A stretch of 64,000 nucleotides of DNA from Capnocytophaga sp. (lineage in GTDB: Bacteria; Bacteroidota; Bacteroidia; Flavobacteriales; Flavobacteriaceae). Made by a program: the position numbers and the translations under genes. The notes beneath the pieces are model-generated. The model did not search any database and was not told where the DNA came from. It saw only the letters and a list, made by a program, of their open reading frames with translations. The stretch is taken from contig JAUMUT010000003.1 in the NCBI GenBank assembly GCA_030530525.1, positions 62,001 through 126,000 on the forward strand, written 5' to 3'. This document shows positions 1-64,000 of this stretch, piece by piece (the stretch's first letter is position 1; every line of letters begins with the position of its first letter).

Positions 1-2
1 AT

Positions 3-533
3 AAACCGCAACGTGTGCATTCTTCCGTACCTACTTTTTATAGTGGCTCACCTATTCCGCTGTCTTTCAGTGAAAGAAAAGACCAAAAAAGAGTACTTTT
101 ATTAGATACCCAAAAAGGTTTTGAGCCTCAAAGTATTCCTATTCCTTCATTTAGAAAACTAATAAAAATAGAAGGAAATTTATCAGAAATTACCATAAAA
201 TTAAATTCTTTAACAGAAATATCTCCACTTGTAAATCTTGTGGAAATTCAGCTCATAGAACCTGTTTATTCTGTAAAAATAGAAGAAGAATTTAATCAAT
301 TAATTCATAATTTTGATGTAAAAAACTATGAAATTGTTAAAACACGGATGCAATTTAGCGATCGATTGCAAGGTTCATCACAATTATTTGAAGAACATAT
401 TTCTCTTACAGAATTGCGTCCGCAAGAAGTTTTTTCAAAATTATTAGAAACAGAAAACTTGGAAGAACTTCAAAAACAGCAACTTATGCAAGCCTTTAAA
501 GAATTGCAAGATAGCCTGAATGATTTTTCATAA
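3..533 (+). CDS. sbcD: SbcD exonuclease subunit, C-terminal part (5' end outside window)
   Basis: The reading frame is open from the first bases, so the start lies upstream of the window. The early motif YSGSPIPLSFSER is typical of the SbcD/Mre11 nuclease subunit just after its phosphoesterase domain. The rest matches the C-terminal capping region, ending in a Leu/Gln/Glu-rich helix. SbcD pairs with the SbcC ATPase to cut hairpins and DNA ends; sbcC would be expected next to it but is not in this window. The GTG at 15 is internal, not a real start. The catalytic metal-binding motifs are off the window, so the call rests on the C-terminal motif alone. Confidence 0.85.
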   Translation, partial: KPQRVHSSVPTFYSGSPIPLSFSERKDQKRVLLLDTQKGFEPQSIPIPSFRKLIKIEGNLSEITIKLNSLTEISPLVNLVEIQLIEPVYSVKIEEEFNQLIHNFDVKNYEIVKTRMQFSDRLQGSSQLFEEHISLTELRPQEVFSKLLETENLEELQKQQLMQAFKELQDSLNDFS

Positions 534-600
534 GTCAAGGAAATAAAATTATAAAAAGAGAAATATTTTTATGAAAATAATAGATTTTTTTAATATTTCT

Positions 601-631
601 TTTGCTAATCCCATAATATTTACTACCTTTG
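601..631 (+). promoter_or_regulatory. Bacteroidetes-type promoter of kbl
   Basis: TTTG at 601-604 and TACCTTTG at 624-631 are separated by exactly 19 nt, the spacing of the Bacteroidetes primary sigma factor promoter. The kbl start codon follows 26 nt after the -7 box. Confidence 0.75.
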
Positions 632-657
632 CCTAACTTTTTAAATACAGAATTTTT

Positions 658-1851
658 ATGTATGGAAAAATAAAACAATTTTTACAAAATGAACTATCTG
701 AAATAAAAGAAGCAGGATTATTCAAGAAAGAAAGAATAATTACTTCTGCTCAAAATGCAGATATTCAGCTAAATACAGGCGCAGAAGTTATTAACTTTTG
801 TGCTAATAATTATTTGGGGCTTTCCTCGCATCCAGAGGTGATACAAGCAGCCAAAGACGCTTTGGATACTCACGGATTTGGAATGTCTTCGGTGCGTTTT
901 ATATGCGGAACTCAGGATATTCATAAAGAATTAGAACAAAAAATAGCGGATTTTTATGGCACGGAAGATACCATTCTTTACGCAGCGGCTTTTGATGCTA
1001 ACGGAGGTGTATTTGAGCCTTTGTTCTCTTCCGAAGATGCTATTATTTCCGATGCTTTGAATCACGCTTCTATTATTGATGGAGTAAGGCTTTGCAAATC
1101 AAAACGTTATCGTTATGAAAATGGCGATATGAACGATTTGGAAAACAAGCTAAAACAAGCTAATGAAGACGGTGCCCGATTTAAAATTATCGTAACTGAT
1201 GGCGTATTCTCTATGGACGGGCTTGTTGCTCCTTTGGATAAAATATGCGATTTGGCAGAAAAATATGATGCCTTGGTAATGGTAGATGAATGCCACGCCG
1301 CAGGGTTTATTGGCAATACAGGTCGCGGAACGTTGGAAGAAAAAGGAGTACTCGGGCGGGTGGATATCATCACAGGAACACTCGGAAAAGCTCTTGGTGG
1401 CGCAATGGGAGGCTACACCACAGGTAAAAAAGAAATCATAGAGATGCTCCGACAACGCTCTCGCCCTTATTTGTTTTCCAACTCATTAATGCCTGCTATT
1501 GTAGGGGCTTCTATCAAAGTTTTTGATTTAATATCCAACAACAGCGAGCTTCGTGAAAAAGTAAAATGGAACACCAAATACTTCAAAGAAGGCATAAAAA
1601 ATGCAGGTTTTGATATTATTGACGGCGAAAGTGCTATTGTACCTGTAATGTTATACGATGCCAAAGTAGCACAGCAAATGGCTGAAAAACTTTTGGAAAA
1701 AGGAATTTATGTAACAGGATTTTTCTATCCCGTTGTACCAAAAGGCAAAGCCCGTATTCGTGTGCAATTGTCTGCTGCTCACACAAAAGAACACTTGGAT
1801 AAGGCTATAAAAGCATTTACCGAAGTGGGTAAAGAAATGAATATAATCTAA
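658..1851 (+). CDS. kbl: Glycine C-acetyltransferase (2-amino-3-ketobutyrate CoA ligase)
   Basis: PLP-dependent alpha-oxoamine synthase that interconverts 2-amino-3-ketobutyrate plus CoA with glycine plus acetyl-CoA, the second step of threonine breakdown. The 397 residues are the usual full length. Visible PLP-site residues are His136 (NHASI), Asp210 and His213 (VDECHAAG), and the Schiff-base Lys244 in GTLGKALGG. The Asn-Tyr-Leu-Gly-Leu motif near residue 50 is typical of the family. No threonine dehydrogenase gene is beside it. The gene has its own promoter and stands alone between sbcD and the OmpA gene. Paralogues such as serine palmitoyltransferase or BioF are less likely given the close match to Kbl motifs. 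Confidence 0.95.
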
Positions 1852-1977
1852 ACAAAATATTAAAAAGGTTAAAATTAACATAATTAACATTTTCTATTAC
1901 TAACTAATATAGAAAAATTAGTAACTTAGCACCGAATTTTAAAAGTTAAATTTAAATAATTAAAATTACTAAGACGT

Positions 1978-3354
1978 ATGAAAAAAATTAAGGTTTCATT
2001 GGTAGCTCTTGCTTTGTTCTCTATTTTTGGGACAGCACAAGCTCAAGACAAAAGTAATCCTTGGTCAATAGGTTTTGGCGTAAATGCTGTTGATTTAAGA
2101 ACTCCTGATAAATTTGGAGACGGATTAAAAGACTTTGTTGGAACAAAAGATTTCAACATTTTACCTGCAATTTCTAAATTATCTGTTGCTCGTTACATCG
2201 GGGCAGGATTTTCAGCAGAAATTGACGGAACACTTAACAAAATAGAAAGAGGTTTCGGTGTTATTGGAGGAGATGCAAACAGCTATGCTAATGTAGATGA
2301 TGCTTTTTGGGCAGTTAATTTACAAGCTAAATATGCTTTAAGAAATCTTTTCACTGAAAAATCTGGTTGGTTTGATCCTTACTTGAAACTTGGAGGAGGA
2401 TATTCTAACATAGGTGATGCAGATAACTTCAAAGCATTAGGTGGTTTAGGTATCAACTTCTGGTTAAACAATAATATTGGTTTAAATATCCAAACTGGTT
2501 ACCACCACGCATTCAAATCTGACGCTAACGACTACTTCCAACATTCTGCTGGTATCGTTATTAAATTTGGAGCAAAAGATACAGACGGAGACGGAGTTTA
2601 TGACAAAGATGACGAATGTATTGACGTAAAAGGTCTTAAAGAATTTAACGGATGTCCTGATACAGACGGAGATGGTATTCCTGATAAAAACGATGCTTGT
2701 CCAGAAGAAAAAGGAACAAAAGAAAATAACGGATGCCCTGATACAGACGGAGATGGTATCGTTGATAAAGACGATGCTTGCCCAGAAGTAGCTGGTCTTA
2801 AAGAATTTAACGGATGTCCTGATACAGACGGAGATGGTATTCCTGATAAAGATGACAAATGTCCTAACGAAAAAGGTCCAAAAGAAAATAACGGATGTCC
2901 TTTTGAAGATAGAGACGGAGACGGAGTTCTTGACAAAGATGATCTTTGCCCAGATGTAAAAGGTACAGCAGCTAACAGAGGTTGTCCAGAAGTTACTGAA
3001 ACTGTTCAAAAACAATTGAATGATTATGCTAAAACTATCTTGTTCCACACAGGTAAAGCAACTATCCAAGATAATTCTGCACAAGTTCTTGACCAAATAG
3101 CTAATGTACTTAATGAGTACAAATCTTCAAGATTTACCGTAGAAGGGCACACTGATAGTACAGGTAACAAAGCTAGAAACCTTACCCTTTCTCAAGAAAG
3201 AGCAGATGCTGTTAAAGCATATTTAATCAACAAAGGTATTGACGCTAGCCGTTTAGAAGCAAAAGGATTTGGACAAGAAAACCCAATTGGTTCTAACAAA
3301 ACTGCACAAGGTAGAGCTCTTAACCGTCGTGTAGAAATCAATCTAATAAAATAA
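1978..3354 (+). CDS. OmpA-family outer membrane protein with thrombospondin type 3 repeats
   Basis: Outer membrane protein that anchors to peptidoglycan. Residues 1-22 are a signal peptide ending AQAQ. About 23-200 form the N-terminal beta-barrel. About 202-330 hold five calcium-binding thrombospondin type 3 repeats ([15 protein letters not shown] pattern, each with a Cys pair and NGCP). About 345-458 form the OmpA C-terminal domain with GHTDSTG and [13 protein letters not shown], where Asp and Arg bind diaminopimelate. This barrel-TSP3-OmpA arrangement is typical of major Bacteroidetes porin-like proteins. A strong terminator follows. The codon choice is smooth, as expected of a highly expressed gene. 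Confidence 0.93.
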
Positions 3355-3376
3355 TTAATGTTATTTTAATAACAAT

Positions 3377-3405
3377 AAAACTGCCTCATCAGAGGCAGTT
3401 TTTAT
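3377..3405 (+). terminator. Intrinsic terminator of the OmpA gene
   Basis: Perfect 7-bp stem CTGCCTC/GAGGCAG with a 4-nt loop (3381-3398), flanked by A and T runs, 26 nt after the OmpA stop codon. Confidence 0.85.
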
Positions 3406-3481
3406 TTTATAGTATAAAAAATTTTCAGATAAAAATATTTTTTATATCTTTGCCATATTATCCACTTTAACCCGAAAAATT

Positions 3482-5797
3482 GTGCTACGAAAAATATTTT
3501 TATTCTTTCTATTAAGTTCCCTCTTTGGTTGTTCTGACAAGGACGAAAAAGGGCAAATTATAGACTATTTTTTATCCAAAAACCCTGAAATGGTTTTTCA
3601 AATTAATGATAAAAATCAATTCATTAGCTCTGTGATAAATAATGATTTTTGGAACGAATATTTCAAATATTACCCCAATGCAAATGTGAAAAATTTGCTA
3701 AATTCTCTTCCTGTAAATAATAAAATTTGGCTTGCTTACACAAATGATGCCGTTTTTTGTGGTTTGCCTGTGTCTAACGAAGATAGCCTGAGTATTTGGC
3801 ATAATGCGTCCCTTAATAAATTGGACTCTATGCTAATACAACAGAAAAAATGGTTTTACATAAAAGATGATAATGAACTTATTATCAGTTCTTTAAAGGA
3901 AATAGAAATTCCTAAAAAAGAAGAAGAAAACAATGAAAAATTTCATCAATTAGCCAAAATAACCAATAAAGAATTACCTGCCAATTTATTTTTAACCGAA
4001 GAAAAAAGTAAAATTATATTTTCTGAATTTTTTACGGAAAACATAAATAATTTCTTTAAAGATTGGTCGGTATGGGATATTTTTTTAGAGAAAAATACTA
4101 TTCGCCTTAGTGGCTCAGCGTTAAAATCTAAAGAAAATTCGCAAAAAATTTCTCTAACTTCTCCAAAAAATCAAAATTTTGAGAATATTAATCATATTTC
4201 TCCAAAATTTTCTCAACTTCGGTCGTATGTTTTTAATGAAGATATGCTGGATAACAATTTCTTTTTTAATTTTCAAAGAGATATTTCCGAAGTTAATATT
4301 TTTAACATAGATAAAAACGAAATAGGCGTTTTAGTTTCTGAAAATACGGAAGAAATGCTTCGGTATTTTACCATTTTAAAAACGCAAGAATATCTTGGAA
4401 AAACAATTTATCAGATAGAAGAAAATCCTGATTTTACTTCGTTTTTTGAACTTTTTGGGGCAAAAATACAGCCAAAATATCTTTTTCAGCATAATAATTC
4501 CTTTTTTTTGACAGAAAAAGCAGAAATTTTGCAAGAAATTATCTATCCGATACAATATTCGGGTAGTTTGGGGAGCGAGATTACTTTTTTTGAATTTACA
4601 AAGAAGACAGCAAGCCAATCTTCGTTTATTGCGATAAATAATTTGCTTAATAATCGTGATTTTCACGCTAAATATCCTAAAATTTCTAAAAAATATAACT
4701 TTGTTTCCTTGCAAGTGAGTGAGCAGAATGAGTATTATATTTTCACTTTTACAGGTAATAACTTTGTGCCTATTTATAACGAAGGAAATTTGACGGGAAA
4801 ATTTGAAATTACGCTTGACCAAGACGCACAAACCGAACCTTTTTTTGTAACCAATCACAGAACTAACAGAAGAGAAATTGTTATACAAGATATTGATAAT
4901 CAATTGTATTTGATAGGAAATGATGGGAAAATTCTTTGGAAAAAACGTCTTGATGGCGCAATACAAGGAGAAATTTTTCAGGTGGATTTGTTCCAAAATG
5001 GCTTTCTTCAATTGGCATTCACCACCGAGCATTCTCTTTGGGTAATTGACCGAAATGGGAATAACGTTTCGCCTTTTCCTACTTCGTATAAAGAAACGCT
5101 TCTTCCGTTGCAAGTATTTGATTATGAAAGGAATAAAGATTATCGTTTTGTAGTTTCTTCTCCCAATCAAATGCGGATTTTAGATAAAAAAGGCGTGCAA
5201 ATAAAAGGTTTTGAGAAATCATCTATCCCGAACGGAATGTGGCAAACGCCGAAACATTTTCGCCTTAATGGAAAGGATTTTATTGTTATTCCTGAGCGAA
5301 ATGGAACGTTAAATGTGTTGCACCGAAACGGGAAAACGCGTGTTCCGATAAGTAGAAAGTTTGATTTTTCTAATAACCCGATTGTTTTGGAAAATGATTT
5401 TATTACTTTCACAACCAAGTCTGGCGAGCAATTTTATATGGACAGCAATGGCGGAATGCGTTCGGTACATAGGAATTTGTCTAAGCAACATTTTTTTGAT
5501 AATAAAAAAGGCGTAGAAGTTTTTTTGTCGGATAACATATTGACAATCAATAAGAAAAAGATAGAACTTCCGTATAGTATATATTCGGCACCGAAGATAG
5601 AAAGTGCAGGGAAAGAGACTTTTATATCGGTTACGGATACGCAAAATAATGATATTTTTGTGTTCAATTCTCGTGGGGAGTTGTTGCCAAGTTTTCCTAT
5701 TTTTGGGGTTTCTCGGGCGGATATTACCCAAGATAATGGGAAAAATATTCTTGTTTTCCTTAAAGAGAAAAATATTCTTTTTGTTTATGAATTTTAA
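3482..5797 (+). CDS. Large lipoprotein with C-terminal beta-propeller-like repeats, function unknown
   Basis: A TATCTTTG -7 box (3445-3452) precedes a GTG start. The start is supported by the lipoprotein signal right after it: hydrophobic residues 2-15, then the lipobox LFGC with Cys17. The roughly 430 residues that follow are poorly conserved in look. The C-terminal half, about 445-771, repeats short strand motifs (DIDNQLYLIGNDGKILWKK, VIDRNGNNV, VLHRNGKTR, VFNSRGELLPSFP) suggestive of a WD40/PQQ-like propeller. It probably sits at the cell envelope. The ChaN-like gene follows after 10 nt, so they are likely co-transcribed. I do not recognise a specific family. Confidence 0.7.
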   Translation: MLRKIFLFFLLSSLFGCSDKDEKGQIIDYFLSKNPEMVFQINDKNQFISSVINNDFWNEYFKYYPNANVKNLLNSLPVNNKIWLAYTNDAVFCGLPVSNEDSLSIWHNASLNKLDSMLIQQKKWFYIKDDNELIISSLKEIEIPKKEEENNEKFHQLAKITNKELPANLFLTEEKSKIIFSEFFTENINNFFKDWSVWDIFLEKNTIRLSGSALKSKENSQKISLTSPKNQNFENINHISPKFSQLRSYVFNEDMLDNNFFFNFQRDISEVNIFNIDKNEIGVLVSENTEEMLRYFTILKTQEYLGKTIYQIEENPDFTSFFELFGAKIQPKYLFQHNNSFFLTEKAEILQEIIYPIQYSGSLGSEITFFEFTKKTASQSSFIAINNLLNNRDFHAKYPKISKKYNFVSLQVSEQNEYYIFTFTGNNFVPIYNEGNLTGKFEITLDQDAQTEPFFVTNHRTNRREIVIQDIDNQLYLIGNDGKILWKKRLDGAIQGEIFQVDLFQNGFLQLAFTTEHSLWVIDRNGNNVSPFPTSYKETLLPLQVFDYERNKDYRFVVSSPNQMRILDKKGVQIKGFEKSSIPNGMWQTPKHFRLNGKDFIVIPERNGTLNVLHRNGKTRVPISRKFDFSNNPIVLENDFITFTTKSGEQFYMDSNGGMRSVHRNLSKQHFFDNKKGVEVFLSDNILTINKKKIELPYSIYSAPKIESAGKETFISVTDTQNNDIFVFNSRGELLPSFPIFGVSRADITQDNGKNILVFLKEKNILFVYEF

Positions 5798-5807
5798 ATA
5801 TATTTTT

Positions 5808-6653
5808 ATGAAAAAAATTATCTTTATTTGTTGTTTTTTTACCATATTTTTTGTTAATGCACAAGACAAAAAATCGTATCAATTATTTGATAAAAATGGG
5901 AATAAAACTTCTTATAAAAAATTATTAAAAAAAGCTAAAAAATCAGATATTGTTTTTTTTGGTGAGTACCACAACAACGCTATTTCGCATTGGTTGGAGT
6001 ATGAATTGCTTAAAGATTTGGCAGAAAACAACCAAGTAACAATGGGTCTTGAAATGTTAGAAAGAGATAATCAAAATATTGTAAATCAATATATTAATAA
6101 TGAAATAAACCAAAAACAATTGGATTCATTAGCACGCCTTTGGAGTAATTATAAAGATTATGCCCCGATGGTTGATTTTGCAAAAGAGAAAAAAATAAAA
6201 GTAATAGCGAGCAATGTGCCAAGAAAATACGCTTCTTTGGTATATAAAAAAGGGTTGCAAAGCCTTGATACTCTTTCTGTTACAGAAAAAAAATGGATAG
6301 CTCCGTTGCCCATTGCTTATGATGGTTCATTATCACAATACCAAAAAATGCAGAAAATGGCACATAGTGAAAATGATAATTTCCCGAAATCGCAAGCGAT
6401 AAAAGATGCTACAATGGCATTTTCTATTTTAGAAAATTTTGAGAAAGGAACCATTTTTTATCATTTGAATGGAGGGTTTCATACGGATTTTTTTCAGGGA
6501 ATTGTTTGGTATATTTCTCAGAAAAAACCTGATTTGAAGCAACTTACGATAACAACCGTAGTGCAAAAAGATATTCGCAGATTAGAAAAAGAATATTACC
6601 AGCAGGCAGATTTTATTTTGGTAGTTGATGAAGATATGCCAACAACGTTTTAA
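5808..6653 (+). CDS. ChaN-like haem-binding/Tiki-superfamily secreted protein
   Basis: The start at 5808 gives a signal peptide (MKKIIFICC... ending VNAQ) typical of Bacteroidetes export. The mature protein has the ChaN family core: IVFFGEYHNN near residue 46, GLEMLERDNQ near 80, WSNYKDYAPMVDFAKEKKI and IASNVPRKYA near 130. C-terminal HLNGGFHTDF gives further conserved His residues. ChaN proteins bind haem and belong to the erythromycin esterase/Tiki-like superfamily. The role here, haem handling or peptidase-like, is inferred from family only. It lies 10 nt after the lipoprotein gene and is probably in the same operon. Confidence 0.8.
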   Translation: MKKIIFICCFFTIFFVNAQDKKSYQLFDKNGNKTSYKKLLKKAKKSDIVFFGEYHNNAISHWLEYELLKDLAENNQVTMGLEMLERDNQNIVNQYINNEINQKQLDSLARLWSNYKDYAPMVDFAKEKKIKVIASNVPRKYASLVYKKGLQSLDTLSVTEKKWIAPLPIAYDGSLSQYQKMQKMAHSENDNFPKSQAIKDATMAFSILENFEKGTIFYHLNGGFHTDFFQGIVWYISQKKPDLKQLTITTVVQKDIRRLEKEYYQQADFILVVDEDMPTTF

Positions 6654-6688
6654 GTAATTTTTTTATTGCTAAAAAATATTTTTTCGTT

Positions 6689-7114
6689 ATGGAGAAAAAA
6701 TCTTCTTTTTTAGATATTCGGAATGGTAGTTTTTTTCTTATTGAAGGAATTACCATAGATAAACAGACTACTTTTTCCTCTCTTCGTGAACAATTTCCTA
6801 ATAATAATGTGTGGGAGGTGGGTACGGGATATTTTTGGTTGTATTTTTATGATTGTTCTTTTGAAGGGAAACTTTTCAGTGTCTCACTTTGTTTTAAGGG
6901 TGAACAACTCGATAGTTTATGTTTTGAAATGAATGAAAGATATACTTCGTGGGACGATTGGAGTGAAACCTATGAGTTGCAAACTGAAAAATACTATGAC
7001 CAATGGCTTACCATACACATAGGGAAAGAACGTTCTTTTTCTTGGGGTAAGATTGAGGCTATTTACGATCGCAAAGGAGGACGTACAGCTATTTGGTTAA
7101 ATTATAAAATATGA
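6689..7114 (+). CDS. Hypothetical protein, 141 aa
   Basis: Cytosolic in appearance, with no signal or membrane segment, and rich in Trp, Phe and Tyr (VWEVGTGYFWLYFYDC, SWDDWSE). Its stop overlaps the next ATG by 4 nt (ATGA), so the pair is translationally coupled. Size, composition and coupling resemble the immunity-type genes at 36-48 kb, but no family is recognised. Confidence 0.6.
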   Translation: MEKKSSFLDIRNGSFFLIEGITIDKQTTFSSLREQFPNNNVWEVGTGYFWLYFYDCSFEGKLFSVSLCFKGEQLDSLCFEMNERYTSWDDWSETYELQTEKYYDQWLTIHIGKERSFSWGKIEAIYDRKGGRTAIWLNYKI

Positions 7115-7875
7115 AACACAAGAAAATTTTAAATTCTTATATAGAAGAAGCCTATCAGCTTTTTTCCTCTTATGCTATTGATAAACATTTATCGGTTTGC
7201 GATTGTGGTAATTGTATTACTCTTGCTGAAATTGAAGATTTGGTACATACACCTTTGCGAGAGCTTACAATACAGCAAGTGGGCACTTATGTAGATGCGA
7301 TGTTAGCAACAACTGATAAGGCAATTATAGAGGTACATTATTTTTTACCTCGTATGTTGGAGTTCCTCACTGAGCGTAAGGTATTTTATATAGATGAAGG
7401 TTTTTCGCTCTCTAAATGTCATTTTGACCATACTAACCTTTGGAAACCAGCTGAAATTGCTTTTTTGGAGCGTTTTTCTTTAGCTTTCTTTGAGGAGATT
7501 CTCAGTGAAGAGAATTTTGAGCTCACCACCGCCGAAGATTGGTTGGTTTGTTTTGGACTTGGGGGATTGCCTATTCAACCTTTGTTAGATTGTTGGACGA
7601 ATAATGCGCATAAAATAGGTGCTATTCGTCATTTTCAGGAGATTTTTCAGCACAGTATAAAACCTAAGGAGATTGTGTTCCATCATATTTATTTTGAAAA
7701 AGTACCAGAGCTCAATAAACAGCTTACTCTATGGTTGAATACCCCTCTCACTTTACAAGTCTTCTACAAATCGGTAGAAGATCTTCTTTTATCGGATATA
7801 CCTCTTAATGAAGGGCTGGTATATCAATTGGAAAATATGTATGATGTATTGGGAGTAGAGCTAAAGAAAAGGTAG
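7111..7875 (+). CDS. Hypothetical protein, 254 aa, coupled to the upstream gene
   Basis: The ATG overlaps the previous stop. It is a soluble, acidic protein with an early Cys cluster (VCDCGNC, residues 29-35) and a mostly helical pattern, with no export signal. The first 17 codons plus the upstream 17 bp recur as a broken copy 810 bp downstream, so the gene was once tandemly duplicated. No family recognised; an immunity or helper role is a guess from the context. Confidence 0.6.
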   Translation: MKHKKILNSYIEEAYQLFSSYAIDKHLSVCDCGNCITLAEIEDLVHTPLRELTIQQVGTYVDAMLATTDKAIIEVHYFLPRMLEFLTERKVFYIDEGFSLSKCHFDHTNLWKPAEIAFLERFSLAFFEEILSEENFELTTAEDWLVCFGLGGLPIQPLLDCWTNNAHKIGAIRHFQEIFQHSIKPKEIVFHHIYFEKVPELNKQLTLWLNTPLTLQVFYKSVEDLLLSDIPLNEGLVYQLENMYDVLGVELKKR

Positions 7876-7903
7876 AATTAAGATTTATTTGCTATTATAT
7901 TTG

Positions 7904-7971
7904 TGGTTAAATTATAAAATATGAAACACAAGAAATTTTTAAATTCTTATATAGAAGAAGCTATTATATAG
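7904..7971 (+). pseudogene. Truncated duplicate of the start of the 7111 gene
   Basis: Bases 7904-7961 repeat 7094-7151 with a single mismatch, including the ATG and the first 14 codons. The copy then runs into a TAG at 7969-7971 (MKHKKFLNSYIEEAII). It is the remnant of a tandem gene duplication whose second copy was mostly deleted. Confidence 0.85.
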
Positions 7972-7982
7972 AAAAAATTTTA

Positions 7983-8025
7983 CCCCGCCGTTGCAAACTT
8001 ATAGTTCGTACCAGCGGGGCAATTT
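7983..8025. terminator. Bidirectional terminator hairpin
   Basis: CCCCGC (7983-7988) pairs with GCGGGG (8014-8019), and the arms continue as an imperfect inner stem. A T run follows on the plus strand, and an A run precedes the stem so it also reads as a terminator on the minus strand. It lies between convergent genes 7111 and 8029. Confidence 0.75.
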
Positions 8026-8028
8026 TTA

Positions 8029-8448
8029 TTATTCTTTTACATAGATTTCTATAAAAGCTTCTTCAATTCCATTATTATTTATGGTTTTACGAGTAAAAGT
8101 CAATTGATTTCCTACTATTGTAAAAGAATAAGAAACACTTTCATAACTGTTAGAAACAATTATTTTATCTTCTGAAATAGTATAGGTAAGTTTATCCTCT
8201 TCTTTTACGCATTCTCCATTTTTTGTAGTAAAAAAACTGTCTATGTATTCATTTTCAGTAAAAGTGATATACGATTTTTTCTCGCAATCATCTCTAAGAG
8301 CGTTTTCTCCTGCATCTGTACGAGAAACAATATTCCATTTTCCTATTAAAGTATTTTTTACATTATCTTGCGTATTATCGTCGCTTTTACTGCAAGCAAG
8401 TCCCAAGAAAGAGATAATAGAAATAGTAATTAATTTGAATGTTGTCAT
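8029..8448 (-). CDS. Lipocalin-like lipoprotein
   Basis: Starts with a lipoprotein signal (MTTFKLITISIISFLGLAC), lipobox LGLAC with Cys19. The mature part begins LIGKWNIVS and runs through short beta strands (SYITFTENEYIDSFF, KLTYTISEDKIIV, SYSFTIVGNQLTFTR), matching the Bacteroidetes lipocalin-like domain, a small one-domain barrel that binds an unknown ligand. Length (139 aa) fits. It is divergent from the MFS gene, so the 138-bp space between them holds both promoters; on its side TACATTTG can be read as the -7 box. Confidence 0.8.
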   Translation of the reverse strand: MTTFKLITISIISFLGLACSKSDDNTQDNVKNTLIGKWNIVSRTDAGENALRDDCEKKSYITFTENEYIDSFFTTKNGECVKEEDKLTYTISEDKIIVSNSYESVSYSFTIVGNQLTFTRKTINNNGIEEAFIEIYVKE

Positions 8449-8514
8449 TTTTTTATTATTTTTTTAGAATTAACGGGGGCAAATGTAAAAAAAAAAAAAA
8501 CATAACCAATTTTT

Positions 8515-8560
8515 TTTGACAAATGTCAAAAGTATATTCCAAAAAGAAATACTATCTTTG
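8515..8560 (+). promoter_or_regulatory. Crp/Fnr-type operator plus -7 box upstream of the MFS gene
   Basis: The palindrome TTTGACAAATGTCAAA (8515-8530) contains TTGAC-N4-GTCAA. The -7 box TATCTTTG is at 8553-8560, 37 bp from the first T of TTGAC. No TTTG -33 element is present at the right place, so the palindrome sits near -41.5, the class II activator position of Crp/Fnr proteins. Confidence 0.75.
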
Positions 8561-8586
8561 CCCCGAAGAAGAAAACTTAAAACCTT

Positions 8587-9560
8587 ATGCAGAAAAACAC
8601 CCATATCATTCTCGGCATTATCCTTGTGAGCTACCTGATGATTGTTCTCAATATCTCGGTGGTGATTACTTCCTTGCCCAAGATACAGCAAAGCCTTGCT
8701 ATTTCGGATATTGACTTGAGCTGGATGCAGAACGCCTATTCGCTTGCCTTTGGGGGATTCCTCTTGCTCGGTGCGCGTGTGGGCGACATTCTCGGCAGGC
8801 GCAAGATGTTTATGATAGGCTTAGCCCTTTACAGCCTCAGTTCGCTGGGGGTAGGCTTGGCAAACTCTTTTGGGGTGGGTTAGTACTACTTGCCTTGCTC
8901 GTATTTATTGAAAGCAAAGCCAAGCAACCTATTATGCCCTTGCGCCTCTTTGCCAATAGCGAACGCTCAGGAGCCTATGCCTCGCGAGTGTTGTACTTAG
9001 GTACAATGATGGGCTTTTGGTTTTTCCTTACCCAATATATGCAAAAAGTATTAGGCTTCACTGCCTTAGAGGCAGGTGCGGGCTTCCTCCCGATGACGCT
9101 CCCCAATTTTTTTACAGCACTTGCATTGCCTAAACTCACGGCTCGTTTTGGCAACGGCAGACTTTTGGTGGTAGGCTTGGTGCTCTCGGCTATCGGAATG
9201 TTTGCGCTGAGTTTTATCATCACAGAGAGCCACTATTGGCTCGCTGTTGCCCTTCCTATGGTGCTCATTGGGGTTGGGCAAGGCTTGACCCTCAGTCCGC
9301 TCACCCTTTCGGGGATTACCCAAGTGAAAAGCGAAGATGCGGGTGCCGCCTCGGGTTTGGTGAATGTAGCGCACCAAGTAGGGGGAAGTATCGGTTTGGG
9401 CGTGCTGGTGGTAGTGTATGCCTCCTCACAGCTCCCCAATGCTGATGCCCCCGCGCTCCTTACCCACAAGATTAGCACAGCCCTTGTAGCAGGTGCCGTG
9501 ATGCTATGTGTGGCAATAGTGATTTCCTATCTATTTATCTTTAAGAAGAAAACGAACTGA
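8587..9560 (+). pseudogene. DHA2-type MFS efflux transporter with internal deletion and frameshift
   Basis: The N-terminal piece (8587-8883) carries TM1-3 of a drug:H+ antiporter: ISVVITSLPKIQQSL, then GARVGDILGRRKMF (motif A). It hits TAG at 8881. A second piece in another frame reads GVGLVLLALLVFIESKAKQ from 8871 onward to 9560, matching the second half of 14-TM DHA2 transporters. About 98 plus 225 residues remain of a usual 460-480, so roughly 150 residues around TM4-7 are gone and the frame shifts at the join (8866-8880). GC content is clearly higher than in flanking genes. It has an intact Crp/Fnr-type promoter. Almost certainly non-functional. Confidence 0.88.
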
Positions 9561-9562
9561 AT

Positions 9563-9994
9563 ATGATAACATTTTTTATGACCCTTATTGCACTTTCTCC
9601 CCTCTCTTTTGGAGAGGGGCAGGGGGAGAGGAATGACGAAACTGAGATCCTCACCCTTACCCGTCGCTTTACTCAACTGATGATTGACCGCAATACCGCC
9701 GAGCTTGACAAACTTGTGGACAAGGATTTTTCCTTAACGCACATCACAGGCTATGTGCAACCCAAAGAAGAGTGGTTCAAAGAGATACAAGCTGAGAGTA
9801 TGAAGTATTACTCGGCTAAGGAAGTGAAACACAGCATAAAGATAAGTGGCAATACGGCTACTTTTGTACAGCAGAATATCCTCGATGCCCGCATTTGGGG
9901 CAGTCGCAATGCGTGGCGCTTACAACAAACGATGACCCTTGAAAAACGCAATGGCAAATGGGTAATTCTCAAATCTGTAGCGAGGACGTTTTGA
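9563..9994 (+). CDS. NTF2-like (DUF4440/SnoaL-type) protein with a repeat-derived N-terminus
   Basis: From about residue 27 the protein reads as an NTF2-fold domain: ILTLTRRFTQLMIDRN, LVDKDFSLTHITGY, and a last strand TMTLEKRNGKWVILKSVAR. Such proteins are small alpha+beta barrels, often enzymes or scaffolds. The first residues are odd: ALSPLSFGEGQGER is the translation of a dispersed Bacteroidetes repeat (9597-9631), suggesting insertion of the element at the 5' end or mis-assignment of the start. The ATG lies 2 nt past the MFS stop, so it was co-transcribed with that gene. Higher GC than the genome. Confidence 0.7.
   Translation: MITFFMTLIALSPLSFGEGQGERNDETEILTLTRRFTQLMIDRNTAELDKLVDKDFSLTHITGYVQPKEEWFKEIQAESMKYYSAKEVKHSIKISGNTATFVQQNILDARIWGSRNAWRLQQTMTLEKRNGKWVILKSVARTF
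9597..9631 (+). repeat. Dispersed GC-rich repeat (CTTTTGGAGAGGGG type), copy 1
   Basis: CCCCTCTC-TTTTGG-AGAGGGGCAGGGGGAG is a variant of the CCCCCTTTGGAGGGGG element seen at 39103, 40576 and, inverted, 40625. Here it lies inside a reading frame. Confidence 0.75.
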
Positions 9995-10012
9995 TGCCGT
10001 GCTACGACCACT

Positions 10013-10058
10013 TTTTGACTTTTGTCAAAACAACCTATCCCAAAAAGCACTATCTTTG
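10013..10058 (+). promoter_or_regulatory. Crp/Fnr-type operator plus -7 box upstream of the NTF2 lipoprotein gene
   Basis: TTGAC-TTTT-GTCAA at 10015-10028 (arms extend to TTTTGAC/GTCAAAA) and TATCTTTG at 10051-10058. The operator-to-box distance is 36 bp, like the MFS, SDR and MATE promoters. Confidence 0.75.
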
Positions 10059-10084
10059 CCCCGAATTTAAAAAGAAATCGCATT

Positions 10085-10630
10085 ATGAAAAAAATCATTC
10101 CCCTCTTGGCACTTGTTATGATAGCCTGCCAAACCCCTCAACCCCAAGAAAATAATAACAGTATGCAAAATGTAGAAGCCTTAGCCAAAGATATTCAGGA
10201 AATCAAAGACCGAATGGCTATTAAAAACGTAGTAGATACCTTCTCCAACCTCGCCGATGAGAAGAAAGTAACCGAACAAATGACCCTCTTTACCGATGAT
10301 GCCGAAGTTTCCTCAATGGCTGACGGCAAAATAAATTCCACCTATGTAGGCAAGAAAGCCATAGGCGATGCTTTTGCCAACTACCTCGCCCTCTTCCATA
10401 CCGTTTATCACAGTAACGGACAGCAAACAGTGGAAATCAACGGCGATACCGCACAGGGCATCAGCTACTGCCAAGTGGTGCTTATCGGCAACTTTGACGG
10501 CAAAGAAGTTACCCGCAAATCGGGCGTACGCTATGCCGATACCTATGTAAGGCAAGACGGTAAGTGGCTCATCAAAAAGCGTGTGTCCAACTTTATGTAC
10601 TCCGAAGTAACAGAAACAGAGAAGAAATAA
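10085..10630 (+). CDS. NTF2-like (SnoaL-type) lipoprotein
   Basis: The ATG at 10085 starts a lipoprotein signal with lipobox MIAC (Cys15) and lies 27 nt after the -7 box. The mature protein is an NTF2 fold: IKDRMAIKNVVDTFSNLAD helix, LFTDDAEVSSMADGK, GKKAIGDAFANYL, TVYHSNGQQTVEINGD and C-terminal ADTYVRQDGKWLIKKRV. Family members include SnoaL-like polyketide cyclases and many uncharacterised proteins; the substrate is unknown. It is followed after 5 nt by an NmrA-like reductase gene, so an operon is likely. GC is above the genome average, in line with transfer. Confidence 0.82.
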   Translation: MKKIIPLLALVMIACQTPQPQENNNSMQNVEALAKDIQEIKDRMAIKNVVDTFSNLADEKKVTEQMTLFTDDAEVSSMADGKINSTYVGKKAIGDAFANYLALFHTVYHSNGQQTVEINGDTAQGISYCQVVLIGNFDGKEVTRKSGVRYADTYVRQDGKWLIKKRVSNFMYSEVTETEKK

Positions 10631-10635
10631 ACCCT

Positions 10636-11274
10636 ATGAAAAGAATACTCGCAATCCTGCTTATATTGCCCCTATTGGCTATGGCACAAAACCCTAATAA
10701 TCAAAAGAAAATGACAAAAGTAGTTGTAATAGGAGCGACAGGCTCGCTCGCTTCGGTAGTGATTAAAACCGTAGAAAAGAACCCTAATGTAAGCCTTACC
10801 CTCTTTGCGCGCAATACAAGCCGATTGCCTGAAAGCAAGCACACTAAAATACAAGGCGATGCCCTCAAGGTAGAAGACCTTAAAAAAGCCATTGCAGGGC
10901 AGGACATAGTGTATGTAAACCTCGCTGGCGACCTCGACACAATGAGTAAGAACATCATTAGTGCGATGAAGGACACAGGGGTAAAGCGCATTATTGCCAT
11001 TAGCTCTATCGGTATCTACAAAGAACCCGTGAGCAATGTGCTAAAACCTTATCGCAAGCTCGCCGACAATATAGAGGCTTCGGGCTTGACCTACACCATC
11101 ATTCGCCCCGATTGGTTTACCAACGGCGATGAGATAGACTACAACATCACCCAGAAACCAGCTCCCGAAGTAGGTGGTGCCGTATCGCGCAAGTCTATTG
11201 TCGACTTTGTGAGCAAAATCATCGCTGACCCCAGTACTTACCAAAATGCGAATGTAGGGATTAGTAAGTTGTAG
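10636..11274 (+). CDS. NmrA-like NAD(P)H-binding SDR protein with signal peptide
   Basis: The core begins MTKVVVIGATGSLASVV (Rossmann glycine motif VIGATGS), with AGQDIVYVNLAGD, VKRIIAISSIGIY and LTYTIIRPDWFTN, all typical of atypical SDR/NAD(P)-binding domain 10 proteins. Oddly, 25 residues precede the core and look like a signal peptide (ILLILPLLAMAQ), which would export a nucleotide-binding enzyme. Either the ATG at 10711 is the true start or the protein is periplasmic. It lies 5 nt after the NTF2 lipoprotein. The segment after the stop (GTCGTAGCA...AATTA) resembles that after the two SDR remnants at 13521 and 18482. Confidence 0.78.
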   Translation: MKRILAILLILPLLAMAQNPNNQKKMTKVVVIGATGSLASVVIKTVEKNPNVSLTLFARNTSRLPESKHTKIQGDALKVEDLKKAIAGQDIVYVNLAGDLDTMSKNIISAMKDTGVKRIIAISSIGIYKEPVSNVLKPYRKLADNIEASGLTYTIIRPDWFTNGDEIDYNITQKPAPEVGGAVSRKSIVDFVSKIIADPSTYQNANVGISKL

Positions 11275-11294
11275 AACGAGTCGTAGCATAATAA

Positions 11295-11435
11295 GCGATT
11301 AATTATAAAGCTCTTTTCTTTATTGAGAAAAAAGCTTTTGAAGAAATACAAGAGTTAATACAAAAAACCAAAAATAAATTAGAAAAAGAGGTATTACTAG
11401 GAACAAAAGATGTTAATCAGATAGTAATTTTTTAG
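11295..11435 (+). pseudogene. C-terminal fragment of an unknown helical protein (possible toxin tail)
   Basis: Open from 11295 without a start codon, reading FFIEKKAFEEIQELIQ and ending KDVNQIVIF with TAG at 11433. The next ATG is 3 nt later. A start-less tail placed directly before a likely immunity gene fits the end of a polymorphic toxin whose body was lost. No family recognised. Confidence 0.5.
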
Positions 11436-12060
11436 ATTATGAGTTATTATAAAGTAAGAATGAAAAGAAGATTTGAAAAAGAAGACAAAATTTTAGGACA
11501 AGCTAACGGCGAATTTGTACCCAACGGAACATATTATTTTGATAGAATAGGAGAAGGAGAAATTATAGAAGATGCACCTGTATTTGATTATTTTCATCTG
11601 CAGAGTTTTGATGAAGAAAAATATTGGGAATGGAGGCTACAAGATGTTCACGGTGGAATGGGAGAATACCCTAGGGGGGGATGGTGGTATATCTCAGATA
11701 AATTAAAATCGCTTTTAGAAAATTTCAAAATTGCCCCTAAATATCATTTTTATGAAACACGGCTCCTCTACAAAGAAGAAAAATTCAAATACTGGATTTT
11801 TCAATTTCCGATAGATTATTTTCTAAATGTAAATTATGAAAAAAGTTTTTATTCTATCCCTAATGAAAATATTTTGCTTAATTTTAAAAGTAGAGAGGAG
11901 TTTTTAGCGACATATAGAGGAGAATATAAAAAAACAAAAAGAAAGTTAATCACAAAAAAGATTTGTTATTCAGAAAATTATGATTTACTAGCTAATAATA
12001 CTGATATTCTCTGCTCTGAGCGTTTAAAACAAGCCATAGAAAGTAATAACATTACAGGTT

Positions 12061-13331
<1,271 letters not shown>

Positions 13332-13342
13332 TTCTCTCGCTT

Positions 13343-13453
13343 CTACTCATAAAACTTTGTAGGCGACACCCCTAAGTGCTGTTGTACAAAGCGTGAAAAG
13401 TAAGCGGTGGAGGAAAACCCAAAAAGCTCAGTAAGCTCGGTGATACTGAGCTT
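13343..13453 (-). pseudogene. C-terminal HTH remnant of an AraC-family regulator
   Basis: On the minus strand 13453-13343 reads LSITELTELFGFSSTAYFSR followed by a Phe-x4-His-x-Gly-Val-Ser-Pro motif and a TAG stop. This is the second helix-turn-helix of an AraC/XylS activator. Nothing of the N-terminal part remains. Its upstream end meets the SDR remnant at the shared string GAGCTTTT. Confidence 0.8.
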
Positions 13454-13785
13454 TTATCAACGCTACCGACATCGCCATTGACGGCGGACATTCGGGCGTA
13501 TATGCAGGCGATTTGCAGTAGTCGTAGCACGTACGCAATTAATAGTATAATTTCTTAAATCTTCCATTCAAGTGAACAACTTCACGATGTGAAAATTATT
13601 TGTAAAGTACAATATTTTATAAAAAAAGATATTTTATAAACTATATTGAGAGTGTATTTTAGTGTGAAAAATTATAAAAAAAACAAAAACACGAATTTTT
13701 TTCTAAAAAAAATTCGTTTTTTTACTTTTTTTACATTACCTTTGCACCATAGAAATTTTAAAATAAAAGACAAAATGAAAAAAAT
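13448..13785 (+). repeat. Long direct repeat, copy A (SDR tail plus promoter region)
   Basis: Imperfect repeat of 18409-18728 in the same orientation, about 320 bp with one indel of roughly 30 bp. It includes the last 24 codons of an SDR gene, its 3' flank, an A/T-rich inverted repeat (AACACGAATTTTTTTC and its complement), the TACCTTTG -7 box and the ATG of a lipoprotein gene. Confidence 0.85.
13450..13521 (+). pseudogene. SDR family C-terminal remnant, copy A
   Basis: AFINATDIAIDGGHSGVYAG then a stop at 13521. The NATDI-x-IDGG motif is the C-terminal end of classical SDR oxidoreductases. A longer remnant of the same gene family lies at 18265-18482. Confidence 0.8.
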
Positions 13786-14854
13786 TGCAGTTTTACTATT
13801 AGGGTTATGTACCTTGTTTGGGTGTAAAAAGGAGGAGGAAACTACTACTGATTCTATTGATTTTTCTGTAAAATTAGTGAATGAATTTCTTCCTGAAAAA
13901 GGGATAAACGAAACTACTAGATTATATTTTGATATTGAAACTAAGACTCCTTTACAATATAGGATAGAAACTACTTTCCCTGATTCAAAAATCAAATTAG
14001 GAAACAAAGTAGAAAACACTTTTCTTTCTTTTAGGAATAATTATAATTTAGAAGAACCTGAATTAATACTTGATTATACTGCTTTAAAAGCAGGAGCTCA
14101 CACAGTAAGAGTCGTTTTTTTCAATTACAAAGGACAGGAAATAGTAAAAGAGCTTGTTTTAAAATTTAGAGTCTATGGATATGAATTGAAGGTCAGAAAT
14201 GGAAAAACCAATCCGAATCAAGGAGAAAACGTGGATTTTGATTTAGAAATAACCCCAGACAACCCTAATATACCTCATTATATTATATTTAAAAATTATG
14301 GAAAATTTAAAAACAATGAAGATACCAGCTTACAAAAAACGTTTATTGCCCTGAATGGACAAAAAATTACTTTTGGTAAGGAATATAAAATAGAAGATTT
14401 TAACAAAGTGCAGGTGCGTATCAATTCTTTTGATAGAGGCAAGCAAGAATTAAACTATGTCATAAAAAATAATACTTTTAGTAGGGAAGAACAAATACAA
14501 CAAAAAGTAAAGGAAAATCAAATCTTTTATGAACTATTAAAAACAGAATTTAAAAAATTAGACAATGGTGTTTACATAACTAATGTAACAGCAAGAATAA
14601 CCAAAACCCCTAAGTTTAGTAACAAACTACAATATAGAAGTCTAATCTCCTCATCTAGAGAAATTGATGGAACTGATGAATGGATAGACCTCACAATGCA
14701 AGAAAACGGAATAATAAATTTTTCTGTTAAAACAAAAAGATTAAATAAAGAAACTACCTATGGAGGAAAAGTAGACATACGAGATGAGTTTGAAAATAGT
14801 ACAACCTGTTATTTTTTAATAGATTATTTATTTGATTATACCCCCTCTAATTAA
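13775..14854 (+). CDS. Expressed lipoprotein of the invertible pair (possible TraQ/DUF3872-like module)
   Basis: The start at 13775 gives a lipoprotein signal with lipobox LFGC (Cys17), 24 nt after a TACCTTTG -7 box. The mature 340 residues look like tandem beta-sandwich modules: IETKTPLQYRIETTFPD, GAHTVRVVFFNYKGQEIVKE, then the conserved NGKTNPNQGENVDFDLEIT to KVQVRINSFD module. This last module vaguely resembles the Bacteroides TraQ (DUF3872) domain, at low confidence. Bases 14318-14427 are a perfect inverted repeat with the silent paralogue at 16468-16577. Surface location is inferred from the lipoprotein signal. Its promoter region is duplicated in front of the lipoprotein gene at 18720. 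Confidence 0.75.
   Translation: MKKIAVLLLGLCTLFGCKKEEETTTDSIDFSVKLVNEFLPEKGINETTRLYFDIETKTPLQYRIETTFPDSKIKLGNKVENTFLSFRNNYNLEEPELILDYTALKAGAHTVRVVFFNYKGQEIVKELVLKFRVYGYELKVRNGKTNPNQGENVDFDLEITPDNPNIPHYIIFKNYGKFKNNEDTSLQKTFIALNGQKITFGKEYKIEDFNKVQVRINSFDRGKQELNYVIKNNTFSREEQIQQKVKENQIFYELLKTEFKKLDNGVYITNVTARITKTPKFSNKLQYRSLISSSREIDGTDEWIDLTMQENGIINFSVKTKRLNKETTYGGKVDIRDEFENSTTCYFLIDYLFDYTPSN
14318..14427 (+). repeat. 110-bp perfect inverted repeat, expressed arm
   Basis: Base-for-base identical to the reverse complement of 16468-16577. Weaker homology extends on both sides (about 14195-14490). It lies inside the conserved module of the lipoprotein gene. Confidence 0.95.
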
Positions 14855-14857
14855 CAT

Positions 14858-14901
14858 AAAAATATACCCTATACATACAGTCGTATAGGGTATATTTTTT
14901 T
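14858..14901. terminator. Bidirectional terminator between convergent lipoprotein genes
   Basis: AATATACCCTATAC and GTATAGGGTATATT form a perfect stem with an 8-nt loop (14861-14896), with A and T runs on the two sides. It serves both the 13775 gene and the minus-strand 14931 gene and lies inside the potentially invertible segment. Confidence 0.9.
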
Positions 14902-14930
14902 GAATAATAAATAAGGTTATTCATTAATCG

Positions 14931-16940
14931 CTAATAATTCATTTTTTGAAATTCAATCAAATTAATTTCTCTATGGTATGAACTTTTTGTTGTTACTATT
15001 TCTATTTTAGCTTTATATTTTTTTTGTGCTATTTGTAGAAGATCTGTTTTTATACTTGGAGTTGTACCTAAACTAAAAACAGATTTTAAATTCACTCTTT
15101 GCACAGTATGTTCTTCATTATAAGAATTTCCATTTCCTAATTCCCAATCATTCCAATCTGCTGAAGAGGCTGTTCTTATTTTAAGAGTATGGTTATTCCC
15201 ATTTTTATCTTTATATATATACGTTTCTGATTCTTTAGGAAACCTCACAAAAACTTTTAATAATTTTTCATTTTGATCGAATGTTGCTATATTTAATTTA
15301 AGTTTTATATAGTTTTGATATTGATTGTTATTCCAAATTGAGTAGGGACTTAGAACAATGCCATAAGCTTCTTTTACGATTAATGGACTGCGTACGGAGA
15401 TTGGTATTTGTTCCCGCCATTCATTCCCATATTCATCTTTAAATTCTATATGGTAAATATAGTATTGTTCCTGAGAACTTTTTAACGATAGAGAAAATTC
15501 ATTATTTTCTGTTAAAGTTATATTTTCCCAATTATAATTTGTTGTTGTAAATATATCATTTGATAACGTTGTAAGAGTTTCATCATTTTCATAGAATGCG
15601 ACTGACCTATATTGAATTTTTTTTGTTTTAGAACGATGATTTACTTTTCCTTTTATGGTAAAAGTATGATTTTCATAAATATATTTATCTATTTCAAAAG
15701 AAACACTTATGGGAGCTTTTTTAAAGTCAATTATAGTCTCTTTTCTTACTTTAATTTCTTCATTACTCTCTTCAAATATTTCATAAACTAATTTTTTTTG
15801 TCCATAATTAAAAGAACTTATAGATATATAATTATTTTTATTTTTTCCATTGATTTCTCTTAATTCATTTATTTTTATATCTTTTTCATTTATTTTTATG
15901 GAAGAGTTGTATAAATTTATATCCTTTTCATCAAAAGAAATGAATTTTATTTTATATTTTCCTTTTTCATAGCTCCCATTAATATTGAAAATTAAAGAAA
16001 CAGCGTCTCCTTGATAAATATCAGATAAATCAGACGTTATCTGTTCTATAGAAAATGTTTTATCATTAATTGTAATTTGTTTTTCTATAGTATTGGAAGT
16101 ATTTTCAAATTCATCTTTAAATTGAATAAAATATGTATATTTACCTGCTTTTTGGCTTTTTATATTGATATTAAATTCATTACTGTCTGATAAAGTATAT
16201 TCTTTGTATTGATTATCTGTATTTTCTATTCCATTTTTTTCTCCTTCTGACAACCAAGTTTTGTACCAAATTTTCTTATTATAGCTTGGACTTTTAGTAA
16301 TATATCCTTTTATATTTAATATTTCTTGTATATTATTTGTTTCTTCTTTATCGAAATTTATATTTATATTTATCACATTTTTAAGAACATTCTGTTGGAT
16401 ATATTCTTCTCGTTGCGAGGTGCTATTTTTTATTACATATTTCAGTTGTTTATTCCCTGCGTTAAAGGAATTGATACGCACCTGCACTTTGTTAAAATCT
16501 TCTATTTTATATTCCTTACCAAAAGTAATTTTTTGTCCATTCAGGGCAATAAACGTTTTTTGTAAGCTGGTATCTTCGGGGTCGTAGCTTTTGAATATAA
16601 CATAGTAGTCTGTTGCTGTATTTTCAGGAGTAATTTTCAGGTCAAAATCCACATTTTCTCCTTGATTCGGATTGGTTTTTCCATTAAGCACTTGCAAAGT
16701 ATATCCAAATTCTTTATAGTTTAAAGAAAATTCTTTTACACTTTCTTTTCCTTTATTATTAAAGAAAGTAACCTTTATTTTATGGTCTCCTTTTTCTTTT
16801 CCTGTATAATACAGTTGTAACTTAGGTTCGGTGAGAGTATAATCATCTCCTTTAAGGATTTTCTTAGTTCCGTCTGTTATTTCTGCTTTGAGAGAGGATT
16901 CAATTTTATATTTTAAAAAACAGAGTAAAATAATAAACTT
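14931..16940 (-). pseudogene. Silent, 5'-truncated lipoprotein paralogue (alternative C-terminus)
   Basis: The minus-strand frame is open from 16940 with no ATG, GTG or TTG until the TTG at 16697, which is an internal Leu of the conserved module. From 16919 it aligns with residues about 65 onward of the 13775 protein (KYKIESS, HKIKVTFFNNKGKESVKEF, NGKTNPNQGENVDFDL). It therefore lacks start codon, signal peptide and promoter. After the shared module it diverges into about 480 residues with at least three more beta-rich modules and repeated EFENT/EYGNEW-type motifs. The uninterrupted 3' part suggests selection, as expected of a silent cassette. Confidence 0.8.
16468..16577 (-). repeat. 110-bp perfect inverted repeat, silent arm
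   Basis: Reverse complement of 14318-14427 with no mismatch. The two arms bound about 2 kb that could invert by recombination. Confidence 0.95.
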
Positions 16941-17075
16941 TTATATTTTCTCTAAAATAAATGTAATATCATTAATTTTTTCTATCTTTGTAGAAATTAC
17001 AAAAGAGAAAGATAAAGAAACAAAGGCTTTATAAGGACAAAAGTCTAAAATGATTTTTCTTTATAAAGAAACATT
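16941..17075 (+). other. Junction region with an orphan promoter-like box and decayed operator
   Basis: TATCTTTG at 16983-16990 looks like a -7 box. GGACAAAAGTCTAA (17034-17047) resembles a decayed TTGACAAAAGTCAA operator as found before the intact SDR gene at 21975. No gene is intact here; it is the upstream flank of the SDR/flavodoxin remnant. Confidence 0.45.
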
Positions 17076-17361
17076 ATGAAAAAGATATTATCGTAGTCAT
17101 TGGGGTAGTCAAGCCCCTATGATTATGCACACCTTTTATGAGACCTATCGCGAGCAACTACAAGGCAAAATCCTTATCCCTTTCGGTACGCACGAGATGA
17201 GTGGCATCAGTGGGTTAGAACGCGCTATGCGCACTGATGTAGGCAACAACGCTCGATACTTGCAAGGCTTAGGGCTTATAGGGCGCACCATCACCAACCC
17301 CGAAGTACAAGGACAGATACACTCGTGGTTACGACAACTCGACTTTCAACAAATACAGTAG
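17076..17361 (+). pseudogene. SDR start fused to the C-terminal part of a flavodoxin
   Basis: 17076-17109 copies the first 33 bases of the intact SDR gene at 21975 with one A missing, which puts TAG at codon 7. At the shared string TTGGGGTAG the sequence switches to a flavodoxin: WGSQAPMIMHTFYETY, ILIPFGTHEMSGISG and a final GLGLIGRTITNPEVQGQI, the C-terminal third of Flavodoxin_4-type proteins. Neither part can make a working protein. Higher GC than average, like other oxidoreductase debris here. Confidence 0.8.
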
Positions 17362-17381
17362 AACTTAAAATTATATATACA

Positions 17382-18264
17382 ATGAAAAAGACACTATTTT
17401 TCCTGTTACTTTTTACCTCTTATCTCTTACCTGCTCAAGAGGCTAAAATTCTATCTCTTTCCGAAACTATCTGGAAAGCAATGCAAGAGGTAAATACCCC
17501 TATCCTTACTGAAAACATCGCCCCTGAAGCCGTATTTGTGCATATGGGGGCTACCCTTACTCGTGATAAGGAAATGGAGGTATTAGCCCAGAGGGACATC
17601 GTACTAAAAGAAGTTGAAACCCAAGAAACCTCCGTACGCATCGTAGGCAAAACGGCTGTACTCTTGCGCAAGCTCCGCCTTACCGCTATTGTGGGAGGCA
17701 ATAAGGTACTCCAATGGGGATTGTGCGAGGTAAGCCCTGAGACCATTCGTAAAGCGCATAAAATTCTACCACTTACGGTTATACAAAGCGAATACTCTCT
17801 ATTTGTTTAGAGGAAGAGAAAACGATGTTATCCCCGTATGTGAAGAACTCGGTATTGGTTTTGTGCCTTGGAGCCCGCTGGGTATGGGTACTCTTTGCGG
17901 TTATGTGGATGAGCGCACCCGCTTTAACAATCCGCCTGAGAAAGACCTCAAAACGATTATCCCTCGTTTTTCAGAACAAGCGATGAAGCACAATCTCGCC
18001 CTTTACCAGATGATAGACCGCTTTGCCAAAGAAAAGGGGTGCACCACTGCACAGTTTGCCTTAGCGTGGTTGCAAGCCCAAAAACCTTTTATCGTGGCTA
18101 TCCCAGGCACTACCAAGGGTTACCACTTATTGGAGAACCTCGGTGCTACTGATATTACCTTCACTACCAAAGAACTCATCCAATACCGTAACGCCCTTGA
18201 CAGTTTTACTGTGGAAGGGTTGCGATTACCTGAGATGATACTCAATTTTTCAGAAGTACGGTAA
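17382..18264 (+). pseudogene. NTF2-like signal-peptide protein fused in frame to an aldo/keto reductase tail, then frameshifted
   Basis: The ATG at 17382 begins a signal peptide (LLLFTSYLLPAQ) and the first two thirds of a DUF4440/NTF2 domain (ETIWKAMQE, EAVFVHMGATL, SVRIVGKTAVLL). Around 17720 it switches in frame to AKR sequence: GLCEVSPETIRKAHKILPLT and QSEYSLF. An extra T in GTTTAGAGG at about 17808 gives TAG. The AKR continues in the next frame from 17803 ([20 protein letters not shown] to IVAIPGTTKGYHLLENLG) to 18264. So one chimera plus one frameshift; the downstream AKR tail is otherwise clean. Confidence 0.82.
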
Positions 18265-18482
18265 GGACAATGAGGAGTGGTAATACATCGCTCAGCCCTG
18301 AGCAGTTACAAGCCTTTGCTAAGACCGTAAGCAACGAAATTCCCGCAGGGCGTGCAGGCACTCCGCAAGAAATAGGCGACCTCGTAGTGTTCCTCGCCTC
18401 TGATGCTGGAGCTTTTGTCAATGCTACCGACATCACCATTGACGGCGGACATTTGGGCGTATATGCAGGCGATTTACAGTAG
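18265..18482 (+). pseudogene. SDR family C-terminal fragment, copy B
   Basis: Reads SPEQLQAFAKTVSNEIPAGR, GTPQEIGDLVVFLASDAGAF and VNATDITIDGGHLGVYAGDL, the last third of a classical SDR. The catalytic Tyr-x3-Lys and Rossmann parts are absent. The last 24 codons and the downstream flank are repeated at 13450. Confidence 0.85.
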
Positions 18483-18728
18483 TCGTAGCACGACACACAA
18501 TTAATAGTACGATCTCTTAAATCTTCCTTCCAAATGAACAGCTTTATGATGTGAAAATTATTTGTAAAAGGATAATATTGTAAAACTACATAAAGAAGTG
18601 TGAAATAGTGTAAAAAATTATAAAAAAAAACAAAAACACGAATTTTTTTCTAAAAAAATTCGTGTTTTTGTTTTTTTACATTACCTTTGCACCATAGAAA
18701 TTTTAAAATAATAAGCAAAATGAAAAAA
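18409..18728 (+). repeat. Long direct repeat, copy B
   Basis: Partner of 13448-13785. It carries the SDR tail, a strong A/T-rich inverted repeat (AAAACACGAATTTTTTTC pairing with its complement, 18634-18668), the -7 box TACCTTTG (18682-18689) and the start of the next lipoprotein. Confidence 0.85.
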
Positions 18729-19211
18729 TTAGTAATCTTAGTAATTGGAATACTACTTAGTAGTTGTGGAAATGGAAATAGTACAACAGAGGTAGCAGTA
18801 GCCCCTGAAAATAGAGAAAGTTTTACAGAAAATCCTTATTTTAAAAGTGAAGAGTTTTTGAAAGAAGACGATTTCCTTTTTAATAGAAAAAGGAATTATG
18901 AAAAAATAAAAGAAAGGGAATATAATACAATAGAAGAACTTCTTTATTCTTTTTTTGGAGGAGATAAAGAAGTAGTAGATTTGTCAATGAAATATGCAAG
19001 AGAAATTATAGAGGAAGCGGAAAAAGAAACTAAAAGTAAATTTTTTTTAGATCAAACGAGTGGTAGTAAGTATATTTATTACACCCCCATTGATACAACA
19101 GGAGGTGTTACAAGAAAAATTTTTATATGGTTTGGAGGTGATGAAAAAAATCGTCCTGTTATAAAATTTTCAAAAAAAATAGACAAAGAAAACAGAGTGT
19201 TCCTTTTTTAA
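18720..19211 (+). CDS. Small lipoprotein of unknown function
   Basis: The ATG at 18720 gives a lipoprotein signal with lipobox LSSC (Cys17), followed by a low-complexity linker (GNGNSTTEVAVAPE). The mature part is charged and rich in Glu, Lys, Phe and Tyr (FLKEDDFLFNRKRNYEKIKE, IEELLYSFFGGD) and ends in strands YIYYTPID and RKIFIWFGGDE. No family recognised. Promoter and first codons are nearly identical to those of the lipoprotein at 13775, so the two share expression signals by duplication. A clear terminator follows. Confidence 0.7.
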   Translation: MKKLVILVIGILLSSCGNGNSTTEVAVAPENRESFTENPYFKSEEFLKEDDFLFNRKRNYEKIKEREYNTIEELLYSFFGGDKEVVDLSMKYAREIIEEAEKETKSKFFLDQTSGSKYIYYTPIDTTGGVTRKIFIWFGGDEKNRPVIKFSKKIDKENRVFLF

Positions 19212-19240
19212 AAAAGCTACCTTTTTTAGGTAGCTTTTTT
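19210..19240 (+). terminator. Terminator of the 18720 lipoprotein gene
   Basis: AAAAAAGCTACCT pairs perfectly with AGGTAGCTTTTTT around a TTTT loop; the stop codon lies at its base. Confidence 0.9.
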
Positions 19241-19266
19241 CATTTTAAATTAAGAAAAAATTAGTT

Positions 19267-19914
19267 TCATTTTCGCATATGCTTATCTAAAGCACTTTCT
19301 ACAGCATTTCCTACTGCTCCTCCAATACTTTTACTTAGATTATTACTTAAAGAAGACATTGCCTTACCTGCCACTACTCCTCCTGCTACCGCTCCTGCAA
19401 CTCCTAAACCTGCTTTTGCTACTCCAAGCCCTGCACTTACTCCATTCATTGTTGTCATAGAACCCATAGCTCCTGCAATGGACGCTCCTGCACCATTGAT
19501 AACCACACCTGCCGCACTTGTTGTTAAAGAAATTGACTGAAAGGCTAAAATAATGGCTACAATAGTAAGCCAAACAATTTGCCCACTGCCTAAGGAACTA
19601 TCCGTCATTAATCCGATGATAATACTACAAATAAAACCATACAGAGCATTAAAAATAGGTGTCCAAAGAAGAATATTTAACATATTAAGCATAAAGGTTT
19701 TCCACGTATTCTCAAAGCCTGGAATAAAGGCTAATAAAAACACTAACTTCGTTCCTGCTACCATTACTGTCAGGAGTACCTTTACCATTATTGAAATTAT
19801 AAACGCGGGTACAGCCATAATGGTAGAAAAAATTAATATAAAGAAACAAAAATAAAAATACTTAAATTGTAAATAAAAATTACCATCTAATATTTCTAAC
19901 TTCCATTTTTCCAA
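19267..19914 (-). pseudogene. TraJ/VirB6-like conjugation membrane protein, 5'-truncated
   Basis: Four or five hydrophobic helices (FCFFILIFSTIMAVPAF, VLLTVMVAGTKLVFLLAF, NILLWTPIFNALYGFI, IVWLTIVAIILAFQSISL) followed by a Gly/Ala-rich tail with GLGVAKAGLGVAGAVAGGVV. This pattern fits the C-terminal part of VirB6/TraJ-type channel proteins of Bacteroidetes conjugative elements, which are about 300 residues or longer. The frame opens only with TTG at 19914; upstream the frame runs into GC-rich sequence (19921-19950) without a start. No other tra gene is nearby, so it is a remnant. Assignment is by hydropathy and composition, not a firm match. Confidence 0.5.
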
Positions 19915-20085
19915 ATGGAACCCGCACGCTGGAGCGAACTCGCGTCTCCTAATATATCAAAGACTCTTTTCTCAAATGAGGAAGGGGCTTTTTGTGCTTC
20001 TCACAGTAAAAAATGTCAGAACTTTTATTTTGCGAATTAGCCAAAAGCATATACTTTTGCCGAAATTTTTAAAATTTAGTTATTT

Positions 20086-20376
20086 ATGGAAGAACAAAAA
20101 CCTATAACAACAGAAGAATGTAAAAAAGCCTATAACCATTTGGTAGAAAAAGGTTATTTTACAGAAGAACACATCTTTGATTTCTATATTGACCATAGGG
20201 ATAGAGAGTTAATAGAGGTTTTGCATCAAATGGGATATGATGGAAAACTCTTAGCATTAGGAGATTTTTATCCTGAATATGGTGCTTTTTACTATGTTAT
20301 TGATTCAGAAAGAATAAGTAAGGGAAAAGCCAAGAAAATAATGGATAATTATGTAGCAAATTGGATAAAGGAATAA
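20086..20376 (+). CDS. Hypothetical acidic protein, 96 aa
   Basis: Preceded by a TATACTTTTG-like box at about 20050. The protein is soluble and helical (TTEECKKAYNHLVEKGYFTE, DRELIEVLHQMGYDG, KGKAKKIMDNYVANWI). Small, acidic and unlinked to a toxin; no family recognised. It may be a stray immunity-type gene, but nothing proves that. Confidence 0.55.
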   Translation: MEEQKPITTEECKKAYNHLVEKGYFTEEHIFDFYIDHRDRELIEVLHQMGYDGKLLALGDFYPEYGAFYYVIDSERISKGKAKKIMDNYVANWIKE

Positions 20377-20399
20377 ATAAAAAAAATATTCCTCACCCC

Positions 20400-20430
20400 T
20401 TTGTCCATTTCTAAAAAAGTGTTATCTTTG
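20400..20430 (+). promoter_or_regulatory. Strong promoter of the structured-RNA transcript
   Basis: TTTG (20400-20403) and TATCTTTG (20423-20430) are 19 nt apart, a perfect Bacteroidetes promoter. Transcription would start about 20436, 316 nt before the next coding start. Confidence 0.75.
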
Positions 20431-20499
20431 TCGCAAATTTAAGAACCATTTAAACCCTATTTAAAAGAACCAGAAATAACAATTACATAAAGACATAAA

Positions 20500-20675
20500 T
20501 TAGCGTTTCGCTTTACAATTTCCTTTTATAGAAAACGACCAAATTTTTCAAGTAACTGAAGGAAATAAAAGTGGAAATGCCTACGTTACAAGCGTGGGCA
20601 TTCCTTTTGCTATTAGTTACTGCCTTTGGTCGGGCTTCTATAATTAGCAAAAAAGGAATGTTTGCGCTTTTTTTA
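20500..20675 (+). ncRNA. Candidate structured RNA: long interrupted hairpin (6S-like rod or 5' leader)
   Basis: Nested complementary segments, outer to inner: TTATAGAA (20526-20533) with TTCTATAA (20636-20643); GACCAAA (20537-20543) with TTTGGTC (20625-20631); AGTAACT (20551-20557) with AGTTACT (20615-20621); GGAAATGCC-ACG (20573-20585) with GCGTGGGCATTCC (20592-20604). Further out, AATTTCCTTTT faces AAAAAGGAAT. The right side ends GCGC followed by a T7 run (20664-20674), terminator-like. The shape, a rod with bulges of about 170 nt, recalls 6S RNA, but an untranslated leader of the downstream lipoprotein gene is possible. Identity unproven. Confidence 0.55.
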
Positions 20676-20751
20676 TTGTCTTAACATAACACAAAGGCGG
20701 AAACCGAAAAGCCTGTAATAGAGTAGGAATTTTTTTAATAATTAAAAAGCA

Positions 20752-21783
20752 ATGAAAAAAATTGTATTGACAATGATTGCGTTAGGAACTTTGACCCTAA
20801 CTAATTGCGGTAAAGAAACCGAAACAGTAATTGAACGTGTAGAAGTTCAGAAAGGTAGCCAAATTCTTTCAGGGGATGGAGCACCCAATGCTTCGTTAGG
20901 AAGTGTAGGAGATTACTACCTTGACAAAGGTACAATGAATCTTTACGGAGCTAAAACTGCTGACGGCTGGGGAACTCCTGCAAGCCTAAAAGGCATACAA
21001 GGGGAAAAGGGCAAAGACGGTAAAGATGGAGCTAATGGTACTAATGGCTCTGACGGACAAAATGGCACCAATGGAACTAATGGAAAAGATGGGGCTACTA
21101 TCCTTTCGGGAACGACTGCTCCTGTTGCTTCACAAGGGAAAGTAGGAGATTGGTTTATTGATACTCAAAACAAACTCTTGTACGGGCCTAAAACAGAAAG
21201 CGGTTGGGGTTCAGGGATTAGCCTATCAGGTAGCAATGGCAGTAGTATTTCTCAAAAAGCGGATTTCTTAGTAAGTGATGACGGTACGACCTTGTTGCAG
21301 TGGAGAAACAAGAACACTGAAACTATTGATATGACTGTTATTCCTGAATTGGCAAATGTTACCAAAATAGGAAATAGAGCTTTTGAAGGATGTGAAGAGC
21401 TTACAAGCCTTAAACTCACAGATAAAATTACTTCTGTTGGACACTATGCTTTTAGCTATTGCTATAAATTGGAAGAAGTTCACTTTCCTAAAAATGTAAC
21501 AACACTTGGAAATTATCTTTTTGATAGAGCAGGTAATGTTAAAAATGTGTATATAGAAGCTATAACTCCTCCTACATTTATACTGAACAATACAGGAGGA
21601 GGAAATAATAGATTAGATTTAGGTTATTATTCCCATACTATTGAGAATTTCTATGTTCCTGCAAGTGCTTTAAATGTTTATAAAACAAATGAGCAATGGA
21701 AAAAACTTACTGATATAACAGAGTATGACCCTAATACTCACCAACAAGTAGTCAAAGGAACTAAACTAAAACCAATACAATAA
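20752..21783 (+). CDS. Surface lipoprotein with collagen-like repeats and BspA-type leucine-rich repeats
   Basis: Lipoprotein signal with lipobox LTNC (Cys19). Residues about 33-75 and 117-160 are two copies of a module (SQILSGDGAPNASLGSVGDY / ATILSGTTAPVASQGKVGDW) seen in bacterial collagen-like surface proteins. They flank a Gly-x-x stretch (GIQGEKGKDGKDGANGTNGS). From about 170 come BspA-type LRRs: TKIGNRAFEGCEELTSLKL, SVGHYAFSYCYKLEEVHFP, TLGNYLFDRAGNVKNVYI, then the capping NFYVPASALNVYKTNEQWK. Likely surface-exposed adhesin-like protein. It follows the structured RNA region and has its own terminator. Confidence 0.85.
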   Translation: MKKIVLTMIALGTLTLTNCGKETETVIERVEVQKGSQILSGDGAPNASLGSVGDYYLDKGTMNLYGAKTADGWGTPASLKGIQGEKGKDGKDGANGTNGSDGQNGTNGTNGKDGATILSGTTAPVASQGKVGDWFIDTQNKLLYGPKTESGWGSGISLSGSNGSSISQKADFLVSDDGTTLLQWRNKNTETIDMTVIPELANVTKIGNRAFEGCEELTSLKLTDKITSVGHYAFSYCYKLEEVHFPKNVTTLGNYLFDRAGNVKNVYIEAITPPTFILNNTGGGNNRLDLGYYSHTIENFYVPASALNVYKTNEQWKKLTDITEYDPNTHQQVVKGTKLKPIQ

Positions 21784-21797
21784 AAATAAAGATTTAT

Positions 21798-21836
21798 CTC
21801 TCCTTGCAATCACCTTTTGCAAGGGGAGTTTTTTTT
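21798..21836 (+). terminator. Terminator of the LRR lipoprotein gene
   Basis: CTCTCCTTGCAA (21798-21809) pairs with TTGCAAGGGGAG (21817-21828) with one mismatch, followed by a T8 run. Confidence 0.9.
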
Positions 21837-21903
21837 GTTATTCTAACTCGTCATTCATAATTATTTTTTGCCGTGTAGCAACTCTGTCTGCCCCTATTAA
21901 TTA

Positions 21904-21949
21904 TTTGACAAAAGTCAAAAGCACCTATTACAAAATAATTGTATCTTTG
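21904..21949 (+). promoter_or_regulatory. Crp/Fnr-type operator plus -7 box upstream of the SDR-crp operon
   Basis: TTGAC-AAAA-GTCAA at 21905-21918, TATCTTTG at 21942-21949, 37 bp apart. The operon encodes a Crp/Fnr regulator, so autoregulation is plausible. Confidence 0.78.
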
Positions 21950-21974
21950 CCCCAAAAAGAAAACTATATCAGTT

Positions 21975-22811
21975 ATGAAAAAAGATATTATCGTAGTTAT
22001 TGGGGCAGGTGCCATTGGGGTAGCCATAGCCCGCCGTATAGGAGCTGGCAGGCATATCCTCCTTGCCGATTTACGACAAGAGAATGCCGAAAAAGCAGGC
22101 GAACAGCTCTACAACGCTGGCTTTGCGTATAGTACCGCAACCGTAGATGTTTCCTCTCGCACTTCCGTAGAAGATTTGGCTCAAAAAGCTACCGAATTAG
22201 GCAAGATTACCCACCTTATTCACGCTGCTGGGGTATCACCCTCACAAGCATCGCCCGAAACTATTTTAAAGGTAGATTTGTACGGTACTGCCCTTGTATT
22301 GGAAGTCTTTGGCAACTACATTGCCGAAGAAGGTGCTGGGGTGGTCATCTCCTCACAGTCAGGACACCGCTTGGGTGCCCTCACCGAAGCCGAAAACCGC
22401 GCTTTGGCTCTCACCCCTACCGAAGAACTGCTCAGTCTTCCTATTACCCAAGACATCACCGATTCTCTCCGCGCATACCAAGTATCCAAGCGTGCCAATG
22501 GCTTGCGCGTAATGGCAGAAGCTGTGCGCTGGGGCGAAAAGAAGGCGCGTATCAATACCATTAGCCCAGGGATTGTGATTACACCTTTGGCTAACGATGA
22601 GCTCAACGGACCGCGTGGCGAGGGCTACCGCCGTATGCTCTCTCAGTCGCCTATGGGGCGTGCTGCAACCCCCGATGAAGTAGGCGAGGTAGGCGAACTG
22701 CTCCTTACCCATCGTGGGGCTTTTATCACGGGCTCTGACTTCCTAATGGACGGTGGTGTAACGGCTGCCTATTGGTTTGGCGACATACAAAACCCCACAG
22801 AGAAGAAGTAA
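21975..22811 (+). CDS. SDR family oxidoreductase
   Basis: The ATG at 21975 (26 nt after the -7 box) starts an NAD(P) Rossmann fold: IIVVIGAGAIGVAIAR, LADLRQENAEKAGEQL, then HAAGVSP (NAAG-type motif), Ser in VISSQSGH, the catalytic YQVSK and INTISPGIVITPL. It ends ITGSDFLMDGGVTAAYWFG. All parts of a classical SDR are present, 278 aa. The TGxxxGIG motif is replaced by GAGAIG. The substrate is unknown. A Crp/Fnr regulator gene follows after 1 nt. Higher GC than neighbours. The broken SDR start at 17076 is nearly identical to this gene's first 33 bases. Confidence 0.88.
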   Translation: MKKDIIVVIGAGAIGVAIARRIGAGRHILLADLRQENAEKAGEQLYNAGFAYSTATVDVSSRTSVEDLAQKATELGKITHLIHAAGVSPSQASPETILKVDLYGTALVLEVFGNYIAEEGAGVVISSQSGHRLGALTEAENRALALTPTEELLSLPITQDITDSLRAYQVSKRANGLRVMAEAVRWGEKKARINTISPGIVITPLANDELNGPRGEGYRRMLSQSPMGRAATPDEVGEVGELLLTHRGAFITGSDFLMDGGVTAAYWFGDIQNPTEKK

Positions 22812-22812
22812 G

Positions 22813-23394
22813 ATGGACATACTAAGTGCCTATTTCAGTTCCTTTGTAACACTTACTGAAAATGAAATACAGTTACTTACACATCTTTTTGAGGAACGAA
22901 CTTTCAAAAAACGAACTCTTCTTTTACAAGAAAGAAATATAGCACATTATTTCTATTTTGTGTGTAAGGGTTGCCTCAAAATGTATAAGATAGATGATAA
23001 AGGAGGCGAACATATCTTACAGTTTGCCACCGAAAACCATTGGGTTACTGATATAGGTAGCTTTCACCAACACACACCCTCATTTCTTACTATTGAGGCA
23101 GTTGAAGATACCGTTGTATATCAAATTACCCTTGATAAACTCAATAGGTTATATGAGGAAATTCCTAAGTTTAATTTGGTATTTAGGAAGCTATCCGAGC
23201 GCAACCAACAGGTATTACAGGCTCGTATTTTAGAAATGCTCAGTGGAAGCGCACAAGATTGTTATCTGTCCTTTGCTCAGCGTTATCCTCAGCTCCTTCA
23301 TCGTTTGCCACAGACACAAATCGCTGCTTTTTTAGGGGTTACACCTGAATTTTTTAGCAAAATGAAAGCACAACTATTGCGAGAAAGAAAGTAA
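22813..23394 (+). CDS. Crp/Fnr family transcriptional regulator (1)
   Basis: Residues about 15-115 form the cyclic-nucleotide-binding-like barrel (TFKKRTLLLQERNIAHYFYF, GCLKMYKIDDKGGEHILQFA). The dimer helix follows, then a C-terminal winged HTH with recognition region IAAFLGVTPEFFSKMKAQL. No Cys cluster for an Fe-S centre and no classical cAMP-binding Arg-Ser pair are evident. It lies 1 nt behind the SDR and right before pirin. The recognition helix carries Glu-x-x-Ser-Lys, close to the Glu-x-x-Ser-Arg of Fnr that reads TTGA. It is a candidate binder of the operators described here. Confidence 0.88.
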   Translation: MDILSAYFSSFVTLTENEIQLLTHLFEERTFKKRTLLLQERNIAHYFYFVCKGCLKMYKIDDKGGEHILQFATENHWVTDIGSFHQHTPSFLTIEAVEDTVVYQITLDKLNRLYEEIPKFNLVFRKLSERNQQVLQARILEMLSGSAQDCYLSFAQRYPQLLHRLPQTQIAAFLGVTPEFFSKMKAQLLRERK

Positions 23395-23414
23395 TAGCTT
23401 TGTGTAATGCATTT

Positions 23415-23459
23415 CTTAATCTACATTAAGGCACAGTTTGTTTTCCCGCCGTACCTTTG
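23415..23459 (+). promoter_or_regulatory. Variant palindromic operator plus -7 box upstream of the pirin gene
   Basis: CTTAAT-CTAC-ATTAAG (23415-23430) is a perfect 6+6 palindrome with a 4-nt spacer. TACCTTTG is at 23452-23459, 36 bp from the TTAAT start, the same geometry as the TTGAC-type promoters. Confidence 0.6.
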
Positions 23460-23491
23460 CACCCAGAAATAACAAAGAAAGGAACAAGAAA

Positions 23492-24214
23492 ATGAAAACA
23501 ATCTTACACAAAGCAGAAAGTCGCGGACACGCAAATCACGGTTGGCTTAACACCTATCATACATTTAGTTTTGCTAACTATTACAACCCTGAACGTATGC
23601 ATTTTGGTGCTTTACGCGTATTGAATGATGATACTGTTGCAGGAGGAATGGGCTTTACCAAACACCCCCATCGTGATATGGAAATTATTACTATTCCTTT
23701 ATCAGGAGACCTATGCCACGGGGATAGTATGGGCAACCAAGGCGTTATTAGCAAAGGGGAAATACAAGTAATGAGTGCAGGAACAGGTATTATGCACTCC
23801 GAAATGAATGCTAATGGTAATAAAGAGGTGAAACTCTTGCAGATATGGGTTATTCCAAACCAAATGAGTGTTACCCCTCGCTATGATCAGATAGAGATAG
23901 CAGGCAATGCAAAACCTAATGATTTTCAGCAAATCGTTTCGCCTAATGCTAATGATGAGGGAGTATGGATACACCAAGAAGCGTGGTTCAATTTGGCAAA
24001 CTTCACCGCTGGTAATACCAAAGAATATCGCTTACATCACAAAGGTAATGGCGTATATGTATTTGTTATCAGTGGGCAAGCCAAAGTAGGCAACCTTACA
24101 CTTGATGCACGTGATGGAGTAGGTATTACTGAGGTAGAAACTTTTACCTTAGAGGCAATCACTGATAGTGAAATCCTACTAATGGAAGTGCCTATGATAG
24201 AAGTCGGTTTCTAA
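23492..24214 (+). CDS. Pirin family protein (YhhW-like bicupin)
   Basis: 240 aa, typical for YhhW-like pirins, some of which are quercetin 2,3-dioxygenases. The metal ligands are visible: His58 and His60 (KHPHRDMEI), His102 and Glu104 (GTGIMHSEMN), in the N-terminal cupin. The opening SRGHANHGWLNTYHTFSFAN is a pirin hallmark. The start at 23492 is 33 nt after the -7 box. The in vivo substrate is not known. It follows the Crp/Fnr gene and has its own promoter with a palindromic operator, and a strong terminator. Confidence 0.92.
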   Translation: MKTILHKAESRGHANHGWLNTYHTFSFANYYNPERMHFGALRVLNDDTVAGGMGFTKHPHRDMEIITIPLSGDLCHGDSMGNQGVISKGEIQVMSAGTGIMHSEMNANGNKEVKLLQIWVIPNQMSVTPRYDQIEIAGNAKPNDFQQIVSPNANDEGVWIHQEAWFNLANFTAGNTKEYRLHHKGNGVYVFVISGQAKVGNLTLDARDGVGITEVETFTLEAITDSEILLMEVPMIEVGF

Positions 24215-24220
24215 ACAATA

Positions 24221-24253
24221 ATCCCCTTGCAAACAATGCAAGGGGATTTTTTT
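24221..24253 (+). terminator. Terminator of the pirin gene
   Basis: TCCCCTTGCA (24222-24231) pairs with TGCAAGGGGA (24237-24246), then a T7 run. Confidence 0.92.
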
Positions 24254-24292
24254 ATTGGATAACTATAAAAATCTTTGTTTTTAACAAAAAAA

Positions 24293-24871
24293 TCAAGAAA
24301 AACTAATCGTTCCGCCACTTACTGCAAACTCCATAGCTTTCTGGGCAGAAATGCCTTCGGCGGGCTTAATATTTTCTTTTTTTACAATAATTACCCAACC
24401 CGAAATAGCGTAAGAATGAGGCAAATAAACGCTTACCATATCCTCAAAGCCTACGGTAGACATCTCTTTTTGAGTGATAAAACCTATTCGCCACATTTCA
24501 GGATTTTCTTGTATTTTTACCCAAACAGGATTGGTAAATTTGCGTTTATCTCCCACAAAAGAATACAAAATTTCCTTAATAGAAGAATATAAAACACGTA
24601 CGCCAGGAGTTCGTCGTAGCAAATAATCAATTACATTTATTAACGCTTTCCCTAAAAGGAATTTACTCCCGAAAAAGCCCGTAATAGTCGTAGCAATGAG
24701 AATAACAGCAAAAACTAAGCCTGGATATTGCTTAGAAATGTTAGGAACTAAGCTATCAATACTATAAAAAACAGTCCAAATTATCCAAATAGTAGTTACT
24801 AAGGGGCCTAACATCAGGATTCCTTGTATGAAATACCTTAAAATCCACCCAAAAATATTTATTTTCTTCAT
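24293..24871 (-). CDS. DUF502 family membrane protein
   Basis: Two N-terminal membrane helices (about 10-35 and 50-72) followed by a soluble domain with VIDYLLRRTPGVRVLYSSIK, NPVWVKIQENPEMWRIGFI, VSVYLPHSYAISGWVIIV and the end motif AMEFAVSGG. The Pro-x2-Ser-Gly-type strand and the GG near the C-terminus are characteristic of DUF502. The function is unknown; relatives occur widely in bacteria and plants. Length (192 aa) is normal. A terminator separates it from the acyltransferase upstream. Confidence 0.88.
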   Translation of the reverse strand: MKKINIFGWILRYFIQGILMLGPLVTTIWIIWTVFYSIDSLVPNISKQYPGLVFAVILIATTITGFFGSKFLLGKALINVIDYLLRRTPGVRVLYSSIKEILYSFVGDKRKFTNPVWVKIQENPEMWRIGFITQKEMSTVGFEDMVSVYLPHSYAISGWVIIVKKENIKPAEGISAQKAMEFAVSGGTISFS

Positions 24872-24898
24872 TTATTTTATAAAAAATAGATTAAAAAC

Positions 24899-24940
24899 GA
24901 AAAAAACAGATATAAAATACCTGTTATATCTGTTTTTTTG
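24899..24940 (-). terminator. Terminator of the acyltransferase gene
   Basis: ACAGATATA (24906-24914) pairs with TATATCTGT (24925-24933), flanked by A and T runs, just past the minus-strand stop at 24952. Confidence 0.85.
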
Positions 24941-24951
24941 TAGTATTTTAT

Positions 24952-25527
24952 TTAAAATATCTGCGGATTCCATTTTTCAGGATACTTTGGCGTAACATCT
25001 TTATAGTATTCTTGAATTTCTAACATAATACTTTCCAAAGAACGAGTTTCGAGGTCTTCCACACTTATTTTTTTGCCTATCCGAACGGTTTTTGTTCTAA
25101 AATCACCAGCACCTAATACAATAGGAACTTTGGCTTTAAGAGCCATATGATAGAAGCCCAAACGCCATTTGCTCACTTTGGAGCGCGTACCTTCTGGGGT
25201 TACTACAAGGCTAAAATCTTCTTTTTGGTATAAATCGGCAATAATTTCTACCAAATGGTTTTTCTTGGAGCGGTCTATCCCGATGCCTCCTAAGGCTTTA
25301 ACAATTCCGCCATACCACGCTTTGGTGTGTGCGTCTTTTATGATAACTTTAAGAGGCTTATCCAATTGCCAATAAGCCATATATCCAAGGAAATATTCCA
25401 TATTGGTAGTATGTGGCGCAACAACCAAAATACAACGGTTTAAGGTTTCCACATCGCCTTCCAATTGAATTTTCCAGCCTAAAAGTTTTAGCCCAATTTT
25501 TCCTAAAAATTGTTTGATTTTTTTCAT
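24952..25527 (-). CDS. 1-acyl-glycerol-3-phosphate acyltransferase-like protein (PlsC/LPLAT family)
   Basis: Motif I is VVAPHTTNMEYFLGYMAYW, an H-x4-E instead of the usual H-x4-D. Motif III is VVTPEGTRSKVSKWRLGFY (EGTRS), and motif IV KVPIVLGAGDF. These define the lysophospholipid acyltransferase superfamily, which moves acyl chains to the sn-2 position at the inner membrane. Length is 191 aa, short but normal for this Bacteroidetes subgroup. It lies 46 nt after hemL on the same strand, perhaps co-transcribed. Confidence 0.85.
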   Translation of the reverse strand: MKKIKQFLGKIGLKLLGWKIQLEGDVETLNRCILVVAPHTTNMEYFLGYMAYWQLDKPLKVIIKDAHTKAWYGGIVKALGGIGIDRSKKNHLVEIIADLYQKEDFSLVVTPEGTRSKVSKWRLGFYHMALKAKVPIVLGAGDFRTKTVRIGKKISVEDLETRSLESIMLEIQEYYKDVTPKYPEKWNPQIF

Positions 25528-25573
25528 AAAAATAAAATATTGGAATAAAAATTCCTAAAAATAATTTTATATT

Positions 25574-26860
25574 CTAAATATAATTAACAATCTTTTTAAG
25601 AGCGTTGATGGTTCTGTCCAAATCGTCATATGACAAAGCATCATTAAGGAAATAACTCTCAAAACCACTTGGCGGAAGATAAACGCCTTCGTTTAGCATT
25701 CCGTGGAAATATTTGCTAAAACGCTCTTGGTCTGCTCTGCAAGCCGAAGCAAAATCAGTAACTTCTTCTTTTGTGAAAAACACGGAAATCATTGAGCCAA
25801 AACGATTTATTTTGTACGGAATTTTTGTTTTAGAAAGAACTTTGTCAAATCCGTTATGCAAATATTCGGTTTTGTTATTAAGGCTTTCAAAAACATCAGG
25901 GCGAAGGTTTATTTCAGAAAGCATTGCGTATCCTGCACTCATAGCCAAAGGGTTTCCGCTGAGCGTACCTGCTTGATATACAAGCCCTTCTGGGGCAAGG
26001 CAACACATAATATCATTCCGAGAGGCAAACGCTCCCACAGGTAGCCCGCCACCTATTACTTTCCCGAAGGTAACAATATCTGCCTCAATGCCAAGTACTT
26101 CTTGTGCGCCACCTTTTGCCAAGCGGAAGCCTGTCATTACTTCATCAAAAATAAGTAGCGTTCGGTAGCGAGTACAAAGCTCACGAAGCCCTTCCAAAAA
26201 TTCTTTTTCAGGGACAACACAGCCCATATTTCCTGCAATTGGTTCTATAATTATTGCTGCAATATCATCAGGATATTCGTTAAATAATGTTCTAACCGAT
26301 TGTAAATCATTATATTTTGCTAATAAAGTATCTTTTGCTGTTCCTTGTGTAACCCCTGGGCTATTAGGAGCACCGAAGGTAGTAGCACCACTTCCTGCTT
26401 GTATTAAAAAAGAATCGGAATGCCCGTGATAACAACCTGCAAATTTGATAATTTTTTCTCTTCCTGTATATCCGCGAGCCAGTCGTATGGCACTCATACA
26501 GGCTTCTGTCCCGCTATTTACAAACCGAACTTTTTCTACATTTGGCACCATAGAAATGACCAATTCTGCGAGTTTAGTTTCTATTTCGGTAGGCATTCCA
26601 AAGGAAGTTCCTTTTTTGGCTTTCTCAATAACGGCATTCACCACAGGCGCATAAGCGTGCCCGAATAACAAAGGTCCCCACGAAGCGATATAATCAATAA
26701 AGGTATTTCCGTCTTCATCGTATAAATATGCTCCTTTGGCTTCTTTCACAAAAATGGGAGTTCCGCCAACAGAATTAAAAGCTCTTACGGGCGAATTTAC
26801 TCCGCCTGGTAGTACTTTTGCTGCATCGGCAAACAATTCGCTACTTCTTTTATATAACAT
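25574..26860 (-). CDS. hemL: Glutamate-1-semialdehyde 2,1-aminomutase
   Basis: Class III aminotransferase fold enzyme that converts glutamate-1-semialdehyde into 5-aminolevulinate, the C5 entry to haem synthesis. It starts [20 protein letters not shown], which supports the ATG at 26860. Diagnostic sequences: [35 protein letters not shown] and the PLP Lys267 in [15 protein letters not shown]. The 428 residues are full length. A TACATTTG box (minus strand, 26884-26877) precedes it. No other haem gene is adjacent. Confidence 0.97.
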
Positions 26861-27139
26861 AATTTTTATTTTTTTGCAAATGTACAATTTTTATGCTATT
26901 TAAAGATATAAAATAATGAATTTTAGTATTTTTTTAGATAAAAAGTAATACAAATCTTTTTTTAATTGTTTTTGTATTTTTATTATTTATTTCTGATATA
27001 AAAATATTTTATAGACAATAAATCTTATTTTAGCTATTAAAAAAGATATATTTATCTTTATTTAAAAGTTTATGTCTATTTTTTTTGTTTTATTTAATGT
27101 TTTTTGTACATTTGCCCAAACTAAAAATTCGTAAGCAAA

Positions 27140-27673
27140 ATGAGTATTGAAAGACCAACTCCAATAGATCGAGAAGTAAATTGGGATAAAACCAGAACGA
27201 TAATGAGCCGTACCGATGCCGCAGGTACGATAGATTATGTAAATCAAGTATTTTGTGATGTTTGCGGATATTCTGCCGAAGAACTTTTGGGAGCTCCGCA
27301 TAACATTATTCGGCATCCAGATATGCCAAGGGTAATATTCAAAGTCCTTTGGGATAATATTCAAAAAGGAATAAACTTCCACGCAGTAGCGAAAAACTTA
27401 GCCAAATCAGGCGAATATTATTGGGTAGTTACCGATTTTGATATTATGAAAGACCCCGAAGGAAAAATTGTAAGTTATTTGGCTCGCCGTACTTCCGTTC
27501 CGAAAGAAAGTGTAGATAAATATATAGCTCCATTGTACGCCAAAATGTTACAAGTAGAACAAGTAGGTGGTATGGAAGCCAGTGGAGCTTATCTTGAAAA
27601 ATTCCTTAAAGATAATGGGTATAGAGACTATATTGACTTTATAGAAACGGCTATCTTAGAATTTAAAAAATAA
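27140..27673 (+). CDS. Stand-alone PAS domain protein (Aer-like)
   Basis: About residues 15-120 form a PAS fold: RTIMSRTDAAGTIDYVNQVF, GYSAEELLGAPHNIIRHPDM, FKVLWDNIQKGINFHAVAKN and YYWVVTDFDIMKDPEGKIVS. The PHNIIRHPDMP signature is that of Aer-type, often flavin-binding, redox PAS sensors. The C-terminal 55 residues are helical with no kinase, methyl-accepting or DNA-binding domain. It therefore must signal through a partner, possibly the Crp/Fnr protein next to it, but that is only positional inference. A terminator separates the two genes. Confidence 0.87.
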   Translation: MSIERPTPIDREVNWDKTRTIMSRTDAAGTIDYVNQVFCDVCGYSAEELLGAPHNIIRHPDMPRVIFKVLWDNIQKGINFHAVAKNLAKSGEYYWVVTDFDIMKDPEGKIVSYLARRTSVPKESVDKYIAPLYAKMLQVEQVGGMEASGAYLEKFLKDNGYRDYIDFIETAILEFKK

Positions 27674-27713
27674 TTAATTGATAACAATGTAAAGGTTTTT
27701 AAGTGTTATATAT

Positions 27714-27752
27714 TCGCTTACAGCTATTTATTGGTTGTAAGCGATTTTTTTT
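27714..27752 (+). terminator. Terminator of the PAS gene
   Basis: TCGCTTACA (27714-27722) pairs with TGTAAGCGA (27736-27744), then a T8 run. Confidence 0.9.
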
Positions 27753-27827
27753 GTTTTATTTTTTTATTAAAATAGATTTCTAATAGTATAAAAATCTTAT
27801 CTTTGCCTGTTGTTAAAGATTCTTTTT

Positions 27828-28379
27828 ATGATTTCTTATTTAAGCCAATATTATCCACTTTCCGAAGAAGCAGAAAAAGATGCTCGTACTTTGGTGCAAA
27901 CGCTTCATAAACCCAAAGGGAGCTTTCTTATAAAAGAAGGACAATCTGTAAATAGTTTCTTTTTACTAAAAAAAGGCTTAGTTCGTTCCTTTTTTCAAAA
28001 AGAAGAAGTACAGATAACTCAATGGTTTTCAATGGAAGGAGATAATGTAGCGGCTACCCAACCTCTTTATGACCAACAGCCTTCACGCGAATATATAGAA
28101 TGTCTTGAAGATTGTGAATTTCTCTTCTTTACAGGTGAAGATTTGCATTTTCTTTGTGAAAAACACAATTGTTTCAATACGCTTTATCGTAAAATCATTG
28201 AAGAATATTGCAAAATTATAGAAACCAGACTTTTTACGTTGCAAACAATGAGCGCACAAGAGCGTTATCATTTTCTTTTAGAAGATAGCCCGAAGCTCAT
28301 TCAGCGAGTGCCTTTGGGGTATATTGCCTCTTATCTTGGTATTTCCCAAGAAACACTGAGCCGCGTGCGAAGTAAATAG
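27828..28379 (+). CDS. Crp/Fnr family transcriptional regulator (2)
   Basis: The ATG at 27828 is 22 nt after TATCTTTG (27798-27805). Residues about 18-110 form the cNMP-binding-like barrel (KPKGSFLIKEGQSVNSFFLL, GLVRSFFQKEEVQITQWF). The HTH reads IASYLGISQETLSRVRSK at the very end; Glu-Thr-Leu-Ser-Arg matches the Fnr recognition helix pattern that contacts TTGA. No Cys cluster for an Fe-S centre. The MATE gene behind it carries a TTGAC-N4-ATCAA operator, so this regulator is the leading candidate to bind that site. Confidence 0.88.
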   Translation: MISYLSQYYPLSEEAEKDARTLVQTLHKPKGSFLIKEGQSVNSFFLLKKGLVRSFFQKEEVQITQWFSMEGDNVAATQPLYDQQPSREYIECLEDCEFLFFTGEDLHFLCEKHNCFNTLYRKIIEEYCKIIETRLFTLQTMSAQERYHFLLEDSPKLIQRVPLGYIASYLGISQETLSRVRSK

Positions 28380-28383
28380 TTTT

Positions 28384-28428
28384 TTTGACAAAAATCAAAA
28401 AAAAGGTAGATAAAAATACGTACCTTTG
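28384..28428 (+). promoter_or_regulatory. Crp/Fnr-type operator plus -7 box upstream of the MATE gene
   Basis: TTGAC-AAAA-ATCAA at 28385-28398 and TACCTTTG at 28421-28428, 36 bp apart. It lies directly behind the stop codon of Crp/Fnr regulator 2. Confidence 0.75.
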
Positions 28429-28449
28429 CCCGCTTAAATTTTATCTTTT

Positions 28450-29784
28450 ATGAAAAGACGAGAACTTTTAGAAAAAGCTCCTATTGCAAAAGTATTTTTA
28501 AAATACGCTTTACCAAGTATTATTACAATGTGTTTCTTTGGCTTACAAAACTTGGTAGATGGTATTGTGGTGGGCAATTATATAGGTGAGGAAGCACTCG
28601 GTGGCGTAAATATCATTATGCCTCTTTTCAGTGTGATAATGGTAGTAGCCCTTACTGTAGGTATTGGTTGTCAAACACTTGTGAGTCAAGGCTTAGGTGC
28701 GAACGACCTACCCAAGGCACAAACGGCTATGAATACGGGCTTTTGGGGGCTACTTGTGGGGAGCGTGGTGGCTTCTGTGGTTTTGTATTTTGGAATGGAA
28801 TATTTTGTTACTTTTTTAGGAGCCGATGAGGTACTTTTCCCGCACGCATATGCATACCTGAAAGGGCTTGTGTTTTTTATTCCTACAATGTCGTTATGTT
28901 TTTATTTTGATTTGATGTTAAAAAGCATCGGGAAGCCCATTGTTTCCACTCTGATAATGAGTTTGGTGGTGTTGCTTAACATAGGGTTGAGTTTATTTTT
29001 TGTTTTACAACTCGGTTGGGGAGTGATGGGAACGAGTATCGCCACAGGAATAGCTTTTACTATTGCTGCTTTTATTTCGGGGAGTATTTTGTTGAGAGGC
29101 AAAAGCCAAGTGCGGTTATTCCAAGGAGAATTTTCTTTTCCTGTTCTTTGGCGGGCGAGTTACAATGGTTCTTCCGAAGGAGCGTCTGAACTTTCTTCCG
29201 CTATTAGTATCTTGATAATCAATAATGTAATTGTAAAAATAATGGGAGCAGAAGGCGTTTCTGCCTTTACGGTGCTCAATTATATTAATTTTATGGGAAT
29301 ATTACTTTTCTTAGGAATTTCTGACGGAATGATTCCCGTATTAGGCTATGTGTATGGAGCAAAGCAGTTGGACAGGCTCAAACAATTTTTCCGTTTTATA
29401 GCAAAAACGAATGCCGTGATAGGGCTTGTAGTGTTTATTATTTTACAATTTTTTGGTGAAATGATAATTTCTCTTTTCTTAAAAAATGCACACTCTCACG
29501 TTGCCGAAATAGCGCACGAGGGGTTGCGTATTTTCTCGTTTGTATTTCTTATAAATGGATTTAATATTCTGGTAACCAGCTTTTTTACTTCTATTGGTAA
29601 TGCGTTGGGTTCTATTATTGTAGCCTCTCTCAGGGGGATAGTTTTCATCGGGTTAGGAATGCTTATTTTACCCCAAATTTTAGGAGAAAAAGGCATATGG
29701 CTTACTTTGGCTTTTGCCGAATATTTAACCCTTATCGTAACGATTATTTTACTTCGTTATACGATGAAAAAAATCTATAAATAA
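28450..29784 (+). CDS. MATE family efflux transporter
   Basis: 444 aa with 12 predicted membrane helices in two homologous halves, the norm for MATE Na+ or H+ coupled multidrug exporters. The N-terminal PIAKVFLKYALPSIITMCFF and LQNLVDGIVVGNYIGEEALG are typical family signatures, as is the helix 7 region GASELSSAISILIINNVIV. It lies behind Crp/Fnr regulator 2 and under the TTGAC-N4-ATCAA operator, suggesting regulated detoxification. The substrate cannot be read from sequence. Confidence 0.92.
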   Translation: MKRRELLEKAPIAKVFLKYALPSIITMCFFGLQNLVDGIVVGNYIGEEALGGVNIIMPLFSVIMVVALTVGIGCQTLVSQGLGANDLPKAQTAMNTGFWGLLVGSVVASVVLYFGMEYFVTFLGADEVLFPHAYAYLKGLVFFIPTMSLCFYFDLMLKSIGKPIVSTLIMSLVVLLNIGLSLFFVLQLGWGVMGTSIATGIAFTIAAFISGSILLRGKSQVRLFQGEFSFPVLWRASYNGSSEGASELSSAISILIINNVIVKIMGAEGVSAFTVLNYINFMGILLFLGISDGMIPVLGYVYGAKQLDRLKQFFRFIAKTNAVIGLVVFIILQFFGEMIISLFLKNAHSHVAEIAHEGLRIFSFVFLINGFNILVTSFFTSIGNALGSIIVASLRGIVFIGLGMLILPQILGEKGIWLTLAFAEYLTLIVTIILLRYTMKKIYK

Positions 29785-29788
29785 TATT

Positions 29789-30538
29789 TTACAATAATAA
29801 AACAACGCCTATTCCCTTCATTTCTTCTGAATAAATAGGGTATAGGCTTATTTTTGTAGATGTTTTTTCTGAATTTTCTCCAAAAAATAATTTCTGTGTA
29901 GTAGGAAATAACCAATAAGCCGTTTTGGCACTAAGAATGCCTATGCCTGCTCCTGCCAACACATCAGAAGCCCAATGGCGGTTGTTGCGAATACGCATTA
30001 TTCCTACAAAAGATGCTATAATATATCCGCTGGAAGCCAACAAACAATCCGAATCTTTATATTCTTGGTAAAACATTTCTATACCTGTGAAGGCGGTAGC
30101 CGTGTGCCCAGAGGGGAAAGAGTTTCGTGTAGTTTCATCTGGGCGAAGCTCTCTGATGCTGTATTTCAACCCATTAACAACAACGGCAGTTATAGCATAT
30201 GCGGTTGCGCCTATAAGCATTCGTTCTTTAACAGAATGTTTGGCTTTTACTCCCAAATTACTCATTGCAAAAACACTTGCAATGGGGGCGTATTGTATAT
30301 AATCATCTATATGGATTTTTCCGCTTACGTAATTGGTGGTATTTTTCCGCACAAAATGATTGAAATCCGTTTTTTTAGCTAAAATACCAAGCGAAATCAG
30401 GCTCATAGGAGCAATAAGCTGTTTTGTGTGGAAAGAATTCTCTTTTTTGGTGATGGTATCTGTAAAGAGAGAATCTATTTGAGCATTTACTATGGTTGAG
30501 TAAAAATAAAACAAACAAATAATAAAAAATTTAATCAT
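29789..30538 (-). CDS. PAP2 family phosphatase with signal peptide
   Basis: Signal peptide (residues 1-19, ending VNAQ). The three PAP2 phosphatase motifs are present: KYSIRELRP (K-x6-RP), SFPSGHTATAF (PSGH) and RIRNNRHWASDVLAG (R-x5-H-x3-D). Such enzymes remove phosphate from lipids such as undecaprenyl pyrophosphate or phosphatidate, or from lipid A, at the periplasmic face. Several hydrophobic segments flank the motifs. It converges with the MATE gene, with 4 nt between stops. Confidence 0.92.
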   Translation of the reverse strand: MIKFFIICLFYFYSTIVNAQIDSLFTDTITKKENSFHTKQLIAPMSLISLGILAKKTDFNHFVRKNTTNYVSGKIHIDDYIQYAPIASVFAMSNLGVKAKHSVKERMLIGATAYAITAVVVNGLKYSIRELRPDETTRNSFPSGHTATAFTGIEMFYQEYKDSDCLLASSGYIIASFVGIMRIRNNRHWASDVLAGAGIGILSAKTAYWLFPTTQKLFFGENSEKTSTKISLYPIYSEEMKGIGVVLLL

Positions 30539-30592
30539 TTTTAGGTTTCTTTTTTAAGACAATCATAAAAAATGCAAAGATACAAAAAAATA

Positions 30593-30625
30593 AAAAGAAA
30601 AGCCATCTTTTCAGACAGCTTTTCT
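30593..30625 (-). terminator. Terminator of the M16 peptidase operon
   Basis: On the minus strand AGAAAAGC and GCTTTTCT form an 8-bp stem with a short inner pairing, followed by a T-rich run, 46 nt past the stop at 30671. Confidence 0.8.
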
Positions 30626-30670
30626 CAACTTTAATTTTTAAAAATGAAAAATAAGTGAAAAAACAAACTT

Positions 30671-32725
30671 TTATTTAAAACTTTCTTCGGTAGCTTTGTT
30701 TATTTCATAGCTACTTGCAGTAAGGGTAATATCCATTCCTGCCATATTTTGTACGTATTGGAAAGGATATTTTACTCCTTCCACTTCTTTATAATCAGAA
30801 GAATATTTGGAAATTACCATTTCTCCGTTTGGTGTTTTTTGTTTGCTAATTTCTCCTACTTTCAAGCCTGTTTTGGTGCTATAATAGTAGGTTGTGCTTT
30901 CTTTTTGAATAGCGTAAGCATCTTCGCCGTTTATGTTTTCAATGCCTAAAAGTTTTGCGTTTTGGTTGTTAAATTCCAATTCTGGGAAAACGCTACTTTC
31001 TGCAAGTGTTTTTTTCATTTCTTCTGGCAAATCCATTTTTTGTCCTTGTTGTTCAATGTAGCCTGTTTGCCCATTGAAAACAATTTTTTGGATTACCATT
31101 CCCATAGTTTCCACGCTAGAAAGCATTTTGCCTTTGGCTATAACATTATGAAAATTAAGCACTTGCCCTTGTACATTGGCAGATGAATGAATGGTAACAG
31201 AATTTACTTTTTGTAGTTTTTCTTTTCCACCAATAAGGTCAATGTATTTTTTTATAACACTTTCCACAGAGGCATTAGCGTCCATTTTTGGGGCTTCTGG
31301 CTTAGTGGTTTTGTTTGCAAATTTATCAAAATAGAAAACAGGAAGGGCTTTTCCGTTGAATTTCATAGCTTCAAGGCTATCTGCTATTTCACTTGCTTTC
31401 CCTACAATAACTACACGTAAATTATTGATTTTTATATACTTATTAGCAACTCTTTTTACATCGGCAGCCGTAACAGCTTCAATATTTTTGATATAATTGG
31501 CATAGAAGTTTTTAGGTAATTTATACACTTCTTTATTCAATGCAAAACGTGCGATAGTAGCAGGATTTTCGGTAGCCATTATAAAAGAGCCTAAGTATAA
31601 AGCTTTTGCTTCGGCAAGTTTATCCGCAGGAACATTTTGGTTTTGTATTTTTCGTATTTCATTGAAAATTTCTTCCACAGCACGAGCAGTAACTTCATTT
31701 CGTACTTTGGTAGAAACGTTGAATGTAGCTTCTGTCCATTTGTTGGCATCCACAGAAGAGCGCGCCCCATAAGTAAAGCCATTTTGCTCACGTAGGTTCA
31801 TATTAATATAACTTCCAAAACCTCCGCCCAAAATATAATTCATTATCAAAACAGGGAAATAATCTTTATCGCCCATTTTTAAATTTTCCAAATTGAAAAT
31901 ATTGATTTCAGACTGAACCGCATTGGGTACATCAATCAAATTAATTTGGGTATATTGCACATCTTTTGGCGAATAAATAGAAGTTTGCAAAGATTTGGCA
32001 GGAATCCATTTTAAGAAATATTTTTCCACCATTGTTTTTGCTTCTTCTGGCTTAATATCTCCTAAAACTACCATATAAGCATTGGCTGGCGAGAAATTTT
32101 CTCTATAAAAATTTTGAACATCAGCAAGATTTACACTATTAAGAGATGCTTCTGTCTGGAATTTCCCATATGGGTGATTGGTCGTATATACCAAGGCATC
32201 ATTAACCCTACCCGCTATGGCTTGTGCGCTGTTTTCGCTTGCTTTTATGCCTTCTATGCCTCTTGCGCGTTCTTTATCCAATTCTTCTTGCGTAAAATTA
32301 GGGTTGAGAGCCGCATCTGCAAAAAGTTCCAATACACGAGGGAAATAACGAGTAAGCGAGCTGGCATTACCTCCTTTTGCGGATAAAGAAACTTCTGCGC
32401 CAAGAAATTCTACTTCTTCATTGAAGTCATCTTTGCTAATATTTTTAGAGCCTTTCCCCATCAAAGCCGAAGTAAGGTCTGCCACTCCTGGTTTGTTTCG
32501 CTCGTCAGAAGGAGGAGTATCCATTGTCAAACGAACGGAAATTCGTGGTAATTTATGGTTTTCTACTACCAAAAGAGTCAGCCCATTAGCCAATTTATAC
32601 ATTGTAGGTTCGCCAATGTTAATGGTAGGTATTTTGCCCGATTCAGGCATTTTATTTCTATCTACTTGTGCGGTCATAAAAAGTGAAGTAAGCAATAAAG
32701 ATGCTGTTATGAATATTTTTTTCAT
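30671..32725 (-). CDS. M16 family peptidase-like subunit lacking the HxxEH zinc motif
   Basis: Exported (signal peptide ending FMTAQ). It has two M16 domains: about 35-250, starting YKLANGLTLLVVENHKLPRI, and about 250-480, with ILGGGFGSYINMNLREQNGF and YGARSS. The C-terminal 200 residues contain an outer-membrane-lipoprotein-like barrel (SVIKKYIDLIGGKEKLQKV onward). At the position of the zinc site it reads SALMGKGSKNISKDDF, so the HxxEH triad is missing. In this family such proteins partner a catalytic subunit, here the gene 12 nt upstream (32738). Confidence 0.88.
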   Translation of the reverse strand: MKKIFITASLLLTSLFMTAQVDRNKMPESGKIPTINIGEPTMYKLANGLTLLVVENHKLPRISVRLTMDTPPSDERNKPGVADLTSALMGKGSKNISKDDFNEEVEFLGAEVSLSAKGGNASSLTRYFPRVLELFADAALNPNFTQEELDKERARGIEGIKASENSAQAIAGRVNDALVYTTNHPYGKFQTEASLNSVNLADVQNFYRENFSPANAYMVVLGDIKPEEAKTMVEKYFLKWIPAKSLQTSIYSPKDVQYTQINLIDVPNAVQSEINIFNLENLKMGDKDYFPVLIMNYILGGGFGSYINMNLREQNGFTYGARSSVDANKWTEATFNVSTKVRNEVTARAVEEIFNEIRKIQNQNVPADKLAEAKALYLGSFIMATENPATIARFALNKEVYKLPKNFYANYIKNIEAVTAADVKRVANKYIKINNLRVVIVGKASEIADSLEAMKFNGKALPVFYFDKFANKTTKPEAPKMDANASVESVIKKYIDLIGGKEKLQKVNSVTIHSSANVQGQVLNFHNVIAKGKMLSSVETMGMVIQKIVFNGQTGYIEQQGQKMDLPEEMKKTLAESSVFPELEFNNQNAKLLGIENINGEDAYAIQKESTTYYYSTKTGLKVGEISKQKTPNGEMVISKYSSDYKEVEGVKYPFQYVQNMAGMDITLTASSYEINKATEESFK

Positions 32726-32737
32726 TTTTTTAGAGAT

Positions 32738-34066
32738 TTAGTTAGACTTGGGTTCTGGTAAATAATCCATATTCAAACGTTGGCTTGGGTTAAGATATTT
32801 TTGAGCCACACGGCGAATATCTTCCCGAGTTACTTTACGATATAGTTCTAACTCTTTATTAATTCGGTTTGTATCGTTAAAAAATACATAATTAGTTGCC
32901 AAAGAATGCGCGATACCTTCCATTTTAGAATTGGAACCAACAAAAGAATTTTCAAATTGGTTTAATAATTTTTGGTATTCTTTTTCTGAAATAAGTTCGG
33001 TTTGTAGCCTTTTTATGCCTTCGTCCATATCTTTGCCAAGTTGTTCCAAAGAAGTATTTCCAAGCGGAAGAGCTGCCATCATATAAATACCATAATCTTC
33101 CTGAGCGCGGTTGAATGCTAATACTTGCAAGGCTTCTTTTTTCTCATCAACCATTTCTTTGTACAAACGAGAAGATTTTCCTCCGGTTAGTATTTGCGAA
33201 ATAAAATCAAACGTAATTGCGTCAGCATCGGTTTGTTTTGGAGTTCTATACGCATAAGCCTTCAACGGAAGATTAATATTAGCATCGTATTCTGTTACTT
33301 TTATTTCTTGGGTAATTGGGTCTTCCATCGGGAAATTTCTCACTGGTTTTTGCGCTCTGTTTTGGATAGGAGCAAAGTACAATTCTATCCATTTTTTGGT
33401 TTGTGCCTTGTCAAAATCTCCTGTTACTACCAAAACGGCATTGTTTGGGTTGTAATACGTTTCGTTATAACGAACAAAATCTTCCAAAACTGCCGAATTT
33501 AAATCCTCTAAACTACCAATAACTGATTGTTTGTAAGGGTGTTTCTTGAATAAATGAGGCGTTACGGCGGTTTGATACATTATTTTCCCGTATGGGGCAT
33601 TATCCATTCGCTCGCGTTTTTCTTCTTTTACCACTTCTTTTTGAGTATCTACACCTATTTTATTTATCACAGGGTGAAGCATTCTTTCGGCTTCCATCCA
33701 AAGCCCAAGTTGTAAGTTGTTAGACGGGAAAACTTCGTAATAATATGTTCTGTCCGAAGAAGTATTGGCGTTATTTTGCCCTCCGTTGGAAGATACAATG
33801 CTCATCCATTTGCCTCGCTCAATATTTTTTGTTCCTTCAAAAAGAAGATGTTCAAAAAAATGCGCAAAGCCCGTTTTTCCTGGTATATCATCTTTTGAAC
33901 CTACGTGGTACATAACTCCTGTTGTAACCACAGGAACGGAATTATCCTGATGTAAAATAACGTGCAAGCCGTTAGGCAGGTCATACTCTTCAAAATCAAT
34001 TTTCTGTGCCATAGCTATCCCTCCTGATAGTAATAAAACGTTTAGTGTTAAAAAATATTTCTTCAT
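32738..34066 (-). CDS. M16 family zinc peptidase, catalytic subunit
   Basis: The start at 34066 gives a signal peptide (ending IAMAQ). The inverted zinc motif is H69-F-F-E72-H73 in GFAHFFEHLLFEGT, with downstream Glu residues for the third ligand. The second M16 domain follows after about residue 220 (GKSSRLYKEMVDEKKEALQV with the Arg/Tyr site). Periplasmic oligopeptide degradation is the usual role. It forms a two-gene operon with the non-catalytic partner. Confidence 0.93.
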   Translation of the reverse strand: MKKYFLTLNVLLLSGGIAMAQKIDFEEYDLPNGLHVILHQDNSVPVVTTGVMYHVGSKDDIPGKTGFAHFFEHLLFEGTKNIERGKWMSIVSSNGGQNNANTSSDRTYYYEVFPSNNLQLGLWMEAERMLHPVINKIGVDTQKEVVKEEKRERMDNAPYGKIMYQTAVTPHLFKKHPYKQSVIGSLEDLNSAVLEDFVRYNETYYNPNNAVLVVTGDFDKAQTKKWIELYFAPIQNRAQKPVRNFPMEDPITQEIKVTEYDANINLPLKAYAYRTPKQTDADAITFDFISQILTGGKSSRLYKEMVDEKKEALQVLAFNRAQEDYGIYMMAALPLGNTSLEQLGKDMDEGIKRLQTELISEKEYQKLLNQFENSFVGSNSKMEGIAHSLATNYVFFNDTNRINKELELYRKVTREDIRRVAQKYLNPSQRLNMDYLPEPKSN

Positions 34067-34241
34067 AAAATAAAAGTTTATGTAATTATGTTGCAAATTT
34101 ACATTTTTTTTCTAATAGTTATTAAAATTTAAGTTTTATTTATGATTTTTATCAATTATAAGGTTGTATTTATTCTTTTTTCGTGAAAAACATACAATTT
34201 ACCAATAAAAAAATAATAATTTTGTCGATTATTTGATAAAA

Positions 34242-35123
34242 TCACAAAATCATTTCTTTATACGGAATAATAGTAAAAAATCCTTTGGAAGAAAAGTATT
34301 CTTTTACATATTCTTCTTCGCCTGTGGCAAGGATAAAATCTCCTCCCCAAGCACCTAAGCTTTTTATAGTTCCTTGAAAATCACTAAAATACATTTTTTT
34401 TACGGGAGACAAATGAACCACCGAAGCGATGATTTCTTCGTGTTTGTCCAACAACTCGCAAAAGGAAGAAAACGAAGGAAAGCGAAGCAAATCTTCCGTA
34501 ATTTCCGTAATTTCTTCTATCGCTTTGGTTTTACTTTTTTTATTTTTCCGATATTGTGCAATGCCTTCTCTACTATTTTGTTTTTGGTTAAGGTGAATAA
34601 AAAATAATTGCTCAGAAAAATCTATCGGAAAATCAACAGGATATATTTTTCGCTTTTCTCCTTCCAACTGATACAAAATAGGCGATTTAGCCTCAGCGCA
34701 AGCAATATCGTAGCCACTCCCCCCGAAGCTGTCGGCTAATAATATATACGGATTTACTTCTGCCCACTTGGCAACCAAACTAAGTAGAGTAGAGGAGGAA
34801 CCCAAGCCCCAATTTCTTGGAAAATCCAAATGGGTTTCAATAGAAATATTTTTGGTAATTTCTTGAAAATCAATGTTTTGTTTTTGTGTAGAAAGAATAA
34901 TTTTCTCCAAACTTTGAGCAATAGGATTAGCACTTTCGGTAAATAATTCTTCATCAAACCACACCGAGCCGTCATTGGCAATACTTTTCCAAAAAAATCC
35001 TTTTTCTTCTATTTTTTTTACAGAAAGAGTTTGCCCTTTTTTGGTAGGAAAAGCGAGGCTTAGCGCACCATCTAACACCAAATATTCGCCTGTTAAAAGT
35101 AATTTTCCGTTTGCTCGTATCAT
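34242..35123 (-). CDS. GYDIA family GHMP kinase (probable mevalonate pathway kinase)
   Basis: Starts MIRANGKLLLTGEYLVLDGA, the GHMP N-terminal motif. The ATP-binding motif 2 is NWGLGSSSTLLSLVA, and SGYDIACAEAKSPILYQ gives the family its name. Motif 3 is GAWGGDFILATG near the C-terminus. Bacteroidetes members replace classical mevalonate/phosphomevalonate kinase in isoprenoid synthesis; the exact substrate is inferred, not read. 293 aa, complete, single gene on the minus strand. Confidence 0.87.
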   Translation of the reverse strand: MIRANGKLLLTGEYLVLDGALSLAFPTKKGQTLSVKKIEEKGFFWKSIANDGSVWFDEELFTESANPIAQSLEKIILSTQKQNIDFQEITKNISIETHLDFPRNWGLGSSSTLLSLVAKWAEVNPYILLADSFGGSGYDIACAEAKSPILYQLEGEKRKIYPVDFPIDFSEQLFFIHLNQKQNSREGIAQYRKNKKSKTKAIEEITEITEDLLRFPSFSSFCELLDKHEEIIASVVHLSPVKKMYFSDFQGTIKSLGAWGGDFILATGEEEYVKEYFSSKGFFTIIPYKEMIL

Positions 35124-35302
35124 TTTTTAGATTTTAAGGCAAAGGTACAAAAATATTTTCATAAAAAATAGATTATATTTATTTGTGTAAATATTTAATA
35201 ATCAATGAAATAAAAAATATTATAAAAATAATTAAAATTTTCCTTGATTATTAAAAAAATATTCGTACCTTTGCAACCGAATTTTTAAGGTTACTAATTT
35301 TT

Positions 35303-35384
35303 GCGGGTGTGGTGAAATTGGTAGACACGCCAGACTTAGGATCTGGTGCCTCACGGTGTGAAGGTTCGAGTCCTTTCACCCGCA
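35303..35384 (+). tRNA. tRNA-Leu (anticodon TAG)
   Basis: Acceptor stem GCGGGTG/CACCCGC with discriminator A35384. Anticodon stem CCAGA/TCTGG with anticodon TAG (35337-35339). T-loop GGTTCGAGTCC. A TACCTTTG -7 box lies at 35265-35272. Long variable arm (TGCCTCACGGTGT), as expected of tRNA-Leu. CCA is not encoded. Confidence 0.97.
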
Positions 35385-35385
35385 C

Positions 35386-35413
35386 AACTCTCAGAGCCAT
35401 CTGAGAGTTTTTT
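35386..35413 (+). terminator. Terminator of tRNA-Leu
   Basis: AACTCTCAGA (35386-35395), 4-nt loop, TCTGAGAGTT (35400-35409), then Ts. Confidence 0.9.
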
Positions 35414-35580
35414 GTTTATATACTATTCTGCTTTTTTCTTCTTTCTTAAAATAAAATCCACCAAAAATAGAGAATATTTAATCGTAAATATTTGTATATT
35501 TGCCAATTAAAAACAATTTCAATCTTAGTTTAAGATCAATTAGCGGATAATAATACTGAATTATAAATTAAGATACCAAT

Positions 35581-36093
35581 ATGAATATACGTCCTATTAT
35601 CACAACTGACATAGCTTTATTACAAGCTATTGGTAAGCAAACTTTCTATGAGACCTTTGCTGACACTAATACTTCAGAAGATATGGAGCAATATCTTACT
35701 ACGAGCTTTGCTACTGCCAAAGTACAACAAGAATTATCCAATCCAGATTCTCTTTTTTTCTTTGCCGAAGAAGAAAACGAGGTGATAGGTTATTTGAAGC
35801 TCAATTTTGCCTCTGCTCAAACAGAACCACAAGACCCTAATGCGATGGAGATAGAACGTATCTATGTACTTAGGAAGTTTCACGGTAGCGGGGTAGGTCA
35901 AGCTCTTTATCAAAAAGCCATTGAAGTAGCTAAGGAGCGAAAAGTATCCTATGTGTGGTTAGGAGTATGGGAAAAGAATGAAAGAGCTTTACGCTTTTAC
36001 CAAAAAAATGGATTTGTAGCTTTTGATACCCACACTTTCGTCTTAGGAACTGATGCTCAAACTGATATTTTAATGAAACTAACAATACTTTGA
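35581..36093 (+). CDS. GNAT family N-acetyltransferase
   Basis: 170 aa GNAT fold: MNIRPIITTDIALLQAIGKQ at the N-terminus, EVIGYLKLNFA (strand 4), and IERIYVLRKFHGSGVGQALY (motif A, acetyl-CoA pyrophosphate loop HGSGVG). KKNGFVAFDTHTFVLG gives motif B. It resembles spermidine/amino-acid side-chain acetyltransferases of the YitI/PaiA type, but the acceptor is unknown. Behind it, 36094-36207 holds only a 17-codon ATG frame and no gene I can support. Confidence 0.9.
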   Translation: MNIRPIITTDIALLQAIGKQTFYETFADTNTSEDMEQYLTTSFATAKVQQELSNPDSLFFFAEEENEVIGYLKLNFASAQTEPQDPNAMEIERIYVLRKFHGSGVGQALYQKAIEVAKERKVSYVWLGVWEKNERALRFYQKNGFVAFDTHTFVLGTDAQTDILMKLTIL

Positions 36094-36207
36094 AATATGA
36101 AAAAAACTTCATTTGTTCAAGGTATCCCTACTACCCTTTGTTTGTTGTAAGGAAACATTAGTTTGATAAACTATAAAAATGATATAACAAAGATTAAATA
36201 ACACTAT

Positions 36208-36579
36208 ATGGAAATAACCCCAGCCCTTAAAACAGAGATTTACCACGCTCTAACAGACTTTTTAGAAGCCTACAAGGCGGAAGATACCCACGTACTCGCT
36301 GAAAAGTTTGATATATCGGGGGAGTTTTTGGAAGAAATCTATGAAATGCTTGATTTTGTAGAGGATAAAAGCGTGTTGCACCTCTTTCCTTTGGAAGAAA
36401 TGGACAAAGAAGAAGGAGGAGGCACAAACTTAGATGTCTATACTTTTAACAACGATGATACCGCCGTAGGGGTGGAAGCTCATTTGTGGGATAATGGTGA
36501 ATATTTTGCCATTATCAAAGGATATTATAACCTTGGGGAGCAATTCCCTAAATTTGTATTTCATTATTTTAGTACTTAA
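36208..36579 (+). CDS. Hypothetical acidic protein, 123 aa (first gene of the immunity-like island)
   Basis: Soluble, no signal. Helical N-terminus (TEIYHALTDFLEAYKAEDTH) and a beta-rich C-terminus (NDDTAVGVEAHLWDNGEYFA then IIKGYYNLGEQFPKF). It has the size, acidity and isolation from any toxin typical of immunity-type proteins. No named family recognised. The next gene starts 12 nt downstream, beginning a tightly packed, same-strand run. Confidence 0.6.
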   Translation: MEITPALKTEIYHALTDFLEAYKAEDTHVLAEKFDISGEFLEEIYEMLDFVEDKSVLHLFPLEEMDKEEGGGTNLDVYTFNNDDTAVGVEAHLWDNGEYFAIIKGYYNLGEQFPKFVFHYFST

Positions 36580-36590
36580 AAATTAAAGAT

Positions 36591-37277
36591 ATGTATTTTG
36601 CAAACACTTGGCACAAAAGTTTTAATTTTGTAATCACTCCTGAGGAATTTGAAGCGGTATTCAATAGAGATGATTATGAGTTTGTAACTAGCAATATGCT
36701 AGTGGATATAGACTATATCAGCACTGAAAAGCAGGAAATCTTCAATGCTTATCAGCAATATTATGAAAAAATACTGCTCCGTGAGGAAAAGTATAATCAC
36801 AAAATCTTATGGACTATTGAGGATAAGATGCGACAAAGTATGATTGATCAAACCAAAAAACTCATTTTCCTAAAAGTAGGGGACAACAAGAAAGATGCTG
36901 TTAAGTATAAGCGAGTGCGTACGAAAGAGCCTTTTATGAATATAGACCCTTTTTGTCTTCTCTATAAAAAGGAAAAGAACTTGCTCTCTACCATTTATCA
37001 CGCCCCTGAAAACACATTCGGGCTCAAACTCACCTATCCTAAAACTATCAGTCTTGCAGATAAGAACGATAACCTAAGAGGCAATTACAACACCGAAAAG
37101 TACCCTATGTGTGCCATTTTCAAGGATATCATCAAGCAGATTAAGAAAATCAGTCATAAAGCAAAGATGATGAAAGGAGAGCAATTGCTCAAACCCGATT
37201 TTTGGATTTCCGATAAAGCAAAAGAAGAAGTAGGAAGAAATTATTACTTGCAGAAAAATAAATTAGTGTTTGTTTAA
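36591..37277 (+). CDS. Hypothetical protein, 228 aa
   Basis: Soluble. Begins YFANTWHKSFNFVITPEEFE. It is Lys-rich in the last third (FKDIIKQIKKISHKAKMMKG). No signal, membrane segment or catalytic motif seen. Packed between 36208 and 37289 with 11-nt gaps, so co-transcribed. Unrecognised family. Confidence 0.55.
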   Translation: MYFANTWHKSFNFVITPEEFEAVFNRDDYEFVTSNMLVDIDYISTEKQEIFNAYQQYYEKILLREEKYNHKILWTIEDKMRQSMIDQTKKLIFLKVGDNKKDAVKYKRVRTKEPFMNIDPFCLLYKKEKNLLSTIYHAPENTFGLKLTYPKTISLADKNDNLRGNYNTEKYPMCAIFKDIIKQIKKISHKAKMMKGEQLLKPDFWISDKAKEEVGRNYYLQKNKLVFV

Positions 37278-37288
37278 TTTACTAAATT

Positions 37289-37858
37289 ATGACAGTAGAA
37301 ACCTTTTGGCAACTCATTGAAAAGGCGAGGAGCGTAGCAGGTACCGATGATAAAGCCTATGCCCCTGCCTTACAAAAAGAATTAGAGACCTTATCCGATG
37401 ACGATTTGCTCTCCTTTCAGTTTATCTATGAATGGTATGAGATTACCATTATCAAGCAGACGGGGCATTTGATGTGGTCGGCATTGGTGCTGATTAACGG
37501 TGGGTATTGTACCGATACTTACGGTTTTGCAGGCTATCTCATCACTCACGGACGTGAAGTATATGAACAAACCCTTATCAATCCTGATTTTTTAGCCACA
37601 TTGAATCCTAAAAAAGACAAATGCAATTACAGAGAGGTCAGGCGATTGGCACAGCATATTTATATGGAGTGTACTAAAACAAAAATTCGCGCTTTCCAAA
37701 AGATTTACTTTGCCGTATGGAGTGAAGAGATACAGAACGAGATTACCCAATCGCTTACTATTAATCCAGAAAAGAGAGACCGTAACTGGAATATGGAGGA
37801 ACTTAAAGAAAAATTCCCTCAACTGGCTGAAACACTTGCTAAACAAGGTAAAAGATGA
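37289..37858 (+). CDS. DUF4240 domain protein
   Basis: 189 aa. The N-terminus MTVETFWQLIEKARSVAGTD and the following LETLSDDDLLSFQFIYEWYE, MWSALVLINGGYCTD and GFAGYLITHGREVYEQTLIN match the DUF4240 pattern found in immunity-like proteins beside polymorphic toxins and WGR-type loci. Function unknown. The stop overlaps the next ATG (ATGA, 37855-37858), so the genes are translationally coupled. Confidence 0.75.
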   Translation: MTVETFWQLIEKARSVAGTDDKAYAPALQKELETLSDDDLLSFQFIYEWYEITIIKQTGHLMWSALVLINGGYCTDTYGFAGYLITHGREVYEQTLINPDFLATLNPKKDKCNYREVRRLAQHIYMECTKTKIRAFQKIYFAVWSEEIQNEITQSLTINPEKRDRNWNMEELKEKFPQLAETLAKQGKR

Positions 37859-38205
37859 CCATAGACCCTATACATTTAGAACAAAACCCCGAAGTTTGTA
37901 GGCTTTTAGAGCAAATCACCCATATCACCCCCAAAAAAGCCAATGCTGTTGCCGATACCTTTCTCAATACCATAGGCAACAACCATAGTGGCGTGTATTG
38001 GGTGGAATATCATTGGGCAATTGCTTTTTTGGTGGAATACTATAACCATTCCGACCCCAATTCCCCACAATCCATAGCTATATATGGGATTCTGAATGAC
38101 CTTTATTACTTTGAACCCATAGAAAAACACCCAACAAACAGGGATAACACTACCATAAAAGAAGAATTAGAACAGTTGTTAGCTCCTTTTGCCGATAATC
38201 TTTAA
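37855..38205 (+). CDS. Hypothetical protein, 116 aa, coupled to DUF4240 gene
   Basis: ATGA overlap with the upstream gene. A small soluble protein with helix-rich middle (TPKKANAVADTFLNTIGNNH) and aromatic VYWVEYHWAIAFLVEYY. No recognised domain. The next gene begins 10 nt on. Likely part of the same immunity-like operon. Confidence 0.6.
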   Translation: MTIDPIHLEQNPEVCRLLEQITHITPKKANAVADTFLNTIGNNHSGVYWVEYHWAIAFLVEYYNHSDPNSPQSIAIYGILNDLYYFEPIEKHPTNRDNTTIKEELEQLLAPFADNL

Positions 38206-38215
38206 TTATTTAGCA

Positions 38216-38920
38216 ATGAAACCTATTGAAATCCCCGAATTTATAGACAAATACAAAATCTACGAGCGCGAAGGAGGCGTGATAGACTTCCGTATCTTTC
38301 AATTGGATACCGAGCAGAACGATACGCCTTATCAGAAACATTTGGCAGTCGCTCAGCAAACCCTTGTTTCAGTTGCCGATGAAGTGAACACCCATCTCGA
38401 CCGCCTCGCTGCCAAGCAGAAAATCAATCGTAAGGAACTCTTTACGATGGATTACGATTTCCGCGCCCTCAAAGACTCAGGCAAGGAGATTTCTGTTGCC
38501 GATTTTATGGGTTGGCAATATGAAGAGGTGAGCGGAAGAGTGAAAATACTCAATTATAACTTGGTTAATCCGAAAACTAATGGGTACGACCTATATTTTT
38601 ATTACAATGAAAAAGAAGTGATTGAAAATGCACTCATTATTGCTCAAGAAGATAAGGGGGAAATAGGTTTTGTGTATGCCTTTTTAGATCCTCCTCATTC
38701 GTTTATGAGTGGTAAAACTATTTTTGAAAAAGGTAAGTTCTTTTTGGACATCTGCGAGTTGCTCTTCACCGATATTTCCGAAATAGAAGTCTATCAGTGG
38801 AGCATAGATAGCTCCAATTACTTTGACGAGGGCAAAGAGTGGTGGGGGAGCTTCTTTTGGACGGTCTATAATCCGTATCAGGATTGGTATATTGGGATTA
38901 TGGCATCTACAACAGACTGA
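38216..38920 (+). CDS. Hypothetical protein, 234 aa
   Basis: The ATG at 38216 is preferred over the upstream alternative because it follows the previous stop with AGCA spacing. A soluble protein: PIEIPEFIDKYKIYEREGGV, then alternating helix and strand, ending WWGSFFWTVYNPYQDWYIGI. Aromatic C-terminus; no known motif. GC is above average, as for the next several genes. Confidence 0.6.
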   Translation: MKPIEIPEFIDKYKIYEREGGVIDFRIFQLDTEQNDTPYQKHLAVAQQTLVSVADEVNTHLDRLAAKQKINRKELFTMDYDFRALKDSGKEISVADFMGWQYEEVSGRVKILNYNLVNPKTNGYDLYFYYNEKEVIENALIIAQEDKGEIGFVYAFLDPPHSFMSGKTIFEKGKFFLDICELLFTDISEIEVYQWSIDSSNYFDEGKEWWGSFFWTVYNPYQDWYIGIMASTTD

Positions 38921-39231
38921 ATAAAAGTGAAAAGTGAATAGTGAAAAGTGTTGCCCTATTTTTCTTTGAATTTCAAAACCTCTGAGAGGGGAGAAGTTAC
39001 GAGAGTGAATATGAGAAAATTAGTTTGTGATTGTCCGTAAGTTATAGAAGAAATATTTTTCCAAATAGATAAACTTTTTCTTGCTTACACAAGGAATTTA
39101 ATCCCCCTTTGGAGGGGGCTGGGGGGAGGTTCTTTTTAGGGAATTGGTTTGAAATTACAGATACTATTATAAAGCAAGGATAGCTTGCAAAACTTGAGTT
39201 ATTAATTATTAAACATTAAATCATTAAAAAA
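38921..39231 (+). other. Intergenic region with a dispersed repeat
   Basis: No gene seen. It contains a short tandem (AAAAGTGAA-TAGTGAAAAGTG, 38926-38949), the GC-rich dispersed repeat at 39103-39131 and an A/T-rich stretch before the TPR gene. Remnant DNA between two blocks of the island. Confidence 0.5.
39103..39131 (+). repeat. Dispersed GC-rich repeat (CCCCCTTTGGAGGGGG), copy 2
   Basis: CCCCCTTTGGAGGGGG is itself palindromic, followed by CTGGGGGGAGGTT. Same element as at 9597, 40576 and 40625 (inverted). Confidence 0.85.
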
Positions 39232-39666
39232 ATGAATACACCAAAAGAATTAGACGATGCACTTTACGATCGCATCACCGTTTTATCCGAAGAAGGCAAC
39301 GAACTTGCCGACAACGACCGTTTTGCCGCTGCAAAAGCGAAGTTTGAAGAGGCTCTTGCCTTAGTTCCTGAGCCTAAAACCGATTGGGAAGCCTCTCTTT
39401 GGCTTTATGCGAGCATCGGCGATATGTGTTTTATGATGGACGACTATGCGGGGTGCAGTCAGCAGATGTACAATGCGATAAATTGCGCCGATGGCTACGA
39501 AAATCCCTTTGTAAATATCCGCTTGGGGCAAGCTGAGTACGAACTCGGCGATAAGGAAAAAGCAAAGGAATACCTCCTACGCGCCTATATGTTGGAGGGC
39601 GAAGACATCTTCCAAGAAGAAGACGAAAAATACTTTGACCTTATCAGACCTCTGCTGAAAGTATAG
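39232..39666 (+). CDS. TPR-like protein, 144 aa
   Basis: Helical repeat pattern of tetratricopeptides: LADNDRFAAAKAKFEEALAL (one repeat), ASLWLYASIGDMCFMMDDYA, and VNIRLGQAEYELGDKEKAKE with YLLRAYMLEG. Soluble, very acidic. TPR proteins bind partner proteins; immunity-island members of this kind are known. It is preceded by an A-rich leader with AAAAAAATG and stands apart from the downstream genes. Confidence 0.78.
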   Translation: MNTPKELDDALYDRITVLSEEGNELADNDRFAAAKAKFEEALALVPEPKTDWEASLWLYASIGDMCFMMDDYAGCSQQMYNAINCADGYENPFVNIRLGQAEYELGDKEKAKEYLLRAYMLEGEDIFQEEDEKYFDLIRPLLKV

Positions 39667-39678
39667 AAGAATAGTTTC

Positions 39679-39720
39679 AGGCAACGCAATATAAACGTCC
39701 GGCAACGCGATATGAACGCC
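39679..39720 (+). repeat. Two tandem copies of a 21-bp unit
   Basis: GGCAACGCAATATAAACGTCC followed by GGCAACGCGATATGAACGCC, with three differences. It lies between the TPR gene and a small frame at 39790. Confidence 0.7.
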
Positions 39721-39789
39721 AAACAATAGAAGATAAACCTGTTTTTGTACAGAAATGAGTAGTTTTTTACCCTAAAATCAGTATAAACG

Positions 39790-39891
39790 ATGAGAAAAAT
39801 AACAGAAATAGTAGAATTGTTCGCTTCCGATTTGGAAAAGTACAATCAACTTGTGGAAAATGACGATCAAATAAAAGCAAAATATCAATAA
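39790..39891 (+). pseudogene. 33-codon gene-start remnant or micro-ORF
   Basis: ATG frame reading MRKITEIVELFASDLEKYNQ and ending in TAA. It looks like the N-terminal helix of a longer protein cut off by deletion; the next gene begins 12 nt later. Could be an expressed small protein, but no relatives are known to me. Confidence 0.4.
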
Positions 39892-39902
39892 ATACCTAAC
39901 AG

Positions 39903-40520
39903 ATGAAAACAGAAACACAAATTAAGTTTGATACGATACTAAAAGAAGGCTTTACCTCTGTGCTAAAACCGCTTTCATTTAAAAAGAAAGCCCAAAACTA
40001 CTATCGTCAATTGCCAGAAGTAGGGCATATCATCAATATCCAAAAAAGCAGTTATGGCAATAGCGACAACATTAAGTTTCGCATTAACATAGGCATCTTT
40101 GAACCCAAATTTTACTTGGAAGAATACGACTTTAAGCGTACAGGGCAAGTGCCCGATTACCCCACCGAACCCGATTGCCTTATTCGCAAAACGATTAATG
40201 ATTTGTGCAATAGAAATGACCTGTGGTATGAGGTAGATGATACCACTGACGAGCAAGTCCTCATCAGCGAAATGCAAATGAATGTGCAACAATACATTTT
40301 GCCTTTCTTGGAGGGGCTGAACAGTTTGGATAAAATCTTTCAGGCACTCGAAAAAGACCCTTATTTATTAGATATGCCCTTTGCCCCTCTTATTTTATAT
40401 GGAGAATACGGGAAAACCGACAAAGCCCAAGCCGTATATAACGAGCTTCTGAAAGATGTCAATCCCTTAGCCGAACGCACTCTCAAAGAATATGCTAAAA
40501 AATACAAACTCAATGTTTAG
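39903..40520 (+). CDS. DUF4304 domain protein
   Basis: 205 aa. KTETQIKFDTILKEGFTSVL, LSFKKKAQNYYRQLPEVGHI and NIQKSSYGNSDNIKFRINIG match the DUF4304 core (GF-x-KK-x-F-x-R, then INIQKS and F-x-INLG). DUF4304 proteins are frequent in toxin-immunity loci with unknown biochemistry. Soluble, no signal. Confidence 0.8.
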   Translation: MKTETQIKFDTILKEGFTSVLKPLSFKKKAQNYYRQLPEVGHIINIQKSSYGNSDNIKFRINIGIFEPKFYLEEYDFKRTGQVPDYPTEPDCLIRKTINDLCNRNDLWYEVDDTTDEQVLISEMQMNVQQYILPFLEGLNSLDKIFQALEKDPYLLDMPFAPLILYGEYGKTDKAQAVYNELLKDVNPLAERTLKEYAKKYKLNV

Positions 40521-40575
40521 CGTTCCTTGTTAAGGTTATTTCCAAAAATCTTGTATGAGGTATGATTACGATTGT

Positions 40576-40603
40576 CCCCCTTTGGAGGGGGTAGGGGGAG
40601 GTT
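40576..40603 (+). repeat. Dispersed GC-rich repeat, copy 3
   Basis: CCCCCTTTGGAGGGGGTAGG followed by GGGAGGTT. It forms an inverted pair with the copy at 40625-40652. Confidence 0.85.
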
Positions 40604-40624
40604 AATAGTCAATAATTTATAAAC

Positions 40625-40652
40625 AACCTCTCCCTCAGTCTCCTCCAAGAGG
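40625..40652 (-). repeat. Dispersed GC-rich repeat, copy 4 (inverted)
   Basis: The reverse complement reads CCTCTTGGAGGAGACTGAGG then GAGAGGTT, a diverged copy facing copy 3 with a 21-nt A/T-rich spacer, so the transcript could fold into a hairpin. Confidence 0.75.
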
Positions 40653-40699
40653 AAAAGATTGTAATACAACTTTTATTTGATTTTAAAAAACCTCCTAAT

Positions 40700-41095
40700 A
40701 TGAAACAATTTATCACTATCATTGCCCTAATGAGTATTTTTATAGCTTTTGGACAAATAAAAAACGTCAATATGAAAAAACAAAAACCTAAAAACCTAAC
40801 AGAATGTATCCAAATGCTGGATAAGAACCTCAAAAAGCAGGATAAAGAGTATATAAAAACGCTTACCGAAGAAGAATTCTTTATGGAAAGCCATTTTACT
40901 TTAGGAATGGGCATCCGCAATGAGTGGCTTCGCAGTGGAAACCCCGAACTTGTGAAATTCTTTTTGGATAAAGATGTCCGCCACCCCGATGATATGTCGG
41001 CTATAATACTCACCTGCTATTATAGGCATCTTCTCGGAAAGGATATTGATTTAGAAAGTCAATTAGAAGCATATCATAAACAATTAGAACAATGA
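40700..41095 (+). CDS. DUF6794-like protein with signal peptide
   Basis: Signal peptide (ALMSIFIAFGQ, about 1-19) then NLTECIQMLDKNLKKQDKEY, FTLGMGIRNEWLRSGNPELV and DVRHPDDMSAIILTCYYRHL. The GMxIRNxW and HPDDMS motifs resemble DUF6794, though I cannot verify it. Periplasmic if the signal is used; alternatively the start is the internal ATG before KKQKPKN. Overlaps the next gene by 4 nt (ATGA). Confidence 0.65.
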   Translation: MKQFITIIALMSIFIAFGQIKNVNMKKQKPKNLTECIQMLDKNLKKQDKEYIKTLTEEEFFMESHFTLGMGIRNEWLRSGNPELVKFFLDKDVRHPDDMSAIILTCYYRHLLGKDIDLESQLEAYHKQLEQ

Positions 41096-41811
41096 ACCAA
41101 AAATACGACGATATCATCAACGATTACGGCAATTACAGCCGTGTGCAAATAGGTGATAAGTGGGGCGCTATCAACAAGCAAGGAGAATTAGTGATTCCCG
41201 TGAAATACGACGAAATATTCCCTATCTGTTGCGAGCGCGCCAATGTGAAACTCGGCGACAAATGGGGTTATGTAGATACCACAGGCAAAGAGCGCACCCC
41301 TTTCAAATACGATTATGCTTCCAACTTCTACGATAATTTTGCATACGTGAGGATTAATGGCAAATGGGGTATAGTGAACATCGATTGCCAAGAAATTACT
41401 CCTATTAAGTACAGCGACATAGGCGATTTTTCCGAAGGGATAGTTGCCGTACAAATAGGACATAAAAGAGGCTTTGTAACCGATACAGGTGAAGAACTTA
41501 CCCCTATTGACTACGATGAAGTAGAGTTTTTCGAGGAAAGCAAAGCAGCCGTAAAGAAAGACGGCAAATGGGGATTTATCAACCTAAAAGGCGAACAAAT
41601 CATTCCTTTTCTCTATGACGATGCCTCTTACTTCACCGAAGGACTTGCCTTAGTGAAGAAAGGCGACAAGTTCGGCTATATCAATGAGAAAAACGAAACG
41701 GTACTTCCCTTTATCTATGATGATGGGAAATTATTTCAAAACGGCAAAGCGTGGGTACAGATTGGCGACAAGCAATTTGAAATTAACACATTAGGCGAAC
41801 AAATAAAATAA
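41092..41811 (+). CDS. WG repeat protein
   Basis: At least six WG/beta-propeller-like repeats of about 35 residues: VQIGDKWGAINKQGELVIPV, VKLGDKWGYVDTTGKERTPF, VRINGKWGIVNIDCQEITPI, KKDGKWGFINLKGEQIIPFL and others. WG repeat (KWG family) proteins occur in host-interaction and immunity contexts. 239 aa, soluble, no signal. ATGA-coupled to the upstream gene; the next gene follows after 8 nt. Confidence 0.92.
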   Translation: MNQKYDDIINDYGNYSRVQIGDKWGAINKQGELVIPVKYDEIFPICCERANVKLGDKWGYVDTTGKERTPFKYDYASNFYDNFAYVRINGKWGIVNIDCQEITPIKYSDIGDFSEGIVAVQIGHKRGFVTDTGEELTPIDYDEVEFFEESKAAVKKDGKWGFINLKGEQIIPFLYDDASYFTEGLALVKKGDKFGYINEKNETVLPFIYDDGKLFQNGKAWVQIGDKQFEINTLGEQIK

Positions 41812-41819
41812 GAAATACA

Positions 41820-42686
41820 ATGAAAATAAACAAACCTTTGGCTAAAAAGCCTCCATTTTTTGATATTGATATTCGTACGGTAGCGGATATTGATAAAGAC
41901 CCACGTTTCTATATAGAAGAAACAAAAGAAATCCCTTGCTATTGGACAGACGGCAAGCAAATATACTATCGTCATTCCCCTATTGAAAAGGCAAACCCCG
42001 AAACTTTTGTCTATTTCAATGGCTTTTTTGCCAAGGACGACAAGCATTGCTACATCGTGGGGCGACCACTGAAAGGGGCAAACCCTAAAACGTTTGAGAT
42101 GCTCAACGAGTGTTATGCCGCCGACGATAAAAGTGTTTGGACATCAGGCGGACGCTTTGAGTCTGCCGACATCAGTACTTTTGAAGTGTGCGATGAGGGT
42201 ATTCACCGCTTAGACGATAAAGAAGAAAGCTCGTGGGAGTTCTCCGATGGCATTAAGCGTGTGGTGCGTATGGACTTTCCTTATGGCTATGCCAAAGACA
42301 GTAAGCAAGTGTATTACGAGGATTACCACGGCAAAATAAAGATACTCGCTAAGGCAAATCCTACTACTTTCACCTCGCTGAACGACGGTGATTTTGCCAA
42401 AGATGATAAGTCGGTTTTCTATGGCAAAGCAACCTTGCCCAAAGCTAACCCCGCTACGTGGCAAAAGCTCTCGCATTTCTATTCCAAAGACGACAAGCGC
42501 ATTTATTGCCGAAACAAACTCCTCAAAGAGGCGGATTACGATACCTTTGAGGTAATACTCCTCACCTCTCGAGAGGGCTACCAATACCCTTATGGCAAGG
42601 ACAAAAACCAATATTATTACTATGGCAACCCCCTTACCGAAGCCGAAGCTCTCCACGAAATGAACAAACCGTTGAGGGAGGAGTAA
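41820..42686 (+). CDS. DKNYY domain protein
   Basis: 288 aa built from repeats with the DK-x-x-Y-Y core: YAKDSKQVYYEDYHGKIKIL, FAKDDKSVFYGKATLPKANP, YSKDDKRIYCRNKLLKEADY and YGKDKNQYYYYGNPLTEAEA. DKNYY proteins are common in Bacteroidetes and Fusobacteria and are often next to immunity genes. Soluble, no signal; biochemical role unknown. Confidence 0.9.
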   Translation: MKINKPLAKKPPFFDIDIRTVADIDKDPRFYIEETKEIPCYWTDGKQIYYRHSPIEKANPETFVYFNGFFAKDDKHCYIVGRPLKGANPKTFEMLNECYAADDKSVWTSGGRFESADISTFEVCDEGIHRLDDKEESSWEFSDGIKRVVRMDFPYGYAKDSKQVYYEDYHGKIKILAKANPTTFTSLNDGDFAKDDKSVFYGKATLPKANPATWQKLSHFYSKDDKRIYCRNKLLKEADYDTFEVILLTSREGYQYPYGKDKNQYYYYGNPLTEAEALHEMNKPLREE

Positions 42687-42718
42687 TCCTTAAACTTAGA
42701 ACTAAAAATATAAAAACT

Positions 42719-43633
42719 ATGCCAGCATACAAACATCCTATTACCTTAGAAGAAGCTCTGAGAGAAGTAACTCAGGAGCGTTTCTGCAAGGGGCATCACT
42801 ATAAAGATGTAGCCCTAACCGACGCAATGGTGGAGCAGATAGTACAAGTAAAATCCTTAGTAAATGTGGGCTTTATCAATACCGATATTACCGATGAAGC
42901 CCTACAGTACTTGGCGACTTTGCCCAAACTAAAACTCCTTTTCTTAGAGGACAACAAACAAGCTACAGGCGAAGGCTTTAAATACTTTGCTGAAAAACCT
43001 ATTGACCATATTTCGTTAGACGGCTGTCCTGTAACCGATGAAACCTTGCCTATTGTCTTGCAAGTACCACGCTTGAAGTCTATTTCGCTTAAAAGAACAC
43101 GGGTTACTTTTGAGGGGCTAATGGCAGTAGCACACTACAACAAGGTGAGTTTCTACCTTGATAAACCTTTCACTGCCGAGCAGATAAAAGCTTTTGAACA
43201 AGCCCAACGCACGGCAGGGAAAAAGAAACCAGCGGCAACCCCTACCGATGATCTGCCCATAGTAAAGCAACTGCTTCTGGACTTCTTTGCGGCAATGACT
43301 GAGTGGGAACGTTTTGCTTCTAAAACATATACTATAGGTAGAGAAACACACCTTGTAGAAGAAAAGTGTAAAGAACTCTTCCAAAAGTATTGTACTGAGA
43401 AGCGTCGTGCAGGCTATCGTCCTGAAGCGATAAGTTATAATACGATGGGAGGAGGTACCTATGGGAAGCATAAAATCATTGATAGCGAGGCAGTAACTAA
43501 AAATAAAATATACCTCTACACCGAAGACAATCACAACACTCAATTCCGCTTTCTTATCATCAGGAAAGAAGGTGAGTGGAAGATTGACGACTGTCAATGG
43601 CACGATGGGGGGTGGACTAAATACGGATTATAA
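42719..43633 (+). CDS. Two-domain protein: LRR-like N-terminus and NTF2-fold immunity-type C-terminus
   Basis: About residues 15-150 form short leucine-rich repeats (LVNVGFINTDITDEALQYLA, LKLLFLEDNKQATGEGFKYF, ISLDGCPVTDETLPIVLQVP). A basic hinge (QRTAGKKKPAATPTD) follows. Residues about 175-304 resemble NTF2-fold immunity proteins (LLLDFFAAMTEWERFASKTY, IYLYTEDNHNTQFRFLIIRK and EGEWKIDDCQW). A fusion of two immunity-type modules in one protein is unusual. Confidence 0.75.
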   Translation: MPAYKHPITLEEALREVTQERFCKGHHYKDVALTDAMVEQIVQVKSLVNVGFINTDITDEALQYLATLPKLKLLFLEDNKQATGEGFKYFAEKPIDHISLDGCPVTDETLPIVLQVPRLKSISLKRTRVTFEGLMAVAHYNKVSFYLDKPFTAEQIKAFEQAQRTAGKKKPAATPTDDLPIVKQLLLDFFAAMTEWERFASKTYTIGRETHLVEEKCKELFQKYCTEKRRAGYRPEAISYNTMGGGTYGKHKIIDSEAVTKNKIYLYTEDNHNTQFRFLIIRKEGEWKIDDCQWHDGGWTKYGL

Positions 43634-43652
43634 TAATGAAAACCGTACATAT

Positions 43653-44432
43653 ATGATATACAACAAGAAAACATTCAAGAATTTTTCCATATCTTTATTA
43701 GTACAGAATGATATTCATAACTTTACAGAAATAAATGATTGGTTTTTGGAACATATTAAAGCCATTGACCAACTGTATTTGGATGAATTTAAATTAAAAC
43801 TAAACGATATTGAACTAAATTTTGGTCGTTATCAATGTACTTCAGTGAATGATATGCTAAGAAAGACGAGTGAAAAGAAGCTAAAGGTGTCATTTTTTAT
43901 GTCTCAAACAAAAAAAATAGATGAGACCTTAATCATATATGACAATCCTTTTTTAAATCAAGATGACTTGAATAAAGATACTATATATGAAGCAAAACTT
44001 ATAGTAATGTGTCCGTATGAATATAAAGAGATATTAATAAGTTTTATCACTCAAGAAGTAGATCTTAGCAAGTGGTCTTACGGATATGGAATGAGCCTAC
44101 AGGCAAAACAAACGCTTGATGGTTCTCAAATCAAAACTACCATATTCTCAAGTAAAAATATACCATTAAGCACAGAAAAACTATGGGATAATATGCTACT
44201 AACAAATAGTGCATTATCCGAAAAAGGATTTGTCAAAGATATTTATGAACTCAATATTCTAAACTTGGAACAAGCTAAAAAAATTGATTTAACAAGTTAT
44301 TCAGACAAAGGTATTGGAAAATATTTTACAAAAGATGAAAAATACATTTGGACACTAAACCCTTCTGAGATTAATTTAGTCAAGAATGACCTCAAAAGCA
44401 ACTCTTTTCTAATATCAAATTTAGCTAAATAA
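43653..44432 (+). CDS. Hypothetical protein, 259 aa
   Basis: The ATG at 43653 is chosen because the longer frame begins inside the previous gene. A soluble protein: YNKKTFKNFSISLLVQNDIH, FLEHIKAIDQLYLDEFKLKL, then beta-rich ELAKLIVMCPYE-like segments and a C-terminal helix. Base composition (about 30 percent GC) is much lower than the three genes before it, so it probably came from a different source. No family recognised. Confidence 0.6.
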   Translation: MIYNKKTFKNFSISLLVQNDIHNFTEINDWFLEHIKAIDQLYLDEFKLKLNDIELNFGRYQCTSVNDMLRKTSEKKLKVSFFMSQTKKIDETLIIYDNPFLNQDDLNKDTIYEAKLIVMCPYEYKEILISFITQEVDLSKWSYGYGMSLQAKQTLDGSQIKTTIFSSKNIPLSTEKLWDNMLLTNSALSEKGFVKDIYELNILNLEQAKKIDLTSYSDKGIGKYFTKDEKYIWTLNPSEINLVKNDLKSNSFLISNLAK

Positions 44433-44438
44433 GTAGGA

Positions 44439-44774
44439 ATGAAAACCGCTCAACAACTCATAGAAAACGAACTTGTAGCAGTAACCCAACAGCTTAAAGA
44501 AGTTTCTCTTTTACAAGAAGAGAAGCAACCCCTTATAGCTTACAAACAGGAATTAGAACAGCTGTTATTTCTCAAAAAACTTTCCAATACCTACCATTTG
44601 GAGGCTAAGGAAATAGAAAAACTTATTGTGCTGCCTGCTCCTCGTACTGATTTTGCTAATTTTCGCCTTGTAGATGATGCTGAAACAGACGACAGCTCCT
44701 ATTGGCAAGAACTCAAAATAGAAGATGAAAAACTTTTCTTGAATGAGGGAGATATAGTGATTAAAAAAAGATAA
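44439..44774 (+). CDS. Hypothetical coiled-coil protein, 111 aa
   Basis: The first 55 residues form a likely coiled coil (LIENELVAVTQQLKEVSLLQ, YKQELEQLLFLKKLSNTYHL), followed by a short beta-rich tail (NFRLVDDAETDDSSYWQELK). Starts 6 nt after the previous stop. No family recognised. Confidence 0.6.
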   Translation: MKTAQQLIENELVAVTQQLKEVSLLQEEKQPLIAYKQELEQLLFLKKLSNTYHLEAKEIEKLIVLPAPRTDFANFRLVDDAETDDSSYWQELKIEDEKLFLNEGDIVIKKR

Positions 44775-44778
44775 TAAA

Positions 44779-45951
44779 ATGACTAATAACTATCAAAATT
44801 TCAAAACCATAGAAACTGAGAAATCCCTTCAGTTAGCTAAAGCATTAAGTGTATCTGCTCAAGAAAGTAAGGAAATCAACAAATGTTTTGACTTCTTATT
44901 AGAAAATCACCAAGCATTTAATACATTTGATGGGCAAATGAATGAAGTCCCTGATGCTGATAAAAAGCGAGTGGAATTAGAAAACTCTTTGCAGGAAAAG
45001 TTTGACCATTTGCCCTCATTATCACAAGTAGCTGAGGTATATATCCTTGCCAAGTGTATGTGTTACTACAATATAGTGCAAACGGATTACCTTAAAGGTA
45101 GCTATATAGAAACAATTTTTGCCCTGCCTTTGGCAAAGCTATTCACTCAAAAATCAAGTATAATCATTGATATAATACAAATGCTACTGATAACAGATTA
45201 CCTCAAAGAAAGCCCCAAAGTAGGTGATAATGGCGGACTATTGGACGATTTATTGGAACTTATCAAAAAGAATGCCTTACAAAAACAATGGACAACTGAA
45301 CAAGAAGTACATTTGCTTAAAAACTTACTTGATATTCACCAAAAAACAAACTATTATAGTAACTTAAAGTACCTAAAAGAGATTTTTAAATACGTTCATA
45401 GCAAAAGTGAATCCTCTTTGCTAAATGCTATAAGCAATTATGAGTCAGAAAACCGACAAGGAGGATTGCAAATGCTCGAAATTATCTTGCATACTACCTT
45501 TTCAAACGATATATACCGAGACTTTGAAATTAAAAAAGAATGGACAATCCTTTTAGACGGACTCAGTGGCAAAAATCCTAAACCTACTTGGGTTAAAAAG
45601 TGGAAAAACATACGAGAAAGCATTGATAATAACACTTTAGAAAACATTCTTTCACAAATAGAAGCCCTAAAGCATTACAAAATACTCCATCTTACTGAGA
45701 ATGGAAAAGAAACTGCCTATGGAGTTACCGATGATATAGCAACAAGTATATTAAAAGGTGTAGAATGGATAAGGCAGAACATTGCAGGAACACTCACTAT
45801 AAATACTCCTAAACCTAAAGTTGAAACACCTGAGGAGCGAAAAAAGAAAATCCAAGAGCAATTGCAAAATCTTTATAATCAGAAAAATAATGGAGATATA
45901 GACCTTAAAACCTATCTCTTACAGAAAAAAGAATTAGAAAAACTTCTCTAA
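44779..45951 (+). CDS. Hypothetical helical protein with a SHOCT-like C-terminal hairpin
   Basis: 390 aa, almost entirely helical, soluble. The last 40 residues (KKIQEQLQNLYNQKNNGDID then LKTYLLQKKELEKLL) resemble the short SHOCT-type helical hairpin (GxIT/DxxEYxxKKxxLL). The body is unrecognised. It lies 4 nt after the previous gene and 2 nt before the methyltransferase. Confidence 0.6.
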   Translation: MTNNYQNFKTIETEKSLQLAKALSVSAQESKEINKCFDFLLENHQAFNTFDGQMNEVPDADKKRVELENSLQEKFDHLPSLSQVAEVYILAKCMCYYNIVQTDYLKGSYIETIFALPLAKLFTQKSSIIIDIIQMLLITDYLKESPKVGDNGGLLDDLLELIKKNALQKQWTTEQEVHLLKNLLDIHQKTNYYSNLKYLKEIFKYVHSKSESSLLNAISNYESENRQGGLQMLEIILHTTFSNDIYRDFEIKKEWTILLDGLSGKNPKPTWVKKWKNIRESIDNNTLENILSQIEALKHYKILHLTENGKETAYGVTDDIATSILKGVEWIRQNIAGTLTINTPKPKVETPEERKKKIQEQLQNLYNQKNNGDIDLKTYLLQKKELEKLL

Positions 45952-45953
45952 AT

Positions 45954-46697
45954 ATGATGACAAGTATATCACAAAAACTAAAATCTGATATAAAAATAGA
46001 AGATGTAAAACAAGAAAATGGCATTTTCTTATGTATGAATAACGAATTTATAAATGGAGATAACCAAAAGTATATGAAAATGTATGATTGGATGTCTTTT
46101 GTATATGATTTTGGAGAAAAATGGATAGGAAGATTTAAGTACGGACACGCTATTGACCGCTTGCGTACCGAATTGATGAGTCGTTTGGAATGGAAGAATG
46201 CTATTTCGGTACTTTATGTTTCCATAGGTACAGGGGCAGACTTGCGTTATCTACCGCAAGGGATTGATCTGAAAACAATAGACCTTGTAGGAGCTGATAT
46301 TTCTATGGGAATGCTCAAAAGATGTAAGAAACAGTGGCAAAAGAAAACAAACCTTACCCTTGTGCAGTGCCCTGCCGAGAAATTGCCCTTTGCCGATAAT
46401 ACTTTTGATATTGTTTTTCACAATGGAGGTATCAATTTCTTTAACGATAAAGCTCTTGCTATGAGCGAAATGCTCCGAGTTTCCAAAGCAGGAAGCAAAC
46501 TCCTTATCGCCGATGAAACGGCTGACTTTGTGGATACTCAATACAAGAAAAGTATCTTCTCCAAGTCTTATTTTGAAGGCAAAACGGTTGATTTGAACGC
46601 CATAGAACAGTGTATTCCCGCATCAGTGGCTGAAAAGAAAACAGAATTGTTCTGGGATAACAAATTTTATGGTATTACTTTCAGAAAAAGCAACTAA
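45954..46697 (+). CDS. Class I SAM-dependent methyltransferase (UbiE/Methyltransf_11-like)
   Basis: Motif I VLYVSIGTGADLRYLP (GTGAD), acidic strand-2 end LVGADISMGMLKRCKK, then CPAEKLPFADNTFDIVFHNG (motif II/III) and MSEMLRVSKAGSKLLIADET (post-motif III). These define a class I methyltransferase of the Methyltransf_11 group. The N-terminal 70 residues (MYDWMSFVYDFGEKWIGRFK) are typical of small-molecule or quinone methyltransferases. It is the one clear enzyme in the island, with unknown acceptor; it overlaps the island layout and shares direction. Confidence 0.88.
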   Translation: MMTSISQKLKSDIKIEDVKQENGIFLCMNNEFINGDNQKYMKMYDWMSFVYDFGEKWIGRFKYGHAIDRLRTELMSRLEWKNAISVLYVSIGTGADLRYLPQGIDLKTIDLVGADISMGMLKRCKKQWQKKTNLTLVQCPAEKLPFADNTFDIVFHNGGINFFNDKALAMSEMLRVSKAGSKLLIADETADFVDTQYKKSIFSKSYFEGKTVDLNAIEQCIPASVAEKKTELFWDNKFYGITFRKSN

Positions 46698-47630
46698 ATG
46701 AGTTACATTACCTTTAAAAGCAAGCTCATAGAGCAAAAAGTAAAGCAATATCTGAAAAAGAAACACGCAGACCTTCTTGTAAAAGAGGGGAGGAGGGTGT
46801 TGGTCAAAGAAGAAGGAACACCTTTGATTACCAAAATGCTCATTCATAACGATGAGTTGCACTCGGAGGACTTAGCCGACTTGCAAATGTTCCCCAATAT
46901 AAAGGAATTACAGTTGCTATCGGACAATATAACTCACTTGGAAGCCTTGCCACCTTTGGAAAAGCTACAAAAACTCTATTTGAATATCAAGGCAACGGAT
47001 TATACGCCTCTCGCTAAGTATAAAAAACTTAAAAAAGTAGAGATTTTTGATAGTGGAGTAAACGATATTGCCCCTTTTTGTGAGCTTCCGAAACTGAAAG
47101 AGTTAAAACTATCGTGCAATAAGCTCACTTCTTTAAAAGGAATCGCTAAATTACAAAACCTAACTGAGCTTTGGTTGGATAGAAATCAAATTACAGATAT
47201 ATCCCCTTTGGCGTGGTTACCTAATCTTGAATATTTGCAGTTAGATAGGAATCAAATCAGCGATTTATCCCCTTTGAGTGCTCTTAAAAAACTCACCTCT
47301 TTGAGTTTGTACCACAATGAAGTAAAAAACCTTTCTCCTCTGAGGAATCTGCCCTTAGAAATATTAGAGTTAGAGCAAAATAAGATAGAAGACCTCAGCG
47401 ATTTGGTAGGCATAGAGACCCTTCGGAACTTAAAAATATGTTTTAACCCTATAAAAGACGCTTCTCCTTTGCTAAAAATGCCATATTTAGAGTTCATCTG
47501 TACAGATGCTAAGGATATCTACTTACCATTAGAACGTTACCTTGATAGATGTGTAATAAGAGAAGTGTTTGGAGGGCAGTACCCTAACTTTGAAGAAGCA
47601 GATACTTATATATTTAGTAAAAAAGAATGA
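46698..47630 (+). CDS. Leucine-rich repeat protein (internalin-A type LRR)
   Basis: About residues 65-275 hold eight or nine 22-residue LRRs with the LxxLxLxxNxIxDxSPL pattern: LTELWLDRNQITDISPLAWL, LEYLQLDRNQISDLSPLSAL, LEILELEQNKIEDLSDLVGI. Cytosolic (no signal). Such proteins bind partners; in immunity islands they may neutralise a toxin. Starts directly after the methyltransferase stop and overlaps the next gene by 4 nt. Confidence 0.9.
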   Translation: MSYITFKSKLIEQKVKQYLKKKHADLLVKEGRRVLVKEEGTPLITKMLIHNDELHSEDLADLQMFPNIKELQLLSDNITHLEALPPLEKLQKLYLNIKATDYTPLAKYKKLKKVEIFDSGVNDIAPFCELPKLKELKLSCNKLTSLKGIAKLQNLTELWLDRNQITDISPLAWLPNLEYLQLDRNQISDLSPLSALKKLTSLSLYHNEVKNLSPLRNLPLEILELEQNKIEDLSDLVGIETLRNLKICFNPIKDASPLLKMPYLEFICTDAKDIYLPLERYLDRCVIREVFGGQYPNFEEADTYIFSKKE

Positions 47631-48178
47631 AAAAAATGACCTTATTAGCCTCCTTATTGGCGTTGTTCTCTTGCAAAAGTTCGCCAGAAGAGAAAAAAGC
47701 CACCGAAGCCTTTCCCTTGCAATCCTTACTTACCTATGAGTATTGCGGAGAAAAGGACGGCTTTCAGTATTTCTTATTGGGAAACAGTTGGGAACGTAAA
47801 GTGTTCAAAGTAAAAAGCTCGGAAATAAATATAGATCCTCAATACATTTTCCACGTCGACCCCTTATTGGAACATAACCTGCCGATTACACTTGTTCAGC
47901 AAGAAAGAGTTTTTGCCGAAATTCCTGCCAATGGACAAAAACTCTATTTGTATAAGGACAATATTGTACAGCGTTATTTTCTTAGTTGTTCGGACTTACA
48001 CAAACAAGCCACTGACCGCCCTACCTACCTATATGATGAGATAAGCCAAGAAGATGCCGAAGCACATCAGGAGGACAGAGCCTACTATATAGGATATTAC
48101 AAGGGGGAGCAACTCATTCGTTACCGAAAGATATATAGGGGAGAGGTGCTTATAGAGAAAATACTGAATAATGAGTAA
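47627..48178 (+). CDS. Lipoprotein, 183 aa, function unknown
   Basis: Lipoprotein signal MKKMTLLASLLALFSC with lipobox LFSC (Cys16). The mature part has beta strands (GFQYFLLGNSWERKVFKV, YIFHVDPLLEHNLPITLVQQ) and an acidic C-terminal region. Periplasmic or outer-membrane anchored immunity would fit a toxin acting in the periplasm. ATGA overlap with the LRR gene; its end overlaps the next gene by 8 nt, so three genes are coupled. Confidence 0.65.
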   Translation: MKKMTLLASLLALFSCKSSPEEKKATEAFPLQSLLTYEYCGEKDGFQYFLLGNSWERKVFKVKSSEINIDPQYIFHVDPLLEHNLPITLVQQERVFAEIPANGQKLYLYKDNIVQRYFLSCSDLHKQATDRPTYLYDEISQEDAEAHQEDRAYYIGYYKGEQLIRYRKIYRGEVLIEKILNNE

Positions 48179-48620
48179 AGAGATTTATATACTACTGCTT
48201 TTCTTTCTTTTTCCTTGTATAGGATATGCGCAAGAGAAAGACACTATTCCTCCAATAAGCATTGAGGAAGAGGAGCTGGTAGAGGAGTTTTATTTCCCTT
48301 CAGGGGAAAGAAAACCGATGTTTGTACAATGTAAAGATATAAGCATAAGAGAAAGAGATACTTGCTTTTATCATTTCTTCTCCCAGTATCTAAAGCAAAG
48401 CATTCTTAAAAGTCCTTATAAGGAATTAGAAGGAAAAGCAATCGTCCTTTTCAGTGTGGAAAAAGACGGAAGTGTAAAGCTCCTCCATTGTGCGGCTTCT
48501 TCTCTGTATATAAGAAAAGAGATGCAACGCACTATGGAGCGGTTTCCTAAACTGATTCCTGCACAACAGAGGGGAAAGCCCGTACGCTATTTATATCGCT
48601 GTAGAATTAGGTTTGATTAG
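48171..48620 (+). CDS. Secreted TonB-C-terminal-like protein, 149 aa
   Basis: Signal peptide (LLLFFLFPCIGYAQ). The middle and C-terminal part (KGKAIVLFSVEKDGSVKLLH, IRKEMQRTMERFPKLIPAQQ, RGKPVRYLYRCRIRFD) has the TonB C-terminal fold pattern: V-x-F-x-V-x-x-DG-x-V, then a helix, then G-KPV and a last strand. It lacks the N-terminal membrane anchor, so it is not a classical energy transducer. Last gene of the island. Confidence 0.7.
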   Translation: MSKEIYILLLFFLFPCIGYAQEKDTIPPISIEEEELVEEFYFPSGERKPMFVQCKDISIRERDTCFYHFFSQYLKQSILKSPYKELEGKAIVLFSVEKDGSVKLLHCAASSLYIRKEMQRTMERFPKLIPAQQRGKPVRYLYRCRIRFD

Positions 48621-48669
48621 TTTGTATTGCTTTCTTCTTTGCAACTCTTGCCTATGGTAGCAAGTTAGT

Positions 48670-49071
48670 TTAATTCTCCTTTTTTCTTGAAACGAGCTTA
48701 AAAAACACAAATAAAGCACTGTAAATAAGCGTAATAGCGATATTACAAATTAGCAGATAAGGGTCTATCATTAAACGAAGTACATCCCAAAAGGCATACC
48801 AAACACCCCATCTGCTATCTGATTCTAAAAGAAAGGCAGTAAGAAAAACCATTGCATAACAAGCGATAAAAGTGCATAAGGCAACACTTATAAATGACTT
48901 TATATGGGCTACTTCTAATAGTTTTGTATATACTATGATGACAACAAAAGCCACAGGGAGCATTCCCAATAAAAATAGAGCCGCTCCTGTACTTTCTGTT
49001 GTGCTAATGGCAAGAAAAAAAGCTATTACAGCGAGGATAAGTGCCATCAAAAAAATGTAAATGGTTTTCAT
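48670..49071 (-). CDS. Small integral membrane protein, 133 aa
   Basis: The ATG at 49071 is chosen because the longer frame begins in the intergenic region. Four hydrophobic segments (FLMALILAVIAFFLAI, GAALFLLGMLPVAFVVIIVY, SVALCTFIACYAMVFLTAF, YLLICNIAITLIYSALFVFF). No known family. Minus strand, convergent with the immunity island. Confidence 0.65.
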   Translation of the reverse strand: MKTIYIFLMALILAVIAFFLAISTTESTGAALFLLGMLPVAFVVIIVYTKLLEVAHIKSFISVALCTFIACYAMVFLTAFLLESDSRWGVWYAFWDVLRLMIDPYLLICNIAITLIYSALFVFFKLVSRKKEN

Positions 49072-49164
49072 ATTTTCTAATGTTTCTATATACAAAAATA
49101 AGCCGTAAAAATCGTATTACATAAAGAAAATTTCGTTCTTTACTCACAAGTGAAGAACAGATTT

Positions 49165-49203
49165 TTTATAAAAAAGAACATCTTCCGTTGTGTAAGATGT
49201 TCT
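49165..49203 (-). terminator. Terminator of the DinB gene
   Basis: On the minus strand AGAACATCTT and AAGATGTTCT (49203-49194 and 49184-49175) form a perfect 10-bp stem, followed by a T run, 29 nt past the stop at 49232. Confidence 0.9.
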
Positions 49204-49231
49204 CTGTTAATAAGTAAAAATTCAAATATGG

Positions 49232-49696
49232 TTACAAAAAGTAATTCAATGCTAAAATAGTTCCCAAATGCATTCCTTCGTGGGTATTATTGAAGTAAAA
49301 AACGTCTTCTATCGTATCCATAGGGTAGCCAAGACTCGTAGTGTAAGGATTATAATGCTGGAAAACTCCTTTTTTATAATTCTCTTCCAATTGTTTGGCT
49401 GTAAATGAAAGCAAATGTTTTAATTCTTCTATTTCCGACAAAGTAGGCACTTCCCCCGTTGGGGCGGTTCCTTTTTTATATTTGTCTATAAATTCTTCCG
49501 AAACAAGGGTTGGCGTATCGCTGAATTTATAAAAAAGTATCTGCTCGGTAGCAACGCAATGTGCTATATTCCAAAATACGTTATTATGAAATCCTTCGGG
49601 GATTTTGGCTAATTGTTCAGGAGTATAAGTTTCTAAAAATTTTAAGAAACGTTTCCTAAGACATAAATGAACTTCAAAAATTTTATCAGAAAGCAT
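49232..49696 (-). CDS. DinB family protein
   Basis: 154 aa four-helix bundle of the DinB/YfiT superfamily. Metal-site candidates: His in NNVFWNIAHCVATEQILFY and the pair in FYFNNTHEGMHLGTILAL (THEGMH). DinB-like enzymes include thiol-dependent transferases; the substrate is unknown. The promoter carries a 40-bp palindrome (49739-49778) over the -33 region and TATCTTTG on the minus strand (49730-49723 approximately). Confidence 0.85.
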   Translation of the reverse strand: MLSDKIFEVHLCLRKRFLKFLETYTPEQLAKIPEGFHNNVFWNIAHCVATEQILFYKFSDTPTLVSEEFIDKYKKGTAPTGEVPTLSEIEELKHLLSFTAKQLEENYKKGVFQHYNPYTTSLGYPMDTIEDVFYFNNTHEGMHLGTILALNYFL

Positions 49697-49738
49697 TTTT
49701 ATAATAATTTTTAGTTGAATAATTACTGCAAAGATACA

Positions 49739-49778
49739 ACATTTTTAGGAAACGATACGTATCGTTTCCTAAAAATGT
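49739..49778. promoter_or_regulatory. 40-bp perfect palindrome upstream of the DinB gene
   Basis: Perfect inverted repeat centred at 49758/49759 with core AGGAAACGATAC|GTATCGTTTCCT and outer arms ACATTTTT/AAAAATGT. There is no loop. On the minus strand it overlaps the -33 area of the DinB promoter (TATCTTTG follows). It could be an operator, a cruciform or a bidirectional terminator stem. Confidence 0.85.
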
Positions 49779-49836
49779 AAGCACCGCTTTATAAAAATGT
49801 AGGCATCGCTTTACAAAAATGTAAGCACCGCTTTTT
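49771..49836. repeat. Three tandem 22-bp repeats
   Basis: AAAAATGTAAGCACCGCTTT (AT/TT) occurs at 49771, 49793 and 49815, the middle copy with three changes. The first overlaps the palindrome arm. The block ends exactly at the nhaD stop codon. Confidence 0.85.
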
Positions 49837-51153
49837 TTAAAAGAAATGTTCAATAGCGATAAGGGAAAGCGCACCTGCCAAAAATCCTATAAAGGCTAAC
49901 CAAGAAATGTTCTTTACATACCAGAAAAAGTTTATCTTTTCCATACCCATAGCAGCCACTCCAGCCGCAGAACCTATGATAAGCAAACTTCCGCCCGTAC
50001 CTGCCGCATAAGCAATGAAGTGCCACAAACTATCATCTAACGGAGCTTGGAACATACCAATACTTGCCGCTACCAATGGCACGTTATCTATCACAGATGA
50101 TGCAACGCCCAATAGCATTACTACAATATTTTGGTTAGGAATGGCAGTGTCTAACCACCCTGCGAAGTGGAACAAAATACCAACAGACTCCAAAGCCGCT
50201 ACGGCGAGTAATATTCCTAAGAAAAATAAAATACTAGATATTTCAATGCGAGATAAAGCTCTATGTACCGAGAAGGAAGGCGCATCGTCTTCTTTTGGTT
50301 TCATAAACTCAGAGAAGAACCACATAGTAGCCAAAGCGAACATCATTCCTACATAAGGAGGCAAATGCGTTACCGATTTGAATACAGGAACAAAGATGAT
50401 GGATAAAAATCCGATAATTAGCATTGGGGTACTACTCTTCAAGGCTTCTGTTTTGTCAGTACGAGGGATGTCCAATTTCCCTTGGAAAACAGGAAGGAAA
50501 GAAGCTATTGCCAATGGTACGAAGAAGCAAATAACCGAAGGGATAAATACATATTCTATTAATTTTACCGCCGATACTTTATTTGCCATCCAAAGCATTG
50601 TTGTAGTTACGTCTCCAATAGGCGACCACGCTCCACCAGCATTGGCAGCAATGATAAGCAAAGAAGCGTACCAGAATCTTGTTTTTTGGTCTGGAACTAA
50701 TTTTCTTAAAATAGTTATCATTATAATAATAGTGGTAAGGTTGTCTATCAAGGCAGAAAGGAAGAAGCCAACCACGCCCAAAACCCAAAGGAGTTTTTGT
50801 TTTTTACGAGTTTTTACGATTTTTTTGATAATCTCAAAACCTCGGTGCATATCAATAATTTCTACAATGGTCATCGCACCAATAAGGAAAAAGAGTATTT
50901 CTGCAATTTTCCCGATATGGTGCAAAAGCAAGTCATCAATAGCAGTAGCGTTATCCACGCCGTGCTTCTGTGCCAAAGATACCAAGTTGGAATCTTCAAT
51001 GCTAAACACTTCCAAATTTGCCATTCGTAAAATAGCCCAACAAACGGCAGCCATTCCAAGAGCGGAAATGGTCTTGTCAATTCGTACTTGGTGTTCTATC
51101 GTGATGAAAAAATATCCTCCAAAGAACACCACAATGAGTAGTATTTCCCACAT
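49837..51153 (-). CDS. nhaD: Na+/H+ antiporter NhaD
   Basis: 438 aa, about 12 membrane helices. NhaD hallmarks: FFLIGAMTIVEIIDMHRGFE, then LSALIDNLTTIIIMITILRK and ANAGGAWSPIGDVTTTMLW, with NVPLVAASIGMF and AAGTGGSLLIIGSAAGVAAM in the second half; Asp and Thr in the discontinuous helices are the ion site. The ATG at 51153 gives the native MWEILLIVVFFGGYF start. NhaD proteins exchange cytosolic Na+ for H+. Confidence 0.93.
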   Translation of the reverse strand: MWEILLIVVFFGGYFFITIEHQVRIDKTISALGMAAVCWAILRMANLEVFSIEDSNLVSLAQKHGVDNATAIDDLLLHHIGKIAEILFFLIGAMTIVEIIDMHRGFEIIKKIVKTRKKQKLLWVLGVVGFFLSALIDNLTTIIIMITILRKLVPDQKTRFWYASLLIIAANAGGAWSPIGDVTTTMLWMANKVSAVKLIEYVFIPSVICFFVPLAIASFLPVFQGKLDIPRTDKTEALKSSTPMLIIGFLSIIFVPVFKSVTHLPPYVGMMFALATMWFFSEFMKPKEDDAPSFSVHRALSRIEISSILFFLGILLAVAALESVGILFHFAGWLDTAIPNQNIVVMLLGVASSVIDNVPLVAASIGMFQAPLDDSLWHFIAYAAGTGGSLLIIGSAAGVAAMGMEKINFFWYVKNISWLAFIGFLAGALSLIAIEHFF

Positions 51154-51261
51154 AATAATATTGTATAATAAAATTTCGGGTGCGAAAATACTAAAAAAAA
51201 ATAGTTTTACCAAATAATTTTTTGTGAATTTATCTTTATATTTCTTTTCGTTTTAACAAAA

Positions 51262-51316
51262 AATAAAAGCCCTGAATATAGCCTATTTTACCAATGAAAA
51301 TATGTATATTCAGAGA
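51262..51316 (-). terminator. Probable terminator of the nitroreductase gene
   Basis: CTGAATATA (51272-51280) pairs with TATATTCAG (51305-51313) with an inner ATTTT/AAAAT pairing. On the minus strand a T-rich stretch follows, 26 nt past the stop at 51342. Confidence 0.7.
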
Positions 51317-51341
51317 CTTTGAATAAAGAAACAAAAATGAA

Positions 51342-51854
51342 TTAATTTACACTTCCGATGAAGAAAACGCCGTAACATTCTTGGTTTTCTTCCAGTTTTA
51401 AGAAAGAATGTAGGTGTTTTACGAATTTTGGCGAACTCCAATAACAACCTACTTGGTGGGCGGTACTCATCAAATACATATTTTGCACAGCCATAGCTAC
51501 CGCTGCTATTTCTTCCCATTCGGGTACTTCTTTGCTAAAATTTACACTTATAGTTACCAAAGTATCCGCTTTTTTTACTTTTTCAACAATGCTTGTGTAT
51601 TTCGCTTCGGAAAATTTATCCGCTGGGATATGTTTTTTGTACAATGCTTGCATTTCTTTACCCAATTGTTCTTTTTCTTCCGAACGGAAAATTTTAAACC
51701 GCCACGGCTTTGTTTTTTTATGATTGGGCGCATAAGAGGCAGATTCTACAATATCCTGAATAATATTTTCAGGGATTTCTTCTGCGCTATACTCCGCTGG
51801 GAAAGTACTTTTTCGGTCTTTGATAATTTGTTTTAAAATTTTAGCAAAACTCAT
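51342..51854 (-). CDS. Nitroreductase family protein (FMN-dependent)
   Basis: 170 aa nitroreductase fold. RKSTFPAEYSAEEIPENIIQ corresponds to the RRS/T entry motif, VESASYAPNHKKTKPWRFKI is the FMN-binding helix and strand (SAPNHKxTxPWRF), and MAVQNMYLMSTAHQVGCYWS plus GVFFIGSVN give the C-terminal flavin contacts. It reduces nitro- or quinone-type compounds with NAD(P)H. Located between nhaD and the repeat lipoprotein, all on the minus strand. Confidence 0.9.
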   Translation of the reverse strand: MSFAKILKQIIKDRKSTFPAEYSAEEIPENIIQDIVESASYAPNHKKTKPWRFKIFRSEEKEQLGKEMQALYKKHIPADKFSEAKYTSIVEKVKKADTLVTISVNFSKEVPEWEEIAAVAMAVQNMYLMSTAHQVGCYWSSPKFVKHLHSFLKLEENQECYGVFFIGSVN

Positions 51855-51872
51855 ATTGTTTTATTAATGAAA

Positions 51873-53741
51873 TTATTTTTTAGAATTTACAATATCAATA
51901 ATTTTATTGAAATTGGTTATAACATCTCTATTTGTTCCTTCTATAAATCCATTTCCCTCTTGAGTAGCATATCCTCCATCAAAAGTATTTTGGATTAAAT
52001 TTTCTATTTCCGTATCAGGGAATTGTTTTCTGTATCCTTCCGCTTCACGCGCCATAAGCTCAATATGTGCATATACTACTCCATAAGTGTAAATATCTTC
52101 ATATATTTTTTGGGCTTCTTTTAAAGTAAGATTTTCTTTTTTAGAGAGATATGTACCTTTTGAATCAGAAGTTAGTTTAGCTCCAAATCTCCAAGTTTCG
52201 GATTGGTTTTTATTTTTAAATTTATTCAAAGGATATGGGTCTTCTTTATTAACAAGAGTAAATAATTTGTCAAATTCTTTTAAAGTGTTTTCTATAAGTT
52301 GTTTGTAAGTATTAACATCATTTATTCCTGTTTTATAATAAGGAATATTAGCTCGGTGTGCTATTTTGTTAAAAGATTTTGGCACAGCATAAACAGTCGC
52401 TTCCAGCGTACCTCTTTTTTTTCCGTCTTGTGTGGTAATATTAACTTTTGTAGTTCCCACTTTTTTTGCTAACAGAGTGATTTTGTTGTCTTTAACCTCA
52501 TCTTGTAGTGCTACGATGTCTGCATTTTCCACTTGTATTTTGTCGGTGGCATTTAGCGTACCAACAATAGTTACTACGGCAGTTTTACCTTCTTCTATGG
52601 TTGCTTTTTCAGGAGAGAAAGTTAATAATAATTTAGGAGTAACAGTTGCTTCCAGTGTCCCTCTTTTTTTGCCATCTTGTGTGGTAATATTAACTTTTGT
52701 AGTTCCCACTTTTTTTGCTAATAGAGTGATTTTGTTGTCTTTAACCTCACCTTGTAGCGTTACGATGTCCGCATTTTCCACTTGTATTTTGTCGGTGGCA
52801 TTTAGCGTACCAACAATAGTTACTACGGCAGTTTTACCTTCTTCTATGGTTGCTTTTTCAGGAGAGAAAGTTAATAATAATTTAGGAGTAACAGTTGCTT
52901 CCAGTGTACCTCTTTTTTTTCCATCTTGTGTGGTAATATTAACTTTTGTAGTTCCCACTTTTTTTGCTAACAGAGTGATTTTGTTGTCTTTAACCTCACC
53001 TTGTAGTGCTACGATATCCGCATTTTCCACTTGTATTTTGTCGGTGGCATTTAGCGTGCCCACAATGGTTACTACGGTAGTTTTACCTTCTTCTATGGTA
53101 GCTTTTTCAGGGGTAAAATGTAAATCAAAAACAGGAGTAACAGTCGCTTCCAGCGTACCTCTTTTTTTGCCATCTTGTGTGGTAATATTAACTTTTGTAG
53201 TTCCCACTTTTTTTGCTAATAGAGTGATTTTGTTGTCTTTAACCTCACCTTGTAGCGTTACGATGTCCGCACTTTCCACTTGTATTTTGTCGGTGGCATT
53301 TAGCGTACCCACAATGGTTACTACGGCAGTTTTACCTTCTTCTATGGTAGCTTTTTCAGGGGTAAAATGTAAATCAAAAACAGGAGTAACAGTCGCTTCC
53401 AGCGTACCTCTTTTTTTGCCATCTTGTGTGGTAATATTAACTTTTGTAGTTCCCACTTTTTTTGCTAATAGAGTGATTTTGTTGTCTTTAACCTCACCTT
53501 GTAGCGTTACGATGTCCGCATTTTCCACTTGTATTTTGTCGGTGGCATTTAGCGTACCAACAATAGTTACTACGGCAGTTTTACCTTTTTCAATTTCTAA
53601 TTTTTCAGGATTAAACTTTAATTCCGTCAAAGGAGATTGCGGTTTTTCTGGTTTTTGTGGTTCATCATCATTTTTTTTGCAGTTTGCAAAAAGAAAACTT
53701 ATGGCCAAAGCCATTAACGTAATGTTAAAAAATTGTTTCAT
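51873..53741 (-). CDS. Lipoprotein with five near-identical 83-residue Ig-like repeats
   Basis: Lipoprotein signal with Cys20 or Cys21 (LFANCKKN). After a Pro-rich linker come five repeats of 83 residues, each with EEGKTAVVTIVGTLNATDKI, VTLQGEVKDNKITLLAKKVG and TTKVNITTQDGKKRGTLEAT, a BIG2-like beta-sandwich. The DNA repeats (249 bp, about 52390-53635) are nearly identical, so copy number can change by recombination. The last 165 residues are a separate helical domain (FNKIAHRANIPYYKTGINDV, YEDIYTYGVVYAHIELMARE) of unknown type. Likely a surface stalk presenting the C-terminal domain. Confidence 0.83.
   Translation of the reverse strand: MKQFFNITLMALAISFLFANCKKNDDEPQKPEKPQSPLTELKFNPEKLEIEKGKTAVVTIVGTLNATDKIQVENADIVTLQGEVKDNKITLLAKKVGTTKVNITTQDGKKRGTLEATVTPVFDLHFTPEKATIEEGKTAVVTIVGTLNATDKIQVESADIVTLQGEVKDNKITLLAKKVGTTKVNITTQDGKKRGTLEATVTPVFDLHFTPEKATIEEGKTTVVTIVGTLNATDKIQVENADIVALQGEVKDNKITLLAKKVGTTKVNITTQDGKKRGTLEATVTPKLLLTFSPEKATIEEGKTAVVTIVGTLNATDKIQVENADIVTLQGEVKDNKITLLAKKVGTTKVNITTQDGKKRGTLEATVTPKLLLTFSPEKATIEEGKTAVVTIVGTLNATDKIQVENADIVALQDEVKDNKITLLAKKVGTTKVNITTQDGKKRGTLEATVYAVPKSFNKIAHRANIPYYKTGINDVNTYKQLIENTLKEFDKLFTLVNKEDPYPLNKFKNKNQSETWRFGAKLTSDSKGTYLSKKENLTLKEAQKIYEDIYTYGVVYAHIELMAREAEGYRKQFPDTEIENLIQNTFDGGYATQEGNGFIEGTNRDVITNFNKIIDIVNSKK
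52390..53635 (-). repeat. Five tandem 249-bp coding repeats
   Basis: The marker CCAACAATAG/CCCACAATGG recurs at 52561, 52810, 53059, 53308 and 53557, exactly 249 bp apart. Copies differ by a few bases only; the multiple of three keeps the frame when units are gained or lost. Confidence 0.95.
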
Positions 53742-54007
53742 TAGATTTGTTTTTATATATTATACGATTTAATTTTGGTTATGAATTAAGTAAGATTGAT
53801 TTGGGAATACCCCAGACTGATAATAGTTTTTGCCTGCAAAATTACATCTTTTTGTAGAAAAAAACAAATTCGTTTTATAAAATTACGAAAAAGTTAATTT
53901 TTTGGTATTTATTCGGAAATAAATATAAAAAATTAACAAATTATTTTGTTGATAACTTATGGCAAAGAAATATTTTTTGTTTAAAAAAAAGTTCTAATTT
54001 TGCCATC

Positions 54008-54325
54008 GTGAATATCGTAGGAATATCAACATATTATAAAATATACCAAAAAGACGGCGACCGCAGGTTTTATTTGGAAATGCCCGACAAAACGATAGAA
54101 CTTCGCTTTTGCGAATTGTTAGAGTTTCGAGGCAAAATACAAGCTATTGACCTTACCCCGCATTTTGATTCTTCACAAAACGGATTGGAAATCATTAGTT
54201 TTTGTGGAGGAAAATATCTTTGTATATTCACTACTGCACAAATTATTGACCTGCAAAAACTTCTTTATAGTATTTTTGAAGGAATTTCTGAAAAAGAAAT
54301 TTTTACTAAATACGTATTATTATGA
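54008..54325 (+). CDS. Hypothetical protein, 105 aa, possibly leaderless GTG start
   Basis: TAATTTTG (53995-54002) ends 5 nt before the GTG at 54008, so transcription may start at the codon itself, or translation starts further in. Soluble: GISTYYKIYQKDGDRRFYLE, MPDKTIELRFCELLEFRGKI, HFDSSQNGLEIISFCGGKYL. Its stop overlaps the epimerase ATG (ATGA at 54322-54325). No family recognised. Confidence 0.65.
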   Translation: MNIVGISTYYKIYQKDGDRRFYLEMPDKTIELRFCELLEFRGKIQAIDLTPHFDSSQNGLEIISFCGGKYLCIFTTAQIIDLQKLLYSIFEGISEKEIFTKYVLL

Positions 54326-55311
54326 TTTTAGTTACAGGCGGAACGGGGCTTTTGGGAGCGCATTTATTATACCAATTGGCAAGCACAGAAAACCAAAAAA
54401 TACGCGCCATTTACAGAAAAAATAGTCCCAAAGAATACGTTGAAAAAATCTTCTCGTTTTATAATCCTGAAAATTACAAAAAATTATTACAAAAAATATA
54501 ATGGCAAGAAGCGGATATTTTGGATATTCCGCAGCTTTCTAAGGCTATGGAAAATGTCTCTTATGTCTATCATTGTGCGGGGAAAGTATCATTTTCTCCA
54601 AATGATTTTGATGCGCTTATACAAACCAACGTAGAAGGAACTGCCAATGTAGTTAATTTATGCTTATATTTTGGAGTAAAAAAACTTTGTTATGTAAGTT
54701 CTGTGGCTACATTAACGCCTGTAAATCAGGAAATTATAACAGAAGAAACCGAATGGGATTCTTCCAAAGAAACGGACGGATATGCCATTAGCAAAAATGG
54801 TGGAGAAATGGAAGTGTGGCGAGGCGCACAAGAAGGGCTAAAAGTAATAATCGTAAATCCTTCCGTAATTCTTGGAATAGGATTAGAGGAAAAACATTCC
54901 TTAAATCTGGATAAAATAACAAAATTTGGCTTTGCTCCAACAGGCAAAACAGGCTTTGTTTCAGCAAAAGATACCGCAAAAGCAATGCATATTTTAATGT
55001 TGTCATCTATTGAAAATCAACGATTTATAATAAATAGCGAAAATCTTTCTTTTGCACAATTATTAAATTTATTTACGGAAAAAGTAGAGAAAAATAAAGT
55101 AAAATTATTAAAAAAATCAACTTTAAATTTTCTTACTTATATAGATGCTTTTCTTACTTTCTTTGGTAAAAAAAGACAATTGACCAAAAAAATGGTACAA
55201 ACTCTCCAACGAACCACCTTATACGATGGTTCAAAAATTACCAAAAATGTAAATTTTTCGTATGCTCCTATAAGTGAGGTAGTTAAAGAAATAATAAAAA
55301 GTAAAAAATAA
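54322..55311 (+). pseudogene. NAD-dependent epimerase/dehydratase interrupted by one TAA codon
   Basis: The ATG at 54322 starts ILVTGGTGLLGAHLLYQLAS (Rossmann GxxGxxG). The frame hits TAA at 54499-54501 right after LQKI and continues in the same frame with WQEADILDIPQLSKAMENVS, then YHCAGKVSFSP, NVEGTANVVNLCLYFG, SSVATLTP and the catalytic Y-A-I-S-K. All the rest is intact to 55311 (329 codons). In relatives the position is typically Glu (KIEW), so one G-to-T change explains it. It may be a real nonsense mutation or sequencing error. Confidence 0.88.
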
Positions 55312-56526
55312 TTAAGAAATTAGTTTTTGGCTTACTCTATTAGCTCCTATCCACGAGGCTATTATTCCTAGAATAAAAATGGTAAAGAATACGATAACTA
55401 CATCATTTCCAATGATTTGCATAGGATAAGCGACTGGCGAAATAGCATCTGGGTTGATGTATAGGAAAGGAAAATTTGCTTGTAGCCACGCCAAAAATAC
55501 GCCCAAACCTACTCCAAGAATTGCCCCAATAAGCGAAACAAGAAAACCTTGTAGAAAAAATATTCTTCGTAACTGACTCACATTCAAGCCCAAAGCATAA
55601 AGCGTGCGCAAGTTTTCTTTTTTATCCAAAATCATCATAATTATTGCCCCAACCAAATTGAATAACGCAACAATTAGTACAAGCGTGAAAATCAGGTAAG
55701 TAGCTAAGTTTTCCGTATTGAACATTTTATACAAATCTTCATTGAGTTCTACTCTGTTTTTTACCAAAACTTTATTATCAAAAATAGAAAGCAGTTCTTT
55801 TTTTACCTCACTTTCTTTGGCTTTTGGGTTTATTTTCAGTTCAATACCAGAAACTTCATTGTCAGGAAGCCCTAAAAGTCGTTGTGCCAAAGGCAAAGAA
55901 GCAAATACATATTTTCCGTCCAATTCTTCCGTAACTTGGTAATAATCAGATATTAAGACGGTTTCTTCTCGGTAAGGTTGTGAAGAAGAAGTAACACTTC
56001 CTTTTCCTGATTTTGGTACGATAATTTGTAACGGAGTGGTGTTGGTAAAAAGTCCTAAATTCAAGGCTTGCGAAATGTAATAGCCCACAACAACATATTC
56101 ATCATTTAACAGCCACTCGTCTGGGCTGACTACCAAAATACTATCTATCGCATTGACTTTGTTGTAGTTATCATCTACTCCTTTGATGTAAGCGATATGG
56201 TTTTTGTCTTTATGATTCAGAAAAACTCTCTCTTCTAATACTTTTGTGTAAGAAATTATATGGTTGTTTTTGTTTAATTTAGAAATAATTTCTTCGTTTA
56301 ATGTAATTGTTTTTCCTGTAATGGGAATAATTTTTAAATCGGGGTCAAAAAAGTTAGAAAAGGACAAACTTAAAGATTTTAGCCCCGCAAAACCTGCAAT
56401 AACAATCATCAACGAAGTACCACCAACAATGAGTACAAAAATAGTCATTCGATTGATGATGTTGATAACATTTTGAGAGCTTTTGGAGCGTAAATACCGC
56501 CAAGCGATGTACAATGGAGTGTTCAA
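55312..56526 (-). CDS. FtsX-type ABC transporter permease (LolC/LolE-like)
   Basis: 404 aa. The N-terminal NTPLYIAWRYLRSKSSQNVI and INRMTIFVLIVGGTSLMIVI are LolC/E hallmarks. A periplasmic MacB-PCD-like domain follows, then three C-terminal helices with LRTLYALGLNVSQLRRIFFL (the FtsX-domain motif). It is the permease of lipoprotein release systems; the ATPase partner is not adjacent. Its stop abuts the epimerase stop (convergent, no gap). rbfA lies 4 nt upstream on the same strand. Confidence 0.9.
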   Translation of the reverse strand: MNTPLYIAWRYLRSKSSQNVINIINRMTIFVLIVGGTSLMIVIAGFAGLKSLSLSFSNFFDPDLKIIPITGKTITLNEEIISKLNKNNHIISYTKVLEERVFLNHKDKNHIAYIKGVDDNYNKVNAIDSILVVSPDEWLLNDEYVVVGYYISQALNLGLFTNTTPLQIIVPKSGKGSVTSSSQPYREETVLISDYYQVTEELDGKYVFASLPLAQRLLGLPDNEVSGIELKINPKAKESEVKKELLSIFDNKVLVKNRVELNEDLYKMFNTENLATYLIFTLVLIVALFNLVGAIIMMILDKKENLRTLYALGLNVSQLRRIFFLQGFLVSLIGAILGVGLGVFLAWLQANFPFLYINPDAISPVAYPMQIIGNDVVIVFFTIFILGIIASWIGANRVSQKLIS

Positions 56527-56530
56527 AAGG

Positions 56531-56923
56531 TTAAGATTTTTTACGTTTTATTAACAATTCGGGGTTTTCAATTGGGTTTTCTTCGCCTTTTAAAGATTTT
56601 TCAATATTACTTAAATATTCCAAAGAATCGTCAATGAAAAACTCTAATTCGGGCATTCTACGTAGCTGATTTTTAGTAAGTTGAGCTACTTCGTGTTTGA
56701 TAAGTGGTGCATTGGAGCGTATGGCTTCTATGATTTCTTTGGCTTTTTCGTTAGGGAAAACGCTCAGATATACTTTGGCAATAGCCAAATCAACAGTTAC
56801 ATTTACTTGGGTTACTGAAATGATAAGGTTGTTAGCCCCTGCATTTTGTACGGCTCTTAGGAGTATTTGTGCTAAATCTTTTTGTAGCAAGGCTGCTATT
56901 TTTTTCTGTCTGTTACTTTCCAT
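56531..56923 (-). CDS. rbfA: Ribosome-binding factor A
   Basis: The start at 56923 gives ESNRQKKIAALLQKDLAQIL, the usual RbfA N-terminus. The KH-like core contains NLIISVTQVNVTVDLAIAKV, LSVFP and RSNAPLIKHEVAQLTKNQLR then RMPELEFFIDDSLEYL. RbfA assists 30S maturation. Bacteroidetes commonly pair it with the FtsX-type permease, as here (4-nt gap). Confidence 0.93.
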   Translation of the reverse strand: MESNRQKKIAALLQKDLAQILLRAVQNAGANNLIISVTQVNVTVDLAIAKVYLSVFPNEKAKEIIEAIRSNAPLIKHEVAQLTKNQLRRMPELEFFIDDSLEYLSNIEKSLKGEENPIENPELLIKRKKS

Positions 56924-56990
56924 AAAAAGAGTAAATTTTGGCAAAGATAAGCAAAAAAACAATATATTTTCATAAATAAAATTTATTTTA

Positions 56991-56999
56991 CCCCCCCCC
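56991..56999. repeat. C9 homopolymer tract
   Basis: Nine consecutive C in AT-rich intergenic DNA, 47 bp upstream of the -7 box TACCTTTG (57046-57053) of the capsule operon. Poly-C/G tracts are unusual here and are classical slippage sites. Confidence 0.8.
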
Positions 57000-57135
57000 G
57001 AATATAGATTTTTTCTATTTCATTTTTTTATTTGAAAAAAAATATTACCTTTGCCCTGTATTTTTTAATAAAGTTTTTGTAAAATATTTTCTTAAAAATA
57101 CGATTTACTTAAAGTTTAATATTATTTTTTGTGTT

Positions 57136-58077
57136 ATGAATTTCTTATCTCAAAAAAAAACACCTTGTTTGTTTATTAATATAGGAGGAATTTTGCAGAA
57201 ACTTTTGGAAGGTTCAAAAATGCCAAAGTTATATAGACCTATATTATATAATACATCTAAAAATAAAAGGAGTATAAGTAGTATTATTGAAAAATTGAAT
57301 ATTAAACTCATTGTAATAGAAACTTCTACAATTAAAGAATATTCTGAAGAAATAATAACAGAACTTATTAGCTTGCGAACCAAAGGAATACGAATATATC
57401 AAGCAGAAGAGTTTTATGAAATAATAAACCAACGAATACCTATTGTTCGTTTAGAAACTAAAAAATATTTAGGAGACGATATTTTTTCCATTAGAATGCG
57501 AAAACGATACAAATTATTAAAAAGATTTTTTGATTTGTTCGTAGTTATATGTCTTTTACCTTTCGCTATCCCATTAATTTTATTAGGAATACTACTTACT
57601 AAATTGACATCCAAAGGAGAGATGTTTTTTTCTCAAATACGAGTAGGAGAAAATGGAAAAATATTTAAAATAAGAAAAATAAGAACAATGAGTTCTTTTA
57701 ATAATGATGGAGGATTTACACAAGCGAATGATAACCGAATAACACCTGTCGGGAAATTTTTACGTTTAACAAAAATAGATGAACTTCCTCAGTTATGGAA
57801 TATATTCTGTGGAGATATGAGTGTAATAGGACCTAGGCCAGAGCGTCCAGAATATGTAGAGGAATATGTTCAGAAAAATCCTTTTTTTAATCTTCGGCAT
57901 ATGATAAAGCCGGGAGTTTCAGGCTGGGCGCAAATTCATTTACCAAAAGCGACACCCGAGGATAATTTAAAAAAATTAGAATATGATTTGTTTTATATAA
58001 AACGATATTCTTGGAAGTTAGATATAAAAGTTCTATGGGAAACATTTAAAATTGTTTTGACATTAAATAGTCATTAA
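57136..58077 (+). CDS. Exopolysaccharide/capsule sugar transferase (undecaprenyl-phosphate glycosyl-1-phosphate transferase)
   Basis: One hydrophobic segment (LFVVICLLPFAIPLILLGIL, about residues 134-155) is followed by the bacterial sugar transferase domain: EMFFSQIRVGENGKIFKIRK, RTMSSFN, LTKIDELPQLWNIFCGDMSV and IGPRPERPEYV, then KPGVSGWAQIH. This is the PglC/WcaJ-type catalytic core that loads the first sugar phosphate on undecaprenyl phosphate. The N-terminal part lacks four membrane helices but has a CoA-binding-like region (KLNIKLIVIETSTIKEY), a shortened form. First gene of the capsule locus. Confidence 0.92.
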   Translation: MNFLSQKKTPCLFINIGGILQKLLEGSKMPKLYRPILYNTSKNKRSISSIIEKLNIKLIVIETSTIKEYSEEIITELISLRTKGIRIYQAEEFYEIINQRIPIVRLETKKYLGDDIFSIRMRKRYKLLKRFFDLFVVICLLPFAIPLILLGILLTKLTSKGEMFFSQIRVGENGKIFKIRKIRTMSSFNNDGGFTQANDNRITPVGKFLRLTKIDELPQLWNIFCGDMSVIGPRPERPEYVEEYVQKNPFFNLRHMIKPGVSGWAQIHLPKATPEDNLKKLEYDLFYIKRYSWKLDIKVLWETFKIVLTLNSH

Positions 58078-58080
58078 AAA

Positions 58081-58785
58081 ATGGAAAAAAACACGATAAG
58101 CCTACAAGATATTTCACCAAAGTTACAAGAAATATTAGCCAAGAGTAATACGCCTATTAGTTGGCTTAAAGAATTGAAAAACATTGGGTTACAAACAGCG
58201 AAAAATGCTTTCAAATATATTTTGGTTTTTATAGTGTTGTTTTTTCTGTTTATAACAATTGGCTCTTATATACTTTTTACCAAAGAAGTAAAAACGACTA
58301 TAAACATTACAGGGCTTGTGCTTGTGTATATGGTAGGAGTGGGTTTTATTTTCCTTTCTTTTTACAGGCTTTACGTGGCTTTGCAGATGGAAACAGCGCA
58401 GTTTGCCTATCTACAATCTCGATCATTAGTAGAGAAAATTTGTTATAAAATAATAACTAAAGTAGAAGAAAAAATGAGCGGAATTATCTCAATGAGTGAG
58501 ATAAAGAAAATTATTTTTACACTTACAGCAGGATTTCCGAAAATATTAGGAAAAATACTTACTTTTGTCTTAGAAAGAGTACCAATGGGAAGTATTTTGA
58601 TAGAAATTTTTGACAAAAATAATTTTAACACCACCAACGAGCGTACTAATTATTTATATAACAAAGTAGATGATTTTGCAATACACTTTTTTGAAGAAGG
58701 GAAAAGCTCTAATTGGTTTGTTAAAACACTGATTTGGAATATATTAGTACAAAGCATTTTACTTTTTATAATTTTTTATTTTTAG
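58081..58785 (+). CDS. Hypothetical membrane protein of the capsule locus, 234 aa
   Basis: Two central helices (YILVFIVLFFLFITIGSYIL and ITGLVLVYMVGVGFIFLSFY) and a C-terminal one (ILVQSILLFIIFYF). Between them are amphipathic helices (EKICYKIITKVEEKMSGIIS). Starts 3 nt after the sugar transferase. Not recognised as Wzz, flippase or polymerase; could be an accessory protein of the locus. Its TATCTTTG-containing 3' flank (58833-58840) serves the next gene. Confidence 0.65.
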   Translation: MEKNTISLQDISPKLQEILAKSNTPISWLKELKNIGLQTAKNAFKYILVFIVLFFLFITIGSYILFTKEVKTTINITGLVLVYMVGVGFIFLSFYRLYVALQMETAQFAYLQSRSLVEKICYKIITKVEEKMSGIISMSEIKKIIFTLTAGFPKILGKILTFVLERVPMGSILIEIFDKNNFNTTNERTNYLYNKVDDFAIHFFEEGKSSNWFVKTLIWNILVQSILLFIIFYF

Positions 58786-58843
58786 AAATAAATAAAATCA
58801 AAATAAACAGAGTTTTATTAAATAAATTTTATATCTTTGCCCT

Positions 58844-60163
58844 ATGAAAATAGCAGTTATAGGAACAGGATATGTAGGTTTAGTCTCTGGTACTTGTTTT
58901 GCCGAAGTAGGTAATAAAGTTATCTGTGTGGATGTAGATGAGGAGAAAATAGAAAAACTCAAACAAGGAATTATTCCTATTTATGAGCCAGGGTTAGAAA
59001 CAATGGTACTCAGTAATGTAGCCAATAAGAATTTATTTTTTACAACAGAAATAAGTGAAGCTATCAAAGATGCTGAAATTGCTTTTATAGCAGTTGGCAC
59101 TCCAATGGGAGAAGATGGCTCGGCAGACTTACAATATGTACTTTCCGTTGCCGAAACGATAGGCAAAATAATGCAAAATCGTCTTATTGTAGTAAATAAA
59201 TCTACCGTACCCGTAGGAACTGCTGATAGAGTAAAAGAAATTATTAAAACAGAATTAGAAAAAAGAGAAGTTAATATAGCTTTTGATGTGGTTTCCAATC
59301 CTGAATTTCTTAAAGAAGGAAAAGCTATTCAAGACTTTATGAAGCCTGATAGAGTGGTTATTGGAGCTGAAAGTTCTTACGCATTAGAAAAAATGAAAAC
59401 GCTTTATTCTTCTTTTTTCTTACAACACGAGCGTTTCATTACTATGGATATTCGTTCGGCAGAGATGACCAAATATGCGGCAAATTCTATGTTGGCAACC
59501 AAAATATCTTTTATGAATGAAATTGCCAATATTTGCGAACGTGTAGGAGCAGATGTGAATAAAGTTCGTTTAGGAATTGGTTCAGATAGTCGTATTGGGT
59601 ATAGTTTTATCTATCCTGGGTGTGGTTATGGAGGTTCTTGTTTTCCGAAAGATGTATTGGCTCTGAAAAAATTAGCCGAAGAAGTGAATTACAAAGCGGA
59701 GCTTATTGAGTCGGTAGATAATGTCAATAACCGACAGAAATATGTCATCGCTCAGAAGATAATGAAAAAATACGGAGAAAACCTCTCTGGGAAAACTTTT
59801 GCCGTGTGGGGGCTTTCTTTCAAACCCGAAACAGACGATATGCGCGAAGCTCCTGCTATTTATATTATTAAAGAATTGATAAAACGAGGAGCCAAAGTGC
59901 AAGCCTACGACCCCAAAGCAGTACACGAGGCAAAAATATGTTACTTGAAAGATGTTTCGGTAACTTATGTAGAAAGCAAGTATGAAGCCCTTAAAGGAGC
60001 TGATGCCTTACTCTTGCTCACTGAATGGAAAGAATTTCGCGTTCCTGATTTTGAGGAAATAGCCAAATTGCTAAAAGAAAAAGTAATTTTTGATGGGCGT
60101 AATCAGTACAATGTCTTTGATTTACCTAATAAAGGCTGGGAATATATACAAATAGGAGTTTAA
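58844..60163 (+). CDS. UDP-glucose/GDP-mannose dehydrogenase family protein
   Basis: 439 aa. N-terminal KIAVIGTGYVGLVSGTCFAE (NAD Rossmann), and the active site GYGGSCFPKD with Cys266 plus K210 (TKYAANSMLATK) and E156 (PEFLKEGKA). C-terminal SFKPETDDMREAP (GLSFK motif) and LTEWKEFRV. Full-length Ugd-type enzyme, oxidising UDP-glucose to UDP-glucuronate or the equivalent sugar nucleotide. Its own promoter is the TATCTTTG at 58833-58840 (3 nt before the start, so nearly leaderless). Confidence 0.95.
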   Translation: MKIAVIGTGYVGLVSGTCFAEVGNKVICVDVDEEKIEKLKQGIIPIYEPGLETMVLSNVANKNLFFTTEISEAIKDAEIAFIAVGTPMGEDGSADLQYVLSVAETIGKIMQNRLIVVNKSTVPVGTADRVKEIIKTELEKREVNIAFDVVSNPEFLKEGKAIQDFMKPDRVVIGAESSYALEKMKTLYSSFFLQHERFITMDIRSAEMTKYAANSMLATKISFMNEIANICERVGADVNKVRLGIGSDSRIGYSFIYPGCGYGGSCFPKDVLALKKLAEEVNYKAELIESVDNVNNRQKYVIAQKIMKKYGENLSGKTFAVWGLSFKPETDDMREAPAIYIIKELIKRGAKVQAYDPKAVHEAKICYLKDVSVTYVESKYEALKGADALLLLTEWKEFRVPDFEEIAKLLKEKVIFDGRNQYNVFDLPNKGWEYIQIGV

Positions 60164-60169
60164 GTAAAA

Positions 60170-61021
60170 ATGAAAATATTAGTAACAGGAGGCGCAGGAT
60201 TTGTTGGTTCTAATCTTTGTGAAGCATTGGTAAAGAATAAAGATAATGAGGTTTATTCATTGGATAATTATTTTACAGGAAGCCGAGACAATCACATAGA
60301 AGGAGTTACTTATATTGAAGGAAGTACCGAGCATATTTTTGAATTGATTGATTTTATACCAGACCTTGTTTATCACTTAGGAGAATATTCACGAGTAGAA
60401 CAGAGTTTTGACGATATAGATAAAGTATTGTTGTTCAATAAAATAGGAACGCTAAAAGTATTAGAATTTTGTCGTAAGCACCATTGTAAATTGGTATATG
60501 CTGGTAGTAGCACCAAGTTTGGCGATGGAGGATTAGGAAAAAATGAGAGTCCGTATGCGTGGAGCAAATCTTCTAACACGGATTTAATTATAAACTATGG
60601 TAATTGGTATGGATTGGAGTATGCTATTGTATATTTCTATAATGTATATGGCAAACGAGAAATAAAAACAGGGAAATATGCCACCCTTATAGCTCTCTTT
60701 ACTGAGAAGATGAAAAAAGGTGAGCCCCTCACAGTGGTAAGTCCGGGTACCCAACAGCGTAATTTTACTCATATAGATGATATAGTATCTGGTCTATTAA
60801 TTGTAGGAGAAAAAGGCAGTGGTGATGGTTATGGGATAGGAAGCCCTGAAACTTATACTGTTTTAGAAATTGCTCAACTCTTTGGAGGAGAGATACAAAT
60901 GCTCCCCGAGCGGAAAGGCAACCGAATGACAGCCAAAGTAATAACTGAAAAAACAGAAGCATTGGGGTGGAAGGCCAAAAAACATATTAAGGAATTTATA
61001 GAGAGATTAAGAAATAAATAA
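60170..61021 (+). CDS. NAD-dependent sugar epimerase/dehydratase
   Basis: 283 aa extended SDR: KILVTGGAGFVGSNLCEALV (GxxGxxG), VYHLGEYSRVEQSFDDIDKV, Ser/Thr in VYAGSSTKFGDGG and catalytic ESPYAWSK (Y-x3-K). Short for UDP-glucose 4-epimerases but with all parts; likely acts on the UDP-sugar pool of the capsule. Starts 6 nt after Ugd. Confidence 0.9.
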   Translation: MKILVTGGAGFVGSNLCEALVKNKDNEVYSLDNYFTGSRDNHIEGVTYIEGSTEHIFELIDFIPDLVYHLGEYSRVEQSFDDIDKVLLFNKIGTLKVLEFCRKHHCKLVYAGSSTKFGDGGLGKNESPYAWSKSSNTDLIINYGNWYGLEYAIVYFYNVYGKREIKTGKYATLIALFTEKMKKGEPLTVVSPGTQQRNFTHIDDIVSGLLIVGEKGSGDGYGIGSPETYTVLEIAQLFGGEIQMLPERKGNRMTAKVITEKTEALGWKAKKHIKEFIERLRNK

Positions 61022-61023
61022 CA

Positions 61024-62292
61024 ATGAGACAAAGATTTTTTAAGTCTTGGGAGATTATTAAAAATAATAAAAAAGTAATTGAAAATTATTTTTTTATGAC
61101 TTTGTTGTTAATTTTGAATTCTTTTTTTGGATTATTGATCTATCCTTATTTAATAAAAACATTAGGAAAAGAATCTTATGGAATATATGTATTTGCAACA
61201 ACTATAGTGAATTATTTTATATATTTTGTTAGTTTTGGTTTTGATTTATATGGAGTAAGAAAGATTTCAGAAAATCCTTTTAATGTAAAAATAAAATCTA
61301 TTGTAGTTTCTAAAATTTTCTCTATAAAAATTTACTTAGAAGCTATATCTATATTAATTTTTATCTTGTTATTATTTTTTTTTCCTACTTTTAAAAAGAA
61401 TATAGATATTTATGTTGTATGTTTTTTAATGACTTTTGTAAATATTTTTTTTCCTACCTGGTATTTTCAAGGAGTTCAAAAAATGAGAGTTGTAAGTTTT
61501 ATTCAATTATTTTTTAAAATTTTATCTTTACCTTTTATTCTAATTTATGTAAAAGAAAGTGTAGATTTGTTGCTATTTTCTATAATTATGATTTTTTCTA
61601 GTTTATTTGGTTCTATTGTTGCTTTTTTCTATTTGATTGAAAAAGAAAATATAACTATTCGAATATTTCATTGGAAAAATACTTATGATTATGTTAAAGA
61701 GGCTTCTTATTTTTTTTATACTAATATAGCAAATATGAGTAAAACAGAAACAATAAAGCTTATTATAGGTATAAAATATGGTATGGGAGACTTAGCAATT
61801 TTTGATTTAGCTCAAAAAATAATTTCTATTCCAATGATTTTATTATCCAATATTAATGGATCATTATTTCCCAAAATAGTACAGAATTTCAATATTGGAT
61901 ATTTAAAAAAAGTATTAAATTTTGAGAGATTAGTAGGTGTTTTTGCTATTATAAGTGTTATTCTATTTGGTGAATTTGCAATAAAAGTTCTTGGAGGAAA
62001 TGGTATGGAGCTAGCTTATCCTTTGTCTATTATACTAAGTTTTACTATTTTTATTTTTCTACAAACAGGAGTTTATCTATATTTAGTGCTAATACCCAAA
62101 GGATTTGATAAGAGTGTATTAGAAAATCAGCTTGTAGCTTTTATTAGTATTATGATTTTTATTTTATTGGGGATAAATATTTCTGATAGTATTTTTGTAT
62201 TACCAATATGTCTTGTTCTTTCTGGAATTATGGAAATAATATATTTAAGATACAAAATAAAAAAAGAGAAATTACTTTATAATGAAAAATAG
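61024..62292 (+). CDS. Polysaccharide flippase (Wzx-like, MATE/MVF superfamily)
   Basis: 422 aa with 12 predicted helices: FGLLIYPYLIKTLGKESYGI (family start), YGVRKISENPFN, LMTFVNIFFPTWYFQGVQKM (conserved WYFQG motif) and DLAQKIISIPMILLSNINGS. Moves undecaprenyl-linked repeat units to the periplasm. 2-nt gap from the epimerase. Low GC. Confidence 0.93.
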   Translation: MRQRFFKSWEIIKNNKKVIENYFFMTLLLILNSFFGLLIYPYLIKTLGKESYGIYVFATTIVNYFIYFVSFGFDLYGVRKISENPFNVKIKSIVVSKIFSIKIYLEAISILIFILLLFFFPTFKKNIDIYVVCFLMTFVNIFFPTWYFQGVQKMRVVSFIQLFFKILSLPFILIYVKESVDLLLFSIIMIFSSLFGSIVAFFYLIEKENITIRIFHWKNTYDYVKEASYFFYTNIANMSKTETIKLIIGIKYGMGDLAIFDLAQKIISIPMILLSNINGSLFPKIVQNFNIGYLKKVLNFERLVGVFAIISVILFGEFAIKVLGGNGMELAYPLSIILSFTIFIFLQTGVYLYLVLIPKGFDKSVLENQLVAFISIMIFILLGINISDSIFVLPICLVLSGIMEIIYLRYKIKKEKLLYNEK

Positions 62293-63067
62293 CCCTCTTA
62301 TTTCTATTATAACAGTATCTTATAATGCTGTAAAAACCATTGAAGATACAATTCTATCGGTCATCAACCAAACCTATCCTAATATTGAGTATATTATTAT
62401 AGACGGAGGTAGTACTGATGGTACGCTTGATATTATAAAAAAATATCAGGAAAGGATTGCTTATTGGGTAAGTGAGCCTGATAAAGGTATTTATGATGCA
62501 ATGAATAAAGGTATAGCAAAGGCTACTGGAGAGCTTGTTGGTATTATTAATTCTGATGATTGGTATGAACTTGATGCAATAGAAAATGTACTTTCTTTAT
62601 ATGAAGAGACTAATACACCTATGATATATCACGGAGGGCTAAATGTAATAAAGGAAGATAATGCTATTTTTTACACAAGTAAAGCACCAATAAAAATAAA
62701 TAGACTAAAAAAAGGGATGATTATAAATCACCCTGCTACCTTTGTTCCTAAAAAAATATATGAAGATATTGGAGGATTTTCTACTTCATATAAGATAGCC
62801 TCTGATTATGATTTTATCTTGAGAGCTTTTATGAAAGGTTATAGTTTTAAGCCTATCCATAATGTTTTGGCTAATTTTCGTATAGGAGGAGTAAGTACAA
62901 GTATTAGCAAAGGTTCTTTGAAAGAGTTGCACACTATTAGAAAAAATAATAATACCTATACCTTACTGGATAAATACTATATATATGATATGTTTAAATA
63001 TATAATTGCAGGTAAGTATTTACATTCTATATCTTTGATAAAGAATAAATTTTTGGCAAGCAAATGA
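62282..63067 (+). CDS. Glycosyltransferase family 2
   Basis: 261 aa GT-A fold: PLISIITVSYNAVKTIEDTI at the N-terminus, EYIIIDGGSTDGTLDIIKKY (first Asp), DAMNKGIAKATGELVGIINS then DDWYEL (DxD-type metal site), and IASDYDFILRA. GT2 inverting transferase, WcaA-like; donor unknown. Overlaps the flippase by 11 nt and the next gene by 4 nt (ATGA). Confidence 0.94.
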   Translation: MKNSPLISIITVSYNAVKTIEDTILSVINQTYPNIEYIIIDGGSTDGTLDIIKKYQERIAYWVSEPDKGIYDAMNKGIAKATGELVGIINSDDWYELDAIENVLSLYEETNTPMIYHGGLNVIKEDNAIFYTSKAPIKINRLKKGMIINHPATFVPKKIYEDIGGFSTSYKIASDYDFILRAFMKGYSFKPIHNVLANFRIGGVSTSISKGSLKELHTIRKNNNTYTLLDKYYIYDMFKYIIAGKYLHSISLIKNKFLASK

Positions 63068-64000
63068 CCTTTTATTTATTATATTATATTTCTATTGGAG
63101 CTATATTAACGATAGGCTATTTATTAAAAAATAAATTCTTTACCTATATAGCTCTATCTGTCATTATCTTTATTTCAGGATTTCGATATGAGGTAGGATA
63201 TGATTTTCTTAATTATGTTAGTCTCTTTAAAGGACATCTTGAGACAACCCCAGAGCCTTTATTTATGTTAATATTACATTCTCTTAGGAATATTTGGGAT
63301 AATGCACAAATATTATTTTTTTCATTCTCTTTTGCCACAATTATAATTACTTTTATATCTATAAAAAAAATTAGTAATTTTAAACGAATGGGAATAATGA
63401 TTTATCTACTTATACCTGGTTTATATTTAAATTCATTTTCAATTATTAGACAAGCAATTGCTATTAGCCTATTCTTTTTGGCAATTTATTATTTGTATGA
63501 GAATAAAAAAATTAAATATTGGATGATAGGAGTTACAGCAATATTTATTCATTTTTCCGCTATAATTCCCTTTTTATTCATTTTTCTATTAAAAAGATGG
63601 TTTTCTAAAAAATATAATTTTTATAGTTATTTTATATTTCTTTTAGTAGCTTTTATAATAGCTTATTTTAATCTTCCGATTTTATTCATAGGATTGTTTG
63701 GTAAATTTAGCGTTTATGCAGAGTTATTAACTATAGATACACCAATAACCAAAGTTTTGGTAATGTTTTTAATAGCAATAGTAATAATACTTGGGCTAAA
63801 AAATAAAAATGATAAAAAAAATAATTTACTATTAAATATTTTTATAATAGGAGTTTTTATTAATATAGCTTTTGCTCAGTTTCCTCCTGTAACACGAATG
63901 GGGTATTATTTTGTAATTACACAAGCTATATTAGTTCCCACCATAATATTTTCTTTAAAATATAATACCTTAAAGTTTGTTGCAGTTATAGTTTTTTTTA
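63064..64000 (+). CDS. EpsG-family polysaccharide polymerase, 3' end outside window
   Basis: Frame open from the ATG at 63064 to the window end (312 codons), without a stop. Many hydrophobic helices; EpsG-family features: FISGFRYEVGYDFLNYVSLF, MIYLLIPGLYLNSFSIIRQA then IAISLFFLAIYYLYENKKIK. The role is Wzy-type polymerisation of repeat units at the periplasmic side. ATGA-coupled to the GT2 gene. Confidence 0.87.
   Translation, partial: MTFYLLYYISIGAILTIGYLLKNKFFTYIALSVIIFISGFRYEVGYDFLNYVSLFKGHLETTPEPLFMLILHSLRNIWDNAQILFFSFSFATIIITFISIKKISNFKRMGIMIYLLIPGLYLNSFSIIRQAIAISLFFLAIYYLYENKKIKYWMIGVTAIFIHFSAIIPFLFIFLLKRWFSKKYNFYSYFIFLLVAFIIAYFNLPILFIGLFGKFSVYAELLTIDTPITKVLVMFLIAIVIILGLKNKNDKKNNLLLNIFIIGVFINIAFAQFPPVTRMGYYFVITQAILVPTIIFSLKYNTLKFVAVIVFF

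Follow-up and report, generated by a model that had tools for sequence, protein, structure and literature searches.

Gene-altering inversions have reportedly been surveyed systematically, by Milman et al. in 2023. The closest described systems are the inverting type I restriction-modification hsdS loci (SpnIII; PMC7394358, PMC6620402). In pneumococcus, expressed and silent hsdS genes switch through inverted repeats of 15–333 bp, even without RecA (PMC6620402). A second set comprises the surface-protein shufflons and invertons of Bacteroidota, among them SusC/SusD-associated loci and capsule promoters (PMC10939037, PMC11892184), in which known invertons use short (10–40 nt) invertase sites (PMC11892184). 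The locus analyzed here lies in a 64,000-nucleotide stretch of a Capnocytophaga contig (the window) and has the anatomy of the hsdS type: an intact gene and a truncated, start-less copy in opposite orientation, identical inverted repeats within both genes, and an in-frame product of 729 aa after inversion. Our preferred reading, which we hold to be probable, is that the two genes are TraQ-type paralogues that lie in a decayed conjugative element and have recently recombined, shaped by gene conversion and subject at most to rare inversion by host recombination.

The two genes face each other (Table 1) and share 51% amino acid identity. The first-pass annotation, which had described a lipoprotein gene and a start-less paralogue, with a perfect inverted repeat of 110 bp at the corresponding module and reading frame of each, proved exact to the coordinate. 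The intact gene, P0001, encodes 359 aa; the ATG and the lipobox (LFGC) attributed to it are present, and its promoter has a −7 box (TACCTTTG) of Bacteroidetes-like type but lacks an exact −33 TTTG match. P0002 had been portrayed as a silent copy of about 670 open codons without promoter or start. Its frame does hold 669 open codons, with a single Met, third from the C-terminal end. However, a TAA stands in frame immediately upstream (16943–16941), and weak similarity to the family profile runs through it for ~20 codons beyond; these features together argue for truncation or decay of the 5′ end, and not just for the lack of a promoter. Further upstream lies an unrelated promoter-like region, followed by the beginning of an SDR gene that is itself truncated. 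Between the convergent genes, a strong hairpin terminator (−22.9 kcal/mol, z −7.3) could be used by either orientation.

Table 1 Features of the convergent gene pair and its surroundings, in window positions
Feature	Position	Strand	Remarks
P0001 upstream region: −7-like box, start codon, first codons	13667..13803	+	direct copy, 76% identical, at 18612–18748 upstream of an unrelated lipoprotein
P0001, TraQ-type lipoprotein gene, intact	13775..14854	+	lipobox-bearing signal peptide followed by three Ig-like domains (predicted)
Second exact tract, 32 bp	14198..14229	+	partner 16654–16685, minus strand; diverged sequence between the 32-bp and 110-bp tracts
Left arm, 110-bp inverted repeat	14318..14427	+	P0001 codons 182–218, within the second Ig-like domain
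Hairpin terminator separating the convergent genes, flanked on each side by A/T runs	14858–14899	.	inside the segment that would invert
P0002, TraQ-type paralogue, 5′-truncated, start-less	14931..16940	-	longer C-terminal part with repeated module
Right arm, 110-bp inverted repeat	16468..16577	-	same module and frame of P0002
TraJ C-terminal fragment	19267..19914	-	matches TraJ of a Myroides plasmid (56% identity, 145 aa)

No copies beyond these two were found in the genome itself (2.29 Mb, 76 contigs). An ATG-containing 5′ end of the silent gene elsewhere in the assembly, for which the annotation had allowed, is supplied by no other contig, and this candidate source was rejected. The same result bears on the idea that the assembler, and not the genome, set the direction of the segment between the arms or cut P0002 short at its 5′ end. 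A repeat of 110 bp is long for short-read graphs, and in a draft of 76 contigs the assembler may have picked one orientation across it. However, a single contig of 126 kb contains both arms, the sequence on each of their four sides is unique and diverged, and we regard an assembly effect as highly unlikely.

P0001 and P0002 are homologous to lipoproteins encoded directly after traO in flavobacterial conjugation operons. Relatives from plasmids and genomes take this position in the tra operons of plasmids from Elizabethkingia, Chryseobacterium and Capnocytophaga, and some of them are annotated as "TraQ conjugal transfer family protein". The Elizabethkingia TraQ locus was matched by P0002 with an E value of 9e-38 and by P0001 at ~1e-22, and the respective family profile scores are 273.7 and 149.5 bits. 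Both genes miss the gathering score of Pfam PF12988 (TraQ; 27 bits), with 20.8–25 bits for P0002 and 14.6 bits for P0001, and in the window neither lies directly downstream of traO or in a tra operon. For the divergent 3′ half of P0001 alone, no plasmid relative was found. In the AlphaFold2 prediction (mean pLDDT 82), three all-beta domains stand in tandem and the repeat falls in the middle one. A PDB fold search returned generic Ig/FN3-type matches only, at low TM-scores, and so adds the description "tandem Ig-like" and no function. Judged by homology, both genes are TraQ-position conjugal transfer lipoprotein homologues with a putative role in conjugation. They are not known host-interaction antigens, and the antigenic variation suggested in the first-pass annotation is therefore without specific support.

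A TraJ fragment lies on the same strand as silent P0002 and in operon order, and is a remnant of a conjugation operon. This open reading frame matched the Myroides TraJ and gave no match to that of Elizabethkingia; with a panel of plasmid tra proteins, it was the only tra homologue found in the window. We infer that the pair lies in what is left of a conjugative element, decayed within the Capnocytophaga chromosome. Flank synteny shows little in common within the genus.

Several other features of the region and the genome were recorded. A plus-strand row at 17076–18264 comprises an SDR start, a flavodoxin-like fragment, a DUF4440 gene and the C-terminal half of an aldo/keto reductase. A direct duplication (13448–13803 and 18409–18748; 84% identical over the aligned part) covers the tail of an SDR gene, a palindrome, a region resembling a promoter and the opening codons of a lipoprotein gene; the lipoprotein bodies that follow (starts 13775 and 18723) are unrelated to each other. 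At 20752–21783, a lipoprotein carries a collagen-like Gly-x-y stretch and then BspA-type leucine-rich repeats (LRR_5), and the minus-strand lipoprotein gene at 51873–53741 consists in part of near-perfect tandem repeats of ~249 bp, with exact stretches of up to 193 bp, and is prone to copy-number change. Elsewhere in the same genome, contig C27 bears another conjugation cluster, which seems more complete (TraG, J, K, M, N-like and topoisomerase), and a relative of the P0001/P0002 lipoprotein is absent from the stretch read. On the 3-kb contig C68, a 75-codon fragment (1291–1443) scores above the Pfam TraQ cut-off and was not retrieved as a relative of the pair by protein search.

Across ~124 kb of the contig, no exact inverted repeat is longer than the 110-bp one; the next-longest, at 32 bp, joins the same two genes, and the two tracts, with diverged DNA between them, make P0001 and P0002 a mosaic. 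Because the 110 bp are identical, synonymous sites included, while the aligned codons outside are only 58% identical (448/774 nt) and the synonymous sites of the flanks differ widely, the tract marks a recent recombination between the copies. Against this background, a run of 110 identical bases has a chance probability of ~7e-24, and a chance repeat was rejected. The tract bounds the last exchange to less than ~2.7% pairwise divergence. An inversion by crossover may have occurred, and could recur in the present structure; gene conversion would be the simplest form of exchange and, without crossover, accounts for the repeat equally well.

Inversion of 14318–16577 in silico joined the expressed 5′ end to the silent 3′ half, as had been anticipated, and gave an uninterrupted lipoprotein of 729 aa, in frame and with no stop. 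This product combines a full TraQ-type N terminus with the longer C-terminal part and matches the family profile from position 1, at 271.7 bits versus 149.5 bits for the present 359-aa gene; the reciprocal product is start-less and has 299 aa. Of the three predicted Ig-like domains, the middle one contains the crossover point. Given the in-frame product, an inversion switch is therefore mechanically possible. Exact in-frame joining by the arms is expected of homologous paralogues anyway.

This geometry invites comparison with a functional, hsdS-like two-state switch, in which one promoter would toggle between lipoproteins of 359 aa (short form) and 729 aa (long form). The pairing of an expressed-looking copy with a start-less silent copy whose frame is still open would suit such a switch, as would a perfect, in-frame repeat within a domain, a terminator that serves both orientations, and a long form that covers the TraQ-type profile from its first position; the repeat is also of a length found among those that switch at spnIII, a locus that does not require RecA. 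However, a single repeat pair in a diverged background is what conversion leaves, the locus lies among gene fragments, the alternative orientation was not seen, and the pair occurs in no other genome searched. The annotation had noted that no recombinase gene lies inside the segment, and indeed no PF00589 tyrosine recombinase is present on the contig (C26); the genome-wide search, which covered the tyrosine class, located three such genes, on contigs C43 and C25. We consider the two-state switch unlikely, and just as unlikely the change in a cell-surface conjugation or adhesion protein that it would bring about. Quite unlikely, too, is its more specific form, in which host recombination would drive the switching of a conjugation-derived Ig-like lipoprotein between short and long surface forms after decay of the element; such alternation might, for example, vary mating or exclusion contacts, or adhesion.

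For phase variation as proposed in the first-pass annotation, the geometry works, but neither an alternative orientation nor a sign of reassortment in trees or relative-rate tests was found. None of the genomes searched (20 of the genus, samples of the family and order, and the genome_contigs, viral and plasmid collections) carries the pair, which is why no alternative orientation could appear. Evidence of actual switching is absent, anatomy being all there is, and the locus is not a demonstrated phase-variation system.

The trees and relative rates also bear on a fossil of one past inversion, in which an intact long TraQ-type gene and a truncated copy would have swapped 3′ ends once, leaving the short gene as a derived, fixed form. 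In the B segment, identity to relatives is 32–41% for P0002 and 19–30% for P0001, whereas the N segments are nearly equal; P0002 is thus near canonical and P0001 divergent in B, a direction that a past swap could leave, and the inverted product has both canonical halves. However, P0001 and P0002 are sisters in the trees of both halves (98/98), with P0001 on the longer branch in each, and the heterogeneity of relative rates between the N and B halves is not significant (Fisher p ~0.2). Trees and rates appear to give no sign of past reassortment of the halves, and we lean against it; a fossil inversion seems improbable.

The open frame of P0002 sets a further constraint on timing. Of random substitutions in it, ~6% would introduce a stop codon, and a neutral frame of this size would survive in 50% of cases to 0.5% divergence and in 5% to 2.4%. 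As the frame is still open throughout, it was therefore either silenced very recently or is still selected; by the same token, silencing and the last exchange would be recent, or the sequences under some selection.

Taken together, we favor a history of recombined paralogues, which may be outlined as follows. Two paralogous TraQ-position lipoproteins, tandem Ig-like and of the outer-membrane lipoprotein type, would remain in a decayed conjugative element. One copy would have retained, or else gained, its promoter, start and signal peptide, and the other would have lost its 5′ end, the two converging across a shared terminator. A recent homologous exchange, most simply gene conversion, would then have overwritten 110 bp and produced the identity there, and the resulting inverted repeat may let host recombination occasionally flip the 2.3-kb segment to yield the 729-aa form, probably at low frequency. 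A dedicated switch would not be required. This history is consistent with the sharp identity of the 110-bp and 32-bp tracts in a mosaic of otherwise 58% identity, the homology to traO-adjacent lipoproteins, the TraJ fragment and surrounding gene fragments, the sister relationship in both halves, the lack of PF00589 on the contig and the in-frame inversion product. The fully open P0002 frame and the N/B contrast, which runs in the direction of a past swap, speak against it.

If the locus flips, it would represent an expressed/silent inversion pair that arose from a domesticated conjugation lipoprotein via plain gene conversion, and a route by which a switch can evolve without an invertase. If it does not, gene conversion between relics of mobile elements can build a switch-like architecture, which calls for caution where inverted repeats are a scan's sole basis for inferring phase variation.

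Compared with the Bacteroidota shufflons and invertons, the locus shares the phylum, the lipoprotein type and an invertible-looking geometry, and it differs in having a 110-bp tract of coding homology, no promoter inversion and no identified invertase. With the "TraQ conjugal transfer family" lipoproteins of Flavobacteriia, the pair shares homology over ~290 aa (29–36% for P0002), the signal peptide and lipobox start of P0001, and a module repetition as in the 773-aa protein of the Capnocytophaga sp. oral taxon 878 plasmid; unlike them, both copies lie outside a tra operon, one is without its 5′ end, and neither reaches the PF12988 cut-off. Unlike the inverting hsdS loci, there is here no DNA-specificity gene, only one main repeat pair, no tyrosine-class recombinase gene on the contig and no relative with the same arrangement. 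Like them, it pairs an expressed gene with a silent paralogue in opposite orientation and places perfect inverted repeats, at 110 bp within the known 15–333 bp range, inside homologous modules, such that inversion would exchange the 3′ halves of the expressed gene.
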